Source: Streptomyces sp. RPA4-2
Lineage (GTDB): Bacteria; Actinomycetota; Actinomycetes; Streptomycetales; Streptomycetaceae
DNA length: 64,000 nucleotides
Direction: 5' to 3'
Assembly: GCF_012273515.2 (NCBI RefSeq)
Contig: NZ_CP050975.2
Span: forward strand, 2,728,001 to 2,792,000
Each line of letters opens with the position of its first letter. Position 1 is the first letter of the stretch. Under the pieces are notes generated by a model. The model searched no databases, had not been told where the DNA came from, and saw only the letters and a program-made list of their open reading frames with translations. This document shows, in pieces, positions 1 through 64,000 of this stretch. Made by a program: the position numbers and the translations under genes.

Positions 1-262
1 CCATCTGCTGGGCGGTGCCGGAGGCGATCGCTCCGAACAGCGGTGAGTTCAGTCCGGACAGCTTGTCGGTGACCGCGTCGACGAGCTTGCGCAGCTCCTC
101 GGAGGCGGAACCGGGCGGTGGTCCGTACTGGGTACGGCGGCGGGCCTTCTCCGCCGCGAGATCCTCGGCGCACGCCTTCGCCCAGGCGTCGGCGTCGCTG
201 ACGCGCGCTTCGTCCACCGCCTCGTGCTGAGCGTCGTCGGACGTGGTGCGCTCTTCGCTCAT
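1..262 (-). CDS. DUF5304-like hypothetical protein (3' end outside window)
   Basis: Only the N-terminal 87 codons lie in the window, so the gene is truncated by the edge. The product starts MSEERTTSDDAQ at an ATG and is hydrophilic and acid-rich, with no signal peptide or membrane segment. A central stretch (AWAKACAEDLAAEKARR) looks helical. It matches my memory of a conserved Streptomyces protein annotated DUF5304 that sits next to an ArsA-like ATPase. It lies 57 bp downstream of that ATPase on the same strand, so the two may be co-transcribed. Function unknown. Confidence 0.6.
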   Translation of the reverse strand, partial: MSEERTTSDDAQHEAVDEARVSDADAWAKACAEDLAAEKARRRTQYGPPPGSASEELRKLVDAVTDKLSGLNSPLFGAIASGTAQQM

Positions 263-319
263 GGCGGACTCCTGCCTACGTTTCCTCCCTTCGACGTTAC
301 CCGAACAGGGGTACCCGGT

Positions 320-1489
320 TCACCGTGTGCGCGGCCACAGATCCGGGTCCGGCGCGAAACGGATCCGCAGTTCTCCCTCGCGCAGCGCCGCGCCGTCCAC
401 GGCGCAGCGGCGCAGCGCGGACGGCAGCGGCAGGATCCGGCGGAACTGCCCCACGGTGACGACCAGTTCGTCGCCCCTGCGGATCAGGTCCAGTTCCTCG
501 CGTATCGCGCCGGGGAGCGGGATGTGCCACACGAGGACGCCGTCGTCGGCGAGGTGGTCGCGGACGGGCCACTCGACCGGGGGTGGCGTTTCGTTGACAC
601 CGGGCAGCGGGAGCGCGCCGAGGTCGTCGGTGCCGCGCGGGTCGCGGCCCAGGTGCGGGATCTCGTGGACGGTGTACGCCTCCCGCCACTCGTCGAGGGC
701 CTTGCGCTGCTGGGCGGCGAGGGCGCCCAGCCAGGTGTCCGGGCTGGCCGCGGGCAGTACGCGGTTGGCGAGCAGCGTCTCGACGCGCAGGCCGCGCAGG
801 GCGAGGCCGGTGACGGCGGTGCGGGCGGCGTCGGTGCCGGCCGGTCCGGGCTCGGCGACCACCCGTACGGTCGTGGCGCGGTCCTCGACGACCGCTTCCA
901 CGGCGGCCAGCTCGACGTCCCAGCGTGCCGCCGTCTCGTACAGCCACTCGGCGGGCATCGGAACGCCGGCGAGTCGGCCGAGGACGGGCCTCAGGGCCCG
1001 GGCGGCCTGGCGTTCCGCGGGCAGCAGGCGGCGCAGATAGCGGCGGAGCTCCTCGGGGAGCGCGAGCAGGGCGAGGGCCTGCGGGGTCGGGGGAAGGTCC
1101 ACGACCAGGAGGTCGAAGGTGTCCGAGGTCGCCGCGTCGCGCAGGGCGCGCAGCAGGGCCAGCTCCTCCGCACCGGGCAGGGGGGTGAGCTCCTCGGCGT
1201 CCAGCCGGGCGGCGCCGAGCAGGTCGAGGGCGGTGGTCGCGCGGTCCTGGAAGGCGGTGAGGTCCTCGCGGAAGCGTTCCGTCGCGTCGGGACGCCAGGT
1301 GGTGAGGCCGGGGGCGGCTTCGGTGGGCTCCGCGCCCGTGCGGGTGCCGAGCGCCGCTCCGAGGGTGTCGGTGCGGTCGGCGCTCAGCAGCAGGGTGCGG
1401 GTGCCCTCGCCCGCGGCCTTCAGCGCGGTGGCCGCCGCGAGGGTCGTACGGCCGGTACCGCCGGAGCCGGTGATCAGGATGGTGCGCAT
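320..1489 (-). CDS. ArsA/GET3-like P-loop ATPase with Arg in place of the P-loop Lys
   Basis: 389 aa. The N-terminus (MRTILITGSGGTGRTT) aligns with the deviant Walker A of the ArsA/GET3/MinD class (KGGVGKT[ST]), but the signature Lys is Ser and the P-loop Lys is Arg. A Walker-B-like strand DLLVVDLPP lies near residue 145. The C-terminal ~80 residues form a separate beta-rich domain (REELDLIRRGDELVVTVGQF). ArsA homologues use ATP for anion export or membrane-protein targeting; no arsenic genes are nearby, so that role is not supported. The neighbouring SRPBCC gene is also linked to an ArsA-like ATPase in mycobacteria. TAGCGT (minus strand, 1498-1503) lies 8 nt before the ATG with no Shine-Dalgarno sequence, suggesting a leaderless mRNA. 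Confidence 0.85.
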   Translation of the reverse strand: MRTILITGSGGTGRTTLAAATALKAAGEGTRTLLLSADRTDTLGAALGTRTGAEPTEAAPGLTTWRPDATERFREDLTAFQDRATTALDLLGAARLDAEELTPLPGAEELALLRALRDAATSDTFDLLVVDLPPTPQALALLALPEELRRYLRRLLPAERQAARALRPVLGRLAGVPMPAEWLYETAARWDVELAAVEAVVEDRATTVRVVAEPGPAGTDAARTAVTGLALRGLRVETLLANRVLPAASPDTWLGALAAQQRKALDEWREAYTVHEIPHLGRDPRGTDDLGALPLPGVNETPPPVEWPVRDHLADDGVLVWHIPLPGAIREELDLIRRGDELVVTVGQFRRILPLPSALRRCAVDGAALREGELRIRFAPDPDLWPRTR

Positions 1490-1683
1490 GGGAGGGAACG
1501 CTACCCGCGCCGGGCGTCCCCACCGCCCCGCCCCGTCGCCGGTCTGCTCCCGCAGGCCAGGACCCGACCCCGTCCGTCTCGGTGAGGACAGGGGTCGGCC
1601 CGCCGAAAACCGGGGTGGGTCCGCGGACGGACCGGGCCGGCTCATGTACGGACGGCCGGAGTCAGCCCGGCCGCCGGACGGGG

Positions 1684-2130
1684 TCAGACCGCGTCGCCCG
1701 ACTCCACCCGCTTCTTCAGGCCCGCCAGGGCGCGGTCGATGATGACCTTCTCGGCCTTGCGCTTGATCATGCCGAGCATGGGGATCTTGACGTCGACCGT
1801 CAGTCGGTAGGTGACCTCGGTGGCGCCGGTGCCCGCGGGCTCGAGGAGGTACGAGCCGTCCAGGGAGCGCAGCATCTGGGACTTGACGAGGGTCCAGGAG
1901 ACCTCGTGGTCGCCGGTCCAGGTGTACCCCAGGGTCTGGTCGTCCTTGATCGCGCCGGCGTCCATGACGAGGCGTACCTGCTCGGCGCGGCCCTGCCCGT
2001 CCGTGCCGAGCACCTCGGCCTCCTTCACCTCGCCGGTCCAGTCCGGGTAGCGGGCGAAGTCGGCGATGACCGCCATGACGTCAGCCGGTGCCGCCTCGAT
2101 CGTGATGCTCGAGCTGGTGTGTTCAGCCAT
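1684..2130 (-). CDS. SRPBCC (polyketide cyclase/START-like) protein
   Basis: 148 aa, with the pattern of a single SRPBCC fold: an N-terminal strand (SSSITIEAAPADVMAVI), the FARYPDW motif, and a C-terminal helix (IIDRALAGLKKRVES). Such proteins bind hydrophobic ligands in a deep cavity; the ligand here is unknown. The start was set at ATG 2130 because GGAGGAG lies 8 nt upstream; a longer frame reaching 2178 is less likely. It is upstream of the ArsA-like gene on the same strand. The two families are adjacent in mycobacteria as well, which suggests linked roles, perhaps in lipid handling (inference). Confidence 0.88.
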   Translation of the reverse strand: MAEHTSSSITIEAAPADVMAVIADFARYPDWTGEVKEAEVLGTDGQGRAEQVRLVMDAGAIKDDQTLGYTWTGDHEVSWTLVKSQMLRSLDGSYLLEPAGTGATEVTYRLTVDVKIPMLGMIKRKAEKVIIDRALAGLKKRVESGDAV

Positions 2131-2237
2131 CGCCGTGGCTCCTCCAGGTGCGGTCCGGTGAGGGAGGGTGGTGCGCACGTGTGTGCAGCGTGAAGGCTAC
2201 CGCGCGCCGACCGAACCATCGCCACCCCACCTGGGGT

Positions 2238-3035
2238 TCACCATTCCAGCGCCCAGGGCCTCCCCGACCCGGCGAAGTGCCCGACGTTCACGCACTCCGT
2301 CGCGCCGATCCGCATCCGCCGGACGAGCGGCTGGTGGACGTGGCCGAAGAGCGCGTAGCGGGGGCGCGTGCGGCGGATCGCGTCGAGCAGGGCGCGGGAC
2401 CCGCGTTCGAAGCGGCGCGCCACCGTGTCGTACACCAGATCGGGTACATCCGGCGGGATGTGCGTGCAGAGCACGTCGACCTCGCCGACCGCCTCGACCT
2501 TCGCCGCGTACTCCTCGTCACTGATCTCGTAGGGCGTGCGCATGGGGGTGCGCAGGCCGCCGCCGACGAAGCCGAAGACCCGGCCGCCGATCTCCACGCG
2601 CTCGCCGTCGAGGACGGTGGTGCCGGGTCCGGCGTACTCCGCCCACAACGGAGGCATGTCGACATTGCCGTAGGTGGCGTACGTCGGTGTCGGGAACGCG
2701 GCGAACAGCTCGGCGTACTGCTTGCGCACCGCCTTCTCGATGACCCCGAGGCGGTCCATCCCCACGCCGGCCCACAGGCGTGCCCCGAACTCGCGCGCCT
2801 CCGTGAAGCGGCGGGCGGTGCGCAGCTCGACCAGCCGGTCGGCGTTCTCCGTGCCGAAGAGGTCGGGGAAGATGCCCCGCGAGTGGTCGGCGTAGTCGAG
2901 GAAGAGCACCAGGTCACCGAGGCAGATCAGGGCGTCGGCGCCGTCGCCGGCCCGGGCGAGGTCACGTGCGTTGCCGTGCACGTCACTCACCACATGAATG
3001 CGCGTCCTGCGGTTGCCGCCTGGTGTGGGTGCCAT
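2238..3035 (-). CDS. Calcineurin-like metallophosphoesterase
   Basis: 265 aa. The metallophosphoesterase metal-binding blocks are present in order: DVHGN near residue 18, CLGDLV near 40, YGNVDMPP near 128, CTHIPP near 195 and FGHVHQP near 235. This predicts a cytosolic dinuclear-metal phosphoesterase; the substrate cannot be read from sequence. Start ATG 3035 gives MAPTPGGN and keeps the first beta strand intact. TACGCT (minus strand, 3044-3049) lies 8 nt before the ATG without a ribosome-binding site, consistent with a leaderless transcript. It is divergent from the acyl-CoA synthetase; the 296-bp gap should contain both promoters. Confidence 0.9.
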   Translation of the reverse strand: MAPTPGGNRRTRIHVVSDVHGNARDLARAGDGADALICLGDLVLFLDYADHSRGIFPDLFGTENADRLVELRTARRFTEAREFGARLWAGVGMDRLGVIEKAVRKQYAELFAAFPTPTYATYGNVDMPPLWAEYAGPGTTVLDGERVEIGGRVFGFVGGGLRTPMRTPYEISDEEYAAKVEAVGEVDVLCTHIPPDVPDLVYDTVARRFERGSRALLDAIRRTRPRYALFGHVHQPLVRRMRIGATECVNVGHFAGSGRPWALEW

Positions 3036-3331
3036 GGCGATCAAGCGTAGGCCTGTGCGGCAAACGTGAACAGAGGCGGTCGGACCTGCGGTTACTGGCA
3101 CGCCGAGAAGAGCGTGGACTACTGTGCGCGAAGGAACGCCAACCTGTGTGACGCAGGGAACATCTGGCCGGGACCCCCTATCGAAACCGCCGTACCGGTG
3201 GGTAACGTCCGGGCAGTCCAGTCGTACTCAGGATTTCAACAACGATGTTCCCGAGTACCTGCCCGAGCCTTGGACCGCACCGTCGCATCACACAGAGTCG
3301 TGGCGCCGGCGCCCTATGAGGAGCAGCAGTC

Positions 3332-5128
3332 TTGCGCGAGTTCAGCCTTCCGGCTTTGTACGAGGTCCCTGCGGACGGAAACCTGACCGACATCGTCCGC
3401 AGAAACGCCGCGCAGCATCCCGACGTCGCCGTCATCGCCCGCAAGGTGGGCGGCACGTGGACGGACGTCACCGCCACCGTGTTCCTCGCGGAGGTTCGGG
3501 CCGCTGCCAAGGGTCTGATCGCCTCGGGTGTGCAGCCCGGCGACCGGGTCGGTCTGATGTCCCGTACGCGTTACGAGTGGACGCTGCTCGACTTCGCCAT
3601 CTGGAGCGCGGGCGCCGTCACCGTGCCGGTGTACGAGACCAGCTCGGCGGAGCAGGTGCAGTGGATACTCGGCGACTCGGGTGCGACCGCCTGCATCGTC
3701 GAGCTGCCGGTGCACGCGGCCTCCGTGGAGTCGGTGCGCGAGCGACTGCCCGCCCTCAAGCACGTCTGGCAGATCGAGGCCGGCGGGGTGGAGGAGCTGG
3801 GCCGTGCCGGCCAGGACGTCAGTGACGCCACGGTCGAGGAGCGCAGCTCGCTGGCCAAGGCCGACGACCCGGCGACCATCGTCTACACGAGCGGCACGAC
3901 CGGCCGTCCGAAGGGCTGTGTGCTCACCCACCGCGCCTTCTTCGCCGAGTGCGGCAACATCGTGGAGCGGCTGCGTCCGCTGTTCCGCACGGGCGAGTGC
4001 TCCGTGCTGCTGTTCCTCCCCCTCGCCCATGTCTTCGGACGTCTCGTGCAGGTCGCGCCGATGATGGCGCCGATCAAGCTGGGCTGTGTCCCGGACATCA
4101 AGAACCTCACCGACGAGCTGGCCGCGTTCCGGCCGACGCTGATCCTCGGTGTGCCGCGTGTCTTCGAGAAGGTCTACAACTCGGCGCGCGCCAAGGCGCA
4201 GGCGGACGGCAAGGGCAAGATCTTCGACAAGGCCGCGGACACCGCGATCGCCTACAGCCGCGCGCTGGACACCCCGTCCGGCCCCTCGCTCGGCCTGAAG
4301 ATCAAGTACAGGACCTTCGACAAGCTGGTCTACAGCAAGCTGCGTGCGGTGCTGGGCGGTCGCGGCGAGTACGCCATCTCCGGCGGCGCCCCGCTCGGCG
4401 AGCGGCTCGGGCACTTCTTCCGCGGCATCGGCTTCACGGTCCTGGAGGGCTACGGCCTGACCGAGTCCTGCGCGGCCACCGCCTTCAACCCCTGGGACCG
4501 GACGAAGATCGGCACGGTCGGCCAGCCGCTGCCGGGTTCGGTGATCCGCATCGCGGACGACGGCGAGGTGCTGCTGCACGGCGAGCACCTGTTCAAGGGG
4601 TACTGGAACAACGAGGCCGCCACCGCGGAGGCGCTGGCCGACGGCTGGTTCCACACGGGCGACATCGGCACCCTCGACGAGGACGGCTACCTCCGTATCA
4701 CCGGCCGCAAGAAGGAGATCATCGTCACCGCGGGCGGTAAGAACGTCGCCCCGGCCGTGATCGAGGACCGCATCCGGGCGCACGCGCTGGTCGCGGAGTG
4801 CATGGTGGTCGGCGACGGACGTCCGTTCGTCGGCGCGCTGATCACCGTCGACGAGGAGTTCCTGGGCCGCTGGTGCGCGGAGCACGGCAAACCGGCGGGT
4901 TCCACCGCGGCGTCGCTGCGTGATGACCCGGATCTCGTACGGACGATCCAGGACGCGGTCGACGACGGCAACGCCGCGGTGTCGAAGGCGGAATCGGTGC
5001 GGAAGTTCCGCATTCTGTCCTCCCAGTTCAGCGAGGAGTCGGGCCACCTGACGCCGTCCCTGAAGCTCAAGCGCAACGTGGTGGCGAAGGACTACGCGGA
5101 CGAGATCGAGGCGATCTACCGGGGCTGA
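3332..5128 (+). CDS. Long-chain fatty-acid-CoA ligase (FadD15-like)
   Basis: 598 aa adenylate-forming enzyme that activates long-chain fatty acids as acyl-AMP and transfers them to CoA. Visible motifs are YTSGTTGRPKG (P-loop, about residue 190), GYGLTESCAA (A5, about 375) and the C-terminal hinge/lysine region GRKKEIIVTAGGKNV (about 460). Length is normal for the family. The start is a TTG at 3332 with GAGGAG about 10 nt upstream. The mycobacterial homologue fadD15 also lies beside pimB', and a pimB'-like gene is present here at 7.1 kb, separated by the cholesterol oxidase gene. Confidence 0.93.
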   Translation: MREFSLPALYEVPADGNLTDIVRRNAAQHPDVAVIARKVGGTWTDVTATVFLAEVRAAAKGLIASGVQPGDRVGLMSRTRYEWTLLDFAIWSAGAVTVPVYETSSAEQVQWILGDSGATACIVELPVHAASVESVRERLPALKHVWQIEAGGVEELGRAGQDVSDATVEERSSLAKADDPATIVYTSGTTGRPKGCVLTHRAFFAECGNIVERLRPLFRTGECSVLLFLPLAHVFGRLVQVAPMMAPIKLGCVPDIKNLTDELAAFRPTLILGVPRVFEKVYNSARAKAQADGKGKIFDKAADTAIAYSRALDTPSGPSLGLKIKYRTFDKLVYSKLRAVLGGRGEYAISGGAPLGERLGHFFRGIGFTVLEGYGLTESCAATAFNPWDRTKIGTVGQPLPGSVIRIADDGEVLLHGEHLFKGYWNNEAATAEALADGWFHTGDIGTLDEDGYLRITGRKKEIIVTAGGKNVAPAVIEDRIRAHALVAECMVVGDGRPFVGALITVDEEFLGRWCAEHGKPAGSTAASLRDDPDLVRTIQDAVDDGNAAVSKAESVRKFRILSSQFSEESGHLTPSLKLKRNVVAKDYADEIEAIYRG

Positions 5129-5167
5129 CCCCGGCGCGTCCGGCTCAGGCGCACGGTTCTACGGCTC

Positions 5168-6835
<1,668 letters not shown>

Positions 6836-6877
6836 TTATTGGCTTCCGCCTAGGGGCTTCGCCCGGATTTCGAGGAG

Positions 6878-7097
6878 GTGGGGGTCGCTGTGCGTGGGGA
6901 TGTGCGGGAGCGTCGGGGTTCTGCGCAGTTCCCCGCGCCCCTGAGGAGGGGGTGGGGGCCACTGTGCGCGGGAATGTGCGGGAGCGCTGTGGCTGAGCGC
7001 GCGGTTCCCCGCGCCCCTGAGGAGTCGACGGGGCGGCCGTGAATGCGTGCGGGGCGCCGGGGGTCCTGCGCCGTTCCCCGCGCCCCTGAGGGGGTGG
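6878..7097. repeat. Three-copy tandem array of a ~70-76 bp G/C-rich repeat
   Basis: The gap between the cholesterol oxidase and the PimB'-like gene holds three imperfect units, each ending in the core TCCCCGCGCCCCTGAGG. Cores start at 6930, 7006 and 7075, giving periods of 76 and 69 bp. The first two units also share a GTGGGGG-TGTGCG-GGGA-TGTGCGGGAGCG stretch. Related cores occur at about 48,335 and, more degenerate, about 54,630. There is no gene in the interval. Confidence 0.85.
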
Positions 7098-7098
7098 G

Positions 7099-8241
7099 CT
7101 ACAGGAGGGTCTTGAGTTTTTCCGCCAGGAGGTCCCAGCGCCACTTCTCCTCGACCCACTCGCGGCCCCGTTCGCCCATGCGCCGGCGGAGTTCCGGGTC
7201 GGCGAGGAGGGTGACGATGCGGTCGGCCGAGTCCTCCGGGGAACCGCCCCGCACGACCCAGCCCGTCTCGCCGTCGAGGACCGCGTCGGGCGCGCCGCCC
7301 GAGTCGCCGGCGACGACCGGCAGACCGGTCGCGGACGCCTCCAGGTAGACGATGCCGAGACCCTCGACGTCGAGGCCGCCCCGGCGGGTGCGGCAGGGCA
7401 TCGCGAAGACGTCCCCGGCGCCGAAGTGGGCCGGCAGCTCCGACCACGGCAGCGCTCCGGTGAAGCGGACGGCGTCGGCGACACCGGTCCGGTACGCGAG
7501 CCGGCGCAGCTCCTTCTCGTACGGTCCGCCGCCGACGATCAGCAGCACCGCCGCGGGCTCCGCCGCGAGGATGCGCGGCATGGCGAGGATGAGCGTGTCC
7601 TGCCCCTTGCGCGGAACCAGGCGGGAGACACAGACCACCACCGGCCGGTCCGCCAGACCGAGCCGGGCGCGGACCTCGGCGCCGCCCGAACCGGGGTGGA
7701 ACGTCTTCTCGTCGACGCCGGGCGGCAGCTGGACCATGCGCGCGGCCGCGGCCGGGCTCAGCGCGGAGGCGATCCGCGAGCGCGTGTACTCCCCCAGATA
7801 CGTGACCGTGTCCACGGAGTCGCCGATCCGCCGCAACATCCCGCGCGCGGCGGGCAGTTGAGCCCAGCCGGCCTCGTGACCGTGCGTGGTGGCCACCAGC
7901 CGCCCGGCGCCCGCCCGGCGCAGCGCGGGCGCCATCAGGCCGAGCGGGGCCGCCGCCCCGAACCACACCGACGTACAACCGTGTTCGCGCAGCAGCCCGA
8001 CGGCGCGGCGGGTGACGTCCGGCGTCGGCAGCAGCATCGTCGTACGGTCGCGTACGACGGTGAAGGGCTGTTCGGCGTCGAAGGCCGCCGTCGCCTCGGC
8101 ACCCTCCCGGCCGCGCTTCCAGGTGGAGGCGTAGACGACGAGCTGCTCGGGGTCCAGGCGCAGCGCCATGTTGTGCAGGAACGCCTGGATGCCGCCGGGG
8201 CGGGGCGGGAAGTCGTTGGTCACGATCAGGGTCTTGTCCAT
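7099..8241 (-). CDS. pimB: GT4 glycosyltransferase, PimB'-like mannosyltransferase
   Basis: 380 aa GT-B fold glycosyltransferase. The N-terminus MDKTLIVTNDFPPRPGGIQ is typical of PimB'/MgtA-type enzymes. The donor-binding region contains RLVPRKGQD and the EX7E motif in EGLGIVYLEASATGLP. PimB' adds the second mannose to phosphatidylinositol mannoside from GDP-mannose on the cytoplasmic face of the membrane. Start ATG 8241 was chosen over an upstream extension because it opens directly on the first beta strand. In mycobacteria pimB' neighbours fadD15, as here. Assignment to PimB' rather than another GT4 rests on synteny and overall resemblance. Confidence 0.85.
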   Translation of the reverse strand: MDKTLIVTNDFPPRPGGIQAFLHNMALRLDPEQLVVYASTWKRGREGAEATAAFDAEQPFTVVRDRTTMLLPTPDVTRRAVGLLREHGCTSVWFGAAAPLGLMAPALRRAGAGRLVATTHGHEAGWAQLPAARGMLRRIGDSVDTVTYLGEYTRSRIASALSPAAAARMVQLPPGVDEKTFHPGSGGAEVRARLGLADRPVVVCVSRLVPRKGQDTLILAMPRILAAEPAAVLLIVGGGPYEKELRRLAYRTGVADAVRFTGALPWSELPAHFGAGDVFAMPCRTRRGGLDVEGLGIVYLEASATGLPVVAGDSGGAPDAVLDGETGWVVRGGSPEDSADRIVTLLADPELRRRMGERGREWVEEKWRWDLLAEKLKTLL

Positions 8242-8392
8242 CGCGCTCGACAGTACCGAAACCCCCGCGCCCGCTCGCGCCCGGCACACACCCCGCGCAC
8301 GGCCCCGCTTCTTGGCCCTCGCGCAGTCCGGGACGCCATCATGTCTCCACGCGGAACCGCGCGGGATCCGAACGGACGAGGGCCAGGTGGGC

Positions 8393-9625
8393 ATGACGGG
8401 CGCAAGGGGGGCGAGGTTCCCGTACGGACTGCTCGGGGCCTGGATCCTGACCAGGCTGGTGCTGCTGTTCTTCGTCCTGAGAGTGTTCGTGCTGCCCGGC
8501 CCGGACGTCACCAGCGACGTCTCGGTGATCTACCAGGGCTGGTACGAGATCCTGCGCACCGGCACCTTCCCTCTCGACGACGTGACCTGGCAGTACCCGC
8601 CGGCCGCGTCGCTCGCGATCCTCTCCCCCGGGCTGCTGCCCTTCCTCGACTACCCGTCCGCCTTCTTCGTACTGGCCCTCCTCGCCGACCTGGTGGTGTT
8701 CGCGCTGTTGCGGTACGCCGGTGTGCGCCCCGGCAGGACGCTCCGCGGCGCCTGGGTGTGGGTGGCCGGCCTCCCGCTGCTCGGACCGACCGTCTACGCC
8801 CGCTACGACGTGATGGTGACGGCCGTGGCGGTCGCCGCGCTGCTCGCGGGGGCCCGTCACCCGCGCGTGATGGGGGCTCTCGCGGGCTTCGGGGCGCTGT
8901 TGAAGGTGTGGCCCGTCCTGCTGCTCGCCGGAGCCGTGAAGCGCCGCGCGTGGACCGCGGCGGCGGTGACCGGAGGCGGGATCGCCCTGCTGTTCTGGGC
9001 AGCGGTGCCGGGCGCCTTCTCCTTCCTCGCCTTCCAGCGGGGCCGCGGCACCGAGGTGGAGTCGCTGGGCTCCCTGGTCTTCCACGTGGCCCGGCACTTC
9101 GGCTGGAGCGGTCAGGTGCTGCTCAACTACGGCTCGGTGGAATTCCTGGGCCCGTACGTGGGCGTGGTGAGCGCGGCGGCCCTGACGCTCACCGCGGCCG
9201 CCCTGGCCTGGCTGCTGCTGTGGCGGCTGCGCACCGGACGCATGCGGTCGCACACCCTCGCCGACGCCGCCTTCGTGGCGGTCCTGATGTTCACCGCCAC
9301 CAGCCGGGTCATCAGCCCGCAGTACATGGTGTGGCTGGTCGGGATCGGCGCCGTCTGTCTGTGTTTCCGGGGCAGCCGGATGACGCCGCCGGTGGCGATG
9401 GTGGTGGGCGCGTGCGCCGCGACCGTGCTGGAGTTCCCGGTCTGGTTCTCGCACGTGGTGATCAGCGACTGGCTGGGCGTCACCCTGCTCTTCGCCCGCG
9501 ACGGGCTGCTGGTGGCCGCCGCGCTGGTGGCCGCCCGCGAACTCTGGTGGGGCACGGTGACCCACCCGGCCCCGACGCTGCCCGCGCAGGCCGCCCGCGC
9601 CAGGGAGCCCCTGAGCCCCTCCTGA
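8393..9625 (+). CDS. GT87-like polyprenol-phosphate mannosyltransferase, multi-pass membrane protein
   Basis: 410 aa with roughly ten hydrophobic segments. The first is GLLGAWILTRLVLLFFVLRV. The first extracytoplasmic loop holds DVTSDVSVIYQGWYE and WQYPP, and a later loop has YARYDVMV; this is the DUF2029/GT87 arrangement with an acidic residue early in the sequence. Such integral membrane GT-C enzymes use polyprenyl-phosphate-mannose to extend PIM, lipomannan or related glycans outside the membrane. The start was set at ATG 8393 (AGGTGG just upstream). It is divergent from the PimB'-like gene; both probably serve phosphoinositide-mannoside glycan assembly. Confidence 0.85.
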   Translation: MTGARGARFPYGLLGAWILTRLVLLFFVLRVFVLPGPDVTSDVSVIYQGWYEILRTGTFPLDDVTWQYPPAASLAILSPGLLPFLDYPSAFFVLALLADLVVFALLRYAGVRPGRTLRGAWVWVAGLPLLGPTVYARYDVMVTAVAVAALLAGARHPRVMGALAGFGALLKVWPVLLLAGAVKRRAWTAAAVTGGGIALLFWAAVPGAFSFLAFQRGRGTEVESLGSLVFHVARHFGWSGQVLLNYGSVEFLGPYVGVVSAAALTLTAAALAWLLLWRLRTGRMRSHTLADAAFVAVLMFTATSRVISPQYMVWLVGIGAVCLCFRGSRMTPPVAMVVGACAATVLEFPVWFSHVVISDWLGVTLLFARDGLLVAAALVAARELWWGTVTHPAPTLPAQAARAREPLSPS

Positions 9626-9657
9626 TGGGCAGGCACGGGGCCACCGTCGGGAGCCGC

Positions 9658-10854
9658 TCAGCCGAGTCGGGTCCGCAGATAGGTCCGCCACTGCCCGGTG
9701 AACTTCTCCGGCGTCGTGCCCAGTACGTCCCGCAGCGCGCCCTCCACGGCCCCCGCCCGCTTCCCGTGGTCGCCCACCGCCCGGTAGAAGTCGTTCAGCC
9801 GCACCTCGCCCCAGCGGTCGGCGATCAGCCGACAGGCCATCCAGCCGCCCTCGTACGCCCGCGCCAGCCGCGCCGCGTCCCCGGTGAACCCGAAGTCCCC
9901 GTCGGCCGGCAGCGCGGCCGGGGGGTGGCCGTCCAGCACCGCCCGCTGCAGCTCCGGCGCGACCTGTGCCGCCGTACGCCCGCTGCCTCGGTAGCCGACC
10001 CAGTCCGCGTACCCCTCGGACAGCCACAGGGGCGTGGCGGCGGTCGTGTGGGCCCGGGTGGCGACGTGCGTCGTCTCGTGGGTCAGCACGACCTGCTTGC
10101 CGAGGTCGCCGAGCACGCCGTACGCCTCGGGGTTGACGATGATCCGGTCCGCGGGCGCCTTCGCCGAGCCCCCGGCCTCTCCGGTGGTGACCGCGGCGAT
10201 CCCCCGGTAGCCGGACGCCGACGCGCCGAGCAGCCCCGCCATGCCCTCCAGCGACTTCGGTACGAGGACGACGACGTGCCCCGGCCAGTCCGTGCCCCAG
10301 GCCTCGGAGACGGCGGGCACCGCGCGGTCCGCGAGAGCCGCGTAGGCCCGCAACCGCTCACCGGACTGCCCGACCCCCAGGACGAGGCTGTGCGCGCCCC
10401 GTACGGCCGTCACCGCGCCCTGCTCCCACAGTTGCTGACCGGCCTTCTTCGCCGGCGCGTCGGAGGCGACCCGCCACCGCCCGTCGTCGTGGACCAGACG
10501 CAGGGTGCGGGCGACCGTGACGGGAGCCCTGTCGTAACCCTCGACGCGGTAGCGCAGTTCCGCGTCGGCGGTGGCCCGGTCCCCGGAACGGCGCAGGTCG
10601 GTCAGGTGGTACGCCCAGGCGGCCAGCGGGACGGCGCGCAGCCGCCGGAACTCGGTGACCGAGCCGGACGGTTCCTCGGTGGCGCGGTACGCCGCCTCGT
10701 CCCGGTCGAGGACCGCGGTCGCCCGCCGGTCGAGGACCCGCTGCACCTCGGCGGCGGCGGTGTCCGTGGCCGGAGGCCCGCCGCAGCCCGCCAGCACGCC
10801 GAGCAGCAGCACCAGGGAACACCCCGCCCGCGACGCACGCCCTCGACCTGCCAC
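9658..10854 (-). CDS. Secreted lipoprotein with HExxH zinc-metallopeptidase motif
   Basis: 398 aa from GTG 10854. The N-terminus ends in the lipobox VLAGC, so the protein is predicted to be lipid-anchored outside the cell. Residues ~30-160 form an NTF2-like-looking segment (EVQRVLDRRATAVLDRDEAA). The C-terminal half carries HETTH, and about 18 residues later LSEGYADW supplies the downstream Glu of a gluzincin, so zinc-dependent peptidase activity is likely. It lies 32 bp downstream of the first NlpC/P60 gene on the same strand, suggesting a shared transcript and a cell-wall or surface-protein role (inference). Confidence 0.85.
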   Translation of the reverse strand: MAGRGRASRAGCSLVLLLGVLAGCGGPPATDTAAAEVQRVLDRRATAVLDRDEAAYRATEEPSGSVTEFRRLRAVPLAAWAYHLTDLRRSGDRATADAELRYRVEGYDRAPVTVARTLRLVHDDGRWRVASDAPAKKAGQQLWEQGAVTAVRGAHSLVLGVGQSGERLRAYAALADRAVPAVSEAWGTDWPGHVVVLVPKSLEGMAGLLGASASGYRGIAAVTTGEAGGSAKAPADRIIVNPEAYGVLGDLGKQVVLTHETTHVATRAHTTAATPLWLSEGYADWVGYRGSGRTAAQVAPELQRAVLDGHPPAALPADGDFGFTGDAARLARAYEGGWMACRLIADRWGEVRLNDFYRAVGDHGKRAGAVEGALRDVLGTTPEKFTGQWRTYLRTRLG

Positions 10855-10886
10855 GTTCCCGATCGTACGGCGGTCCGGCGGCGCGG

Positions 10887-11918
10887 TCAGACCCGTGTCA
10901 CGGACGAGATCGGCATCATGCCCACCGGGTCGTAGCGCACCGCGGCCCCCGGATAGGGCGCGTGGATCACCTGCCCGTTGCCCGCGTACATCGCCACATG
11001 GCTCGCGTCCGACCGGTAGGTGACCAGGTCGCCGGGCCGAGCCTGGGACAGCGGCACCTGATGTCCGGCGTACCGCTGCTCCTGCGAGGTACGTGGCAGA
11101 CCGACCCCGGCCCGCGCGTACGACCACTGCATGAGGCCCGAACAGTCGAAGCCGCCGGGCCCGCTGGCGCCCCACACGTAGGGGCGGCCGAGCGCGGAGC
11201 GGGCCGCGGCGAGGGCCGCGGCGGCGCGCCCCGAGGAGGGCACGGCGCTTCCGAGGTCGGGGAAGCCGGGGCGCCCGGAGCGCGAGGCCCGGTCGTAGGC
11301 GGCGCGCATGGCGTCGGGCAGCGCGTTGAGCAGCCGCCGCGCCTCGGTGAGCTTCTGCTCGACGGTCCGCTTGTGGTGGGCGACGGCCCGGCTGCTCCGC
11401 TCCAGCTCGGCGAGTTTCCCGGTCGCCTCCTCCCGCTCCTGGGCGAGATCGCGCATGGCGAGCTGGAGGTCCTCGAGTTCCCCCGCCTGGTGGGCGGTGA
11501 TCCGGTCCAGCACGGCGGCCTTGTCGAGGTATTCGGCCGGGTTGTCCGAGAAGATCAGCGCGAGGGAGGGGTCGAGGCCACCCGCGCGGTACTGGGCCAC
11601 GGCGAGCGAACCGAGCGCGTCCCGCATCGTGTTGATGCGCTCCTGCTGGCGGGCGATCCGGTCCTGCGCCGTGCGCACCTCCTTGCGCAGCGCGCCGGCG
11701 CGTTCACCGGCCTTGTTGAACGCCTCGGTGGCCTTCTCGGCCTGCGTGTAGAGACGGTCCACCTCGGCCCGGGTGTCGTCCTGCGGTGCCGCGGCGGCCG
11801 GGACGGCACCGAGGGCGGCTGCGGCCACGGACATCACGGTGACGGTGATGCCGGCGATGCCCGCGGTGCCGGCACCCCGGTCGGACCCGGACGGTGCACG
11901 GCGGCGATGGGACCCCAA
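10887..11918 (-). CDS. Secreted NlpC/P60 peptidoglycan endopeptidase (copy 1)
   Basis: 343 aa from a TTG at 11918. The start is supported by GGGAG 10 nt upstream and by alignment with the paralogue next door (LGSHRRR against MASHRRP); a longer frame from 12053 lacks this support. Layout: signal/transmembrane segment, a long coiled coil of about 170 residues, then a C-terminal NlpC/P60 domain with catalytic Cys in FDCSGLMQW, His in SDASHVAMY and a third polar residue (His) in VIHAPYPG. It should cleave D-gamma-Glu/DAP bonds in stem peptides. Copy 1 and copy 2 lie in tandem on the same strand and appear to be an ancient duplication. Confidence 0.92.
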   Translation of the reverse strand: MGSHRRRAPSGSDRGAGTAGIAGITVTVMSVAAAALGAVPAAAAPQDDTRAEVDRLYTQAEKATEAFNKAGERAGALRKEVRTAQDRIARQQERINTMRDALGSLAVAQYRAGGLDPSLALIFSDNPAEYLDKAAVLDRITAHQAGELEDLQLAMRDLAQEREEATGKLAELERSSRAVAHHKRTVEQKLTEARRLLNALPDAMRAAYDRASRSGRPGFPDLGSAVPSSGRAAAALAAARSALGRPYVWGASGPGGFDCSGLMQWSYARAGVGLPRTSQEQRYAGHQVPLSQARPGDLVTYRSDASHVAMYAGNGQVIHAPYPGAAVRYDPVGMMPISSVTRV

Positions 11919-12142
11919 GGTAGCCGCTCTCCCTTCCGCTGACGGTCCCCCTGGAATCGGGGGAAACGCGGCAGACAGTAGCCGTGCGACTACGCACCGG
12001 CCAAAGACCTCCGGGGGCGCACATGGCTGCGCCCCGCCGGAGACGCAGGTCACCGACGGGGCGTGGGGTCAGCGGGAGTCAGCGTGATTCGCCCGTTTGG
12101 GCGGCACGCCGAGGAGATCCTCGGAGCGGTTCGGAGGCCGGA

Positions 12143-13183
12143 TCAGACCCGGACGCCGAACTGGAACGCTCCGCCGATGGTGCTCATCGACTCGTAGCGC
12201 ACGACCGTGCCGGTACGCGGGGCGTGCAGCACCTGGCCGCCGCCCGCGTAGAGCCCGACGTGGTGCAGGTCGCCGAAGAAGAAGACCAGGTCACCGACCT
12301 GCAGATCGCTCTGCGAGTAGATGCGGGTGCCTATGGTGGCCTGCGACTCGGAGGTGCGGGGGATGGAGACGCCGGCCTGGGCGTAGGACCAGGAGGTGAA
12401 GCCGGAGCAGTCGAAGGAGCCGGGGCCGGTGGCGCCGTAGACGTACGGGGTGCCGATCTTGCTCTGTCCGGCGGCGAACGCGGCACCGGCGCGCCCGGAG
12501 GCGGCCTTGCCGGGGCTGCCGAGGACCGTGCGCTCGCTGGCACGGCTGGCTCGCGACTGCTGCTCGTCGAGAGCCGCCTTCTCCTTCGCCGTCAGGGAGT
12601 TGAGGAGCTTCTGCGCGGAGGCGAGCTTGCCCTGGACTTCCTGCTTCTTCTTCTTGAGCTCGGCGCGGGTGTCGGAGAGGTCCTTGAGCTTCTCGGACGC
12701 TTCCTGGCGCTGCTGGGCGAGCTCGCGCTGCTTCCCCTGGACCTTCTTCAGCGCCTCGACCTGCTGACTGCTCAGCTGGTCCATCGCGGACGCCTTGTCC
12801 AGGTAGTCGTCCGGGTTCGAGGAGAGGAACAGCGCCACGGAGGGGTCGATGCCGCCGGTGCGGTACTGGGCACTGGCCATCGAACCGAGGCCGTCGCGCA
12901 GCTGGTTGAGGTCTTCCTGGCCGCGGGCGACGTTGTCCTGCAGGGCGCTGATCTGCTTCTCCAGCTTGTCCTGCTTCTCCTTGGCCCCGTCGAGCTTCTC
13001 GGTGGCCTGCTCGGCGTCCTGGTAGAGCGCGTCGACCTTCGCCTTGACCTCGTCCTTGCTCGGCTTCTCGCTGGGCGCGGCGTTGGCGGCGTTGGCGCTG
13101 AGGGCCACGGCGGCCGCCGCGGCGGTGGTGAGCACGGTCACACGGGTGCGGCTCGGCTGCTTGGGTCGACGGTGGGACGCCAC
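12143..13183 (-). CDS. Secreted NlpC/P60 peptidoglycan endopeptidase (copy 2)
   Basis: 346 aa from GTG 13183 (GAAGGAG 9 nt upstream). An N-terminal signal (VTVLTTAAAAAVALSANAANA) is followed by a Lys/Glu/Gln-rich coiled coil (~45-215) and a C-terminal NlpC/P60 domain with Cys in FDCSGFTSW, His in DLHHVGLY and His in VLHAPRTG. The coiled coil resembles RipA-type hydrolases, in which it restrains or positions the catalytic domain. A sigma-HrdB-like promoter (TTGAAC, 18 bp, TAGGGT) lies at 13291-13320 on the minus strand. A 224-bp gap separates it from copy 1. Confidence 0.93.
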   Translation of the reverse strand: MASHRRPKQPSRTRVTVLTTAAAAAVALSANAANAAPSEKPSKDEVKAKVDALYQDAEQATEKLDGAKEKQDKLEKQISALQDNVARGQEDLNQLRDGLGSMASAQYRTGGIDPSVALFLSSNPDDYLDKASAMDQLSSQQVEALKKVQGKQRELAQQRQEASEKLKDLSDTRAELKKKKQEVQGKLASAQKLLNSLTAKEKAALDEQQSRASRASERTVLGSPGKAASGRAGAAFAAGQSKIGTPYVYGATGPGSFDCSGFTSWSYAQAGVSIPRTSESQATIGTRIYSQSDLQVGDLVFFFGDLHHVGLYAGGGQVLHAPRTGTVVRYESMSTIGGAFQFGVRV

Positions 13184-13605
13184 GAAGGCGAGCTCCTTCT
13201 TCCTTCAGCCGCCTGCCGATACGCCGACGGGCGGTGCCCCTCCGCCGTCACTCCCAATGAGTGATCACCCGAGCGGAGGTTCGAGCCCAGACCCTAGTGA
13301 CCTTCCTGTGATCAGTTCAAATCCAAACCTGAAAAATCTCGGTTACCGAGCGCATTCTTTGCACTCAACTCACCTGCAGTGATACCCGATTGACGCTACG
13401 TTGCGTGAAGGTCTCGCCAAACGGCCCATTGCGCCCGGACGTTACACATGGGACGTACGAGCCCTTTGAGGCGTAGGCCGCAGATCGCCGACCCGGCGAA
13501 AGTCACTTGACGAACCGGGCGAAATCCCCTCGACCGACCCAACGGACAGCCCGTCGGCCGACCCCGCGAGAAACGCGCTCGGCCGACCCCGCGGTGAACG
13601 TTCGG
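13184..13605. other. Intergenic region upstream of the NlpC/P60 pair
   Basis: This 422-bp stretch has no convincing gene. It is less G+C-rich than its surroundings between about 13,300 and 13,420, as expected for a regulated promoter region. From 13,555 to 13,620, overlapping the 3' end of the NYN gene, there are three imperfect repeats built on CGGCCGACCCCGCG-GAA-ACG (the third copy degenerate), about 25-28 bp apart. Confidence 0.6.
13291..13320 (-). promoter_or_regulatory. Predicted sigma-70-type promoter of NlpC/P60 copy 2
   Basis: On the minus strand TTGAAC (13315-13320) and TAGGGT (13291-13296) are 18 bp apart, close to the Streptomyces vegetative consensus. This would give a 5' leader of about 100 nt before GTG 13183. 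The GTGATCAC palindrome just downstream (13261-13268) could be an operator. I searched the leader for a ydaO/c-di-AMP motif, which controls some Streptomyces hydrolase genes, and did not recognise one. Confidence 0.5.
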
Positions 13606-14955
13606 CTAACCCCGCGAAAAACGCTTCAGGAGCACCACGGACGCGACCGGCCGGGCGCCCGCCTTGGCGATCCCGTCGGCCACCTCACGGTCGGTGGAGA
13701 CCACGATGACCGGCCGCCCGGGCGGCTCGGCGCGCACCAGCTGGCGGATCAACTCGTCCGCGGTGACCCCGGCTTTGGAGAACAGCACCCGCACCCCGCG
13801 CGGCGGCGCGAGCAGCACCGGCGCGGCCAGCTCCGCCCCGTCGAAGACACAGGTGACCTCGGCGCCGGTCTGCGCGGCGAGCTGGGAGAGCTGCCCCAGC
13901 AGCCGCAACCGCTGTTTCTCCAGAGGCATCTGCGGATAGCCGGTCTTGGTGACGTTGTACCCGTCGACCACCAGGTGCGCCTGCGGCAGCGCGAGCAGCT
14001 GGTCGAGGATCGCGGGATCGTTCTCGGACAGCGCGCGAGCGGCGATGTCCTTGGGCGTCATCCGTCCCGGTTCGACCGCGTCCACGGTCTCGGCGGGCCG
14101 TACGGACACCGGTGGCAGGGCGAGTTCGCGCCGCAGCCCCTGCGCCGCGTCCAGCACGGTGTCCAGCAGCAGCCGGACGCGCATGTCCTCGACGCTGCGC
14201 CCCTCGCGGGCCGCCTTGCGGGTGGCCTCCAGGGCCGCCTCGGCCTCGGAGAGCCGTGTCTTGAGCCGCCGGCTCTCGCTCTCCGCGGCGGACACCTGGG
14301 CCTGCCCCTCCGCCCGCGCGATGTCCATCTCGCCCTGCAGCCTGCGCAGCGCGGCCTCGCCCCGTTTGACGTCGCTGAGGGCACCGCGCAGCTTGCGGTG
14401 CAGCGATTCCGACTCCTTCTTCGCGGACTCCAGCTCGGTGCGCAGCCGTTCGGTCTCGGTCCGGGTGTGCGTCCGCGCCTCGGCGAGCTCCTCGCGCAGT
14501 CGCTCCAGCTCCGCGCGGCTCTCCTCGTCGGCCCGCTCGGCGTCCGCCCGCAGGGCCTCCTCGCCCGCGGCGGTCACCAGCTTCACCCAGCCCGTGGGGC
14601 GCAGCACATAGGCCGCGGCGGCCACGTCCAGTGGGTCCGCGGCCGGGGGCGGCGCGCCGGAGTCGAGGGCGCCGACGAGCTCCGGCTGCGCCTCTCTGAG
14701 CTTTTCGGCGATACGCTGCCTGAAGAGCGGGTCGGTCTCCAGCGCGGCGGCCATCGCGTTGCCGGCGAACTTCGCGCGCCGGTTCGGGGCGAACCGCGCG
14801 TACTGCCGCAGCTGAACCGGCAGTTCGGCGACGGTCAGACCGCCGAACCCGTCGGAGACGATCTGCACGACACGGCGGCGCACGCCGTCGGGCAGCGGAC
14901 GGTCGAGCACCTCGGCGGCGCCGTCGTCCGGCTCCCCGCCTGTGGTCTCCGCCAT
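13606..14955 (-). CDS. YacP-type NYN-domain putative ribonuclease with coiled coil
   Basis: 449 aa. Residues 1-135 are a helical N-terminal domain, ~135-275 a highly charged coiled coil (RADEESRAELERLREELAE and following), and ~320-449 a NYN/PIN-like domain: LVVDGYNVTKTGYPQ supplies the first acidic residue, TCVFDGAEL the second and IVVSTDREVADG the third. YacP/Rae1-like NYN proteins are endoribonucleases. The coiled coil may mediate oligomerisation or ribosome contact (inference). The gene begins 34 bp downstream of the small zinc-ribbon gene on the same strand, so the two probably form an operon. Confidence 0.88.
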   Translation of the reverse strand: MAETTGGEPDDGAAEVLDRPLPDGVRRRVVQIVSDGFGGLTVAELPVQLRQYARFAPNRRAKFAGNAMAAALETDPLFRQRIAEKLREAQPELVGALDSGAPPPAADPLDVAAAAYVLRPTGWVKLVTAAGEEALRADAERADEESRAELERLREELAEARTHTRTETERLRTELESAKKESESLHRKLRGALSDVKRGEAALRRLQGEMDIARAEGQAQVSAAESESRRLKTRLSEAEAALEATRKAAREGRSVEDMRVRLLLDTVLDAAQGLRRELALPPVSVRPAETVDAVEPGRMTPKDIAARALSENDPAILDQLLALPQAHLVVDGYNVTKTGYPQMPLEKQRLRLLGQLSQLAAQTGAEVTCVFDGAELAAPVLLAPPRGVRVLFSKAGVTADELIRQLVRAEPPGRPVIVVSTDREVADGIAKAGARPVASVVLLKRFSRG

Positions 14956-14989
14956 CCGTCACTCCATCGTCCGTGCGGGGCCCGCTCCC

Positions 14990-15229
14990 TCAGGAGCCGA
15001 CGCCCGGCCTGTCCACCAGTTCCACCTGATCCACCGCGTTGCACCAGCGGCAACGCACCGACTCGATGGTCTCACTGACCACCTCGCGCTCCTCCACGCT
15101 CGGCTCACCGGCGAGGTCGAGGTGCACGTACTCGACGACCTTGGACGAGCGGGTCACGTCGAAGCGCGTCAGATTGCCGCACAGCGTGCAGCGCCAGCGG
15201 GTGTCGGCGGTCGGAAGGGGAACCGTCAT
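14990..15229 (-). CDS. Small zinc-ribbon protein
   Basis: 79 aa from ATG 15229. Two CxxC pairs (CTLCGN near residue 14 and CRWCNA near 60) flank a beta-rich middle segment, forming a probable structural zinc ribbon. No catalytic motif is seen. It is the promoter-proximal gene of a likely two-gene operon with the NYN ribonuclease-like protein, which hints at a nucleic-acid-related accessory role (inference). It is divergent from the rhomboid gene, with a 97-bp shared control region. Confidence 0.82.
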   Translation of the reverse strand: MTVPLPTADTRWRCTLCGNLTRFDVTRSSKVVEYVHLDLAGEPSVEEREVVSETIESVRCRWCNAVDQVELVDRPGVGS

Positions 15230-15326
15230 GTGGCAGTCGCTTTCCTTCTGGTGTCCGTGTGGCTCGTAACCCTACGGCCTGGCGGGTACTCGACGCTCGG
15301 CCGTCCACAGCGGCGAGGCACTCTGT

Positions 15327-16091
15327 GTGCATCGGTCCGGTTACGTCATGCTCTGCAACATGATCGGCAACTGGAGTACGACGGTCGGCAGGACGGTGCG
15401 GGCCCAGTCCGCGCCCGTGACGTACGGGCTGATCGTCCTGTGCTGTGTGATCTTCGTGATCGGTCCGGCGTCGGGGTTCAATCCGACGTACGGCACCGGG
15501 GACGAACTGCTCGTCGCGCAGCGCGCCTACTTCCGGCGCTGGGGTGTGGTGCCCGCCGACCTGCTCAGCGGCACTCCGGGCGCCCTGCTGACCCCCGCCA
15601 CGGCCCTGTTCATCCATGGCAGCTGGCTCCACCTCCTGGGCAACATGCTCTTCTTCTATGTCTTCGGGGCCATGGCCGAGGAACGCATGGGCCACTTCGA
15701 GTTCGCCCTCTTCTACGTCGGCTGCGGTTATCTCGCGCTGGTCGGCTACGCGATCGCCAACTCCACCTCCGAACAGACCCTGGTCGGTGCCTCGGGAGCG
15801 ATCTCCGCGGTCCTCGGAGCGTTCTTGTACCTGTTCCCCAAGGCCCGGGTGACCAGTCTCTTCCCGTTCCTCTTCTTCCTGCCACTGCGCTTCCCCGCCT
15901 GGATCGTGCTGCCGTTCTGGGCGGCGCTGCAGTGGCTGGCGGCGGGCCGCAGCCCCTCGGGGCCCGGGGTCGCCTATCTGGCGCACCTGGTGGGCTTCTC
16001 GGTGGGCTTCCTCTACGCGTGGGTGCGCTTCCGGCAGCCGACTAGAGTGAAAGTCCCAGCAGCGGCCCCCGAGGGAGAAAACCAGCCGTGA
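15327..16091 (+). CDS. Rhomboid-family intramembrane serine protease
   Basis: About 254 aa with six to seven transmembrane segments. Rhomboid landmarks are HGSWLHLLGNMLFFYVFG (loop 1 and TM2 with conserved His/Asn), the catalytic serine motif GASGAIS in TM4 and the catalytic His in AYLAHLVGFSVGF near TM6. The extracytoplasmic loop after TM1 contains the conserved-type ARRAYFRRW-like segment and PADLL. The start is uncertain: GTG 15327 (GAGG upstream), ATG 15348 and ATG 15360 are all possible. The stop codon overlaps the next start by 4 nt (GTGA), so translation of the two genes is probably coupled. Confidence 0.88.
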   Translation: MHRSGYVMLCNMIGNWSTTVGRTVRAQSAPVTYGLIVLCCVIFVIGPASGFNPTYGTGDELLVAQRAYFRRWGVVPADLLSGTPGALLTPATALFIHGSWLHLLGNMLFFYVFGAMAEERMGHFEFALFYVGCGYLALVGYAIANSTSEQTLVGASGAISAVLGAFLYLFPKARVTSLFPFLFFLPLRFPAWIVLPFWAALQWLAAGRSPSGPGVAYLAHLVGFSVGFLYAWVRFRQPTRVKVPAAAPEGENQP

Positions 16092-16369
16092 TCACCGCGA
16101 TCGTGCTCATCAAGACCAGCGTGGACCGGATCCCCGAGATCGCCGAGTCGATCGCCGCACTGGACAGTGTCAGCGAGGTCTTCTCCGTCACCGGTACGTA
16201 CGACCTGATCGCCATGGTCCGGGTCAAGGCCCACGACGATCTGGCGGACGTCATCCCCGGCAGCATCAGCAAGATCCCGGGGGTCGAGGGCACCGACACG
16301 CACGTCGCGTTCCGTACGTACTCGCAGCACGACCTGGAGGCGGCGTTCGCGATCGGCCTGGACTCCTGA
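16088..16369 (+). CDS. Stand-alone Lrp/AsnC ligand-binding (RAM) domain protein
   Basis: 93 aa from GTG 16088 with GAGGGAG upstream. The sequence is a complete alpha-beta RAM domain (ITAIVLIKTSVDRIPEIAES, then VTGTYDLIAMVRV and FRTYSQHDLEAAF) without the usual N-terminal helix-turn-helix. Such proteins form rings and bind amino acids at subunit interfaces; without a DNA-binding part this one may act as a sensor or partner. It overlaps the rhomboid stop by 4 nt, so the two are expected to be made together. No partner regulator is adjacent. Confidence 0.9.
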   Translation: MITAIVLIKTSVDRIPEIAESIAALDSVSEVFSVTGTYDLIAMVRVKAHDDLADVIPGSISKIPGVEGTDTHVAFRTYSQHDLEAAFAIGLDS

Positions 16370-16459
16370 CCGGCCTGGTTTCCTGACCGGCCTGGACTCC
16401 TGGCCCCGCACCGCTCCCCACCGCTCCGTACCGCCGCGGGTCCTCCGCGGCCGCCGGGG

Positions 16460-17821
16460 TCAGACCGCGGGCACGCAGCGACCGCCCTCGGTCCGGTAGC
16501 GCCACTGCGCACCGTCCCGCACGAGCTCCTTCACGGCGCGCACGAAGCGCTCCACGTGCTCGTCCGGGGTGCCCGCCCCGAAGCTGACGCGGATCGCGTT
16601 GAGGGACGTCTCGCCGGGCGCGGCCTCCGGGGCCCCGCACTCGCCCTGGGTCTGCGGGTCGCTGCCGAGCAGCGTGCGCAGCAGCGGGTGCGCGCAGAAG
16701 AGGCCGTCGCGCACCCCGATGCCGTACTCGGCGGAGAGCGCCGCCGCGAAGTGCGAGCTGTTCCAGCCCTCGACGACGAACGAGATGACGCCGACCCGGG
16801 GCGCGTCGTCGCCGAACAGGGAGAGCACGCGCACGGCGGGCACCTCGGCGAGTCCTTCCCGGACCGTGCGGATCAGGTGCCGCTCGCGGGCGACGATCCG
16901 GTCGAAGCCCTCCTCGGTGAGCGCCTTGCAGGCGGAGGCGATGGAGTAGGCGCCGATGACGTTGGGAGAGCCGGCCTCGTGCCGTGCCGCGCCCTCGTGC
17001 CACTCGACGTCGACGCCGCCGTCCGCGCGCCGGGCGACCTTGCGGCTGGCACCGCCGCCGGCGAGGTAGGGCTCGGCCGCGCGCAGCCAGTCGGAGCGGC
17101 CGGCGAGGACACCTGAGCCGAAGGGCGCGTACAGCTTGTGCCCGGAGAAGGCGACCCAGTCGACGCCGAGGTCGCCGACGGACACCGGGTGGTGCGGGGC
17201 GAGCTGGGCGGCGTCCAGGACGATCCGGGCGCCGTGGGCGTGCGCGGCGGCGGCGAGCTCGCGCACCGGCCACAGCTCGCCGGTGACGTTGGAGGCGCCG
17301 GTGACGCAGACGAGGGCCGGTCCGTGGGGGTCGCGGTCGGCGAGGGCGCGCTCCAGGGTCGCGACGGCCCCCCGCGGGGTGCGGGGCGCGTCGAGGTAGG
17401 TGACGCGCGCGTCCTGCCAGGGCAGCAGCGAGGCGTGGTGCTCGGTCTCGAACACGAAGACCTGGCAGTCGGCCGGGAGGGCGGCGGCGAGCAGGTTGAG
17501 CGAGTCGGTCGTCGACCGGGTGAAGACGACCTGGTCGTCCTCGCGGCAGTCCAGGAACTCCGCGACGGTCCTGCGGGCGTTCTCGAAGAGGTCGGTGGAC
17601 AGCTGGGAGAGGTAGCCGGCTCCGCGGTGCACGCTGCCGTAGTACGGGGCGTACGCGGCGACGTCGTCCCAGACGCGCTGGAGGGCCGGGGCGCTGGCGG
17701 CGTAGTCGAGGGCGGCGTAGGTGACCTCGCCGCCGGTGACGAGCGGGACGGTCACATCACGGCCCAGAACAGGCAGCGGGGCACATACGGACTGGTCGGC
17801 GGCAGCGGTGGAGACAGACAT
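16460..17821 (-). CDS. SufS/CsdA-like class-V aminotransferase (putative cysteine desulfurase)
   Basis: 453 aa fold-type I PLP enzyme. The PLP lysine lies in AFSGHKLYAPFG, and the cofactor-binding His/Asp region is ETEHHASLLPW and VLDAAQLAPHHP. Cys in RDGLFCAHPLL aligns with the catalytic Cys of SufS (RAGHHCAQP type), so persulfide chemistry is possible. ATG 17821 has AGGAG 8 nt upstream. The gene is preceded by a SAM-IV riboswitch (18,007-18,123), which points to sulfur or methionine metabolism. It is not next to suf or isc genes. A second desulfurase, fused to TusA, lies at 29.4 kb. Substrate not proven by sequence. Confidence 0.85.
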   Translation of the reverse strand: MSVSTAAADQSVCAPLPVLGRDVTVPLVTGGEVTYAALDYAASAPALQRVWDDVAAYAPYYGSVHRGAGYLSQLSTDLFENARRTVAEFLDCREDDQVVFTRSTTDSLNLLAAALPADCQVFVFETEHHASLLPWQDARVTYLDAPRTPRGAVATLERALADRDPHGPALVCVTGASNVTGELWPVRELAAAAHAHGARIVLDAAQLAPHHPVSVGDLGVDWVAFSGHKLYAPFGSGVLAGRSDWLRAAEPYLAGGGASRKVARRADGGVDVEWHEGAARHEAGSPNVIGAYSIASACKALTEEGFDRIVARERHLIRTVREGLAEVPAVRVLSLFGDDAPRVGVISFVVEGWNSSHFAAALSAEYGIGVRDGLFCAHPLLRTLLGSDPQTQGECGAPEAAPGETSLNAIRVSFGAGTPDEHVERFVRAVKELVRDGAQWRYRTEGGRCVPAV

Positions 17822-17942
17822 GGCGCACTCCTGTGAGAGGCAGGCGGAAGCACCGCGCGGGGCGGGGGCGTACGGAGGTACGCGCGCGCGGCCGGGCGCA
17901 GGTGAGGGTGAAAAGGGGTGTGCGGCGGCGGGGCTCTACGCC

Positions 17943-17963
17943 CTAGCGCATTCGCTTGCTCAC
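17943..17963 (-). CDS. Six-codon leader ORF downstream of the SAM-IV riboswitch
   Basis: GTG at 17963 opens the reading frame MSKRMR-stop. GAGGGAG lies 6 nt upstream (17970-17976), a better ribosome-binding site than many real genes here have. The ribosome-binding site is inside one of two mutually exclusive helices of the riboswitch expression platform, so its translation may be the direct regulatory output. The leader ends 121 nt before the desulfurase start. Short length makes this a proposal rather than a proven gene. Confidence 0.45.
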   Translation of the reverse strand: MSKRMR

Positions 17964-17969
17964 AGAAGG

Positions 17970-18011
17970 CTCCCTCGAACGACCAGGACCCCTGGGATTC
18001 TCGAGGGGTCC
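17970..18011 (-). promoter_or_regulatory. Predicted SAM-IV expression platform with two competing helices
   Basis: Helix A pairs 18004-18011 with 17986-17993 (8 bp, GGACCCCT/AGGGGTCC, 10-nt loop). Helix B pairs 18001-18007 with 17972-17978 (7 bp, CCCTCGA/TCGAGGG) and buries the GAGGGAG ribosome-binding site at 17970-17976. The 5' arms overlap at 18004-18007, so only one helix can form. Helix A also uses the last five bases of the aptamer. Ligand binding could therefore decide between an open and a closed ribosome-binding site. No run of U follows, so termination is unlikely. Confidence 0.6.
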
Positions 18012-18123
18012 GCGCTTGCCGTAGACCTCGCTGCCTACGGCCTGGTCTTCACCCGGGGCACCCCGCCACGGACGGAGGGTTGCCGGACAGTAAGCCGGGG
18101 CCTGATGGCTGTCGCTCATGACC
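18007..18123 (-). promoter_or_regulatory. SAM-IV riboswitch aptamer
   Basis: Read on the minus strand, the aptamer opens with GGTCATGAGCGACAGC and contains CCCCGGCTTACTGTCCGGCA, ACCCTCC, GCGGGGTGCCCCGGGTGAAG and GACCAGG, and ends GGCAAGCGCGGACC. These match, block by block, my memory of the actinobacterial SAM-IV consensus, including the mycobacterial example. P1 pairs GGTCAT with the GTGAAGACC segment; a P5-type hairpin (CCGTAG/CTACGG) follows. It binds S-adenosylmethionine and, in this class, usually acts on translation. It lies upstream of the SufS-like gene. A covariance search with the Rfam SAM-IV model would settle it. Confidence 0.9.
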
Positions 18124-18218
18124 TGATACCGCATCCTGCCACACGATCTTCCCGCCGCAACCCCGGCGTCCACATAGCGGTACGCGCCCCCGCCGCCCCT
18201 ACCCGACCCATCCGTTCA

Positions 18219-18420
18219 TGGGGGCTGCGCCCCCAGACCCCACCAGGGGCGCTGCGCCCCTGGACCCCCGCATCGCCCGAAGGGCTCGTCCTCAAACGCC
18301 GGACGGGCTGACATACATGCCCCGGCTTAGCACCATCAGCCCGTCCGGCGATTGAGGACAAGGCCGTTCAGGCCGACACGGGGGCCTGGGGGCGGGACCC
18401 CAGGCCTGGAGGGGAGGACG
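18219..18420. repeat. Dispersed intergenic repeat, inverted pair forming a long stem-loop
   Basis: The unit containing CGTCCTCAAACGCCGGACGG occurs here as an inverted pair: 18288-18310 pairs with 18337-18359 over 23 bp with one mismatch and a 26-nt loop. Flanking short hairpins (GGGGGCTGCGCCCCC, CAGGGGCGCTGCGCCCCTG and CTGGGGGCGGGACCCCAG types) add structure. Related single copies lie at about 41,345-41,425 and 63,780-63,860. The pair sits downstream of trpD and upstream of the riboswitch and may terminate trpD transcription. Confidence 0.8.
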
Positions 18421-18438
18421 GGTATGCCCACCGGTGGG

Positions 18439-19503
18439 CTACGCGTTGGTGGCCGTCACCCAGCGGTCCAGCGCGGCGCGCGCCGCGCCGGAGTCGATGG
18501 CCCGAGCCGTCTTCACCATCGCGGCGCTGAGCTGGTCCACCAGTGACGCGTCCGTCGGGGACAACGCCACCAGCGCCGCCGCCGCGTTCAGGACCACGGC
18601 GTCCCGTACGGGCCCCCTCTCGCCGTCCAGGACACGACGGGCGACCTCCGCGTTGTACGAGGCGTCGGCACCCCGCAGGGCCTCCACGGGCACGAGATCG
18701 AGGCCGACGTCCCGCGGGTCGAACCGCTCCTCGGTCACCTTGCCGTCCCGCACGACCCAGACCTTCGACGGCGCCGTGGTGGTCAGCTCGTCCAGCCCGT
18801 CGTCACCGCGGAAGACCAGCGAGGAGTTGCCGCGCTCGGCGAAGACACCGGCCATGATCGGCGCCATCCGGGCGTCGGCGACACCGACCGCCTGCGCCCT
18901 CACCCGCGCCGGGTTGGTCAGCGGGCCGAGGAAGTTGAAGACCGTCCGGATGCCCAACTGCCCGCGTGCCGCCGCTACATGACGCAGCGCCGGATGGAAC
19001 TTCACCGCGAAGCAGAAGGTGATCCCGGCCTCCTCGGCCACCTCCGCCACCCGCTTCGGGGTCAGCTCCAGATTGACGCCGAGCTTTCCCAGGACGTCCG
19101 AGGCACCGGACGCCGACGACGCGGCCCGGTTGCCGTGCTTGACGACCTTCGTGCCGGTCCCGGCCACCACGATCGACGACATCGTGGAGATGTTCACCGT
19201 CTTCGCGCCGTCACCGCCCGTACCGACGATGTCGACGGTCTCCCCCGGCACCTCGATCACCTTGGCGTGCTCGTACATCGTGCGGACCAGACCGGTGATC
19301 TCCTCGACCGTCTCGCCCTTGGCCCGCAGCGCCACCACGAAGCCGGCGATCTGCGCGTCCGTCGCCTCGCCGCTCATGATCCGGTCCATGGCCCAGGCCG
19401 TGTCGTCCGCGCTCTGGTCCCGGCCGTCGAGCAGGCCGTTCAGCACGGCGGGCCAGGAACGGCCCGCCGCGATGTCGCCTCCAGCGGGGGTCACAGCACT
19501 CAT
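18439..19503 (-). CDS. trpD: Anthranilate phosphoribosyltransferase
   Basis: 354 aa. It catalyses transfer of phosphoribose from PRPP to anthranilate, the second step of tryptophan synthesis. Visible family motifs are the PRPP/Mg loop [17 protein letters not shown] (about residue 90), [18 protein letters not shown], and [14 protein letters not shown] 19503 is preceded by AGGAG 7 nt upstream. No other trp gene is adjacent; trpD beside the qcr-cta cluster is a known actinobacterial arrangement. A strong terminator separates it from qcrB, so it probably has its own promoter in 19,504-19,569. Confidence 0.96.
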
Positions 19504-19569
19504 ATGCCGCTCCTGGGTTCGTAGACAGGTACAAGCAGGGTCCACCCTATCCAGCCCGGGCACGGCGAA

Positions 19570-19596
19570 GAGCCCCCGTCCAAGGGACGGGGGCTC
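19570..19596 (-). terminator. Terminator after qcrB
   Basis: A perfect 12-bp stem (19570-19581 with 19585-19596, GAGCCCCCGTCC and its complement) closes a 3-nt loop 43 bp past the qcrB stop. It should end the ctaE-qcrCAB transcript and isolate trpD. Confidence 0.85.
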
Positions 19597-19639
19597 CTGC
19601 CGTGGCGATCAGTGGGACCGGTGAGGACCGGCCGGGGGA

Positions 19640-21277
19640 TCAGTGGTGGCCGTGGCCGCTCGTGATCTCCTCGTACTCCTCGACCGTGGGCTTGGGGATC
19701 TGGCTGTTCTCCCCGTAGAAGCCCTTGCTGAGCTTGGCACGCAGCCGCTGCGCGCCGTTGACCTTGCGCTCGACACCGTTCTCGTCGACCACCGGGCCGA
19801 TCTCGGCGGGCCGGTACTGCTCGTGCGCGGTGAGCGTGTGCAGGGCCTCCTGGCCGAGCGGCTCGTGCACCTCGATGAACTCACCGTGCGGCAGGCGCTT
19901 GATGATGCCCGACTCGCGGCCGTGCAGCACCTTCTCCTTGTCCCGGCGCTGGAGGCCGAGGCAGATCCGCTTGGTGGCGATGAAGACGAGCACCGGCACG
20001 ACGAAGAACGCGATCCGGACGAACCAGGTGATCGAGTTGATCGACAGGTGGAAGTGCGTGGCCCAGATGTCGTTGCCGCCACCGACCAGCAGGACGAAGT
20101 ACCAGCTGATCCAGGCCGCGCCGAACGCGGTACGGGTCGGGACGTTGCGCGGGCGGTCCAGGATGTGGTGCTCGCGCTTGTCGCCGGTGACCCAGGACTC
20201 GATGAACGGGTAGACCGCGATCGCGACCAGGACCAGCGGGAAGATCACCAGCGGGATGAACACACCCAGGACGAGCGTGTGACCCCAGAGGTTGATCTCC
20301 CAGCCCGGCATGACTCGGATCAGGCCCTCGGAGAAGCCCATGTACCAGTCGGGCTGGGCCCCCGTGGACACCATGTCCGGACGGTAGGGACCCATGGTCC
20401 AGATCGGGTTGATCGAGGCGATCGCCGCGATGGCCGCGATGACACCGAAGACCAGGAAGAAGAAGCCTCCGGCCTTGGCCATGTAGACCGGCAGCAGCGG
20501 CATGCCGACGACGTTCTTGTTCGTCTTTCCGGGGCCCGCGAACTGCGTGTGCTTGTGGTAGAAGACCAGGATCAGGTGGCCGACGACCAGGCCGAGCATG
20601 ATGCCCGGCAGCAGCAGCACGTGCACGGAGTAGAAGCGGGCCACGAAGTCGCCGCCCGGGAACTGACCGCCGAAGAGGAAGAACGAGAGGTACGTGCCGA
20701 CGATCGGCACGGACAGGACCGCGCCCTCCATGAAGCGGACACCGGTGCCGGAGAGCAGGTCGTCCGGGAGCGAGTATCCGGTGAAGCCGGTGAACATGCC
20801 CAGGACGAACAGCAGGAAGCCGAACAGCCAGTTGACCTCACGCGGCTTGCGGAACGCACCCGTGAAGAACACGCGCATCATGTGCACGAACATGCCGGCG
20901 AGGAAGACCAGCGCCGCCCAGTGGTGGATCTGCCGGATCAGCAGACCACCGCGCACCTCGAAGGAGATGTGCATGGTCGAGTTGAACGCCTCGGACATCA
21001 TCTGGCCCTGCAGCGGGACGTAGCTGCCGTGGTACACCACCTCGTTCATCGACGGGTGGAAGAACAGGGTCAGATACACACCCGTGAGGATGATGACGAT
21101 GAAGCTGTAGAGGCAGACCTCACCCAACATGAACGACCAGTGGTCGGGGAAGATCTTGCGCATGTTGGACTTGGCCAGGGAGTAGATCCCCAGGCGGCCG
21201 TCGGCCCAGTCGGCGACCCGCTCACCGGCGGGCGCCTTCTCGCGCGAGCGCGAGTCGGAGGTGCTGGTAGTACTCAT
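19640..21277 (-). CDS. qcrB: Cytochrome bc1 complex cytochrome b subunit
   Basis: 545 aa multi-pass membrane protein carrying both b hemes of the menaquinol:cytochrome c reductase. Heme-ligand His pairs lie in IRQIHHWAALVF and in FYSVHVLLLPG/GLVVGHLILVFYHKH. The quinol-oxidation site has PDWYMG in place of the PEWY of most bacteria, as is usual in actinobacteria. The hydrophilic C-terminal tail (about 120 residues) is an actinobacterial feature. It overlaps qcrA by 4 nt (ATGA), and ends in front of a terminator. Confidence 0.97.
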   Translation of the reverse strand: MSTTSTSDSRSREKAPAGERVADWADGRLGIYSLAKSNMRKIFPDHWSFMLGEVCLYSFIVIILTGVYLTLFFHPSMNEVVYHGSYVPLQGQMMSEAFNSTMHISFEVRGGLLIRQIHHWAALVFLAGMFVHMMRVFFTGAFRKPREVNWLFGFLLFVLGMFTGFTGYSLPDDLLSGTGVRFMEGAVLSVPIVGTYLSFFLFGGQFPGGDFVARFYSVHVLLLPGIMLGLVVGHLILVFYHKHTQFAGPGKTNKNVVGMPLLPVYMAKAGGFFFLVFGVIAAIAAIASINPIWTMGPYRPDMVSTGAQPDWYMGFSEGLIRVMPGWEINLWGHTLVLGVFIPLVIFPLVLVAIAVYPFIESWVTGDKREHHILDRPRNVPTRTAFGAAWISWYFVLLVGGGNDIWATHFHLSINSITWFVRIAFFVVPVLVFIATKRICLGLQRRDKEKVLHGRESGIIKRLPHGEFIEVHEPLGQEALHTLTAHEQYRPAEIGPVVDENGVERKVNGAQRLRAKLSKGFYGENSQIPKPTVEEYEEITSGHGHH

Positions 21278-22338
21278 CCGCGCTCCCAGAATGCAGGACC
21301 GACGGGCTCGTCGAAGTCGCCGAGCGCCTCGAGGTAGCCCTCGTCGTTCACACCGATGCGCAGCTGCGGCAGGGCATGACCGGCCGGGCCGAAGATCACT
21401 CGGGCACCGTCGGAGAGGTCGAAGGTGGACTGGTGGCAGGGGCAGAGCACGTGGTGCGTCTGCTGCTCGTACAGGGAGATCGGGCAGCCGACGTGGGTGC
21501 AGATCTTCGAGTACGCCACGATGCCCTCGTGCGACCAGGCGAGCTCGCGCTTGTCCTTGATGTTCTCCGGCTGGAGCCGGACGATCATCACGGCGGCCTT
21601 CGCGATCTCCTGCTGGAAGTCCTCGTCCTTCTCCTCCAGGCCCTCGGGCTTGACGAAGGTGAGCGAGCCGACGGCGATGTCGGAGGGACGCAGCGGCTCG
21701 TTCGTGTTCATGCTGACGAGCAGCTTGCCCTTGGACCAGATCGTGTGGCGCAGCTTGGTGCCCGGCAGCGGACCGAGGTCACGCAGCAGCATGACGCCGG
21801 AGAGCGGGAACAGGGCCAGCGCGCCGAACATCGTGGTGCGGATCAGCTTGCGGCGGCCGAGCGCGGACTCCTTGGCACCCTGCTTGAAGTCGGCCAGGAC
21901 CTTGGCCTTGACCTCGGGCTCCGCCTCGATCGGGTGACGCTCGTCGGCGATCTCCACGTCGGACATCAGGGTGCGGGCCCAGTGGACCGCGCCCGCGCCG
22001 ATCGCGAACAACGCCACACCGAGCGTCATACCCAGCGCGAAGTTCAGCGCGCTGATGTGCCCGAGCGGGAAGACGAAGATCGACTTGTCGTTCGGGATCG
22101 TCACGTACGAGGCGATGAAGGCCACGGTGGCCAGCATCGACAGCGTGAACAGCATCGCGACGACACGCTCGGACCGCTGGGCGGCCCGCTCGTCGATGTC
22201 CTGGATGCGGTGCTCGTGGGGCGGCAGTCCCGGGTCCGCGAACGGGTTGTCCTCGTTCGCGACGGCTACTGCGCCGTGACCGTGCTCGTCGGCCCGCTCA
22301 GCGGGCAGGTTCTCTTCTGGAATGTCTTGGCTACTCAT
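21274..22338 (-). CDS. qcrA: Cytochrome bc1 complex Rieske iron-sulfur subunit
   Basis: 354 aa. A long hydrophilic N-terminus is followed by three transmembrane helices, the third ending in the RRKLIRTTMFGALALFPLSG segment that precedes the Rieske domain, as in other actinobacterial QcrA proteins. The 2Fe-2S ligands are in CTHVGC and CPCHQS near the C-terminus. It passes electrons from quinol to the diheme cytochrome QcrC. It is translationally coupled at both ends through 4-nt overlaps with qcrC and qcrB. Confidence 0.97.
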   Translation of the reverse strand: MSSQDIPEENLPAERADEHGHGAVAVANEDNPFADPGLPPHEHRIQDIDERAAQRSERVVAMLFTLSMLATVAFIASYVTIPNDKSIFVFPLGHISALNFALGMTLGVALFAIGAGAVHWARTLMSDVEIADERHPIEAEPEVKAKVLADFKQGAKESALGRRKLIRTTMFGALALFPLSGVMLLRDLGPLPGTKLRHTIWSKGKLLVSMNTNEPLRPSDIAVGSLTFVKPEGLEEKDEDFQQEIAKAAVMIVRLQPENIKDKRELAWSHEGIVAYSKICTHVGCPISLYEQQTHHVLCPCHQSTFDLSDGARVIFGPAGHALPQLRIGVNDEGYLEALGDFDEPVGPAFWERG

Positions 22339-23144
22339 GACTTCTTGGCCTTTGCGGTCCGAGCGGCGACCCAGACGGCGACGGCGACCAGGACGCCAAG
22401 ACCGAAGATCCAGCCGAAGAGGCCTTCACTGACCGGCCCGAGGCCGCCCAGGTCGAGACCGCCCGGGCTCTCGGTGTTGTCACCGTTGACCGCGTCGAGG
22501 TACGCGATGATGTCCTTCTTGTTCTTCTCCGACAGCGTGGTGTCGGGGAAGGAGGGCATGTTCTGCGGGCCGGTCTGCATGGCCTCGTAGATGTGCTTGG
22601 GGTCGACACCCTCAAGGCCCGGCGCGAACTTGCCGTCCGTCAGCGCGCCGCCCTTGCCGGTGAAGTTGTGGCACTGGGCGCAGTTGGTGCGGAACAGTTC
22701 GCCGCCCTTGGCGATGTCCGCGCCCTCCGGGCTGACCTGGCTCTTGGTCGGGACCGTGGGACCAGCGCCCAGCGAGGCGATGTACGCCGCGAGCTGGTCG
22801 ATCTCGGCCTGCGAGTAGATGACCTTCTTGCGCGGGATCTGCGCGCCCGGCTGCTGGGCCGGCATGCGGCCGGTGCCGACCTGGAAGTCGACCGCCGCGG
22901 CGCCCACACCCACCAGGCTCGGCCCGTCGGAGGAGCCCTGACCGCCGGTTCCGTGGCAGCTTGCGCAGCCCACGGAGAAGAGCTTCTTGCCCTCGTCGAT
23001 GGCAAGGGACTGGGCGGTGGTGTCGGCCTGCGCCTTGCTCGCGGGTGCGAACGCGGCGTACAGCCCCCCGGTGGCCGCCAGCGCGAGGAGTAGGACGACG
23101 ACCGCCGCCAGCGGATGGCGTCGTCGTGCGGAGAGCTTTTTCAC
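22335..23144 (-). CDS. qcrC: Cytochrome bc1 complex diheme cytochrome c subunit
   Basis: 269 aa. The N-terminal hydrophobic segment (PLAAVVVLLLALAATGGLYA) is an uncleaved anchor or signal. Two c-type heme sites are present, C60-A-S-C-H64 and C155-A-Q-C-H159, with Met ligands likely in GRMPAQQ and QNMPSFP. A C-terminal transmembrane helix (GWIFGLGVLVAVAVWVAA) anchors the protein. QcrC replaces soluble cytochrome c by linking bc1 directly to the aa3 oxidase in a supercomplex. Confidence 0.97.
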   Translation of the reverse strand: MKKLSARRRHPLAAVVVLLLALAATGGLYAAFAPASKAQADTTAQSLAIDEGKKLFSVGCASCHGTGGQGSSDGPSLVGVGAAAVDFQVGTGRMPAQQPGAQIPRKKVIYSQAEIDQLAAYIASLGAGPTVPTKSQVSPEGADIAKGGELFRTNCAQCHNFTGKGGALTDGKFAPGLEGVDPKHIYEAMQTGPQNMPSFPDTTLSEKNKKDIIAYLDAVNGDNTESPGGLDLGGLGPVSEGLFGWIFGLGVLVAVAVWVAARTAKAKKS

Positions 23145-23208
23145 GGATTACCCCGGTGTCAGGATCTTCTGCGTCGATGCTTCTGGATGTTTCGGGCTGC
23201 GGGCCCGA

Positions 23209-23829
23209 TTACTTGATCATGTAGATCGTGGCGAAGAGGCCGATCCAGACGACATCGACGAAGTGCCAGTAGTAGGACACGACGATGGCGGCGGTCGCCT
23301 GCTCGTGAGTGAACCTCTTGGCCGCGTAGGTGCGGCCGAGGACCAGCAGGAAGGCGATGAGGCCGCCCGTCACGTGCAGGCCGTGGAAGCCGGTGGTCAG
23401 GTAGAACACCGAGCCGTACGGGTCGGAGGAGAGCGAGAGCCCGTCCTTCTTGACCAGTTCGGTGTACTCGAAGATCTGACCGCCGATGAAGATCGCACCC
23501 ATCACGAACGTGACGGTGAACCACATCCGGAGCTTCTTCACGTCCCCGCGCTCGGCGGCGAACACGCCGAGCTGGCAGGTCAGGGAGGAGAGCACCAGGA
23601 TCGTGGTGTTCGAGGCCGAGAACGGGAAGTTGAGATGGCCCGCCATCTCCTTCCAGTGATCCGGTCCGGTCACCGATCGCAGGGTGAAGTACATCGCGAA
23701 GAGGGCCGCGAAGAACATCAGCTCGGAACTCAGCCAGATGATGGTTCCGACGCTGGTGAGGTTCGGTCGATTGACCGACGGGTGCGCGTGCCCGGTTTCT
23801 ACTGTCGTTGCTGTCGCCACGACCGACAT
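23209..23829 (-). CDS. ctaE: Cytochrome c oxidase subunit III
   Basis: 206 aa, five transmembrane helices, matching the short actinobacterial subunit III ([21 protein letters not shown] at TM1; [16 protein letters not shown] and [13 protein letters not shown] near the C-terminus). It is the first gene of ctaE-qcrC-qcrA-qcrB, placing an aa3 subunit in the bc1 transcript, consistent with the bc1-aa3 supercomplex. A perfect 21-bp palindrome (23820-23840) spans its start codon. Confidence 0.96.
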
Positions 23830-23840
23830 TATGTCGGTCG
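23820..23840. promoter_or_regulatory. 21-bp perfect palindrome over the ctaE start codon
   Basis: Ten bases (CGACCGACAT) and their exact complement flank a single central base. On the minus strand the ctaE initiation codon sits in the middle of the palindrome. It could be a dimer-binding operator close to the transcription start, or an mRNA hairpin hiding the start codon. Confidence 0.6.
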
Positions 23841-24022
23841 CTTATCCCGCCCTCACCCCGGGGGGTGCCGTTCGGGGTGTCTGTGGGGTGTGTCCAGCCC
23901 GTATGGCCCATCGAAGCCCTGTCCGAACCGGTGTTGACGAGGTGTTTGAAGGAGTAGCATCCGCGCCATCGGTACCAGGAGTACCCGACCGATGCGGTGC
24001 TTCTCAGATGCGTGGAGGAACA

Positions 24023-24424
24023 ATGCAGCCGACCGCCACGGTGCTGGTCTACAGTGACGACTCCAACACCCGGGGGCAGGTGCGGCTGGCGACAGGCCGC
24101 AGACCGGCCTCCGACGTTCCCCAGGTCGAGTTCATCGAGTGCGCGACGCCCGCCGCGGTCCTGAAGGAGCTGGACAGGGGCGGCATCGACGTCTGTGTGC
24201 TGGACGGCGAGGCGGTTCCGATGGGGGGCATGGGGATCTGCCGGCAGATCAAGGACGAGATCTTCAACTGCCCGCCCGTCCTCGTGCTCATCGGGCGCCC
24301 CCAGGACGCCTGGCTGGCCACCTGGAGCCGTGCGGACGCCGCGGTGACCCTGCCGGTCGACCCGGTGGAGTTCGCCGCCTCGCTGGCCTCTCTCCTGCGC
24401 CGTAAGGCTCTGCTCGGCGCCTGA
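24023..24424 (+). CDS. Single-domain response-regulator-like protein
   Basis: 133 aa from ATG 24023 (GGAGGA upstream). The whole product resembles a CheY-type receiver fold: TATVLVYSDDSNT at strand 1 (acidic pair replaced by DD), DVCVLDGEAVP at strand 3 with a candidate phosphoacceptor Asp, and ALPVDP-like TLPVDPVEFAASL at the end where the conserved Lys is missing. The missing switch residue suggests atypical or phosphorylation-independent function. A TTGACG/TAGCAT pair lies at 23,934-23,960 with a short 15-bp spacer. It is divergent from ctaE; a homologue in this position is conserved in Streptomyces. Confidence 0.8.
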   Translation: MQPTATVLVYSDDSNTRGQVRLATGRRPASDVPQVEFIECATPAAVLKELDRGGIDVCVLDGEAVPMGGMGICRQIKDEIFNCPPVLVLIGRPQDAWLATWSRADAAVTLPVDPVEFAASLASLLRRKALLGA

Positions 24425-24480
24425 GGGCCCGGACGGAGGGCCGCGGCGGCCGCGGGCCGCCTGGGGCCCGGCACGCCGTT

Positions 24481-24506
24481 TCCCGCGCCCTCGACGGGGC
24501 GCGGGA
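24481..24506. terminator. Bidirectional terminator between convergent genes
   Basis: TCCCGCGCCC (24481-24490) pairs perfectly with 24497-24506 across a 6-nt loop. It lies between the receiver-like gene (plus) and the L,D-transpeptidase (minus), whose ends are 95 bp apart. A second G/C palindrome (GGCCGCGGCGGCCGCGG) is just upstream. Confidence 0.7.
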
Positions 24507-24519
24507 CCGCGGCTCCGTC

Positions 24520-25785
24520 TCACACGGACTCGGGGCGCAGGCGCGCCTTCTCCGCCACCGGCGGACCGTCGGGGGTACCGCCCACCAGGGCACTGCCGCT
24601 GCGCCAGTTCGCCCAGGAGACGTTCCAGTCGCCGAAACCGTTGTCGAACGCGGCCATCTGGGCCCCGTTGGAGTTGACGACCTTCACGATGTCGCCCACG
24701 CGCACGTGGTTGAAGAACCACGCCGCGTTGCTGGTGCTCATGCCGGTGCAACCGTGGCTGACGTTGGCGTACCCCTGGGAGCCCACGGACCAGGGCGCCG
24801 CGTGCACGTACTCGCCGCTCCAGGTGACCCGGGTCGCGTAGTACACGGGCAGGTCGTAGGAGTCGGAGGAACCCTCGGCGATGCCGACGGTGGTACCGCG
24901 CATCCGTACGACGTACTCCTTGCTCAGCACCACCTTGACGCCGTTGCGCGTCTCGAAGCCGGGCTTGCCGGTGGTGATGGGGATCTTGTTGATCGCCGCG
25001 CCGTTCTTGTACACCGTCATGATGTGCGTGCCGGCGTCCGTGAGGGCGACGAGCTGGTCGCCGGTGGTGAGCGTCAGGGGCTTCGCGGTGCCGCCCCAGA
25101 GCCCCGCACCGACCTTGACGCCCTTGAGATTGCTGTGCGCCTGGATGGTGGCGTGGGCGGGCCAGTACTCCTTGGGGCGGTAGTGCAGGGTCTTGTCGTC
25201 CACCCAGTGCCAGGCGCCCTCCGTCGCGGGCGTCGAGTCCACCCGCAGGGCCCGCTCGACGATCGTGCGGGCGGCCTTGTCCTTGACGGGGGCGCTGAGT
25301 TGGGCGGTGACGGGCTGTCCGACGCCGTACTCGCCCGCGTCGGGCCCGAAGGTGACACCGAGCGTCTTCTTGGCCTTGGGCGTGGTGGTGTCGAAGCCGA
25401 TGGACTTGCGGCCCTGGGCGCCGTCCTCGTCCTCCGTGCTCACCTGCACCGTGTAGTGGGCGCCGGCGGCCAGGGCCGAGGTGCTGTGCCATCGGGTGCC
25501 GTCGGCGGCCAGCTCACCCGACACGTAGCGGCCCGTCGCGTCCGTGGCGGTCACATCGGTGATGCGCTCGTCGTCATCATTGACGGTGATCTCGAGTGGC
25601 TTGTCCGGGTCCACTTTGCTGCTGTCGCCTTCGACCGGACCGTTGAAGGAGATCAGGCCCGCCGCGTCGTACGGCTTGGCCGCCAGTGGATGACTGTCTG
25701 AGCCGCAGGCGGTGGTGGCCGCGCCGAAGGCAACCACCAGCGTGGCGCAGCTGACGACCGTGCGGATTCGCGGTACGTGGTTCAT
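24520..25785 (-). CDS. L,D-transpeptidase lipoprotein with Ig-like domains
   Basis: 421 aa. A signal peptide ends in a lipobox-like AATTAC, with Cys at about position 27, predicting a membrane-anchored lipoprotein. Two Ig-like beta domains (~40-230) precede a YkuD catalytic domain with the HGCTGMS motif (SHGCTGMSTSNAAW). It should make 3-3 crosslinks between DAP residues of peptidoglycan or attach proteins to it. The order Ig-Ig-YkuD matches mycobacterial Ldt enzymes. It is transcribed toward the receiver-like gene and upstream of the cta terminator. Confidence 0.94.
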   Translation of the reverse strand: MNHVPRIRTVVSCATLVVAFGAATTACGSDSHPLAAKPYDAAGLISFNGPVEGDSSKVDPDKPLEITVNDDDERITDVTATDATGRYVSGELAADGTRWHSTSALAAGAHYTVQVSTEDEDGAQGRKSIGFDTTTPKAKKTLGVTFGPDAGEYGVGQPVTAQLSAPVKDKAARTIVERALRVDSTPATEGAWHWVDDKTLHYRPKEYWPAHATIQAHSNLKGVKVGAGLWGGTAKPLTLTTGDQLVALTDAGTHIMTVYKNGAAINKIPITTGKPGFETRNGVKVVLSKEYVVRMRGTTVGIAEGSSDSYDLPVYYATRVTWSGEYVHAAPWSVGSQGYANVSHGCTGMSTSNAAWFFNHVRVGDIVKVVNSNGAQMAAFDNGFGDWNVSWANWRSGSALVGGTPDGPPVAEKARLRPESV

Positions 25786-25858
25786 GAGCTCACGCTATGA
25801 ACGGCCGGCCGTGACGGCACGGCGGGTGAGCCGTCCGGGGGACATCGAGCGCGACACG

Positions 25859-25900
25859 CAGAGAGCCCGGACCCTCCTGACGGAGTGTCCGGGCTCTCTG
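25859..25900 (-). terminator. Terminator of the ctaCDF operon
   Basis: A perfect 14-bp stem (25859-25872 with 25887-25900) with a 14-nt loop that can itself pair lies 41 bp past the ctaF stop. It separates the oxidase operon from the L,D-transpeptidase gene. Confidence 0.88.
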
Positions 25901-25940
25901 GTGTAAAGGGTGTCCCGCGCGTGGCGCGGGCCGCCGGGTC

Positions 25941-26339
25941 CTACTGGGTGCGGTCCTGACCGTGGTAGAACTCGAAGACCCAGCCCCACAGGCCGATCAG
26001 GATGAGCGGGGCCGAGAAGTACAGCAGCCACCAGCCGAAGACGACGCCCATGAAGGCGAGCGCGCCGCCGATACCGAGCGAGAGCGGCTGCCAGCTGTGC
26101 GGGGCGAAGAACCCCACCTCACCGGCCTCGTCCGCGACGTCGGCCTCCTTGTTGTCCTGCGCCAGCTGGTCGACCCGCCGGGCCGTGAAGGCCAGGTAGT
26201 AGCCGATCATGACGCTCAGGCCGAAGCCCAGGAAGAGCGCCGTGGTGCCGGCCGGCTCCTTCGACCAGAGGCCGTAGACGATGGCCATGATCAGGATGAA
26301 GAGGGCCAGCCAGAGGAACATCTTGCCTTGGACCTTCAC
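25941..26339 (-). CDS. ctaF: Cytochrome c oxidase subunit IV (actinobacterial type)
   Basis: 132 aa with four hydrophobic helices ([40 protein letters not shown], and two near the C-terminus). It matches the actinobacteria-specific fourth subunit of aa3 oxidase, which stabilises the complex. The gene overlaps ctaD by 4 nt and ends the operon. Confidence 0.95.
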
Positions 26340-28072
26340 TTGCCGGCCTCCTTGCCGCCGGCCAGGGCCGCCGAACCGTGACCGGCGTTCTCGAGCTGGT
26401 CGAGAGCGGCGATCTCCGGGTGGTGCAGGTCGAACGCCGGGGATTCACTGCGGATCCGCGGCAGGGTGAGGAAGTTGTGGCGCGGCGGCGGGCAGGAGGT
26501 GGCCCACTCGAGCGAACGGCCGTAGCCCCACGGGTCGTCGACCTCGACCTTCTTGCCGTACTTGGCGGTCTTCCACACGTTGTAGAGGAACGGCAGGATC
26601 GACAGACCGAGCAGGAACGAGGAGATCGTCGAGACCGTGTTCAGGGCGGTGAAGCCGTCGGCCGCGAGGTAGTCCGCGTAACGACGCGGCATGCCCTCGG
26701 CGCCCAGCCAGTGCTGGACCAGGAACGTGCCGTGGAAGCCCACGAACAGCGTCCAGAAGGTGATCTTGCCGAGCCGCTCGTCGAGCATCTTGCCCGTCAT
26801 CTTCGGCCACCAGAAGTGGAAGCCGGAGAACATCGCGAACACCACGGTGCCGAACACGACGTAGTGGAAGTGCGCCACCACGAAGTACGAGTCGGAGACG
26901 TGGAAGTCCATCGGCGGCGAGGCCAGGATGACGCCGGTCAGACCGCCGAAGGTGAACGTGATGAGGAAGCCGGTGGCCCAGAGCATCGGTGTCTCGAAGG
27001 ACAGTGAGCCCTTCCACATCGTTCCGATCCAGTTGAAGAACTTCACGCCTGTCGGTACGGCGATGAGGAACGTCATGAAGGAGAAGAACGGGAGCAGTAC
27101 GCCGCCGGTGACGTACATGTGGTGCGCCCACACGGTCACGGAGAGACCCGCGATCGCGATGGTCGCGCCGATCAGGCCCATGTAACCGAACATCGGCTTG
27201 CGCGAGAACACCGGGATGACCTCGGAAATGATTCCGAAGAAGGGGAGGGCGATGATGTACACCTCTGGATGGCCGAAGAACCAGAAGAGGTGTTGCCAGA
27301 GCAAGGCTCCGCCATTTGCCGCGTCGAAGACATGTGCCCCGAATTTTCGATCCGCCTCCAGGGCGAACAGGGCCGCCGCCAGGACGGGGAAGGCGAGCAG
27401 CACCAGAACCGCGGTGAGCAGCACGTTCCACACGAAGATGGGCATACGGAACATCGTCATGCCGGGAGCGCGCATGCAGATGATCGTGGTGATGAAGTTG
27501 ACCGCACCGAGGATCGTGCCGAAGCCGGAGAAGGCCAGACCCATGATCCACATGTCGGCGCCGACACCAGGCGAACGGACCGCGTCCGACAGCGGCGAGT
27601 ACGCGAACCAGCCGAAGTCGGCCGCGCCCTGCGGGGTGAGGAAGCCGCCGACCGCGATCGTCGAGCCGAAGAGGTACAGCCAGTAGGCGAACATGTTCAG
27701 CCGCGGGAACGCCACGTCGGGCGCGCCGATCTGCAGCGGCATGATCCAGTTCGTGAAACCGGCGAACAGCGGCGTCGCGAACATCAGCAGCATGATCGTG
27801 CCGTGCATCGTGAACGCCTGGTTGAACTGCTCGTTCGACATGATCTGCAGACCGGGGCGCGCCAGCTCGGCGCGCATGAGCAGCGCCATGACGCCGCCGA
27901 TGCAGAAGAAGGCGAACGACGTCACCAGATAGAGCGTGCCGATCGTCTTGTGGTCAGTGGTGGTGAGCCACTTGATCACGACGTTGCCCGGCTGCTTGCG
28001 CCGCACCGGCAGCTCGTTCTCGTACGAGTCGTCGGCGTCCGCGGCACCCTGGGGTTCGTTGAGGATGCTCAC
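26336..28072 (-). CDS. ctaD: Cytochrome c oxidase subunit I
   Basis: 578 aa, twelve transmembrane helices. It carries the heme a and the heme a3-CuB center. Diagnostic residues include His in [12 protein letters not shown] (heme a), HPEVYI (CuB His and crosslinked Tyr), HHMYVTG (CuB His pair) and HFHYVVFG (heme ligands). It reduces O2 to water with proton pumping. It overlaps ctaC (4 nt) and ctaF (4 nt), so all three are translationally coupled. Confidence 0.98.
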
Positions 28073-29028
28073 AGGTTGTTCGTCTCCCGGTTCTTCTCGT
28101 GGCCCGTCTGCTCAATGCCGGCCGGGATGTAACCGGTCTGCCCCTCTGCCGCGAGCTGCTTGAGGTGAGCCTCGTAGCGCTCGGGCGAGACGACCTTCAC
28201 GTTGAAGAGCATCCGGGAGTGGTCGACGCCGCACAGCTCGGCGCACTTGCCCAGGTAGGTGCCCTCCCTGTTGGGGGTCACCTGGAAGGAGTTGGTGTGG
28301 CCCGGGATGACGTCCTGCTTCATGAGGAACGGCACCACCCAGAAGGAGTGGATGACGTCACGCGAAGTGAGGACGAAGCGGACCGTCTTGCCCTTGGGGA
28401 GCCAGAGGGTCGGACCGGGGTTGTGCGTCTGCGGGTTCCGCTCACTGGGAGTGCCGGCCTCGTAGACACCGCCGGCGTTCACCGGGAAGTCCGTCTTGAA
28501 CCGGTCCGGAATGGCGTCCAGGTTCTTGTCGGTCTTCGCGTCTCCGGTGACACCGGGGACGTTCTCGATGTAGTTGAAGCCCCAGCTCCACTGGTAGCCG
28601 ACCACGTTGACCGTGAGGTCGGGCTTCTTGTCGAGGCTGAGCAACTTCGTCTCGTCGCGGGCGGTGAAGTAGAACAGCACCGAGACGATGATGAGCGGGA
28701 CCACCGTGTACAACGCCTCGATCGGCATGTTGTACCGGGTCTGCGGGGGAACTTCGACCTTGGTGCGGCTGCGCCGATGGAAGACGACGCTCCACAGGAT
28801 CAGACCCCAGACCAGCACGCCCGTGGCGAGCGCGGCCGCCCACGAGCCCTGCCAGAGGGAGAGGATCCGCGGAGCCTCCTCCGTGACCGGGGTGGGCATA
28901 CCAAGGCGGGGAAAGTCCTTGTATGTGCAACCGGTGGCGGTCACCAGGACCAGGCCCGCAGTCATTGCCTGCAGCAGCTTCCGCCGCATCGGGCGCCGCG
29001 GCGAGCGGTCGGAGCCGTTGGGACTCAC
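28069..29028 (-). CDS. ctaC: Cytochrome c oxidase subunit II (lipoprotein)
   Basis: 319 aa from GTG 29028 (GGAAGG 5 nt upstream); a longer frame from 29136 is not supported. The signal ends in a lipobox (VTATGC). Two transmembrane helices are followed by a cupredoxin domain with the CuA motif [12 protein letters not shown] and upstream His in DVIHSFWV. It receives electrons from QcrC and passes them to CtaD. First gene of ctaC-ctaD-ctaF. An inverted repeat at 29112-29140 lies about 85 bp upstream. Confidence 0.96.
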
Positions 29029-29111
29029 GTAGCGCCTTCCCGAGAGTCTCGCCCGCGCTGGTTGGCTACGGCCCTTCTCGCTGGTCGCTCGCCGCCCTGG
29101 CACACGGGCAG

Positions 29112-29140
29112 GGGTTTGGATGTTTATGCGGACCAAACCC
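29112..29140. promoter_or_regulatory. Inverted repeat in the ctaC / desulfurase-TusA divergent region
   Basis: GGGTTTGG (29112-29119) and CCAAACCC (29133-29140) are perfect complements separated by 13 bp of A/T-rich sequence. On the minus strand a TAGGGT hexamer overlaps one arm and could be the ctaC -10 element, so a dimeric regulator bound here would overlap the promoter. The rest of the 336-bp gap 29029-29364 shows no gene. Confidence 0.5.
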
Positions 29141-29364
29141 TACTGGACGCTATTTGAGGTCGCGCGGGGAGGGTGCCCAACGCGCCGCCGGGTCAGCCGA
29201 AGGGGGTGGGTTGCCCTGCTCCGGGCTACTTCTGACGGTGGTTCGGGGCGCCCAGGAGCTCGGGACACGGGACATCTCGGCGGCCGCGGGCCTGCTGCGG
29301 CTTGTCGCGCCGTTCCTCGCGCCCCCTCGGGGCGCTGCCCTGACCGGGGCTTTAGCGTGGGGGT

Positions 29365-30747
29365 GTGGCCTACTTCGACGCTGCTTCCGCGGCTCCTCTC
29401 CATCCCGTCGCCCGACAGGCCCTGCAGGCCTCGCTCGACGAGGGCTGGGCCGACCCGGCCCGGCTCTACCGCGAGGGCCGGCGGGCCCGGCTTTTGCTCG
29501 ACGCGGCCCGCGAGGCGGCCGCCGACGCGGTGGGCTGCCGCCCGGACGAACTGGTCTTCACCAGCTCCGGCACCCGCGCGGTGCACTCCGGCATCGAGGG
29601 CGCACTGGCGGGCCGTCGACGGGTCGGACGCCACCTGATCGTGTCAGCCGTCGAACATTCGTCGGTACTCCATTCGGCGGAGGTCCACGAGGCGGCGGGC
29701 GGCACGGTGACCCACGTCCCGGTCGACCGCGCGGGCGCGGTGTCCCCTTCCGCGTACGCCGACGCCCTGCGCCCCGACACCGCGCTCGCCTGCCTGCAGT
29801 CCGCCAACCACGAGGTGGGTACGGAGCAGCCGGTGGCGGCGGTCGCACAGGCGTGCAGGGCGGCGGGGGTGCCGCTGCTGGTGGACGCGGCGCAGTCGCT
29901 GGGCTGGGGGCGGATCGAGGGCGACTGGTCCCTGTTGACGGCAAGTGCCCACAAATGGGGCGGCCCTTCGGGGGTCGGGCTCCTCGTCGTACGCAAGGGA
30001 GTGCGGTTCGCCCCTCAAGGGCCGCTGGACGAACGGGAGTCGGGGCGGGCGGCCGGTTTCGAGAACATCCCGGCCGTGGTGGCCGCGGCGGCCGCGCTGC
30101 GTGCCGTGCGCGCGCAGGCGGCCGTGGAGGCGGCGCGGCTGCGGGAACTGACGGACCGGATCCGGGCGCGGGTCCCGGAACTGGTCCCGGACGTGGAGGT
30201 GGTCGGCGACCCGGTCGGCCGGCTGCCGGGGGTCGTCACCTTCTCCTGTCTCTACGTCGACGGGGAGTCGCTCCTGCACGAACTGGACCGGGCGGGCTTC
30301 TCGGTCTCCTCGGGTTCGTCGTGCACGAGCAGCACGCTCACCCCCAGCCATGTCCTGAAGGCGATGGGCGTACTCAGTGAGGGCAACGTCCGGGTGTCGC
30401 TGCCGCCGGGCACGCCGTCCGAGGACGTGGACCGGTTCCTGTCGGTCCTTCCGGCGGCGGTCTCCGCGGTGCGCGAGAAGCTCGGCGCTCCGACGGCCCC
30501 TCGGACGGCGTCCACCACTTCCGGTTCCCTCGTCCTGGACGCCCTCGGCAAGCTCTGTCCGATCCCGGTCATCGAACTGGCCGGGGTCATCGGCGACGTG
30601 CCCCTCGGCGGCACCGTCCGCGTGCTGGCGGACGACGAGGCGGCCCGCCTGGACATCCCGGCGTGGTGCGAGATGCGGGGTCAGGAGTACGTCGGGGAGG
30701 AGCCGGCGGACCAGGGCTCGGTCTACGTGGTCCGCCGGGTGTCCTGA
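29365..30747 (+). CDS. Cysteine desulfurase-TusA sulfurtransferase fusion
   Basis: 460 aa. Residues 1-~375 are an IscS/NifS-like class-V aminotransferase: PLP Lys in SAHKWGGPSG, EHSSVLHSA and DAAQSLGWG at the cofactor site, and the catalytic Cys loop SSGSSCTSS. Residues ~390-460 are a TusA/SirA domain starting SLVLDALGKLCPIPVIEL with the CPxP cysteine. The fusion would let sulfur from cysteine pass directly from the desulfurase to the carrier, for tRNA thiolation or cofactors. GTG 29365 has TAGCGT 6 nt upstream and no clear ribosome-binding site, suggesting a leaderless mRNA. Confidence 0.9.
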   Translation: MAYFDAASAAPLHPVARQALQASLDEGWADPARLYREGRRARLLLDAAREAAADAVGCRPDELVFTSSGTRAVHSGIEGALAGRRRVGRHLIVSAVEHSSVLHSAEVHEAAGGTVTHVPVDRAGAVSPSAYADALRPDTALACLQSANHEVGTEQPVAAVAQACRAAGVPLLVDAAQSLGWGRIEGDWSLLTASAHKWGGPSGVGLLVVRKGVRFAPQGPLDERESGRAAGFENIPAVVAAAAALRAVRAQAAVEAARLRELTDRIRARVPELVPDVEVVGDPVGRLPGVVTFSCLYVDGESLLHELDRAGFSVSSGSSCTSSTLTPSHVLKAMGVLSEGNVRVSLPPGTPSEDVDRFLSVLPAAVSAVREKLGAPTAPRTASTTSGSLVLDALGKLCPIPVIELAGVIGDVPLGGTVRVLADDEAARLDIPAWCEMRGQEYVGEEPADQGSVYVVRRVS

Positions 30748-30769
30748 CCCGGTGCGGTGCGGGGCCCGC

Positions 30770-31744
30770 CTAGACCAGGTGGGCCCTGACCTCCAGGGCC
30801 GCGTCGTCGCCGTACGCCTTGGTGAACCGGTCCATGAAGTGGGCGCGGCGCAGCTGGTACTCCTGGGTGCCGACCGTCTCGATCACCAGGGTGGCGAGCA
30901 TGCAGCCGACCTGGGCGGCGCGCTCCAGGGAGACGCCCCAGGCGAGCCCGGACAGGAAGCCCGCGCGGAACGCGTCACCGACGCCCGTCGGGTCGGCCTT
31001 GCGGTCCTCGTCCGGGCAGCCGACCTCCACCGGCTCCTCGCCGACGCGCTCGATGCGCACGCCCCGCGCGCCGAGGGTGGTCACCCGGTGGCCGACCTTG
31101 GAGAGGATCTCGGAGTCGCTCCAGCCGGTCTTGGACTCGATGAGCCCCTTCTCGTACTCGTTCGAGAAGAGGTAGGTCGCCCCGTCCAGCAGTATCCGGA
31201 TCTCGTCGCCGTTCATGCGGGCGATCTGCTGCGAGAAGTCGGCCGCGAAGGGGATCGAGCGGGACCGGCACTCCTCGGTGTGCCGCAGCATCGCCTCGGG
31301 GTCGTCCGCCCCGATGAGAACGAGGTCGAGACCGTCGACCCGGTCGGCGACCGCCTTCAGCTCGATCAGCCGGGCCTCGCTCATCGCGCCCGTGTAGAAG
31401 GAGCCGATCTGGTTGTGGTCGGCGTCCGTGGTGCACACGAAGCGCGCGGTGTGCAGCACCTCGGAGATCCGCACGGAGCCGGTGTCGACGCCGTGGCGGT
31501 CCAGCCACGCGCGGTATTCGTCGAAGTCGGAGCCCGCGGCCCCGACCAGGATCGGCCTGGTGCCCAGCTGACCCATACCGAAGGCGATGTTCGCGCCGAC
31601 GCCGCCCCTGCGCACGTCGAGGTTGTCGACGAGGAAGGACAGGGAGACCGTGTGCAGCTGGTCCGCGACCAGCTGGTCGGCGAAACGGCCGGGGAAGGTC
31701 ATGAGGTGGTCGGTGGCGATGGAGCCGGTGACTGCGATACGCAC
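30770..31744 (-). CDS. PfkB-family carbohydrate/nucleoside kinase (AdoK-like)
   Basis: 324 aa ribokinase-fold enzyme. N-terminal MRIAVTGSIATDHLM and GGVGANIAFGMGQLG form the substrate lid and binding region; DPTGVGDAFRAGF holds the catalytic Asp and anion hole. The mycobacterial gene in the equivalent position encodes adenosine kinase (AdoK), so adenosine is a reasonable substrate, but this is inferred from synteny. Start ATG 31744. It is convergent with the TusA fusion, with only 22 bp between stops. Confidence 0.88.
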   Translation of the reverse strand: MRIAVTGSIATDHLMTFPGRFADQLVADQLHTVSLSFLVDNLDVRRGGVGANIAFGMGQLGTRPILVGAAGSDFDEYRAWLDRHGVDTGSVRISEVLHTARFVCTTDADHNQIGSFYTGAMSEARLIELKAVADRVDGLDLVLIGADDPEAMLRHTEECRSRSIPFAADFSQQIARMNGDEIRILLDGATYLFSNEYEKGLIESKTGWSDSEILSKVGHRVTTLGARGVRIERVGEEPVEVGCPDEDRKADPTGVGDAFRAGFLSGLAWGVSLERAAQVGCMLATLVIETVGTQEYQLRRAHFMDRFTKAYGDDAALEVRAHLV

Positions 31745-31878
31745 GGCGAGGACACGCTCCTGCGAAGGGAGAGGGTTGACAGTTCACGCTACCCGGTCGG
31801 CGCCTGGCCTCTGAAGCGGTCAAAACTACCCGATAGTAGGTCTTTCTTCGTAACGCTCCCAGTGCATACGGTTCCGTT

Positions 31879-32088
31879 ATGACGAACCTCAAGGTCCACG
31901 GCTCCGCTCCGCTCGACCTCGAAGGCGGCCTGGCTTCACTGCGCGACGACTGCGCCCGGACCGCCCGGCACTGGGCGGCGCCGGTCCCGGTCACCGTCCC
32001 GCCCGTGTCCCCGTCCCGCATCCACGGGGTGCGGGTGCCCCCCGCCTCGGCCCGCCTGCTGGACGCGATGTCCGACTACGGCGACTGA
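31879..32088 (+). CDS. Small conserved hypothetical protein
   Basis: 69 aa, start MTNLKVHGSAPLDLEGG, ends LDAMSDYGD. No signal or membrane segment; proline-rich middle. I do not recognise a domain. TACGGT (31867-31872) lies 6 nt before the ATG with no ribosome-binding site, matching the leaderless pattern seen elsewhere here. Codon bias fits a real gene. It is divergent from the PfkB kinase across 134 bp. Confidence 0.6.
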   Translation: MTNLKVHGSAPLDLEGGLASLRDDCARTARHWAAPVPVTVPPVSPSRIHGVRVPPASARLLDAMSDYGD

Positions 32089-32150
32089 CCCCGCATTTCG
32101 TACGGCGCCCGCGAGGGTGCCGTGCGCGGGCGGCCGGACAGCGCCCGCAG

Positions 32151-32176
32151 GGAACCGTGCGCTCCCCCGCTGCGTC
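32151..32176 (+). promoter_or_regulatory. Possible ECF sigma-factor promoter
   Basis: GGAACC (32151-32156) and CGTC (32173-32176) are separated by 16 bp, close to the GGAAC/CGTC(T) layout of Streptomyces sigma-E-type promoters. It lies about 120 bp upstream of a membrane-anchored secreted protein, a plausible cell-envelope-stress target. Weak evidence in such G/C-rich DNA. Confidence 0.3.
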
Positions 32177-32293
32177 CCATCGCCGTCCCCCGTAAAGGGG
32201 ATGCGGTGTACGACCCTTCTGCGCCCGCTCCGGGGAATCCCGGGGGCCGGGCCGGGCCGTCGCGGACAGCAGTGGAGCCGAAGGAGCGATGCG

Positions 32294-33850
32294 GTGAGCA
32301 CCGAGCGACCCGACCACGAAGCGACCGACCCCGCCGAGGACGGTGCCGGGACGGCGAAGCCACGCCGTCGGCGTTTCCCGGTGGCCGTCGCCTCGGTCGC
32401 GGCCGCCGTTCTGCTCGTCGGGGGCGGCGGGGCGTACCTGGCCACGACCGCCTTCGACGGCGGCGGACACAGCGGCTCCGAGTCCCCCGGCGGCGACGGC
32501 ACTCCCCCGCCGCTCGCCCTCGACGGCGCCACCGGAGGCGGTGGCACGGGCGGTGTCGCGCCAGGTGAGCCCAATCCCTACGGCACGGTCTACCGTGCGG
32601 ACGGCAAGCTGCCCGACGGCCCGGACTCCGCGCCGGTCTACACGGCGAGGGGCACGGTCACCGCGGCCGAGGTGACCCGCCTCGCCAAGGCCCTCGGACT
32701 CACCGGCACCCCACGGCTCGTCGGCGACACCTGGCAGGCCGGCCAGGCCGGGGACGGCTCCGGCCCGAGTCTCCAGGTGAACCGGCAGGCCCCCGGCACC
32801 TGGACGTTCAGCCGCTACGCGCCCGGCACCGACAACTGCAAGGGCGCCGTGTGCACCAGCGACCCCGGCTCGCCGAGCAGTCACGCGGCGAGCGAGGCCG
32901 CCGCGAAGAAGGCCGCCGCCCCCGTGCTGAAGGCGCTCGGCGAGGACGACGCGAAACTCGACGCGAGCACGCTCATGGGCGCCGTACGGGTGGTGAACGC
33001 GGACCCCGAGGTCGGCGGCCTGCCCACCTCCGGCTGGACCACCGGCGTCCAGGTCGACAAGGAAGGCCAGGTGGTGGGCGGCAACGGCCTGCTGAAGGCG
33101 CCGGAGCGCGGGGACACGTACCCCGTCCTCAGCGCGCGCCGGACGCTGGACCTGATGAACGCCCCCGGATCCGCCCCGGGCGGTGCGCGCAACGGGCCCG
33201 GCGGCTGCGCGAGCGCCGTGCCGCTGAAGGACCGGGACGAGTCGCCGTGCGCCGCGTCGACCGCGCTGCCGCGGCGGGAGTCGGTGAACGTCGAGAAGGC
33301 CGCCTTCGGGCTGGCGTCGCACTTCGTGGACGGGCACCAGACGCTGGTGCCGTCCTGGCTGTTCGAGGTACGGCCGAAGGGGGCCACCGCCCCCCTCACC
33401 GTGACGCATCCGGCCGTCGATCCGAAGTACCTGGCCGCGCCGGAGACCCCCGGGGCGCCGGGCGTGACGCCGAGCCCTCGGCCGACCGGCGAGCCGGCGT
33501 CCCGTGACGTCACGGTGCAGGGGTACACCGCCGACGGCAGGGATCTGACGGTGAGCTTCACCGGCGGGGTGTGCGCCGACTACTCCGTCTCGGCGAGCGG
33601 GAGTGCGCACGAGGTGACGGTCAAGGTCACCGAGACCCCGTGGCAGGGCAAGGTCTGCATCCTGATCGCCAAGGTCTACGAGAAGACGGTGCGCCTGGAC
33701 GAGCCGCTCGGCGACCGGAAGGTCGTGGGGTCGGACGGCCGGGAGATCCGGGAGGGGAAGACACCGGGCGCTTCGACGACCGTGCCGACGCAACCGACGA
33801 CGCCGAGGGTGCCGAAGGTGCCGCACACCCCGGAGCCGTTGGTGCGGTAG
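32294..33850 (+). CDS. Membrane-anchored secreted protein of unknown function
   Basis: 518 aa from GTG 32294 (AAGGAG 8 nt upstream). Topology: ~30 cytoplasmic residues with Arg-rich patch (KPRRRRFPV), one transmembrane helix (AVASVAAAVLLVGGGGAYLA), then a ~460-residue extracytoplasmic part with Gly/Pro/Ser-rich linkers. Two pairs of cysteines (DNCKGAVC near 175; GGCASAV and SPCAAST near 300) may form disulfides. The C-terminal region (GVCADYSVSASGSAHEVTV) looks like a small beta domain. No enzyme motif was recognised. A bidirectional terminator follows. Confidence 0.82.
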   Translation: MSTERPDHEATDPAEDGAGTAKPRRRRFPVAVASVAAAVLLVGGGGAYLATTAFDGGGHSGSESPGGDGTPPPLALDGATGGGGTGGVAPGEPNPYGTVYRADGKLPDGPDSAPVYTARGTVTAAEVTRLAKALGLTGTPRLVGDTWQAGQAGDGSGPSLQVNRQAPGTWTFSRYAPGTDNCKGAVCTSDPGSPSSHAASEAAAKKAAAPVLKALGEDDAKLDASTLMGAVRVVNADPEVGGLPTSGWTTGVQVDKEGQVVGGNGLLKAPERGDTYPVLSARRTLDLMNAPGSAPGGARNGPGGCASAVPLKDRDESPCAASTALPRRESVNVEKAAFGLASHFVDGHQTLVPSWLFEVRPKGATAPLTVTHPAVDPKYLAAPETPGAPGVTPSPRPTGEPASRDVTVQGYTADGRDLTVSFTGGVCADYSVSASGSAHEVTVKVTETPWQGKVCILIAKVYEKTVRLDEPLGDRKVVGSDGREIREGKTPGASTTVPTQPTTPRVPKVPHTPEPLVR

Positions 33851-33887
33851 CGGGAACGGCCCGCTCGGGTGCGGGCACGGATACGCG

Positions 33888-33927
33888 AAGGCGGCGTCCC
33901 CCGTCGGTGGGGGACGCCGCCTTCGTA
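33888..33927. terminator. Bidirectional terminator
   Basis: A perfect 17-bp stem (33888-33904 with 33911-33927, 6-nt loop) lies between the convergent secreted-protein gene and the iron-sulfur insertion gene. Confidence 0.9.
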
Positions 33928-33970
33928 CGTGTCCAGCAGTCGGCCTGGGCCCGGCGAAGGGGCCGGGGGC

Positions 33971-34327
33971 CTAGCTGAAGGAGTCGCCGCAGGCGCAGGA
34001 GCCCGTCGCGTTCGGGTTGTCGATCGTGAAGCCCTGCTTCTCGATGGTGTCCACGAAGTCGATCGAGGCGCCGCCCAGGTACGGGGCGCTCATGCGGTCG
34101 GTGACGACCTTGACGCCGCCGAAGTCCTTGACGACATCGCCGTCGAGGGAGCGCTCGTCGAAGAAGAGCTGGTAGCGCAGGCCGGAGCAGCCGCCGGGCT
34201 GAACGGCGACACGCAGTGCCAGATCCTCGCGGCCTTCCTGGTCGAGCAGGGCCTTGACCTTGCCCGCGGCGGCGTCGGACAGCATGATGCCGTCGCTCAC
34301 GGTGGTGGTCTCGTCCGATACGGACAT
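33971..34327 (-). CDS. erpA: Iron-sulfur cluster insertion protein (ErpA/IscA family)
   Basis: 118 aa A-type carrier. The three conserved cysteines are in GGCSGLRYQ and in the C-terminal GSCACGDSFS. It receives Fe-S clusters and delivers them to apo-proteins. Its neighbour nadA (4Fe-4S) is a likely client, and the Rieske and other Fe-S proteins of this region are possible ones. Start ATG 34327 gives MSVSDETTTVSDG. It is divergent from nadA. Confidence 0.95.
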   Translation of the reverse strand: MSVSDETTTVSDGIMLSDAAAGKVKALLDQEGREDLALRVAVQPGGCSGLRYQLFFDERSLDGDVVKDFGGVKVVTDRMSAPYLGGASIDFVDTIEKQGFTIDNPNATGSCACGDSFS

Positions 34328-34636
34328 CTGCTTCTCTCCCGGGTTGTTCGGAGACTGCTTGCCGACGATTGCAACCGCCGGGGCCGCGGATTCATTCCGG
34401 GCCGAGAGTCTGTCTTCTGGTCTCTCTCTTCCCTCTCATGCTCGCACACGGGCGAGAACACGCCCAGCGGCCTGTGGACGAGTCAGGGATTCTCATCACA
34501 TGGTCACGACGGACATCGTCAACATGACGTGAAGCGGTTATGATAGATAGCGTCATTTAGACGAAAAGGCTTGTCCCGCATGTCCCGCCGGGTCGTTCGT
34601 GACCCGGCGAGCCGCAGAACAGAAAGGGTGCGTGTC
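34328..34636. promoter_or_regulatory. erpA-nadA divergent control region
   Basis: This 309-bp gap is A/T-richer between 34,530 and 34,570. CGTCATTTAGACG (34551-34563) is a small inverted repeat beside a TATGAT hexamer (34540-34545), a possible promoter/operator for nadA. A perfect 9-bp hairpin (34586-34594 with 34601-34609) lies in the presumed nadA leader, about 28 bp before its start. Neither matches an operator or riboswitch I know. Confidence 0.4.
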
Positions 34637-35821
34637 GTGACCACCGCCCAGACCCAGGAGCTCGACGTACAGCCGACGCCCCTCGCCCTGCTGTTGCTCG
34701 GCCGTGAGGCCGACCCGAGGAGCGAGCGCGGCGTCGAGTGCCCCGGCGACCTGCCCTCGCCGTCCGACCCGGACCTGGTGGAACGCGCACGAGCGGCCAA
34801 GGAGAAGCTCGGGGACAAGGTCTTCGTGCTCGGCCACCACTACCAGCGCGACGAGGTCATCCAGTTCGCGGACGTGACGGGCGACTCCTTCAAGCTCGCC
34901 CGGGACGCGGCCGCGCGCCCCGAGGCCGAGTACATCGTCTTCTGCGGTGTGCACTTCATGGCGGAGTCCGCGGACATCCTCACCTCCGGCGACCAGAAGG
35001 TGGTCCTGCCCGACCTCGCCGCCGGCTGCTCCATGGCCGACATGGCGACGGCCGAGCAGGTCGCCGAGTGCTGGGACGTGCTGACCGAGGCCGGGGTGGC
35101 CGAACAGGTCGTCCCCGTCTCGTACATGAACTCGTCCGCCGACATCAAGGCGTTCACCGGCAGGCACGGTGGCACGATCTGCACGTCGTCGAACGCGCAG
35201 CGGGCCCTGGAGTGGGCCTTCGAGCAGGGCGAGAAGGTCCTCTTCCTCCCCGACCAGCACCTCGGCCGCAACACCGCCGTCCGTGACATGGGGATGTCCC
35301 TGGAGGACTGCGTCCTCTACAACCCCCACAAGCCGAACGGCGGCCTGACCGCGCAGCAGCTGCGCGACGCGAAGATGATCCTGTGGCGCGGCCACTGCTC
35401 GGTGCACGGCCGCTTCAGCCTGGACTCGGTGAACGACGTGCGCGAGCGCATCCCCGGCGTGAACGTGCTCGTCCACCCGGAGTGCAAGCACGAGGTCGTC
35501 GAGGCGGCGGACTACGTCGGCTCCACGGAGTACATCATCAAGGCCCTGGAGGCGGCCCCGGCCGGCTCGAAGTGGGCGATCGGCACGGAGCTGAATCTCG
35601 TACGGCGGCTCGCGAACCGTTTCGCCCCCGAGGGCAAGGAGATCGTCTTCCTCGACAAGACGGTCTGCTTCTGCTCGACCATGAACCGCATCGACCTGCC
35701 GCACCTGGTGTGGACCCTGGAGTCGCTGGCCGAGGGCAACCTGGTCAACCGCATCGAGGTGGACCGGGAGACGGAACGGTTCGCCAAGCTGGCGCTGGAG
35801 CGGATGCTGGCGCTGCCGTAA
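34637..35821 (+). CDS. nadA: Quinolinate synthase
   Basis: 394 aa from GTG 34637 (GAAAGG upstream). Condenses iminoaspartate with dihydroxyacetone phosphate to quinolinate for NAD synthesis. The N-terminal GHHYQRDEVIQFAD is diagnostic. The three cysteines expected to bind 4Fe-4S are in IVFCGVHFMAE, HPECKHEV and KTVCFCSTMNR. nadB and nadC are not in the window. The adjacent ErpA may mature its cluster. The stop is followed by a very long terminator. Confidence 0.96.
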   Translation: MTTAQTQELDVQPTPLALLLLGREADPRSERGVECPGDLPSPSDPDLVERARAAKEKLGDKVFVLGHHYQRDEVIQFADVTGDSFKLARDAAARPEAEYIVFCGVHFMAESADILTSGDQKVVLPDLAAGCSMADMATAEQVAECWDVLTEAGVAEQVVPVSYMNSSADIKAFTGRHGGTICTSSNAQRALEWAFEQGEKVLFLPDQHLGRNTAVRDMGMSLEDCVLYNPHKPNGGLTAQQLRDAKMILWRGHCSVHGRFSLDSVNDVRERIPGVNVLVHPECKHEVVEAADYVGSTEYIIKALEAAPAGSKWAIGTELNLVRRLANRFAPEGKEIVFLDKTVCFCSTMNRIDLPHLVWTLESLAEGNLVNRIEVDRETERFAKLALERMLALP

Positions 35822-35880
35822 CCGCGGCCCACCACCCCGCCCCGCCGCCTGTACGGCCCGGTAACCCGTACAGCCCGGTG

Positions 35881-35931
35881 AACGGCTCGGGCCCGTCCGA
35901 CACCATCGGTGTCGGACGGGCCCGAGCCGTT
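35881..35931. terminator. Exceptionally long bidirectional terminator
   Basis: A perfect 24-bp stem (35881-35904 with 35908-35931) with a 3-nt loop lies between convergent nadA and the RND permease gene. Immediately after it are three tandem copies of a 9-bp unit ACCCCGGAG (about 35,937-35,963). Confidence 0.92.
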
Positions 35932-35973
35932 TCGGGACCCCGGAGACCCCGGAGACCCCGGAGAGTCAGGTCC

Positions 35974-38900
35974 TCAGACCTTCGCCGGTTCCGGCTCGTC
36001 GTCCGGGACGGACGGCGTCCGCGGCGGGGACCCGGCCTTCAACAGCCGCTTCTGCGCCTTCTTCCCCGCCCGCCGCTCCTTGCGGAGTTCGAGCATCGCG
36101 TAGAGCGTCGGGACCAGCAGGAGCGTCAGCAGGGTCGAGCTGATCAGGCCGCCGATGACGACCACCGCCAGCGGCTGGGCGATGAACCCGCCCTCACCCG
36201 TGACACCGAGAGCCATCGGGAGCAGGGCGAAGATCGTCGCCAGGGCCGTCATGAGGATCGGGCGGAGACGGTGACGGCCACCCTCCACCACGGCCTCGAC
36301 CACTCCGTAGCCCTGTCCGCGGTACTGGTTGATCAGGTCGATCAGCACGATCGCGTTCGTCACCACGATGCCGATGAGCATCAGCATGCCGATCATCGCC
36401 GGGACACCCATCGGGGTACCGGTGACCACCAGCAGGCCGATCGCGCCCGTCGCCGCGAACGGGATCGAGACGAGCAGGATCAGCGGCTGCACCAGGGAGC
36501 GGAAGGTCGCGACCAGCAGCATGAAGACGATCGCGATCGCCGCCAGCATCGCCAGGCCGAGGTTCTTGAACGCGTCGTCCTGGTTCTGCGAGACCCCGCC
36601 GATCTCGGCGGTCGCCCCGGCCGGCAGCTTGAGCGCGTTCAGCTTCGCGGTGAGGGCGGAGCTGACCGCGCCCGTGTTGTCCCCGGTCGGCTTCGCCGTG
36701 ATCGTGGCGGCCCGCTGGCCGTCGATCCGGGTCATCGAGACCGGGCCGTCGACCAGCTTCACGTCCGCGATGTCACCGAGCTTGACCGCGCCGAGACGCA
36801 GGTCCCTGAGCCCGGCCAGCGACTCGGCCGGCTTCGCCGACCTGATGACGACGTCCCGCTCGGTGTCGTCCAGGATCGCCTTGCCGCTGGTGGTGCCGCG
36901 CACCGCCTCGGCGACGGCACCGCCGAGCGTGGTGTCGTCGAACCCGGCCGCCGCGGCCTTGGAGTTGGCCTTGACCGAGATGCGCGGCACGCTCTGCGCC
37001 AGGTCGCTGGTCACGTCCGTCACGTCGTCGAGCTTCGCGACCTCGGCGCGCACCTGCTCCGCCGCCTCGCGCAGGACGCCCGCGTCGGCCGCCTTCACGA
37101 CCACGCTGAGGTCCTGGTTGCCGAAGCCGTCGCCGGCCGCGACCGTCGTCGTACCGATGCCGGACAGCTTGCCGAGTCCGTCCTCGATGCGGTTCTGGAC
37201 GTCGGTGGCGGACGCCGAGTCCTCCAGCATGACCTGGTACGAGGCCTGGTTGGTGTCCGTACCGCCACCGAACGCGGCCATGAACCCGGACGAGCCGACC
37301 GTGACCTGGTAGTCCTTGACGCCCTTGACACCGCCGAGCATCCGCTCGACCTTCTTCGCCTGCGCGTCGGTCGCCGCCAGGCTGGTGCCCGGCTTCAGCT
37401 CCTGCTTGAGGGTGAGCACCTTCTGCTCGCCCTGGTCGAAGAAGTTCGTCTTCAGCAGCGGCGCCATGCCGAAGGTGCCGACCAGGACGACCGCCGCGAG
37501 CGCCACGCTGGTCAGACGGCGGCGGGTGGCGAAGCGCAGGACGGGGACGTAGAAGCGCTGCAGACGGCTGCGGGCCTCCTTCTCCTCGGCCGTGCGGCGT
37601 GCCTCGTCGGCGTCCGCCGGCATGTCCTTCGGGGGCCGCAGGAACCAGTACGACAGAACCGGGACGACCGTCAGGGAGACGATGAGGGACGCCAGCAGCG
37701 CCGCCGTGACCGTCAGGCTGAAGGAGCCGAACAGCTCGCCCACCATGCCGCCGGTGAGGCCGATGGGCAGGAAGACGGCGACCGTGGTGAGGGTCGAGGA
37801 CGTGACCGCGCCCGCCACCTCGCGGACCGCCTTGAGGATGGCCTCCTCGCGCTCCTCGCCGTAGCCGAGGTGCCGCTTGATGTTCTCCAGGACGACGATC
37901 GAGTCGTCGACGACCCGGCCGATCGCGATGGTGAGCGCGCCGAGCGTGAGCATGTTGAGCGACAGGTCACGGGTCCAGAGCACGATCAGCGCCAGTACCA
38001 CCGACAGCGGGATGGACACCGCGGTGACGAGCGTCGAGCGGATCGACGCCAGGAACACCAGGATGACCAGGACCGCGAAGAGCAGGCCCAGCCCGCCCTC
38101 GGTGGTCAGACCCTTGATCGACTTGGACACGGCCGGGCCCTGGTCGCTGACGACGGTGATCGTCGACCCGGTGCCCAGGTCCTTGCGCATCCCGGGCAGC
38201 TTGTCCTTGACGGCGTCGGAGATGGCGACCGCGCTGCCGTCGTGGTCCATGGTGACGTTCACGGCGAGGCTCGGCCGGCCGTCCGTGCGGGTGAGGGAGT
38301 CGGCCTTCGACGGCTGCTGCTCGACCGTGGCGACGGAGGAGAGGCGCACCGGCTTCTTGCCCTGGCCGCCCGTGACCATCAGGTCCTGGATCTGCCGCAG
38401 CGAGGTGAAGCCGCCGCCGACCTGGACGGTCCGGTTGTTGCCGTCCTCGTCGAAGGAGCCGGCCGGGACGGTCGCGCCGCCCGCCTGCAGCGCCTGGCCG
38501 AGAGCGGCGGGGGTGAGCCCGGCGTCCGCCATCTTTGCGTCGTCCGGCACCACGGTGACCTGGAGGTCCCGTACGCCGTCCACCGTCACCTGGCCGACGC
38601 CGTCGATGCTCTTGAGGTCCGACACGACCGTGCGGTCGAGCTGGTCGGACAGGGCCTGCTGGTCCTTGTCGGACGTGACGGCGAGCACCACGGTCGGGAT
38701 GTCGTCGGTCGAACCCGCGATGACCTGCGGGTCGACGGCGTCCGGGAGCTGGACGCGGGCACGGTTGACGGCCTGCTGGACGTCGGCGACGAGCTGCTTG
38801 GTGTTGTTGCCGTAGTCGAAGGACGCCCTGATCACGGCGTTGCCCTCGCTGGCGGTGGAGGTGACACCCGTGATGCCGTCGACGCCTTCGAGGGTGTCCT

Positions 38901-39105
38901 CGATGGGCTCGACGACCTGCTTCTCGACCACATCGGGAGACGCACCCTGGTACGGCGCGAGCACGGACACCATGGGCAGTTCGATGGTGGGCAGCAGCTG
39001 CTGCTTGAGCTGGGGGATCGCGATCGCTCCGAACGCGAGCGCGACGATCGACATCAGCCCGATGAGGGCCCGTTGCGCGAGGCTGAATCTGGACAGCCAG
39101 GACAT
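35974..39105 (-). CDS. RND efflux transporter permease (HAE1-like)
   Basis: 1043 aa with the RND layout: N-terminal TM (LIGLMSIVALAFGAIAIPQL), a large periplasmic-type loop, TM2-6, a second large loop and TM7-12, including the GRVVDDSIVVLENI motif with acidic residues in the proton path and FLPIGLTGGMVGELFGSF. HAE1 pumps are rarer in Gram-positive bacteria than MmpL-type ones. No membrane-fusion or outer-channel partner is nearby, so it may export lipids or drugs alone. Start ATG 39105 (MSWLSRFSLAQ); a longer frame to 39279 is unlikely. It lies downstream of a two-component system. Confidence 0.92.
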   Translation of the reverse strand: MSWLSRFSLAQRALIGLMSIVALAFGAIAIPQLKQQLLPTIELPMVSVLAPYQGASPDVVEKQVVEPIEDTLEGVDGITGVTSTASEGNAVIRASFDYGNNTKQLVADVQQAVNRARVQLPDAVDPQVIAGSTDDIPTVVLAVTSDKDQQALSDQLDRTVVSDLKSIDGVGQVTVDGVRDLQVTVVPDDAKMADAGLTPAALGQALQAGGATVPAGSFDEDGNNRTVQVGGGFTSLRQIQDLMVTGGQGKKPVRLSSVATVEQQPSKADSLTRTDGRPSLAVNVTMDHDGSAVAISDAVKDKLPGMRKDLGTGSTITVVSDQGPAVSKSIKGLTTEGGLGLLFAVLVILVFLASIRSTLVTAVSIPLSVVLALIVLWTRDLSLNMLTLGALTIAIGRVVDDSIVVLENIKRHLGYGEEREEAILKAVREVAGAVTSSTLTTVAVFLPIGLTGGMVGELFGSFSLTVTAALLASLIVSLTVVPVLSYWFLRPPKDMPADADEARRTAEEKEARSRLQRFYVPVLRFATRRRLTSVALAAVVLVGTFGMAPLLKTNFFDQGEQKVLTLKQELKPGTSLAATDAQAKKVERMLGGVKGVKDYQVTVGSSGFMAAFGGGTDTNQASYQVMLEDSASATDVQNRIEDGLGKLSGIGTTTVAAGDGFGNQDLSVVVKAADAGVLREAAEQVRAEVAKLDDVTDVTSDLAQSVPRISVKANSKAAAAGFDDTTLGGAVAEAVRGTTSGKAILDDTERDVVIRSAKPAESLAGLRDLRLGAVKLGDIADVKLVDGPVSMTRIDGQRAATITAKPTGDNTGAVSSALTAKLNALKLPAGATAEIGGVSQNQDDAFKNLGLAMLAAIAIVFMLLVATFRSLVQPLILLVSIPFAATGAIGLLVVTGTPMGVPAMIGMLMLIGIVVTNAIVLIDLINQYRGQGYGVVEAVVEGGRHRLRPILMTALATIFALLPMALGVTGEGGFIAQPLAVVVIGGLISSTLLTLLLVPTLYAMLELRKERRAGKKAQKRLLKAGSPPRTPSVPDDEPEPAKV

Positions 39106-39326
39106 GGGTGGGGGGTCTCTTTTCCGTGGCGTGAGTGAGTGTGCGTGGTGGGTGGCGTGGCCGGCTTGGACGACAGGGTGACGACGGGGGTGACGGAGGT
39201 GTGGCGGGCGAGCGCGTACGTGTCCCGACGGGCCGGGGCGGCGGCCGCGCCGCACAGGTGAGCGCTCTCCTGCCACCATGAGCCATCGGCCGACGGTGAT
39301 CCGTCGCCCCTGGGTCTATTTCCTTA

Positions 39327-39340
39327 TGAGGAACCTACTG
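39327..39340. promoter_or_regulatory. Small inverted repeat upstream of the RND gene
   Basis: TTCCT and AGGAA, 4 bp apart, lie in an A/T-rich patch 220 bp upstream of the RND start and just past the end of the response-regulator gene. It is a candidate operator, possibly for that regulator. The remainder of 39106-39365 shows no gene. Confidence 0.35.
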
Positions 39341-39365
39341 CGGGCGCAGTACGGCCCGGTGAAGT

Positions 39366-40049
39366 TCACTCCACCCTTGGACGTACCAGTCCCGACTCGT
39401 ACGCGATGACGACGAGTTGCGCCCGGTCGCGGGCGCCGAGTTTCGCCATGGCCCGGTTGACGTGTGTCTTCACCGTCAGCGGGCTGACCTCCAGCCGCTC
39501 GGCGATCTCGTCGTTGGAGTGGCCCCCCGCGACCTGGACGAGCACCTCGCGCTCACGCCCGGTGAGCGCGTTCAGCCGCTCCGTGCGGCCCGGGTCCCGT
39601 TCCTCGTCCGCGCCGTCGCCCTGCGCCAGGAACTTGGCGATCAGCCCTTTGGTCGCCGCCGGGGACAGCAGCGCCTCGCCGCCCGCCGCGATCCGGATGG
39701 CGTTCAGCAGCTCGTCCGGCTCGGCGCCCTTGCCGAGGAACCCGGAGGCCCCGGCCCGCAGCGACTGGACCACGTACTCGTCGACCTCGAAGGTCGTCAG
39801 CATGACCACCCGTACCTGCGCGAGCCCGGGATCCGCGCTGATCAGCCGGGTGGCGGCGAGCCCGTCGGTCCCCGGCATCCGGATGTCCATCAGCACCACG
39901 TCGGCGCGCGTCTCCCTGGCCAGCCGCACCGCCTCGGCGCCGTCGGACGCCTCCCCCACGACCTCCATGTCGGGCTCCGAGTCGACGAGGACGCGGAACG
40001 CGCTGCGCAGCAGCGCCTGGTCGTCGGCGAGCAGGACGCGGATGGTCAT
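39366..40049 (-). CDS. NarL/FixJ-family response regulator
   Basis: 227 aa. Receiver domain (1-120) with acidic pair in LLADDQALL, phosphoacceptor Asp in VVLMDIRMPG, Thr in VVMLTTFE and Lys in FLGKGAEP; C-terminal LuxR HTH (about 160-220: LTGREREVLVQVAGGHSNDEIA). ATG 40049 overlaps the kinase stop by 4 nt, so the pair is co-translated. The next gene downstream is the RND permease, a likely target. Confidence 0.95.
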   Translation of the reverse strand: MTIRVLLADDQALLRSAFRVLVDSEPDMEVVGEASDGAEAVRLARETRADVVLMDIRMPGTDGLAATRLISADPGLAQVRVVMLTTFEVDEYVVQSLRAGASGFLGKGAEPDELLNAIRIAAGGEALLSPAATKGLIAKFLAQGDGADEERDPGRTERLNALTGREREVLVQVAGGHSNDEIAERLEVSPLTVKTHVNRAMAKLGARDRAQLVVIAYESGLVRPRVE

Positions 40050-41266
40050 GCGGGGTCCCCCAGGGCAGGCGTGCGGGTCTTGACCGGAAGGATCGCATGG
40101 ACGCGGAAGCCGCCTCCGTACCGGGGACCGGCCGAGCAGGTCCCGCCGAGCGCGCCGACCCGCTCGCGCATCCCGAGCAGCCCGTGGCCGCCGCCCTCCT
40201 CCGGGCCGTCGTCCTGTCCGGGCCCGTTGTCGAGGACGGTCACCTCCACGTTCGGGCCCACGCGTACGACACTGACCTCGGCCTTCGCCTCGGAGCCCGC
40301 GTGCTTCTGCACATTGGTGAGGGCTTCCTGGATGACCCGGTAGGCGGCGAGGTCGACCGCCGCGGGGAGGGTGGTGCCGTGGTCGGCGCGCGCCACCTCG
40401 ACGGGGAGTCCCGCGTTGCGGAAGGTGTCGGCGAGTTCGTCGAGGCGGGCGAGGCCGGGGGCGGGCTCGGTGGGGGCCTCGGGGTCGCCGGACTGGCGCA
40501 GCAGGCCGACGGTGGCGCGCAGCTCGTTGAGAGCGGAGCGGCTGGCCTCCCGTACGTGGGACAGCGCCTCCTTGGCCTGGTCCGGGCGCTTGTCCATCAC
40601 ATGCGCGGCCACTCCGGCCTGCACGTTGACCAGGGCGATGTGGTGCGCGACGACGTCGTGCAGATCGCGGGCGATGCGCAGCCGTTCCTCGGCGACGCGG
40701 CGCCTGGCCTCCTCCTCGCGGGTGCGTTCCGCGCGTTCGGCGCGTTCGCGGATGGCGTGGACGAAGGCGCGGCGGCTGCGGACGGCGTCGCCCGCGGCGG
40801 CGGCCATGCCCGTCCAGGCGAAGATGCCGAGGTTCTCCTGCGCGTACCAGGGCAGGGGGCCTGCGAGCATCGCGCAGGCGGTGAGCACGGTCATCGTGAG
40901 CAGTCCGACCCGCCAGGTGGTGGGGCGGTCGGTGGCCGACGCGACGGTGTAGAGGGCGACGACGGCGGACATCACGACCGGGGTACGGGGGTCGCTCGCG
41001 ACCAGTTCCACGACGGAGAGCGCGCCGGTGGCGGCGAGGACGGGCAGGGGGGCACGGCGGCGGAACACCAGGGCGGCCGCGCCGAGCACCATCAGGGTCA
41101 GGCTGAGGGCGCTGGGGGTGCGGGCGCCCCAGCTCGCTCCGTGGCCGCCGTGCGGGTCCACGAAGGAGCTGGCCATCATGGTCACGAGTACGCCGGTCGC
41201 CAGGGCGGCGTCCAGGACCGTCGGGTGCGCGTGGAGTCTGCACCTCGTGCGCTCTAGGGTGCTCAC
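40046..41266 (-). CDS. Two-component sensor histidine kinase (HisKA_3 type)
   Basis: 406 aa. Four to five N-terminal transmembrane helices (for example [16 protein letters not shown] and LTLMVLGAAALVF) with almost no extracytoplasmic domain, so it likely senses the membrane. The phosphorylated His is in ARDLHDVVAHHIALV; the ATP-binding N box (IQEALTNVQKHA) and G box (GGGHGLLGMRERV) follow. Start GTG 41266 has TACCGT (41274-41279) 7 nt upstream, a leaderless signature; GTG 41275 is an alternative. Confidence 0.93.
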   Translation of the reverse strand: MSTLERTRCRLHAHPTVLDAALATGVLVTMMASSFVDPHGGHGASWGARTPSALSLTLMVLGAAALVFRRRAPLPVLAATGALSVVELVASDPRTPVVMSAVVALYTVASATDRPTTWRVGLLTMTVLTACAMLAGPLPWYAQENLGIFAWTGMAAAAGDAVRSRRAFVHAIRERAERAERTREEEARRRVAEERLRIARDLHDVVAHHIALVNVQAGVAAHVMDKRPDQAKEALSHVREASRSALNELRATVGLLRQSGDPEAPTEPAPGLARLDELADTFRNAGLPVEVARADHGTTLPAAVDLAAYRVIQEALTNVQKHAGSEAKAEVSVVRVGPNVEVTVLDNGPGQDDGPEEGGGHGLLGMRERVGALGGTCSAGPRYGGGFRVHAILPVKTRTPALGDPA

Positions 41267-41341
41267 TTCGTTCACGGTACGGGGCCCTTGCAGGGGGCGG
41301 AACGGGTGCTGTGCGGCCCGGGGTTTCTCGTCCCCGGAGTC

Positions 41342-41480
41342 GGTACCTGGGTGCTGCCGCCCCCAGACCGCCGCATCGGCCTGAACGGCCTCGTCCTCAA
41401 ACGCCGGAGGGGCTGAAAGACATGCCCCCGCCCGGAACGATCCAGCGCCGGCCCGCATCCCAGCCACGCCGGTCCCTTCC
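41342..41480. repeat. Dispersed intergenic repeat (single copy)
   Basis: The stretch from about 41,345 carries GGTGCTGCCGCCCCCAGAC, GGCCTGAACGGCCTCGTCC and TCAAACGCCGGAGGGGCTGA, shared with 63,780-63,860 and, inverted, with 18.3 kb. It continues into GGAACGATCCAGCGC and GGCCCGCATCCCAGCC, a degenerate copy of the unit that is tandemly repeated at the end of the window. It lies between pspAA and the histidine kinase gene. Confidence 0.8.
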
Positions 41481-41493
41481 GGCGAAGGGACCC

Positions 41494-41772
41494 TCAGCCG
41501 GGGATCAGGCCATCCCCGTCGAGCAGGTCGCGGACCTCCGCGAGCGTGGCGTCCGCCGACGGAAGGATCAGCCCCGAGGGTTCCAGCGCGTCGTCCGGAA
41601 GCGGAGTGCCCAGACGGTGGACCGCGTCGAGAAGCGCGGCGAGGGTGCGCCGGAAGCCGGCCTCGTCGCCGCCCTCCACCTCGGCGAGGAGCTCGTCGTC
41701 CAGCTTGTTCAGCTCGGTGAGGTGGCCGTCGTCCAGCCTCACCTGCCCCTCCCCCATGATCCGCACGATCAT
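41494..41772 (-). CDS. pspAA: PspA-associated protein PspAA
   Basis: 92 aa. It opens MIVRIMGEGQVRL and has the acid-rich TELNKLDDELLAEVEGGDE segment typical of PspAA, a partner of actinobacterial PspA. It lies 55 bp downstream of pspA on the same strand and is probably co-transcribed. PspAA is thought to tune PspA in membrane-stress response. Confidence 0.9.
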   Translation of the reverse strand: MIVRIMGEGQVRLDDGHLTELNKLDDELLAEVEGGDEAGFRRTLAALLDAVHRLGTPLPDDALEPSGLILPSADATLAEVRDLLDGDGLIPG

Positions 41773-41827
41773 GTCGCCCTCCTAAGGCGTGGGACCCGGT
41801 CGGTCACCGCTGCTGCTACGGCCCGTG

Positions 41828-42619
41828 CTACTGCTTGTCGAAGCGCGGGGTGTCCTGCGGCTGGGACCGGGTCTGGCCCTCTCCCGTGCCGCCCTCGATC
41901 GCCTGCTGCGAGGAACCGCCGGCCAGCTCGGCCTTCATGCGCTGCAGCTCCAGCTCCACATCCGTACCACCGGAGAGCCGGTCCAGCTCGCTCTGGATGT
42001 CGTCCTTGGCGAGTCCGGACTGGTCGTCGAGGACGCCGGAGGCGAGCAGCTCGTCGATGGCACCCGCGCGGGCCTGCAGCTGCGCGGTCTTGTCCTCGGC
42101 GCGCTGGATGGCCATCCCGACGTCGCCCATCTCCTCGGAGATGCCGGAGAAGGCCTCGCCGATGCGGGTCTGCGCCTGGGCCGCGGTGTACGTGGCCTTG
42201 ATGGTCTCCTTCTTGGTGCGGAAGGCGTCGACCTTGGCCTGCAGACGCTGGGCCGCGAGGGTGAGCTTCTCCTCCTCGCCCTGGAGGGTCTGGTGCTGCG
42301 TCTCCAGGTCCGTCACCTGCTGCTGGAGCGCGGCGCGGCGGGAGAGCGCCTCGCGGGCCAGGTCCTCCCGGCCGAGCGCGAGCGCCTTGCGGCCCTGGTC
42401 CTCCAGCTTGGTGGACTGGTTCTGGAGCTGGTTGAGCTGCAGTTCCAGACGCTTCCGGGAGGTCGCGACGTCGGCCACGCCACGGCGAACCTTCTGGAGC
42501 AGCTCCAGCTGCTTCTGGTACGAGTAATCGAGGGTTTCGCGCGGGTCCTCGGCCCGGTCAAGGGCCTTGTTCGCCTTCGCGCGGAAGATCATCCCCATAC
42601 GCTTCATGACACCGCTCAT
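41828..42619 (-). CDS. pspA: Phage-shock protein A homologue
   Basis: 263 aa, almost entirely an ESCRT-III-like coiled coil after the first ~25 residues (MKRMGMIFRAKANKALDRAEDPRE). No membrane segment; the N-terminal amphipathic helix would bind stressed membranes. The C-terminus is Gln/Gly-rich. Start ATG 42619 gives MSGVMKRM. First gene of pspA-pspAA, with a 299-bp gap (42620-42918) that should hold its promoter and in which I see no gene. Confidence 0.95.
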   Translation of the reverse strand: MSGVMKRMGMIFRAKANKALDRAEDPRETLDYSYQKQLELLQKVRRGVADVATSRKRLELQLNQLQNQSTKLEDQGRKALALGREDLAREALSRRAALQQQVTDLETQHQTLQGEEEKLTLAAQRLQAKVDAFRTKKETIKATYTAAQAQTRIGEAFSGISEEMGDVGMAIQRAEDKTAQLQARAGAIDELLASGVLDDQSGLAKDDIQSELDRLSGGTDVELELQRMKAELAGGSSQQAIEGGTGEGQTRSQPQDTPRFDKQ

Positions 42620-42918
42620 GGGCTTCGCGCGCCCCCTTCTGACGGACTCCAGCTCCAGCTACTGCAACAGAACCCACAGTACGGGCCCTGCATCCATTAC
42701 CGCACTGTTCGGGGACGGATGCGCTCATCCCCAAGGACGACTGCGTACGGTGCCGCTCCGGCGTAGGGAGTAGGTGGAACCCGGGGTGACCCCCCGCGTC
42801 CCTTTCACGTCCCCCCGCGAACAACGTCCCCTCTGTCCCCCTACAGACGTACGGCGTTGCCGGATCGTTCCCCACTCGATCGACGTCCATGCCGCCGCAC
42901 CCCGTACCCTTGGGTTTT

Positions 42919-43515
42919 GTGTTCCGTAGCCGTGCCAAGGAAGAGAAGGCCCCCGCCGACAAGGCGCGGGTGACCGACTCCAAGCAGACCCGTGACCCGC
43001 AGGCCCCCAAGGGCCGCCCCACGCCCAAGCGCAGTGAGGCCCAGACCCAGCGTCGCAGCGTCGCCCAGACGCCGTCGACGCGCAAGGAGGCCGCCAAGCG
43101 CCAGCGCGACGATCGCCGTGTCCAGCTGGAGAAGCAGCGCCAGGCGCTGGCCAGCGGGGACCAGCGCTATCTGCCCGCCCGCGACAAGGGGCAGGTGAGG
43201 AAGTTCGCCCGCGACTTCGTGGACTCGCGCTTCTGCATCGCGGAGTTCTTCCTGCCGATGGCCGTGGTCATCCTCGTCCTCAGCATGGTGCGGGTGGGCT
43301 CGCTGCAGAACATCGCGCTGCTGCTGTGGCTGGTCGTGATCGTGATGATCGTGGTCGACTCGATCGGCATCGCGATCCGTCTGAAGAAGCAGCTCACCAC
43401 GCGCTTCCCGGACCTCCCCAAGAAGGGCGCGGTTCCCTACGCGCTGATGCGTACTCTCCAGATGCGTCGCCTCCGGCTGCCGAAGCCGCAGGTCAAGCGC
43501 GGAGAGCGGCCCTGA
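42919..43515 (+). CDS. DUF3043 membrane protein
   Basis: 198 aa from GTG 42919. A basic N-terminal half (FRSRAKEEKAPADKARV and KEAAKRQRDDRR) precedes two transmembrane helices (~105-150). This is the actinobacterial DUF3043 family. TACCCT (42905-42910) lies 8 nt before the GTG, with no ribosome-binding site, so a leaderless mRNA is likely. Its stop overlaps a CTG that is the best start of the next gene. Confidence 0.9.
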   Translation: MFRSRAKEEKAPADKARVTDSKQTRDPQAPKGRPTPKRSEAQTQRRSVAQTPSTRKEAAKRQRDDRRVQLEKQRQALASGDQRYLPARDKGQVRKFARDFVDSRFCIAEFFLPMAVVILVLSMVRVGSLQNIALLLWLVVIVMIVVDSIGIAIRLKKQLTTRFPDLPKKGAVPYALMRTLQMRRLRLPKPQVKRGERP

Positions 43516-44300
43516 GCGCGGCATCCTTCTCCGGAGACGCGGCGGATGCCTGGCTGAGCAAGCTGGGCGGACTGCGTGATGTCGTACGACAGGAACTGGT
43601 GGCCCGGCAGCTCGACGAGCAGATAGCCGGACGGTTCCCGGTCGGGCAGCGGCTGCGGGTGCTCGACGTCGGGATGGGCCAGGGCACGCAGGCGCTGCGG
43701 CTGGCCCGCGCCGGGCATCAGGTGACCGGCCTGGAGCAGGACGGCCGGATGCTCTCCGTGGCCCGCCGGGCGCTGGCCGCCGAGCCCGAGGGCATCCAGG
43801 GCCGGGTCCGGCTCATCGAGGGCGACGGCCGGGACACGGGGGTCCACTTCCTGCCCGGCAGTTTCGACGTGGTGCTCTGTCACGGCGTGCTGATGTACGT
43901 CGAGGAGCCGGACCCGCTGGTCGCGGGGCTGGCGCGGATGCTGGCCCCGGGCGGGCTGCTCTCGCTGCTGGTGCGCAACGCCGACGCGCTGGCCCTGCGG
44001 CCGGGGCTGGCCGGGGACTGGTCGTCGGCGCTGGCCGCGTTCGAATCCGACGCGTACGTCAACCGGCTCGGACTCGCCGTCCGCGCCGACCGGCTGGCCA
44101 CGCTGACGTCGACGCTGGCGGGGATCGGGGCGCCGTTGCACGCCTGGTACGGCGTGCGGGTCTTCACGGACGGCGCGCCGGACGGGACACCCGTTCCCGA
44201 GGACGTGGAGAGTCTGCTGGCCGCGGAGGAGCGGGCCGGACGGACCGATCCCTACCGTCAGGTGGCGGCGCTGCTGCACCTGTGCGGCGTACGGGGCTGA
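43512..44300 (+). CDS. Class I SAM-dependent methyltransferase, probable CTG start
   Basis: 262 aa. Rossmann motif I is VLDVGMGQGTQALRLA, followed by TGLEQDGRM, LIEGDGRD and DVVLCHGVLMYVEEPDP. This layout resembles SmtA/CmoA-like methyltransferases; substrate unknown. No ATG, GTG or TTG is found near the expected N-terminus. CTG 43512 has GGAGAG 6 nt upstream and overlaps the DUF3043 stop by 4 nt (CTGA), which would couple the two genes. Confidence 0.85.
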   Translation: MSAASFSGDAADAWLSKLGGLRDVVRQELVARQLDEQIAGRFPVGQRLRVLDVGMGQGTQALRLARAGHQVTGLEQDGRMLSVARRALAAEPEGIQGRVRLIEGDGRDTGVHFLPGSFDVVLCHGVLMYVEEPDPLVAGLARMLAPGGLLSLLVRNADALALRPGLAGDWSSALAAFESDAYVNRLGLAVRADRLATLTSTLAGIGAPLHAWYGVRVFTDGAPDGTPVPEDVESLLAAEERAGRTDPYRQVAALLHLCGVRG

Positions 44301-44311
44301 GGACACGGGCG

Positions 44312-44346
44312 GGTCGCCGGAGCCGGTTCCGGTGGCCCCGGCGACC
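44312..44346. terminator. Terminator between convergent genes
   Basis: GGTCGCCGG (44312-44320) pairs perfectly with 44338-44346 across a 17-nt loop that can pair further. It lies between the methyltransferase gene and the small minus-strand gene. Confidence 0.7.
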
Positions 44347-44355
44347 TCTACCGGC

Positions 44356-44568
44356 CTACTCGGGCTCGGCGTGCAGGCTCATCGGCCCGTAGATCTGCGT
44401 GCTGTCCTCGAAGAGGAACACCTGGTCGGCGCCGCCCGCCAGGAGGTCCTTCCACACCTCGCCGATCCAGGACTCCGCGTCCCCCTGCGTGGTGAACTCC
44501 TCGGGCTCCACCGCGGGTTGGACCTCTGTCCCGTCGGCCTTCTCGAACCGCCACGTCCATGCCGCCAT
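44356..44568 (-). CDS. Small conserved hypothetical protein
   Basis: 70 aa from ATG 44568 (GGGAGG 5 nt upstream). Trp-rich N-terminus (MAAWTWRFEKADG) and an acidic C-terminus. It is predicted to be a compact alpha-beta protein of unknown function, conserved in Streptomyces in this place to my knowledge. It is divergent from cobU. Confidence 0.75.
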   Translation of the reverse strand: MAAWTWRFEKADGTEVQPAVEPEEFTTQGDAESWIGEVWKDLLAGGADQVFLFEDSTQIYGPMSLHAEPE

Positions 44569-44681
44569 GTACGCCTCCCAGGTATGAGCACACTGCACAG
44601 CGGGAGCCCGACAAGATCCGGCTCCCGTCCGAAGCCTAGCCGGGCGCGCAAGACCTGCGGGGACACGGAAAAATCATCCCC

Positions 44682-45881
44682 GTGGAACTGACTCTGCTCG
44701 GCACCGGCGCCCCTGAGGGCCTGCCCCGCCCCGACTGCCCCTGCTCGTCCTGCGCGACCGCGCTCGGCGAGGACGCGCGGGCGGCCACCGCGCTGCTCGT
44801 GGACGGCACGCTGCTGCTCGACCTGACGCCCGGCGCGGCGTTCGCGGCCGCGCGCGCCGGGCACACGCTCGGTGGCGTACGGCAGGTACTGCTCTCCCAT
44901 CCGCACGACGGACCCGCCGTCGAGGTGCCCGCGGGACTGCCGCAGCCCGTGCGGGTTCCGGACGGCAGCGAGTTGACCCTGCTGACCGGGCACAGGGTGC
45001 GGGCGGTGCCGATGGACGCGCCGGGCACGGGATACGCGGTGACCGGCCCGGACGGACAGCGGCTGCTCTATCTGCCGCCGGGCGCGGCCCCCGCCGGGCT
45101 CGACGACGGCGGCGGCTCGTACGCGATGGTGGCGGCCGACGTGGTGGGGCGGCCGGACGCGCTGGCGAAGCTGCGGGCGGTGGGCGCCGTCGGACCCACG
45201 ACGGACGTGATCGCGGTGCACCTCGACCACGATGTGCCGCCGGGCCCCGAACTGCGGCGCCGGCTCGCGGCGGCGGGCGCCCGCGCGGTGCCGGACGGGA
45301 CGACGCTGGACGTGGGCGTCTACGAGGACGTACCGGACGTGCCGCGGCGCACCCTGGTGCTCGGCGGCGCGCGCTCCGGCAAGTCCGTCGAGGCCGAACG
45401 GCGGCTGGAGTCCTTCCCGAACGTGCTGTACGTGGCGACGGGCGGCACCCGGGGCGGGGACGACGAGTGGGCGTCCCGGGTGAGCGCGCACCGGGAGCGG
45501 CGCCCCGGCTCCTGGCGCACCACCGAGACCTGCGACCTGGTGCCGCTGCTGGCGGAGGAGGGGCCGCCGCTCCTCGTCGACTGCCTCTCGCTGTGGCTGA
45601 CGGACGCGATGGACTCCGTGAACGCCTGGGACGACGCGGAGTGGGCCGGCGGCGGCGAACGCGCGCTGCGCGCCCGGGTCGAGGAGCTCACCGCCGCCGT
45701 CCGCGACACCCGCCGCACCCTGGTCGCCGTCTCCAACGAGGTCGGCTCCGGCATCGTCCCGGCCACCGCCTCCGGGCGCCGCTACCGCGACGAACTCGGC
45801 CGTCTGAACGCCGGGTTCGGGGCGGAGTGCGAGCACCTGCTGCTGGTGGTGGCGGGGCAGGCGCTGGTCCTGCGGGGCTGA
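44682..45881 (+). CDS. cobU: CobU with N-terminal MBL-like domain fusion
   Basis: 399 aa. Residues ~1-220 resemble a metallo-beta-lactamase/PhnP-like fold (MELTLLGTGAPEGLPRPDCPC with a Cys pair, LLSHPHDGPAV, VIAVHLDHDVPP), but the canonical HxHxDH is degraded to HPHDG. Residues ~224-399 are CobU: P-loop GGARSGKS, DCLSLWLTDA and NEVGSGIVP. The CobU part is adenosylcobinamide kinase and guanylyltransferase for the cobalamin lower-ligand loop. The N-terminal domain may be structural or have a separate activity. The GTG 44682 start has no clear ribosome-binding site. Confidence 0.9.
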   Translation: MELTLLGTGAPEGLPRPDCPCSSCATALGEDARAATALLVDGTLLLDLTPGAAFAAARAGHTLGGVRQVLLSHPHDGPAVEVPAGLPQPVRVPDGSELTLLTGHRVRAVPMDAPGTGYAVTGPDGQRLLYLPPGAAPAGLDDGGGSYAMVAADVVGRPDALAKLRAVGAVGPTTDVIAVHLDHDVPPGPELRRRLAAAGARAVPDGTTLDVGVYEDVPDVPRRTLVLGGARSGKSVEAERRLESFPNVLYVATGGTRGGDDEWASRVSAHRERRPGSWRTTETCDLVPLLAEEGPPLLVDCLSLWLTDAMDSVNAWDDAEWAGGGERALRARVEELTAAVRDTRRTLVAVSNEVGSGIVPATASGRRYRDELGRLNAGFGAECEHLLLVVAGQALVLRG

Positions 45882-45899
45882 TCGCGGTTCCGGCCCTGC

Positions 45900-46963
45900 T
45901 CATGCCCGTCTGCGGGCGATGATCCGGTACGCGTTCGAGAAGCGGGTGCGCCGGAGGAGGGGGGCGACGGCGTGGTCCAGGGCGGAGGCCGAGGCGAGCA
46001 GCGGGGCCGACGCCCCGGTCAGGACGGTGTGCAGACGGCGCCGCAACGCGGTCGGCGGCGCCGGACGCCAGGGGGCGTCGAGGTCGGGCAGGACCCGCCC
46101 GAGGGCGAGCGCGAGGGCGCCCGCGAGGTCGTACGGGATGTGCGGTTCGCGGCGGTCCGTCGTGACGATCTCGCAGCCCAGCGACTCCAGTTCGGCCAGC
46201 AGGTTGGGCAGCGGCATGAGGTGGAGGTGGCGCGGCTGGCCGTAGGACACCCACCACTTGCCCAGCAGCGCGCCGAACGCGCAGTCGGGGTCGGGGACTT
46301 CGATGAGGAGGTGTCCGCCGGGCCGCAGGGCCACCAGGGCGGCGCGCAGTTCCTCGCGCGGGTCGGGGGTGTGCTCCAGATGGTGGAACATGCTGACGAC
46401 GTCGTAGCGGGCGCGCAGCCGGCCGGTGATCCGGGGATCGCCGAGCCGGCCGCGATGGGCCTCCTCGACCCGCCCGGCCGCCTTCGCCTTGTCGACGCGG
46501 CGGGTGGGGTCGAGTCCGTCGAAGGAGGTGTACGGGTGGACCTCCTTGGCGGCGGCCGGGAAGTAGCCGTGCCCGGTGCCGACGTCGAGCCAGCTCTCCG
46601 GTTCGGCGTACGGCAGCAGCGCGCGGGCGGCGGCGCGGTGCCGGCCGCTGCTGCCGCGGGCGCCGAGCAGCCGGTCGGTGAGGCTGTCGAGCGTCTCGTG
46701 GAAGTCCCGGTGGTAGAAGGCCAGGCCCTCCGCCGTGAGCCGGGGGTTCTGGAAGGCGTGGGCGCAGTCCCCGCACTCGTCGACGACGAACGTGCCGGGC
46801 TTGCGCTGGACGAGGTCCGGCGTACGCAGCCGGGTGCGCAGCCGGCGCGAACCGCACCAGGGGCAGTCCTCCCGGCGCGGCTCGTGGAACCGGTCGGTGC
46901 CCCGGGCGAGTTCGGCCGCGTAGGCGGCGCGGTGGTCGTCGGTCGGGGGCGGCGTGGGGGCAT
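45900..46963 (-). CDS. Zinc-ribbon class I SAM methyltransferase, 5' frameshift suspected
   Basis: About 354 aa if repaired. An N-terminal zinc ribbon (CPWCGSRRL near residue 35, CGDCAHAF near 75) precedes a methyltransferase fold: WLDVGTGHGYF, YDVVSMFHHLEHTPDP and GHLLIEVPDPDCAFG. Membership of the class that acts on sugars or polyketides is possible. The only start with a good ribosome-binding site (AGGAG, ATG 46963) is one base out of frame with the body. Adding one C in either C5 run (G5 on plus: 46945-46949 or 46956-46960) joins them. An upstream TTG in the body frame is the alternative. Confidence 0.75.
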
Positions 46964-47064
46964 GGGCGCTCCTGGGAGGGGCGGCGGGGCGACGGACCGG
47001 GCATACGACAATCCGACACAAACGGTACGTATCGGATGGCGTTCCGGGGCGCAACGACGTGGCG

Positions 47065-47101
47065 CGGACGTGTTCGATCGGTGCCGGTACTGTTCGGCGA
47101 A
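47065..47101 (+). promoter_or_regulatory. Predicted leaderless promoter of cobT
   Basis: CGGACG (47065-47070), a 17-bp spacer and TACTGT (47088-47093) precede ATG 47101 by 7 nt. This would place the transcription start at the first base of the start codon. Confidence 0.55.
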
Positions 47102-48207
47102 TGAGCTCGCTTAATCTCGACGACTTCACCGATCTGATCGAGCGCCCCGACGGAGGGGTGCGCCGCGACGCCGAGGCGCGCCGGGAGCGCCAGACCGTGC
47201 CGCCCGGGGCCCTGGGCCGCCTCGACGACCTGGGTGAGTGGCTGGCGGCGGCGCAGGGCGCGGTGCCCGTGCGGCCGATCGAGCGTCCGCGTGTGGTGCT
47301 GTTCGCGGGCGACCACGGGATCGCCGGACTCGGTGTGTCCGCGCGGCCCGCGGGCACCGCCGACCAGTTGGTGCGGGCGGTCCTGGAGGGCGCGAGCCCG
47401 GCGGCGGTGCTGGCGCGCCGGCTGGGTGTCCCCGTCCGCGTGGTCGACATGGCGCTGGACTGCGACCCCGCGGAGCTGCCCGCCGAGGTCGTACGGCACC
47501 GGGTGCGGCGCGGTTCGGGACGCATCGACGTCGAGGACGCGCTGACCGCGGAGGAGGCCGAGGCCGCGTTCCTGGCGGGTGTCGCCGTCGCGGACGAGGA
47601 GGCGGACTCGGGTACGGACCTGGTGGTGCTCGGTGACGTGAGCGTCGGCGGGACCACCGCTGCGGCCGTGCTGGTCGCGGCGCTGTGCGGGACCGACGCG
47701 TCCGTCGTCACCGGGCGGGGCGGGCGGGCCATCGACGACCTCGCGTGGATGCGCAAGTGCGCCGCCGTGCGGGACGCGCTGCGGCGGGCGCGGCCCGTGC
47801 TCGGGGATCAGCTGCAGCTGCTCGCGGTGGTCGGCGGGGCGGATCTCGCCGCGATGACCGGGTTCCTGCTGCAGAGCGCGGTGCGCAAGATGCCCGTCGT
47901 GCTCGACGGGGTGGTCTCCGCCGCGTGCGCCCTCGTCGGGCAGCGGGTCGCCTTCCGGGCGCCGGACTGGTGGCTGGCCGGGCAGAACAGCGGCGAAGCC
48001 CAGGCGAAGGCGCTGGACCGGATGGCGCTCGAACCGCTGCTCGACCACGGGGTCACGGTCGGCGAGGGCGCGGGAGCGCTGCTGGCCCTGCCCTCGTCCA
48101 GTCCGCGGCCGCACTCGCCGCGGAGCTTCCTGACGCCCGAGCCCACCCCCGAGGCCGACCCCGAACGCGCCCCCGAGCCCGAGCCCGTACCCTCCGGCGA
48201 GGAGTGA
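47101..48207 (+). CDS. cobT: Nicotinate-nucleotide-dimethylbenzimidazole phosphoribosyltransferase
   Basis: 368 aa. It activates the lower ligand by transferring phosphoribose from NaMN to dimethylbenzimidazole. Visible: PPGALGRLDDLGEWLA, VVLFAGDHGIAGLGVS, and the likely catalytic Glu in VGEGAGALLAL. The usual GEMGIGNTT is replaced by GDVSVGGTTAAA, a divergence worth checking for altered base preference. The C-terminal ~35 residues are a Pro/Glu tail (EPTPEADPERAPEPE) absent from most CobT enzymes. Confidence 0.92.
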   Translation: MSSLNLDDFTDLIERPDGGVRRDAEARRERQTVPPGALGRLDDLGEWLAAAQGAVPVRPIERPRVVLFAGDHGIAGLGVSARPAGTADQLVRAVLEGASPAAVLARRLGVPVRVVDMALDCDPAELPAEVVRHRVRRGSGRIDVEDALTAEEAEAAFLAGVAVADEEADSGTDLVVLGDVSVGGTTAAAVLVAALCGTDASVVTGRGGRAIDDLAWMRKCAAVRDALRRARPVLGDQLQLLAVVGGADLAAMTGFLLQSAVRKMPVVLDGVVSAACALVGQRVAFRAPDWWLAGQNSGEAQAKALDRMALEPLLDHGVTVGEGAGALLALPSSSPRPHSPRSFLTPEPTPEADPERAPEPEPVPSGEE

Positions 48208-48469
48208 CCCGCCGGGGGCCGCACAACCCCCGGCCTCCACCGGTCGTCGCCCCTGAGGGGTGCGGGCACCCTGCGGGGATGTGCCGTGGGGCGCGGTCGG
48301 TCGGCTGACGGCCGGTGCGGGATGCTCGCGCGGTTCCCCGCGCCCCTGAAGGGGCGCTGCCGGTGGGCGATTGCGCCCGGCCGCCCCGTCCCCCACGAAC
48401 CCACCCCGCAACAGCCCCCGTACCGCCCTTCCCCCGCGCGGAGCACACCGCCCCATATCATCGCGCATT
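48208..48469. other. Intergenic region with a copy of the G/C-rich repeat
   Basis: The 262-bp gap after cobT contains the repeat core GGTTCCCCGCGCCCCTGAAGG, also found three times at 6.9-7.1 kb. It forms an 8-bp hairpin (48340-48347 with 48350-48357) that may terminate cobT transcription. Nothing else was recognised. Confidence 0.6.
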
Positions 48470-50266
48470 ATGGGAGATGCCCGAATTGCCGTCGCGCAGG
48501 AGCGGCCCCCGGCCCGTCAGGGCGAAGGGGACCGCGGGTCCACCGGGGCCTCACGCAGAGCCGCCGGTTTCACCGTCTGGTACCTGCGTGCGGTCACGTT
48601 CATCAACTTCCTGAGCGCCGCGTGGCTGACGCTCGGCCAGGACGTGCGGCGCCACAACACCGAGAACCTCTTCACCCCGTACCTGCTGACGGCGGGATTC
48701 GCCTCGGGCGTGTTCACGATGTTCCTCGCCATCACCATGCGCCGGCGCAAGCGGGCCGCATGGATCCTGAACTTCGTCCTCGGCGGGCTCTTCCTGCTGC
48801 TGTTCGCCGTCGCGATGGCGTTCCCGGAGATCCGTCGGTACGCCCAGAACTGGATCTCGCTCGCACTGACCGCGGCGTTCGTCGCGTCGCTCGTCGTGGG
48901 CCGCCGCGAGTTCTACGCGAAGGGTGACCGTTCGAACCCGAAGCTCGCCGCCGCCGTCGCCACCGGCGGTCTGCTCGTCTGCTCACTGCTCGCCGCGCTG
49001 CTGGTGACGGTCACCAACAGCGCGCACGACGCGTCCCGTTCCACGTTCCCGGAACGCTGGCGCTACGGCACCCTGCGGCTGGTCTCGGTCGCCGCCAACG
49101 ACTCCCGCTTCCACGGGCTGGAGATCGCCAACTGGGTCAACGTCGCCATCAACGTGCTCAGCACCCTGCTGGTCCTCGCCGTCTTCTACGCGGCCTTCCG
49201 GTCCCGCCGCGCCGTCGACCCGCTCACCGAGGACGACGAGAAGCGGCTGCGGGTCCTGCTCGACAAGAACGGCGACCGGGACTCGCTCGGTTACTTCGCG
49301 CTGCGCCGGGAGAAGAGCGTGGTCTGGTCGCCGACCGGCAAGGCCGCGGTGGCCTACCGGGTCGTCGGCGGGGTCTCGCTCGCCTCCGGCGACCCCCTGG
49401 GCGATCCCGAGGCGTGGCCCGGCGCCATCGAGCCCTGGCTCGCCGAGGCCCGCGCGCACGGCTGGATCCCGGCGGTGATGGGCGCGAGCGAGGAGGCCGG
49501 GACCATCTACTCCCGGCACGGCCTCGACGCCCTGGAGCTGGGCGACGAAGCCATCGTGGAGACCGCCGAGTTCACGCTCGAAGGACGGGCCATGCGTACC
49601 GTCCGGCAGGCCTACAACCGGGTGAAGCGAGCCGGGTACCGGGTGCGCATCCGCCGCCATGACGACATCCCGGCGGACGAGATGGCGTACCTCCTGGAGC
49701 GTGCCGACGACTGGCGCGACGGGGCCACCGAGCGCGGGTTCAGCATGGCCCTGGGACGGCTCGGCGACCCCGACGACGGGCAGTGCGTGATGCTCGAATG
49801 CACGGATGGGGAAGGCGAGTTGAGGGCGCTGCTGTCCTTCGTCCCCTGGGGTCCGCGCGGGCTCTCCCTCGACCTCATGCGGCGCGACCGCGACTCCGAG
49901 AACGGGCTGATGGAGTTCATGGTGATCGAACTCCTGCGCCGCGCCCGGGACATCGGGATCACCCAGGTCTCGCTCAACTTCGCCATGTTCCGTTCCGTCT
50001 TCGAGCGTGGCGCGCGGCTGGGCGCGGGCCCGGTGCTGCGGCTGTGGCGCTCCCTGCTCAGTTTCTTCTCGCGCTGGTGGCAGATCGAGTCGCTCTACCG
50101 CGCCAACGCCAAGTACCGGCCGATCTGGGAACCCCGGTTCCTGCTCTTCGAGAAGAGCGCGGACCTGCTGCGCATCGGTGTCGCGTCCGCCCGCGCGGAA
50201 GGGTTCCTGGAGGCTCCGGGACTGCCGAAGTGGCTGCACCGCAAGCACCTCGAGTCGCATAGATGA
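48470..50266 (+). CDS. MprF-like phosphatidylglycerol lysyltransferase-domain membrane protein
   Basis: 598 aa from ATG 48470. The N-terminal ~220 residues contain about six transmembrane helices. The C-terminal ~330 residues form a DUF2156/LPG-synthetase-like GNAT domain (GKAAVAYRVVGGVSLASGDP, AYNRVKRAGYRV, GLSLDLMRRDRDSENGLMEFM). MprF-type enzymes transfer an aminoacyl group from tRNA to phosphatidylglycerol, changing surface charge. The acceptor and amino acid here are unknown. TATCAT (48456-48461) is 8 nt before the ATG, suggesting leaderless transcription. The stop overlaps the next start (ATGA). Confidence 0.88.
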   Translation: MGDARIAVAQERPPARQGEGDRGSTGASRRAAGFTVWYLRAVTFINFLSAAWLTLGQDVRRHNTENLFTPYLLTAGFASGVFTMFLAITMRRRKRAAWILNFVLGGLFLLLFAVAMAFPEIRRYAQNWISLALTAAFVASLVVGRREFYAKGDRSNPKLAAAVATGGLLVCSLLAALLVTVTNSAHDASRSTFPERWRYGTLRLVSVAANDSRFHGLEIANWVNVAINVLSTLLVLAVFYAAFRSRRAVDPLTEDDEKRLRVLLDKNGDRDSLGYFALRREKSVVWSPTGKAAVAYRVVGGVSLASGDPLGDPEAWPGAIEPWLAEARAHGWIPAVMGASEEAGTIYSRHGLDALELGDEAIVETAEFTLEGRAMRTVRQAYNRVKRAGYRVRIRRHDDIPADEMAYLLERADDWRDGATERGFSMALGRLGDPDDGQCVMLECTDGEGELRALLSFVPWGPRGLSLDLMRRDRDSENGLMEFMVIELLRRARDIGITQVSLNFAMFRSVFERGARLGAGPVLRLWRSLLSFFSRWWQIESLYRANAKYRPIWEPRFLLFEKSADLLRIGVASARAEGFLEAPGLPKWLHRKHLESHR

Positions 50267-50982
50267 ACACACTCGCCCGCCTGGCCCGCGCGGAATGGGG
50301 ACCGCTGTTCCTCACCGTGCGCGGGGACCTGGAGGCAAGGCGCCTGCGAGCCGTCCCCGTGACCCTGGGAGCCGTTCTCCTGACGGCTCTCCTGCAGTTC
50401 GCGCAGAACCAGCCCTGGGGCTACCGGTTCGTCCAGGACATCGGCTCCGTACAGGCCGACGAAGCACTCGGACTCGCTCTGCTGCGCACCCCGCTCTCAC
50501 TCTTCGTACCGGCCCTGGACCTTCCGGTATGGGGTGCGCTGATCCAGATCCTCGTGGTGTTCGGCATCGCCGAGATCTGCCTGGGCTGGTGGCGGATGCT
50601 GGTCATCGCGTACGCCGCCACTCTGGCCGGCACGCTCTACGCGCGTATCGCGGTCATGCTCGGCCCGGACCACCCGCTGGGACTGCCCGCGACGGACGCG
50701 CGGGTCGTGGACACCGGACCCTCCGCGGCGGTGGTCGGTCTCGCCGTCTTCGTGGCCTGGCGCTATCGCGCGTACTGGACGGCGGCGGTGGTGATCGCGT
50801 CCATGGCCGTCGAGGTGACGGTCAAGGGGAACCTCGCGGGCCGGGAGCACATCGCCGCGCTCGCCGCGGCCCTCGTGCTCTGCGGGATCTCCGCGCTGCG
50901 CCGCCGACGCAGGCGGCGTCACCGGCGCCCGGGCGGCAGCCGGGCGGGCAACGGATCCGGTTTCCCGCCGATCAGGTCCTGA
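50263..50982 (+). CDS. Rhomboid-like membrane protein coupled to the MprF-like gene
   Basis: 239 aa, five to six transmembrane helices. TGPSAAVVGLA and AGREHIAALAAALVL resemble the Ser- and His-bearing helices of rhomboid proteins, although canonical GxSG is not complete. A strongly basic C-terminus ([13 protein letters not shown]) would be cytoplasmic. It is co-translated with the MprF-like protein through a 4-nt overlap, suggesting a shared envelope role. Its last 64 bp overlap the convergent gene at 50919. Confidence 0.8.
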   Translation: MNTLARLARAEWGPLFLTVRGDLEARRLRAVPVTLGAVLLTALLQFAQNQPWGYRFVQDIGSVQADEALGLALLRTPLSLFVPALDLPVWGALIQILVVFGIAEICLGWWRMLVIAYAATLAGTLYARIAVMLGPDHPLGLPATDARVVDTGPSAAVVGLAVFVAWRYRAYWTAAVVIASMAVEVTVKGNLAGREHIAALAAALVLCGISALRRRRRRRHRRPGGSRAGNGSGFPPIRS

Positions 50983-51686
50983 AGTCTGCGACGCGGGCCC
51001 GCCCAGCGACGGTCGTGGTGGTAGGCGCGCAGCATCGACCTGGCCCGGGCACGCGGCCGTGCGCGGTAGAAGCGCCTGGCCCACGGCGAGGACGGCCGGG
51101 CCAGCCGGACCGCGCCGATCAGGGCGAGGAACGGGACGATCACGCCGAAGATCGCCATCCGGGCCTTCCCCTTGCCGAGGGCCAGCAGGGCGAAGAGGAA
51201 GTTCACGGCCACGCTGACGATGACACCGCCACGGTCCTGCACCTCCTGCTGGCTCAGGTCGTTGACGCCGAACGGCAGGAATCCGCCGAGCACGAGCCCG
51301 ACCAGGGCCGCCGTGATCAGCACGACCTCGACGCTCTTGCGGCCCTCCTCCGTCCAGTACACGTCGTCCAGGTGCAGGATCAGCGCGAACTCGTCCAGCA
51401 CGAGCCCCGCGCCCATCCCGAACACCACGGCGAACGCGGAGGCACCGAAACCCGGCCGGACGCTCGCCACCGCGCCGAAGCCGCCGACCACGGTCAGGAC
51501 GACACCCGGGACCACGTGGTGGATGTGCAGTCCGCCCGCCTTCACGTTGCCGAACGGCCCCTTGCCCGCACGGATGAGCCGGACGATGACACGGGTGATC
51601 ACAAAGGTCAGCACGAAGGAGCCGAGCGCCAGCAACAGCGGCAGTTTTCCCGGCTCGATGATGTTCCGGTGCAGCCAATGACCCAT
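50919..51686 (-). CDS. Conserved multi-pass membrane protein of unknown function
   Basis: 255 aa from ATG 51686 (or 261 from ATG 51704). Seven or so hydrophobic segments. A loop of conserved-looking His (GLHIHHVVPGVVL) and acidic residues (LVLDEFALILHLDDVYWTEEG) near the membrane could bind metal. The C-terminal ~50 residues are very basic. TAAAGT (51694-51699) lies 7 nt before ATG 51686, suggesting a leaderless mRNA. I do not recognise the family. The 3' end overlaps the rhomboid-like gene on the other strand by 64 bp. Confidence 0.75.
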   Translation of the reverse strand: MGHWLHRNIIEPGKLPLLLALGSFVLTFVITRVIVRLIRAGKGPFGNVKAGGLHIHHVVPGVVLTVVGGFGAVASVRPGFGASAFAVVFGMGAGLVLDEFALILHLDDVYWTEEGRKSVEVVLITAALVGLVLGGFLPFGVNDLSQQEVQDRGGVIVSVAVNFLFALLALGKGKARMAIFGVIVPFLALIGAVRLARPSSPWARRFYRARPRARARSMLRAYHHDRRWAGPRRRLQDLIGGKPDPLPARLPPGRR

Positions 51687-51760
51687 ATCGGGCACTTTAT
51701 CCATGCCCTTTGCCCCCGGCCGCCGCACCCGCCCGCCGCCCTCCCGGGTAACCTGCGCCG

Positions 51761-52543
51761 GTGTCCCCGACCCCTGTCTCCCACGGCCTGCGCTTCGCCT
51801 TCGGCACCCTGACCGTGCTCCCCGTCGAGGTGACCCGCTGGGACCGCGAGGCAGCGCGCGCCGGAATGCTCTGCGCCCCCATGGCCGGACTGGTCGTCGG
51901 GGCGGGCGCGGCCCTGGTGGGCGTGGCGCTGCTCGCGCTGGGCGGGGGCCCGCTGCTCGCCGCCGTCGCCACCGCCGCCGTACCCGCGGCGCTCACCCGC
52001 GGTCTCCACCTCGACGGGCTCGCCGACACGGCGGACGGCCTCGGCAGCGGCAAACCCGCGCAGGACGCGCTGCGCATCATGAAGCAGTCCGACATCGGGC
52101 CGTTCGGCGTGGTCACGCTGCTCTTCGTCCTGCTCGCCCAGGTGGCCGCGCTCCACCAGGCCTACGAGTCCTCGTGGGCGCGGGGCGTGCTCGCGGCCGT
52201 CGTCTCGGCGACCGCGGCCCGGCTCGCCCTCACCCTGGCCGCGCGCACCGGGGTGCCCCCGGCCCGCCCCGAGGGACTGGGCGCGGCGGTCGCGGGCACG
52301 GTGCCGGTGCGCGGCGCCCTGCTGGTGGCACTCGCGGTCGTCGCCGCGGCGGCCGGCGCGGGCGCCCTGCTGGGGACGTACGACCTGGTCCGCGCCGCGG
52401 TGGCGGTCGCGGCCGCCTGCGCGGCGGCCGAACTTCTGCTGCGCCACTGCACGCGCCGCTTCGGCGGTGTCACGGGCGACGTCTTCGGCGGCCTCGCCGA
52501 GACGGCGGCGACCACGGCCCTGGTCGTGTTCTGCCTCGGCTGA
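51761..52543 (+). CDS. cobS: Adenosylcobinamide-GDP ribazoletransferase
   Basis: 260 aa integral membrane enzyme that joins alpha-ribazole (phosphate) to adenosylcobinamide-GDP, the last step of cobalamin nucleotide-loop assembly. The active-site motif HLDGLADTADGLGSG is present at about residue 85, and MKQSDIGPFGV follows. GTG 51761 is preceded by TAACCT (51749-51754) at 6 nt, a leaderless signature. It completes the CobU-CobT-CobS set. Confidence 0.96.
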   Translation: MSPTPVSHGLRFAFGTLTVLPVEVTRWDREAARAGMLCAPMAGLVVGAGAALVGVALLALGGGPLLAAVATAAVPAALTRGLHLDGLADTADGLGSGKPAQDALRIMKQSDIGPFGVVTLLFVLLAQVAALHQAYESSWARGVLAAVVSATAARLALTLAARTGVPPARPEGLGAAVAGTVPVRGALLVALAVVAAAAGAGALLGTYDLVRAAVAVAAACAAAELLLRHCTRRFGGVTGDVFGGLAETAATTALVVFCLG

Positions 52544-53057
52544 CCGGCGGTCACGAGGCCGCTCCCGGCAGGCCTCCGCCGACCACGAGGCCGAAGTCCC
52601 CGGTGCGCCGGGGGGTTTGACCGACGGGTCGGCCCCCACCACTCCCCTGTGCCGCTCGTGGGGGGGCGAACAGGATGGAGGGGGCGCGTTTGTCCGGGCG
52701 GGCTCCACGGCGCGCGCGGCCGTCGTCGGTCCGCGGGGCCCGGCCGGACCCGGCGTACCCGTCGGCATCGGGTGGACGACCGGTGAAGTTAGTGTGGAGC
52801 CGCATGCGACGCATGGGCCGAAAGCCTCCACCTGCGCACCGGATCTCCGGCGCGCAGGAGCGGCGGACGGCCCCCGCGCCACGGAAGGGTGAACACCCCA
52901 CGACGCAGGGGCGGTCTCCCCCGCGTAGGCTCTTGTCGATTGCCCTCCCGGCCCCACCGCAGGCACCCCTCCGCTGCCAGAGCAAGGATCGATGCCGGGC
53001 CCGGTCGACCCACCCAGATCGGCCACTGAAACTCAATGGAAGCGAGAATTCACCACC
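52544..53057. other. 514-bp intergenic region upstream of pepA
   Basis: No gene is supported here. A TAGTGT hexamer (52790-52795) is followed by a perfect CATGCG-A-CGCATG palindrome (52803-52815), which would lie near a transcription start. I looked for a cobalamin riboswitch because of the cob genes and did not find its B12 box. Confidence 0.5.
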
Positions 53058-54587
53058 GTGACTGCTCTGACTCTCAGCACCGCCGCAGCGTCCGGCCTGC
53101 GGGCCGACGCGATCGTCGTCGGTGTAGCCAAGGGCGCCAAGGGCCCGGTCCTCGCACCGGGCGCCGAGGCCGTGGACAAGGGGTATGACGGCGCGCTCGC
53201 CGGCATCCTGGAGACCCTCGGCGCGTCCGGCGGCGAGGGCGAGGTGACGAAGCTGCCCGCGCCGTCCGGCTTCAAGGCGCCCGTCGTCGTGGCCGTCGGC
53301 CTGGGAGCGGTCCCGGACAAGGACGAGGCGTTCGGCGCCGAGGTGCTGCGCCGCGCCGCCGGTGTCGCCGCCCGTGCTCTCGCCGGTGCCAAGAAGGCCG
53401 TCCTCGCCCTGCCGATCACGGACGCCGCCGACGTGGGCGCCCTCGCGGAGGGCGCGGCGCTCGGCGCGTACGCCTTCGACGCGTACAAGGAGACCGGCAG
53501 GTCCGGCAGCGCCGCCAAGAACGGCAAGGCCCCGCTCGTCGAGGTCGCGCTGCTCGGCGGCAAGCCCCGTGACGCGGCGCACAAGGCGGCGCTCGCGCGC
53601 GCCACGGCCGTGACCGAGGAGCTGAACCGCGCCCGCGACCTCATCAACACCCCGCCGAACGACCTCACCCCCGAGGCCTTCGCCGCCGTCGCCACCGCCG
53701 CCGGCAAGGAGCACGGCATCAAGGTGCAGGTGCTCGACGAGAAGGCCCTCGAAAAGGGCGGCTACGGCGGCATCCTGGGCGTCGGCGCGGGCTCGGCCGC
53801 CGCTCCGCGCCTGGTGAAGCTCTCGTACACCAGCCCCAAGGCGGCCAAGCACCTCGCCTTCGTCGGCAAGGGCATCACCTACGACTCGGGCGGCATCTCC
53901 CTCAAGCCCGCCGGGCACAACGAGACGATGAAGTGCGACATGAGCGGCGCGGCGGCGGTCTTCGCCGCCGTGGTCGCCGCCGCGCGTCTCGGCCTGCAGG
54001 TCAACGTCACCGGCTGGCTGGCGCTCGCCGAGAACATGCCGTCCGGTTCCGCCACCCGCCCCGGTGACGTGCTGCGCATGTACAGCGGCAAGACCGTCGA
54101 GGTCCTCAACACGGACGCCGAGGGCCGCCTCGTCCTCGCCGACGCGCTGTGGAAGGCCTCCGAGGAGAAGCCCGACGCGATCATCGACGTGGCGACGCTG
54201 ACCGGCGCGATGGTGCTGGCCCTCGGCAACCGCACCTTCGGTGTCATGGCCAACGACGACGCGTTCCGTGCCTCGATCGTGGAGGCCGCCGAGGAGGTCG
54301 GCGAGGAGTCCTGGCCGATGCCGCTGCCGGAGCACCTGCGCAAGGGCATGGACTCCCCCACCGCGGACATCGCGAACATGGGCGAGCGGATGGGCGGCGG
54401 CCTGGTCGCCGGTCTGTTCCTGAAGGAGTTCGTGGGCGAGGGCATCACGTGGGCGCACCTGGACATCGCCGGGCCCGCGTTCAACGAGTCGGGACCGTTC
54501 GGCTACACGCCGAAGGGTGGTACGGGGTCGGCGGTGCGGACGCTGGTGCGTCTCGCCGAGCTGACCGCGGCGGGCGACCTCGGTTAG
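53058..54587 (+). CDS. pepA: Leucyl aminopeptidase (M17)
   Basis: 509 aa from GTG 53058. The C-terminal catalytic domain contains FVGKGITYDSGGISLKPAG, metal ligands in CDMSGAA and NTDAEGRLVLADAL, and the active-site Lys/Arg positions of the M17 family. The two-metal enzyme removes N-terminal residues from peptides, and forms hexamers. A pepA/pepB gene precedes the dihydrolipoamide genes in mycobacteria as well. A strong terminator follows. Confidence 0.96.
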   Translation: MTALTLSTAAASGLRADAIVVGVAKGAKGPVLAPGAEAVDKGYDGALAGILETLGASGGEGEVTKLPAPSGFKAPVVVAVGLGAVPDKDEAFGAEVLRRAAGVAARALAGAKKAVLALPITDAADVGALAEGAALGAYAFDAYKETGRSGSAAKNGKAPLVEVALLGGKPRDAAHKAALARATAVTEELNRARDLINTPPNDLTPEAFAAVATAAGKEHGIKVQVLDEKALEKGGYGGILGVGAGSAAAPRLVKLSYTSPKAAKHLAFVGKGITYDSGGISLKPAGHNETMKCDMSGAAAVFAAVVAAARLGLQVNVTGWLALAENMPSGSATRPGDVLRMYSGKTVEVLNTDAEGRLVLADALWKASEEKPDAIIDVATLTGAMVLALGNRTFGVMANDDAFRASIVEAAEEVGEESWPMPLPEHLRKGMDSPTADIANMGERMGGGLVAGLFLKEFVGEGITWAHLDIAGPAFNESGPFGYTPKGGTGSAVRTLVRLAELTAAGDLG

Positions 54588-54655
54588 TCCGCTCCGCGGC
54601 CACGGGTGATCCGTGGCCGCTCGCGCAGGGCCCCGCGCCCCTGCCGGGAACTCCA

Positions 54656-54689
54656 CGGCCCCGGGCGACGTGTCGCCCGGGGCCGTTTT
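54656..54689 (+). terminator. Rho-independent terminator after pepA
   Basis: A perfect 14-bp stem (54656-54669 with 54672-54685) with a 2-nt loop is followed by TTTT, the classic arrangement. It separates pepA from lpd. Confidence 0.9.
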
Positions 54690-54877
54690 GTCCGCAGGAA
54701 ACCGGACAGTGCGACGTCTCACACACCGGCCCGGCGTCTCGAACGCCTCCGACAAGTGCGAAGATGGGTTCTCGGCAGGACAGGGCCCGAACCACAGGGC
54801 CGAAGAAGAGCGGCCGGACACCAGCCGCCGACCGGTCACTGGAGACCGGCGTGGCGCACATGCATGGAGGACGTGAC

Positions 54878-56266
54878 GTGGCGAACGACGCCAGCACCGT
54901 TTTCGACCTAGTGATCCTCGGCGGTGGTAGCGGTGGTTACGCCGCGGCCCTGCGCGGAGCGCAGCTGGGCCTGGACGTCGCCCTGATCGAGAAGGACAAG
55001 GTCGGCGGTACCTGCCTGCACCGGGGGTGCATCCCCACCAAGGCCCTGCTGCACGCGGGCGAGATCGCCGACCAGGCCCGCGAGAGCGAGCAGTTCGGTG
55101 TGAAGGCCACCTTCGAGGGCATCGACGTCCCGGCCGTCCACAAGTACAAGGACGAGGTCATCACGGGTCTGTACAAGGGCCTGCAGGGACTCATCGCGTC
55201 CCGCAAGGTGACGTACATCGAGGGAGAGGGCCGTCTGTCCTCCCCCACCTCCGTCGACGTCAACGGCCAGCGTGTCCAGGGCCGCCACGTCCTGCTGGCG
55301 ACCGGCTCCGTGCCGAAGTCGCTGCCGGGCCTGGAGATCGACGGCAACCGCATCATCTCGTCCGACCACGCGCTGGTCCTGGACCGCGTCCCGCAGTCCG
55401 CGATCGTGCTCGGCGGCGGCGTCATCGGCGTCGAGTTCGCCTCCGCGTGGAAGTCCTTCGGTACGGACATCACGATCATCGAGGGACTCAAGCACCTCGC
55501 CCCTCTCGAGGACGAGAACTCCTCCAAGCTTCTTGAGCGCGCGTTCCGCAAGCGCGGCATCAAGTTCAACCTGGGCACCTTCTTCTCGAAGGCCGAGTAC
55601 ACCCAGAACGGTGTCAAGGTCACCCTCGCCGACGGCAAGGAGTTCGAGGCCGAGGTCCTGCTCGTCGCCGTCGGCCGCGGCCCGGTCTCGGCCGGTCTCG
55701 GCTACGAGGAGCAGGGCGTCGCCATGGACCGCGGCTACGTCCTGGTCGACGAGTACATGCGCACGAACGTGCCCACCATCTCCGCCGTCGGCGACCTGGT
55801 CCCGACGCTCCAGCTCGCCCACGTCGGCTTCGCCGAGGGCATCCTGGTCGCGGAGCGGCTGGCCGGTCTCAAGACCGTCCCGATCGACTACGACGGCGTG
55901 CCGCGGGTGACGTACTGCCACCCCGAGGTCGCCTCCGTGGGCATCACCGAGGCCAAGGCCAAGGAGATCTACGGCGCGGACAAGGTCGTCGCCCTGAAGT
56001 ACAACCTCGCCGGCAACGGCAAGAGCAAGATCCTCAAGACCGCGGGCGAGATCAAGCTCGTCCAGGTCAAGGACGGTGCCGTGGTCGGCGTCCACATGGT
56101 CGGCGACCGCATGGGCGAGCAGGTCGGCGAGGCCCAGCTGATCTACAACTGGGAAGCGCTGCCCGCCGAGGTCGCCCAGCTCATCCACGCCCACCCGACG
56201 CAGAACGAGGCGCTCGGCGAAGCCCACCTGGCCCTCGCGGGCAAGCCGCTGCACTCGCACGACTGA
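54878..56266 (+). CDS. lpdA: Dihydrolipoamide dehydrogenase (E3)
   Basis: 462 aa from GTG 54878 (GGAGG 8 nt upstream). Reoxidises lipoyl groups of E2 with FAD and NAD+. FAD motif VILGGGSGGYAAALRG, redox disulfide GGTCLHRGCIPTKALL, NAD motif LGGGVIGVEFAS and active-site His in HAHPTQNEALGEA are all present. It is 129 bp upstream of sucB, so E3 and E2 are probably one transcript. It can serve both pyruvate and 2-oxoglutarate dehydrogenase complexes. Confidence 0.98.
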   Translation: MANDASTVFDLVILGGGSGGYAAALRGAQLGLDVALIEKDKVGGTCLHRGCIPTKALLHAGEIADQARESEQFGVKATFEGIDVPAVHKYKDEVITGLYKGLQGLIASRKVTYIEGEGRLSSPTSVDVNGQRVQGRHVLLATGSVPKSLPGLEIDGNRIISSDHALVLDRVPQSAIVLGGGVIGVEFASAWKSFGTDITIIEGLKHLAPLEDENSSKLLERAFRKRGIKFNLGTFFSKAEYTQNGVKVTLADGKEFEAEVLLVAVGRGPVSAGLGYEEQGVAMDRGYVLVDEYMRTNVPTISAVGDLVPTLQLAHVGFAEGILVAERLAGLKTVPIDYDGVPRVTYCHPEVASVGITEAKAKEIYGADKVVALKYNLAGNGKSKILKTAGEIKLVQVKDGAVVGVHMVGDRMGEQVGEAQLIYNWEALPAEVAQLIHAHPTQNEALGEAHLALAGKPLHSHD

Positions 56267-56395
56267 TACCGCCCCGGCTGTACTCAGTCACCGCGTCGCC
56301 CTGGGCGCGACGACCACAGACTTCCGCACCTTCCCCAGGCTCTCGACTCCGCTCGGGCAGCAGGGGAGACCCATTCGTAAGGAGCAACAGAAACC

Positions 56396-58204
56396 ATGCC
56401 GGTTTCCGTAACCCTTCCGGCGCTCGGTGAGAGCGTCACCGAGGGCACTGTCACCCGCTGGCTGAAGGCCGAGGGCGAGCGCGTCGAAGCCGACGAACCG
56501 CTGCTCGAGGTGTCGACCGACAAGGTCGACACCGAGATCCCCTCCCCCGCCGCCGGTGTGCTCGCCTCCATCAAGGTCGCCGAGGACGAGACGGTCGAGG
56601 TCGGCGCCGAGCTGGCCGTCATCGACGACGGCACGGGCGCGCCCGCCGCCGCCCCCGCTCCGGCCGCCGAGCCCGAGGCCGCCCCGGCCCCGGCCGCTCC
56701 GGCCCCGGTCGCCGAGGCCCCCGCGGCTCCGGCGCCCGCCGCCCCTGCCGCCCCCGCCCCCGCCGCTCCGGCCGGTGGCGCCTCCGGTACCGACGTCGTG
56801 CTGCCCGCGCTGGGCGAGTCGGTCACCGAGGCACCGTCACCCGCTGGCTGAAGCAGGTCGGCGAGGAGGTCGCGGAGGACGAGCCGCTGCTCGAGGTCTC
56901 CACGGACAAGGTCGACACCGAGATCCCCGCGCCGGTCGCCGGCGTCCTGCTGGAGATCGTGGTCGGCGAGGACGAGACCGCCGAGGTCGGTGCCAAGCTC
57001 GCCGTCATCGGCGCCCCGGGCGCGGCTCCGGCCGCCGCTCCGGCTCCCGCGGCTCCGGCACCCGCCGCTGCCGCTCCGGCCCCGGCCGCCCCCGCGCTCC
57101 GGCCCCCGCGCTTACCCCCCGCCGCTCCGGCCGCTCCGGCTCCGGCTCCGACTCCGGCTCCGGCTCCGGTCCAGGCCGCCGCCCCGGTCGCGCCCGCCGC
57201 TCCGGCTCCCGCGCTTAGCCGCGCCCGCCCCCGTCACCCCGGCCCCGGCGCCCGCCGCGACCTCCGGTGACGACGGCGCCTACGTCACCCCGCTGGTGCG
57301 CAAGCTCGCCGCCGAGAACGGTGTCGACCTGGCCGCCGTCAAGGGCACCGGCGTCGGTGGCCGCATCCGCAAGCAGGACGTCATCGCCGCCGCGGAGGCC
57401 GCGAAGGCCTCCGCGGCCGCTCCGGCTCCCGCCGCGGCCGCCGCTCCCGCCGCCAAGAAGGCCCCGGTCCTGGAGGTCTCCCCGCTGCGCGGTCAGACCG
57501 TCAAGATGCCGCGCATCCGCAAGGTCATCGGCGACAACATGGTGAAGGCCCTGCACGAGCAGGCCCAGCTGTCCTCGGTCGTCGAGGTCGACATCACCCG
57601 CCTGATGAAGCTCCGCGCGCAGGCGAAGGACTCCTTCGCGGCCCGCGAGGGCGTCAAGCTCTCCCCGATGCCGTTCTTCGTGAAGGCGGCGGCTCAGGCG
57701 CTGAAGGCCCACCCGGCCGTCAACGCCCGGATCAACGTGGACGAGGGCACGATCACCTACTTCGACTCCGAGAACATCGGTATCGCGGTGGACTCGGAGA
57801 AGGGCCTGATGACCCCGGTCATCAAGCACGCGGGCGATCTCAACATCGCCGGTATCGCCAAGGCGACCGCCGACCTGGCGGGCAAGGTCCGGGCCAACAA
57901 GATCACCCCGGACGAGCTGTCCGGCGCGACCTTCACCATCTCCAACACCGGCTCGCGCGGCGCGCTCTTCGACACGATCATCGTGCCGCCGAACCAGGTC
58001 GCGATCCTCGGCATCGGCGCGACGGTCAAGCGTCCGGCCGTCATCGAGACGGAGGAGGGCACGGTCATCGGCGTCCGCGACATGACGTACCTGACGCTCT
58101 CCTACGACCACCGTCTGGTGGACGGCGCAGACGCGGCCCGTTACCTGACCGCGGTCAAGGCGATCCTGGAGGCGGGCGAGTTCGAGGTCGAGCTCGGCCT
58201 GTAG
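56396..58204 (+). CDS. sucB: 2-oxoacid dehydrogenase E2 (SucB/DlaT), multiply frameshifted
   Basis: About 602 aa if repaired. Layout: lipoyl domain 1 with lipoyl-Lys in STDKVDTEI, Ala/Pro linker, lipoyl domain 2 (second STDKVDTEI), Ala/Pro linker, E3-binding domain ([21 protein letters not shown]), and catalytic acyltransferase with [13 protein letters not shown]. The frame is broken: a G is missing near 56,850 (GAGGCACC for GAGGGCACC), a base is missing near 57,094, and CTTA is inserted at about 57,109 and 57,213. The net change is zero, so both ends are in the same frame. Two domains of two copies and flawless ends suggest sequencing or assembly error. Confidence 0.85.
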
Positions 58205-58214
58205 TCCCACCCCG

Positions 58215-58264
58215 GCGCACGCGACGCCCCCGTCCGGAACCTTCCGGGCGGGGGCGTCGCGTGC
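58215..58264 (+). terminator. Terminator after sucB
   Basis: A perfect 17-bp stem (58215-58231 with 58248-58264) with an inner CCGG/CCGG pair lies 10 bp past the sucB stop. Confidence 0.9.
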
Positions 58265-58334
58265 GTGTAAGTCTCGTCTCACCTGCGCGAAAGCGCCCCC
58301 GTGCGCCTCTCTCCGGCAGTGGTGCGGCCTTATT

Positions 58335-58349
58335 GTCTAAACGTCAGAC
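58335..58349. promoter_or_regulatory. Candidate GntR autoregulatory operator
   Basis: GTCT and AGAC, 7 bp apart, lie in an A/T-richer patch about 95 bp upstream of the GntR gene. The layout resembles FadR-subfamily GT-N-AC operators. Low confidence. Confidence 0.35.
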
Positions 58350-58443
58350 GCCCTTGGGTCCCGCTCGTCGCCCGGTCACCACCCCTCAACGAGGCCCTTC
58401 GGGCCGCAGTATTGGATCCAGAGCCCCCGCCGAAGGAGCCCTC

Positions 58444-59067
58444 ATGACCGCGCCCGTCGTCCACTCGCTGCGCGAACAGATCCGCGAGCACATCGTGGAG
58501 GGGATCGTGAGCGGGCGCTGGAAGCCGGGCGAGCGGATCGTGGAGCGGCGGATCGCGACCGAGCTGGAGGTCAGCCAGACCCCGGTCCGGGAGGCGCTGC
58601 GGGAGCTGGAGTCCTTGCGGCTGATCGAGTCGGCGCCCAACAAGGGCGTGCGGGTGCGCAACCTCACGGCCGCCGACCTGGAGGAGAGCTACCCCGTACG
58701 GGCCGGTCTGGAGGCCATCGCGGCCGAGCTGGCGGCGGAGCGGCTCGCCCAGGACTGCTCGGCGCTGGAGCCGCACGTCACCGCGCTGTACGAGGCCGAC
58801 CGGCTGTCGGACGGAACCGGCCAGGTCCGCCATACCGTCGCCTTCCACCGGGAACTGGTGCGTGCCGCCGGCAACTCCGTCCTCCTGCACACCTGGGAGG
58901 GCCTGGGCATCGAGGTCTTCACGGCGCTGTCGATCCGCTGGCTGGGGACGGTCCAGCAGTCGTACGCGGAGGAGCACGAGGCCCTCGTGGACGCTTTCCG
59001 GCGCCGGGACCCGCTGATCGCGGAACTGGTGAAGGCGCACGTCCTCGGCTGCGCGCCGCGGCCCTGA
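58444..59067 (+). CDS. GntR-family transcriptional regulator (FadR subfamily)
   Basis: 207 aa from ATG 58444 (AAGGAG 6 nt upstream). Winged-helix N-terminus (REQIREHIVEGIVSGRWKPGERI, ELEVSQTPVREALRELES) and an all-helical FCD C-terminal domain with candidate metal-binding His (HRELVRAAGNS, HEALVDAF). FCD regulators sense small carboxylates. Being directly upstream of aceE and in the E2/E3 cluster, it may control pyruvate dehydrogenase (inference). Confidence 0.93.
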   Translation: MTAPVVHSLREQIREHIVEGIVSGRWKPGERIVERRIATELEVSQTPVREALRELESLRLIESAPNKGVRVRNLTAADLEESYPVRAGLEAIAAELAAERLAQDCSALEPHVTALYEADRLSDGTGQVRHTVAFHRELVRAAGNSVLLHTWEGLGIEVFTALSIRWLGTVQQSYAEEHEALVDAFRRRDPLIAELVKAHVLGCAPRP

Positions 59068-59114
59068 CACAGCGGAGCGCGGCCATGCTCACCTGCGGAA
59101 ATCCCCTGAATCCA

Positions 59115-59151
59115 AGGCACCCGGTGCCTGCTACCGAGGCACCCCGTGCCG
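59115..59151. promoter_or_regulatory. Two tandem palindromes upstream of aceE
   Basis: AGGCACCCGGTGCCT (59115-59129) and AGGCACCCCGTGCCG (59137-59151) are near-identical imperfect palindromes 22 bp apart, two helical turns. They lie 38-75 bp upstream of the predicted -35 of aceE, as expected of a regulator binding cooperatively on one face of DNA. Confidence 0.5.
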
Positions 59152-59188
59152 ACTTTTGCCCGACAGAGAGGTTTTCGGCCGGATTCCT

Positions 59189-59218
59189 TTGATCGATCAT
59201 CGATCAGGGAGTTAGAGT
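59189..59218 (+). promoter_or_regulatory. Predicted aceE promoter overlapped by a 17-bp palindrome
   Basis: A perfect palindrome (59190-59206, TGATCGAT/ATCGATCA around one base) covers the -35 box (TTGATC or TGATCG). A -10 hexamer TAGAGT lies at 59213-59218, 17-18 bp downstream. A repressor bound to the palindrome would block RNA polymerase. The adjacent GntR regulator is the obvious candidate. Confidence 0.6.
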
Positions 59219-59326
59219 CATCGCGGGCTCGCACCAGAGCCCTTGAGCCCTGTCCTGCCAAAGACCAAGGGCGACCCCGAACCCTTACCGATGAGGGAAC
59301 CCCCTTCGACTCCGGAAGGCGGCGCA

Positions 59327-62029
59327 ATGACCGACCCCACCGCAATCCAGCCGAGCGAGCTCGATCAGCTCCCGGACCGCGACCCCGAGGAGACCGCCGA
59401 ATGGCAGGCCTCACTGGACGCCGTCACCAAGGCGGCCGGGCCGCACCGTGCCGCGTACCTGATGCGCCGCACGCTGGAGCGCGCCGAGGGCAACGGCCTC
59501 GCGCTGCCCAAGCTGCTTGAGACCGACTACGTCAACACCATCCCCACCGCCGCCGAACCCGTCGTGGACGGCGACGAGGCGATGGAACGCCGGATCACCG
59601 CCTGGAACCGCTGGAACGCGGCCGCGATGGTGACCCGGGGCGCGAAACACGGCGTGGGCGGTCACATCGCCACCTTCGCCTCCGCGGCCTGGCTCTACGA
59701 GACGGGCTTCAACCACTTCTTCAAGGGCAAGGAGGGGGACGGGTCCGGCGACCAGCTCTACATCCAGGGCCACGCCTCCCCCGGCATCTACGCCCGCGCC
59801 TTCCTCGACGGCCGCCTCTCCGAGACGCAGCTCGACAACTTCCGCCAGGAAGCGGGGGGCAACGGTCTGCCGTCCTACCCGCACCCGCGCCGGCTGCCCT
59901 GGCTCTGGGAGTTCCCGACGGTCTCGATGGGCCTCGGCCCGCTGTCGGCGATCTACCAGGCGCGCTTCAACCGCTACCTCACCAGCCGCGGCATCAAGGA
60001 CGTCTCGCAGTCCCACGTGTGGGCGTTCCTCGGCGACGGCGAGATGGACGAGCCGGAGTCGACGGCCGCACTCGCCCTGGCCGCGCGTGAGGGCCTGGAC
60101 AACCTGACCTTCGTCATCAACTGCAACCTGCAGCGCCTCGACGGCCCGGTCCGCGCCAACTTCAAGATCGTGCAGGAGCTGGAGGCCCAGTTCCGCGGCG
60201 CCGGCTGGAACGTCGTGAAGTCCCTGTGGGGCAACGCCTGGGACGAGCTGTTCCGGCTCGACACCACCGGCGCGCTGGTACGCAGGCTGCGCGAGGTACC
60301 CGACGCCCAGGTGCAGACGTACCAGACCCGCGACGCCGCCTACATCCGCCAGGACTTCTTCGGCGCCGACCCGGCGCTCGTCGAGATGGCGAAGCTGCTG
60401 AGCGACGACAAGATCACCGAGTGCTTCCACCTCTCCCGCGGTGGCCACGAGTCGCGCAAGGTGTACGCCGCCTACCGCGCCGCGCTGGCCCACAAGGGCG
60501 GACCGACGGTGATCCTGGCCCAGACGGTCAAGGGCTTCACCCTCGGCACGGGCTTCGCGTCCAAGAACGCCAACCACCAGATGAAGAAGCTGTCCACGGA
60601 CGAGTTCAAGCAGATGCGTGACCTGCTCGAACTGCCCATCTCCGACAGCCAGTTCGTCGACGGTGTGGTTCCCTACGGCCACCCGGGCGCCGACGCTCCC
60701 GAGGTCCGCTACCTCCAGGAGCGCCGCGCGGCCCTCGGCGGCCCGGCCCCCGCCCGCCGTACGCACCCGCTCGCCCCGCTGCCCGCCCCCGCCGACAAGG
60801 CGTTCGCGTCCTTCGACAAGGGCTCCGGCACGCAGAACGTGGCGACGACGATGGCCTTCGTGCGGCTCGTCAAGGACCTCGTCCGCGACAAGCAGAGCGG
60901 CAAGCGCTGGGTGCCGATCGTCCCCGACGAGGCGCGCACCTTCGGCATGGAGAGCCTCTTCCCCTCCCTCGGCATCTACTCGCCCAAGGGCCAGACGTAC
61001 GAGCCGGTCGACCGCGACCAGCTGATGTACTACAAGGAGGCCAAGGACGGCCAGATCCTCAACGAGGGGATCACCGAGGCCGGCTCCATGGCGGACTTCA
61101 TCGCCGCGTCCACCGCGTACGCCACGCACGGCGAGGCGATGATCCCCTTCTACATCTTCTACTCGATGTTCGGCTGGCAGCGCACGGCCGACCAGATGTG
61201 GCAGCTCGGCGACCAGCTCGGCCGCGGCTTCCTGGTCGGCGCCACGGCCGGCCGTACGACGCTGACGGGCGAGGGCCTCCAGCACGCCGACGGCCACTCC
61301 CCCGTCATCGCGGCGACCAACCCCGCGGCGCTCAGCTACGACCCGGCGTTCGCGTACGAGGTGGCGGCCATCGTCAAGGACGGTCTGCGCCGTATGTACG
61401 GCGAGACCGCGCCTGGCGAGGACCCGAACGTCTTCTATTACCTGACGGTCTACAACGAGCCGATCCCGCAGCCCGCGAAGCCGGCCGGGCTCGGCGTCGA
61501 CGAGGGCATCGTCAAGGGCCTGTACCGCTTCAACACGGCCGAGTCGGCGGGCCTGTCCCCGGCCGCCAACGCCGCGCGCGTCCAGCTGCTGGCCTCCGGC
61601 ACGGCGATCCACTGGACCCTGGAGGCGCAGCGGCTGCTCGCCGAGGAGTGGGGCGTCGCCGCGGACGTGTGGTCCGCGACGTCCTGGACCGAGCTGCGGC
61701 GCGACGCGCTGGAGGCCGACGCGGCGCTGCTGCGCGGCGAGGAGCGGGTGCCGTTCGTCCGCCAGGCGCTGCACGGCGCCGAGGGCCCGGTGCTCGCGGT
61801 CTCCGACTACATGCGCCAGGTCCCGGACCAGATCGCGCAGTGGGTCGAGCAGGACTGGTCCTCGCTCGGTGCCGACGGCTTCGGCCTCTCGGACACCCGT
61901 GTGGCGGCCCGCCGTCACTTCGGCGTCGACGCGCAGTCGATCGTCGTCGCGGCGCTGGCGCAGCTCGCCCGCCGTGGTGAGGTCAAGACGTCCGCGGTGA
62001 AGGAAGCCCGGGAGCGCTACGGCCTGTAG
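59327..62029 (+). CDS. aceE: Pyruvate dehydrogenase E1 component, homodimeric AceE type
   Basis: 900 aa from ATG 59327 (GGAAGG 8 nt upstream); an in-frame ATG at 59243 would add 28 residues without support. The TPP-binding motif is [12 protein letters not shown] and downstream [14 protein letters not shown]. Conserved [20 protein letters not shown] and [15 protein letters not shown] place it in the single-chain AceE family. It decarboxylates pyruvate and acetylates E2 lipoyl groups. In actinobacteria AceE works with the shared E2/E3, which are encoded just upstream here. Confidence 0.98.
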
Positions 62030-62045
62030 GACCTGTGGTTCATCC

Positions 62046-62083
62046 CGGCGAGGGGGTACGGCGACCGCCGTACCCCCTCGCCG
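62046..62083 (+). terminator. Terminator after aceE
   Basis: A perfect 18-bp stem (62046-62063 with 62066-62083) with a 2-nt loop lies 17 bp past the aceE stop. Confidence 0.92.
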
Positions 62084-62132
62084 TCGTCACCGCCCCCGGC
62101 TCGCTGTCGGTGGCGCCCGGCATGATGAACCC

Positions 62133-63105
62133 ATGCGTGCTGCCCGCCTGATCAAGATGGTGCTGCTGCTCCAGTCGCGGGCGTCGATGACCGCCGCCGA
62201 GCTGGCGCGGGAGCTGGAGGTGTCCGAGCGGACCGTCGCGCGGGACGCTCAGGCGCTCTCGGAGGCGGGGGTCCCGGTGTACGCGGACCGGGGGGCGGGC
62301 GGGGGGCTACCGGCTGATCGGCGGCTACCGCACCCGGCTCACCGGCCTGGCGCGCGGTGAGGCGGAGGCGCTCTTCCTGAGCGGGGTACCGGGGGCGCTG
62401 CGCGAGATGGGTCTGGAGGACACCGCGTCCGCGGCCCGTCTGAAGGTCTCCGCGGCCCTGCTGCCCTCCCTGCGGGACGCCTCACGGACGGCGGCGCAGC
62501 GCTTCCATCTGGACGCGCCCGCCTGGTTCAGCGAGCCCAGGGCGCCGGAGCTGCTGCCGCCGGTCGCGGACGCGGTGTGGGACGACCGGCCGGTCGTCGC
62601 GCGGTACGGGCGCGACGGGGCGGAGGTGGAGCGGACGCTGGAGCCGTACGGGCTCGTGCTGAAGGCGGGGGTCTGGTACCTGTGCGCGCGGGTGCCGGAG
62701 GCGGGGACCTTCCGGGTGTACCGGATCGACCGGTTCACCGCGGTCGGTCTCGGCGAGGAGCGGTTCCGGCGGGACGAGGGCTTCGACCTGCCCGGGTTCT
62801 GGGAGGAGCGGGCCGAGCAGTTCGCGCGGTCCATCCTGCGGGCCGAGGCCGTCGTACGGCTCTCCCCGGACGGCGTACGGCGTCTGCCGTACGCCGTCGA
62901 TCCCACGGCGGCGAGGGCGGCCCTGGACGGATGCGGTGCCCCCGACGACCGGGGGTGGGTGACCGTCACCCTCCCCGTCGAGTCCGAGGAGGTCGCCCAT
63001 ACGCAGCTCACGGGGCTCGGGCCGGAGGTGGAGGTGCTCTCCCCCGCCGCCCTGCGCGAGCGCTTCGCCGCGGACGCGGCGCGGTCGGCGGCGCTCTACG
63101 CGTGA
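62133..63105 (+). pseudogene. WYL-domain transcriptional regulator, frameshifted
   Basis: About 323 aa if repaired. N-terminal HTH (MRAARLIKMVLLLQSRASMTAAELARELEVSERTV in two pieces) and C-terminal WYL ligand-binding domain (LVLKAGVWYLCARV, FRVYRIDRF). An extra G in the G6 run at 62301-62306 shifts the frame after GAGGG; removing it restores GYRLIGGYRTRLTGLA, the usual family sequence. The two parts are otherwise intact, so a homopolymer sequencing error is the simplest explanation. Confidence 0.85.
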
Positions 63106-63217
63106 CGGGGCCCGCGAAAGCACCCCGCACCTGCCGGTTTTACCGTCGGCATGTGCGCGCATAACAATCTGCGGCACTCCGCGTGCGTCACTCCCGTTCA
63201 GGCCCGATGCTTGACCC

Positions 63218-63739
63218 GTGATGGACGAGACGGAGTTCTGGGAGCTGGTGGACACGACCCGCGAGGCCGTCGAGGGCGACCCCGAGGACCACGCCGACCT
63301 GATCGTCGAACGGCTCGTCCAGCGGGACCCGGACGTCGTGCTCGACTTCGCCCGTCACTTCGAGGCCCGCTACAACCGCGCCTACCGCTGGGATCTGTGG
63401 GGCGCGGCGTGGGTGCTGCTCGACGGGGCGAGCGACGACGCCTTCGACTTCTTCCGGTGCTGGCTGATCGGCCAGGGGCGTGAGGTCTTCGAGGGGGCCA
63501 TGCACGACCCGGACACCCTCGCCGAGCTGCTGGACGACTTCGACGAGGATCTCGACGGGGACGGCGAGGAGCTGGGGTACGCGGCGGACGAGGCGTACGA
63601 ACAGCTCACCGGGGTCGTCGCGCCCGACCTCGGGATTCCTCCGGCGTCGCCGGAGCCGGAGGGGACGCCGCTCGACTTCGAGAACGAGGGGGTTCTCGCC
63701 GAGCGGTATCCCAAGCTGTGGGAGCGTTTCAGGGGGTGA
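63218..63739 (+). CDS. DUF4240-like small acidic protein
   Basis: 173 aa (172 if ATG 63221 is used). DETEFWELVDTTREAVEGDPEDHADL and WDLWGAAWVLLDGASDDAFDFFRCWLIGQG are typical of DUF4240. The second half is strongly acidic. GATGCT (63206-63211) lies 6 nt before the GTG at 63218 with no ribosome-binding site. Function unknown. It has its own promoter region and no operon partner. Confidence 0.85.
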   Translation: MMDETEFWELVDTTREAVEGDPEDHADLIVERLVQRDPDVVLDFARHFEARYNRAYRWDLWGAAWVLLDGASDDAFDFFRCWLIGQGREVFEGAMHDPDTLAELLDDFDEDLDGDGEELGYAADEAYEQLTGVVAPDLGIPPASPEPEGTPLDFENEGVLAERYPKLWERFRG

Positions 63740-63778
63740 GGGTCGGGGTGGGGGTACTTGCCTGCGCCGTCCCCGCCG

Positions 63779-64000
63779 TACCTGGGGGCTGCCGCCCCCA
63801 GACCCCCGCTTTCGGCCTGAACGGCCTCGTCCTCAAACGCCGGACGGGCTGAAAGGCATCCCCCGGCCGGAACCCTCATCCAGCGCGGACCGACACCTCC
63901 ACCCAGTCCGGAACGTTCCAGCGCAGGCCCGGATCGCCAGCCCCGCCGGAACGTTCCAGCGCAAGCCCGCATCCCCAGCCCCGCCGGAACGTTCCAGCGC
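63779..64000. repeat. Dispersed repeat plus tandem 38-bp units ending at the window edge
   Basis: The first part (63,779-63,862) matches the copies at 41.3 and 18.3 kb. It is followed by a degenerate unit and then tandem units that contain the 10-bp palindrome GGAACGTTCC plus AGCGC, at 63910, 63948 and 63986, exactly 38 bp apart. The array runs off the window end, so its true copy number is unknown. No gene is visible. Confidence 0.85.

Follow-up and report, generated by a model that had tools for sequence, protein, structure and literature searches.

A SAM-IV riboswitch ahead of a conserved six-codon open reading frame in Streptomyces: a candidate switch of leader translation in front of a SufS-like gene

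Introduction

Riboswitches of the SAM-IV class sense S-adenosylmethionine (SAM), and their regulation is usually exerted at the level of translation. Riboswitches that act on an upstream open reading frame (uORF) are already known, and two such systems have been described in Mycobacterium tuberculosis. The available part of one report describes the Mbox-Rv1805A element of pe20 as a translational platform on a conserved uORF combined with Rho-dependent premature termination (PMC12810186). In AdoB12-uPPE2-PPE2, as far as the accessible portion of the second report describes it, the ligand hides the Shine-Dalgarno (SD) sequence of a uORF whose translation is needed downstream (PMC11260477). A further point of comparison is provided by the actinobacterial leader peptides (NF042934, cis_reg_atten; PMC1262725, available part), which are short ORFs preceding sulfur-related genes.

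The locus considered here lies in Streptomyces sp. RPA4-2, within a stretch of 64,000 nucleotides that was analysed as a whole (the window; contig NZ_CP050975.2, positions 2,728,001 to 2,792,000), and consists of a SAM-IV aptamer, a six-codon mini-ORF and a gene for a SufS-like enzyme. It resembles Mbox-Rv1805A, as presented in the accessible part of that work, in placing a riboswitch on a conserved upstream ORF, with a role for Rho here only presumed; it differs in ligand class (SAM-IV), in the length of the ORF (six codons, where the Mycobacterium uORFs are longer) and in the host, Streptomyces. Similarly, uPPE2 is coupled to its gene through an overlapping AUGA according to the portion of that study at hand, whereas the two ORFs here are separated by 33-292 nt. 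The arrangement is like that of the actinobacterial leader peptides in having a short ORF before a sulfur-related gene, but MSKRMR, the peptide encoded, lacks Cys and, at six residues, is too short for the NF042934 family scan. It also departs from the usual RF00634 layout, since the SD nearest to the switch belongs to the mini-ORF and not to the enzyme gene.

A sequence-only reading of this region had judged a riboswitch acting through a leader ORF to be unusual, a view that holds but must be tempered by the two M. tuberculosis precedents; what is new is the combination of SAM-IV, Streptomyces and six codons. A literature search with the peptide string gave no match, and no announcement of a SAM-IV mini-ORF was found in literature judged mostly without full texts. 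In its available part, a reannotation of S. lividans lists this SAM-IV element and eight leader peptides, none of them for the enzyme gene. We propose, with about an even chance of being right, that the element is an OFF switch acting directly on translation initiation at the mini-ORF, which would protect the transcript for the SufS-like gene.

The SAM-IV aptamer and the enzyme gene

The aptamer predicted on the minus strand at 18007-18123 was borne out by a covariance match to RF00634 (109.2 bits against a gathering score of 38; E 3.2e-19) that covers the full model (positions 1-116), and no second Rfam match above threshold besides SAM-IV was found in the window. By this match the element is a putative SAM binder. 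PK-2, which sits at the 3' end of the SAM-IV aptamer according to the available part of a published description (PMC6890682), is seen in the window as a GUCCGU/GCGGAC pairing between the P3 loop and the 3' end; its 3' arm (18008-18013, minus strand) has four bases in common with helix A, described below. The PK-2 loop and arm strings could be tabulated in 152 of 162 located leaders, the pairing being judged by eye. The source genome contains one further SAM-IV copy (L082, 7405201-7405347). In the interval that separates the SAM-IV leader from an ORF at 18439-19563, an inverted repeat (CGCCGGACGGGCTGA ... TCAGCCCGTCCGGCG, window 18297-18350) resembles a bidirectional terminator by eye, and the terminator scan made no call there.

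The enzyme gene (16460-17821, minus strand) is preceded by its own SD, AGGAG (17828-17832, minus strand), and its product has a class-V aminotransferase fold (PF00266, 250.8 bits). The earlier description of this product as SufS-like is well founded: it is related to cysteine desulfurases, which are among its PDB matches, yet its score against TIGR01979 (sufS) is 249.5 bits, far under the cut-off of 475.1, and it is therefore termed SufS-like and not SufS.

A six-codon mini-ORF conserved across the genus

The SD GAGGGAG (17970-17976, minus strand) is followed, after a 6-nt spacer that is also found in 60 of 69 pattern-matched leaders, by the mini-ORF GTG AGC AAG CGA ATG CGC TAG (17943-17963, minus strand, with the start GTG at 17963-17961), which encodes MSKRMR or, in literal translation, VSKRMR*. 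The stop codon ends at 17943 and the ATG of the enzyme gene stands at 17821, so that the gap amounts to 121 nt; SD, start codon and gap had all been placed correctly from the sequence.

Conservation in relatives had been suggested as a check, and the mini-ORF proved to be present in 174 of the 181 genomes sampled from the genus, its position behind SAM-IV being verified in 162. In four of the remaining genomes the same SD serves the enzyme gene itself, and the other three lack SAM-IV. Of 197 genomes from the order, 162 contain the core of the mini-ORF, GCGAATGCGNTAGGGC, each as a single copy, and all 162 carriers are among the 181 that belong to the window's genus; a reversed control gave a single match overall, which excludes chance as the source of the core. 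By this pattern, extra copies of the mini-ORF elsewhere in the genome were considered and rejected, as each carrier has one core match. By pattern, 148 of the 162 genomes have the core behind the SAM-IV 3' end, and coordinates place it there in G127 and G035 as well. The exact core is missing from 19 members of the genus, of which three have no SAM-IV, twelve have a variant mini-ORF and four are of the direct type. In a sample of the class, the core was present in 24 of 296 genomes, which represent one genus of 114. Two further genera of the family have related forms, namely a mini-ORF with a TTG start (L087) and one with an ATG start encoding MRKRMR (L090); at L085, L086 and L088, from a distant family, the enzyme is present and the mini-ORF absent.

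Altogether, 167 leaders were read. Their loci were chosen by protein similarity (L001-L080, of which 69 of the 80 orthologous loci fit the strict mini-ORF pattern), to cover genomes without the exact core (L111-L126) or as the best-scoring part of a longer list (L129-L188), and a few rows represent one genome twice (L087/L181, L094/L187). A mini-ORF was recognized in 157, seven leaders are of the direct type and three are neither. The 157 consist of 152 located by the pattern xTG, CGN, ATG, stop, four more, and one diverged case (L116); the five of the 167 leaders not located by pattern were inspected individually, as were the 10 misses among the 162.

Among 144 unique leaders, conservation climbs at the start codon and drops past the third base after the stop. 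The first base of the start codon is G in 139, A in three and T in two of them, CGAATG and TAG show zero changes, and the wobble position of codon 6 varies (A 94, T 26, C 23, G 1) with its first two bases kept in 98%. Over the 152 leaders, the start is GTG in 146, TTG in three and ATG in three, and the stop is invariably TAG. Codon 4 is CGA in all 152, the search pattern having required CGN and not the A, and codon 6 is CGA in 98, CGT in 26, CGC in 23 and CGG in none, CGG being found there in at least four other genomes. For comparison, the enzyme genes of L001-L080 contain 2573 Arg codons, of which 1.2% are CGA and 36.4% are CGG. Finally, the diverged mini-ORF of L116 (MSQHMP*) retains the start, six codons, Met5 and the stop despite its changed sequence.

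Coding would account for the exchange of start codons and the freedom of the wobble position, and both support translation of the mini-ORF; the constant CGA would need a further cause, for example slow decoding or avoidance of structure. On this constancy, which goes beyond what coding needs, and on the unchanged CGAATG and TAG, one could base the view that the island of conservation merely resembles an ORF and is really an RNA element or a binding site for a protein. We regard this as very improbable, because the first base of the start is only ever G, A or T, the wobble of codon 6 is free, the SD and its spacing are kept, and L116 preserves start, length, Met5 and stop in a different sequence.

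Competing helices between aptamer and mini-ORF

The sequence-only reading had described two helices with overlapping 5' arms in the linker behind the aptamer, and both are found on the minus strand where it placed them. Helix A joins GGACCCCU (18004-18011) to AGGGGUCC (17986-17993) by 8/8 Watson-Crick pairs, and helix B joins the anti-SD CCCUCGA (18001-18007) to UCGAGGG (17972-17978), which includes GAGGG of the SD, by 7/7 pairs. A third complementarity, helix C, absent from that first reading, may add an anti-P1 element: its 5' arm GACCAGG (18041-18047, minus strand) includes the 3' strand of P1, and its 3' arm CCUGGUC (17981-17987, minus strand) is the best match in the linker.

Covariation, which had likewise been proposed as a check, was observed for helix A and not for helix B. 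The helix A segment is present in 139 of the 152 mini-ORF leaders, twelve others having a short linker without it and one lacking an anchor. In the 139, with anchored arms, position 4 is C-G in 106, U-A in 16, U-G in 15 and mismatched in two, and mean pairing reaches 7.78 of 8 within leaders as compared with 7.66 when arms are swapped, 0 of 2000 swaps attaining the within-leader value; when the 3' arm was picked by complementarity, 0 of 2000 shuffles were likewise as good. Since relatedness alone can exceed such shuffles, the exchange between C-G and U-A is the stronger point for helix A. For helix B, an uninterrupted run of four or more pairs is present in 112 of the 114 unique leaders, and one of five or more in 88; the longest helix shows no excess over swapped arms (5.53 within leaders against 5.54), and the energy is -10.64 against -10.37 (sd 0.12), some swaps being lower. 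All seven pairs of helix C are standard in 131 of 149 leaders, with a pairing of 6.87 against 5.36 for permuted letters (both as best match in the linker); being nearly invariant, helix C displays complementarity without covariation.

The helix A hairpin is missing from L003, L014, L028, L040, L046, L053, L055, L067, L072, L123, L136 and L157, i.e. 12 of the 152 mini-ORF leaders, and the pair of helices A and B is thus not obligatory. In these leaders PK-2 lies a few bases from the SD, which suggests either direct steric control or that control has been lost.

Predicted folding was computed without pseudoknots. The minimum free energy structure (MFE) of the free full leader, at -100.2, includes helix B. 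With P1 imposed and the PK-2 arm kept from pairing, the GAGGG of the SD was 0.00 unpaired, so that a hidden ribosome-binding site stands as a prediction for a leader with P1 held and PK-2 engaged. Forcing helix A gave -98.1, a cost of 2.1 kcal/mol, with GAGGG 0.07-0.49 unpaired, and forcing helix C gave -92.4 with GAGGG 0.11-0.40 unpaired. In a transcript cut off at 17980, short of the SD, the pair probability of helix A was 0.82-1.0, and helix A should accordingly be the first to form during transcription. As GAGGG is mostly paired under either forced helix, the folding model yields no cleanly open SD; the closed state is credible in these predictions, and the open state would be the weaker half of the switch model.

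A proposed OFF switch acting through the mini-ORF

In most Streptomyces sampled, the ribosome-binding site behind the aptamer belongs to the mini-ORF and not to the enzyme gene, and the switch therefore probably gates translation of the mini-ORF. SAM would thus decide whether the mini-ORF is translated and thereby control the enzyme gene, as the sequence-only reading had supposed. With SAM bound, P1 and PK-2 would hold the 3' end of the aptamer, blocking helices A and C, and the freed CCCUCGA could pair with the SD of the mini-ORF in helix B. Without SAM, helix A would arise as the RNA emerges and trap the anti-SD, helix C would compete with P1, and the SD would be free for translation of MSKRMR. 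Ribosomes on the mini-ORF would then prevent an early end of the transcript in the C-rich leader, allowing expression of the SufS-like gene; with the SD hidden by SAM, transcription of this leader would stop early, probably through Rho, the most tentative element of the scheme. Several points count against such an OFF switch: helix B is without covariation, the MFE already has helix B, 12 of 152 leaders have no hairpin, and a six-codon ORF shields little RNA.

The sequence behind the mini-ORF is consistent with termination of this kind. A C-rich, G-poor tract (17883-17942, minus strand) is, by composition, a candidate Rho-loading region; like the invariant rare CGA codon, it is absent from the sequence-only reading. 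Its C minus G fraction of 0.25 places it in the top 1.8% when both strands of the window are divided into 60-nt stretches, the corresponding tract lies within its own top 5% in 64 of 77 loci, and in the 144 unique leaders the 60 nt past the stop contain on average 47% C and 23% G. No intrinsic terminator (GC hairpin plus U run) was found between 17600 and 18400 of the window, a likeness to the actinobacterial leader peptides as the available part of their description has it (PMC1262725), and the same interval contains no sigma-70-like site. In the MFE, a small hairpin D, GGGC-GUAGA-GCCC (17931-17943, minus strand), opens with the final base of the stop codon. A perfect 4-nt complement to its GGGC follows within 18 nt in 133 of the 144 unique leaders; the MFE pairs the whole of GGGC in this way in just 71, the partners elsewhere lying further downstream. 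A predicted hairpin F of variable sequence (17851-17904, minus strand) recurs in many of the leaders inspected; it was rejected as an essential part, as it is not predicted in several short leaders. RNAalifold gave no useful consensus for the inter-ORF region, because its length differs between leaders.

The same region bears on an unlikely alternative, in which SAM gates the mini-ORF but the coupling is translational, with terminating ribosomes reloading on the enzyme SD or unmasking it. This SD is predicted to be partly closed (median unpaired 0.21 against 0.41 for 10 window genes), which suits purely translational coupling, and B12-uPPE2-PPE2 of M. tuberculosis offers a precedent in the accessible part of its report (PMC11260477). 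However, the stop of the mini-ORF and the enzyme start are 33-292 nt apart (median 102; 152 leaders) with no preference of frame, unlike the overlapping AUGA of uPPE2, and the enzyme has an SD-like motif of its own before its candidate start in 152 of 152 leaders. Frame linkage or fusion of the two ORFs was also considered and rejected, the distances modulo 3 being even (49, 53 and 50 of 152).

The polarity of the coupling may be argued from leaders of the direct type, in which the SD of the switch stands on the enzyme gene itself (L017, L091, L104, L120, L122, L125, L126). Since one and the same SD belongs to the enzyme gene in certain relatives and to the mini-ORF elsewhere, both targets should respond alike, each allowing enzyme expression at low SAM, and translation of the mini-ORF would therefore favour the enzyme gene. 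This makes it highly unlikely, the least probable of the readings weighed, that the mini-ORF is an inhibitory uORF repressing the enzyme gene with SAM as inducer: uMetE2, which represses MetE in M. tuberculosis, sets a precedent in the portion of that study at hand (PMC11260477), but the direct-type relatives would then respond in the opposite sense. A quick, midpoint-rooted tree of the enzyme proteins (105 sequences) requires the leader to have changed three times between the mini-ORF type and the rest; six direct types lie near its base, and L017 (S. flaveus) falls among mini-ORF leaders at an open fork with support 83. In L120, L122, L125 and L126 the enzyme starts at the SD of the switch and has a longer and variable N-terminal extension. 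In keeping with an early end of the transcript, the available part of a study of S. clavuligerus describes premature transcription units, one of which covers the SAM-IV leader of a gene named as aminotransferase class V and shows a drop of reads into the gene that is among the most extreme (PMC8269248); orthology is here presumed from gene name and SAM-IV, and such 3' ends could also result from processing.

SAM-IV and leader peptides at other loci

A third way of reading the mini-ORF is as a sensor, in which ribosome pausing on CGA-AUG-CGA-UAG would report the supply of Met- or Arg-tRNA, so that the leader would integrate SAM with the state of aminoacyl-tRNA like an attenuator leader peptide. 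The codon usage described above speaks for it, with CGA at codon 4 in 152/152 and at codon 6 in 98/152 leaders against 1.2% of the enzyme-gene Arg codons, as does the retention of Met5 in the diverged MSQHMP*. It also gains from 21 other SAM-IV loci, i.e. those not before the aminotransferase (L082, L083, L092, L093, L095-L103, L105-L110, L127, L128; three more SAM-IV matches excluded, genomes unevenly sampled), since 18 of them have a different leader-peptide-like ORF behind the aptamer, with a motif like RRHIDLLRVSSALC. These 18 are 17 loci, in two of which the script detected no SD-like motif, and L105; Cys occurs in 16 of the 18 ORFs, the exceptions being L082, from the source genome, and L110, and all four ORFs tested reach the cut-off of NCBIfam NF042934 ('putative leader peptide'). 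Against the sensor stand the single Met codon, which would make it a weak one, the possibility that A-rich codons near the start persist just to avoid structure, and the window leader's having no intrinsic terminator; taken alone, it appears distinctly unlikely. In four cases, SAM-IV copies form back-to-back pairs, one copy on each strand with about 87-180 bases between them, and apparently serve divergent genes (L092/L097, L096/L108, L099/L106 and G108:C1:3688669-3688980).

Combined with the switch, the sensor becomes part of a two-input device, in which the aptamer would open a mini-ORF that in turn reports a second signal, and the gene would be expressed only under a joint shortage of SAM and the matching aminoacyl-tRNA. 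The second signal would be Met- or Arg-tRNA here, and at the other SAM-IV copies would come from a leader peptide mostly containing Cys. This seems possible, if doubtful.

Conclusions and perspectives

The six-codon mini-ORF is, to our knowledge, among the shortest conserved ORFs. With 174 of 181 genomes, it represents a compact, genus-wide case in which a riboswitch appears to act via a very short conserved ORF, and the recurrence of SAM-IV before leader peptides merits a separate study. Streptomyces has good genetics, and this system could be used to test how six codons decide the fate of a transcript, to show why an invariant rare CGA codon stays in place, and to establish whether SAM-IV works together with leader peptides as a combined sensor.
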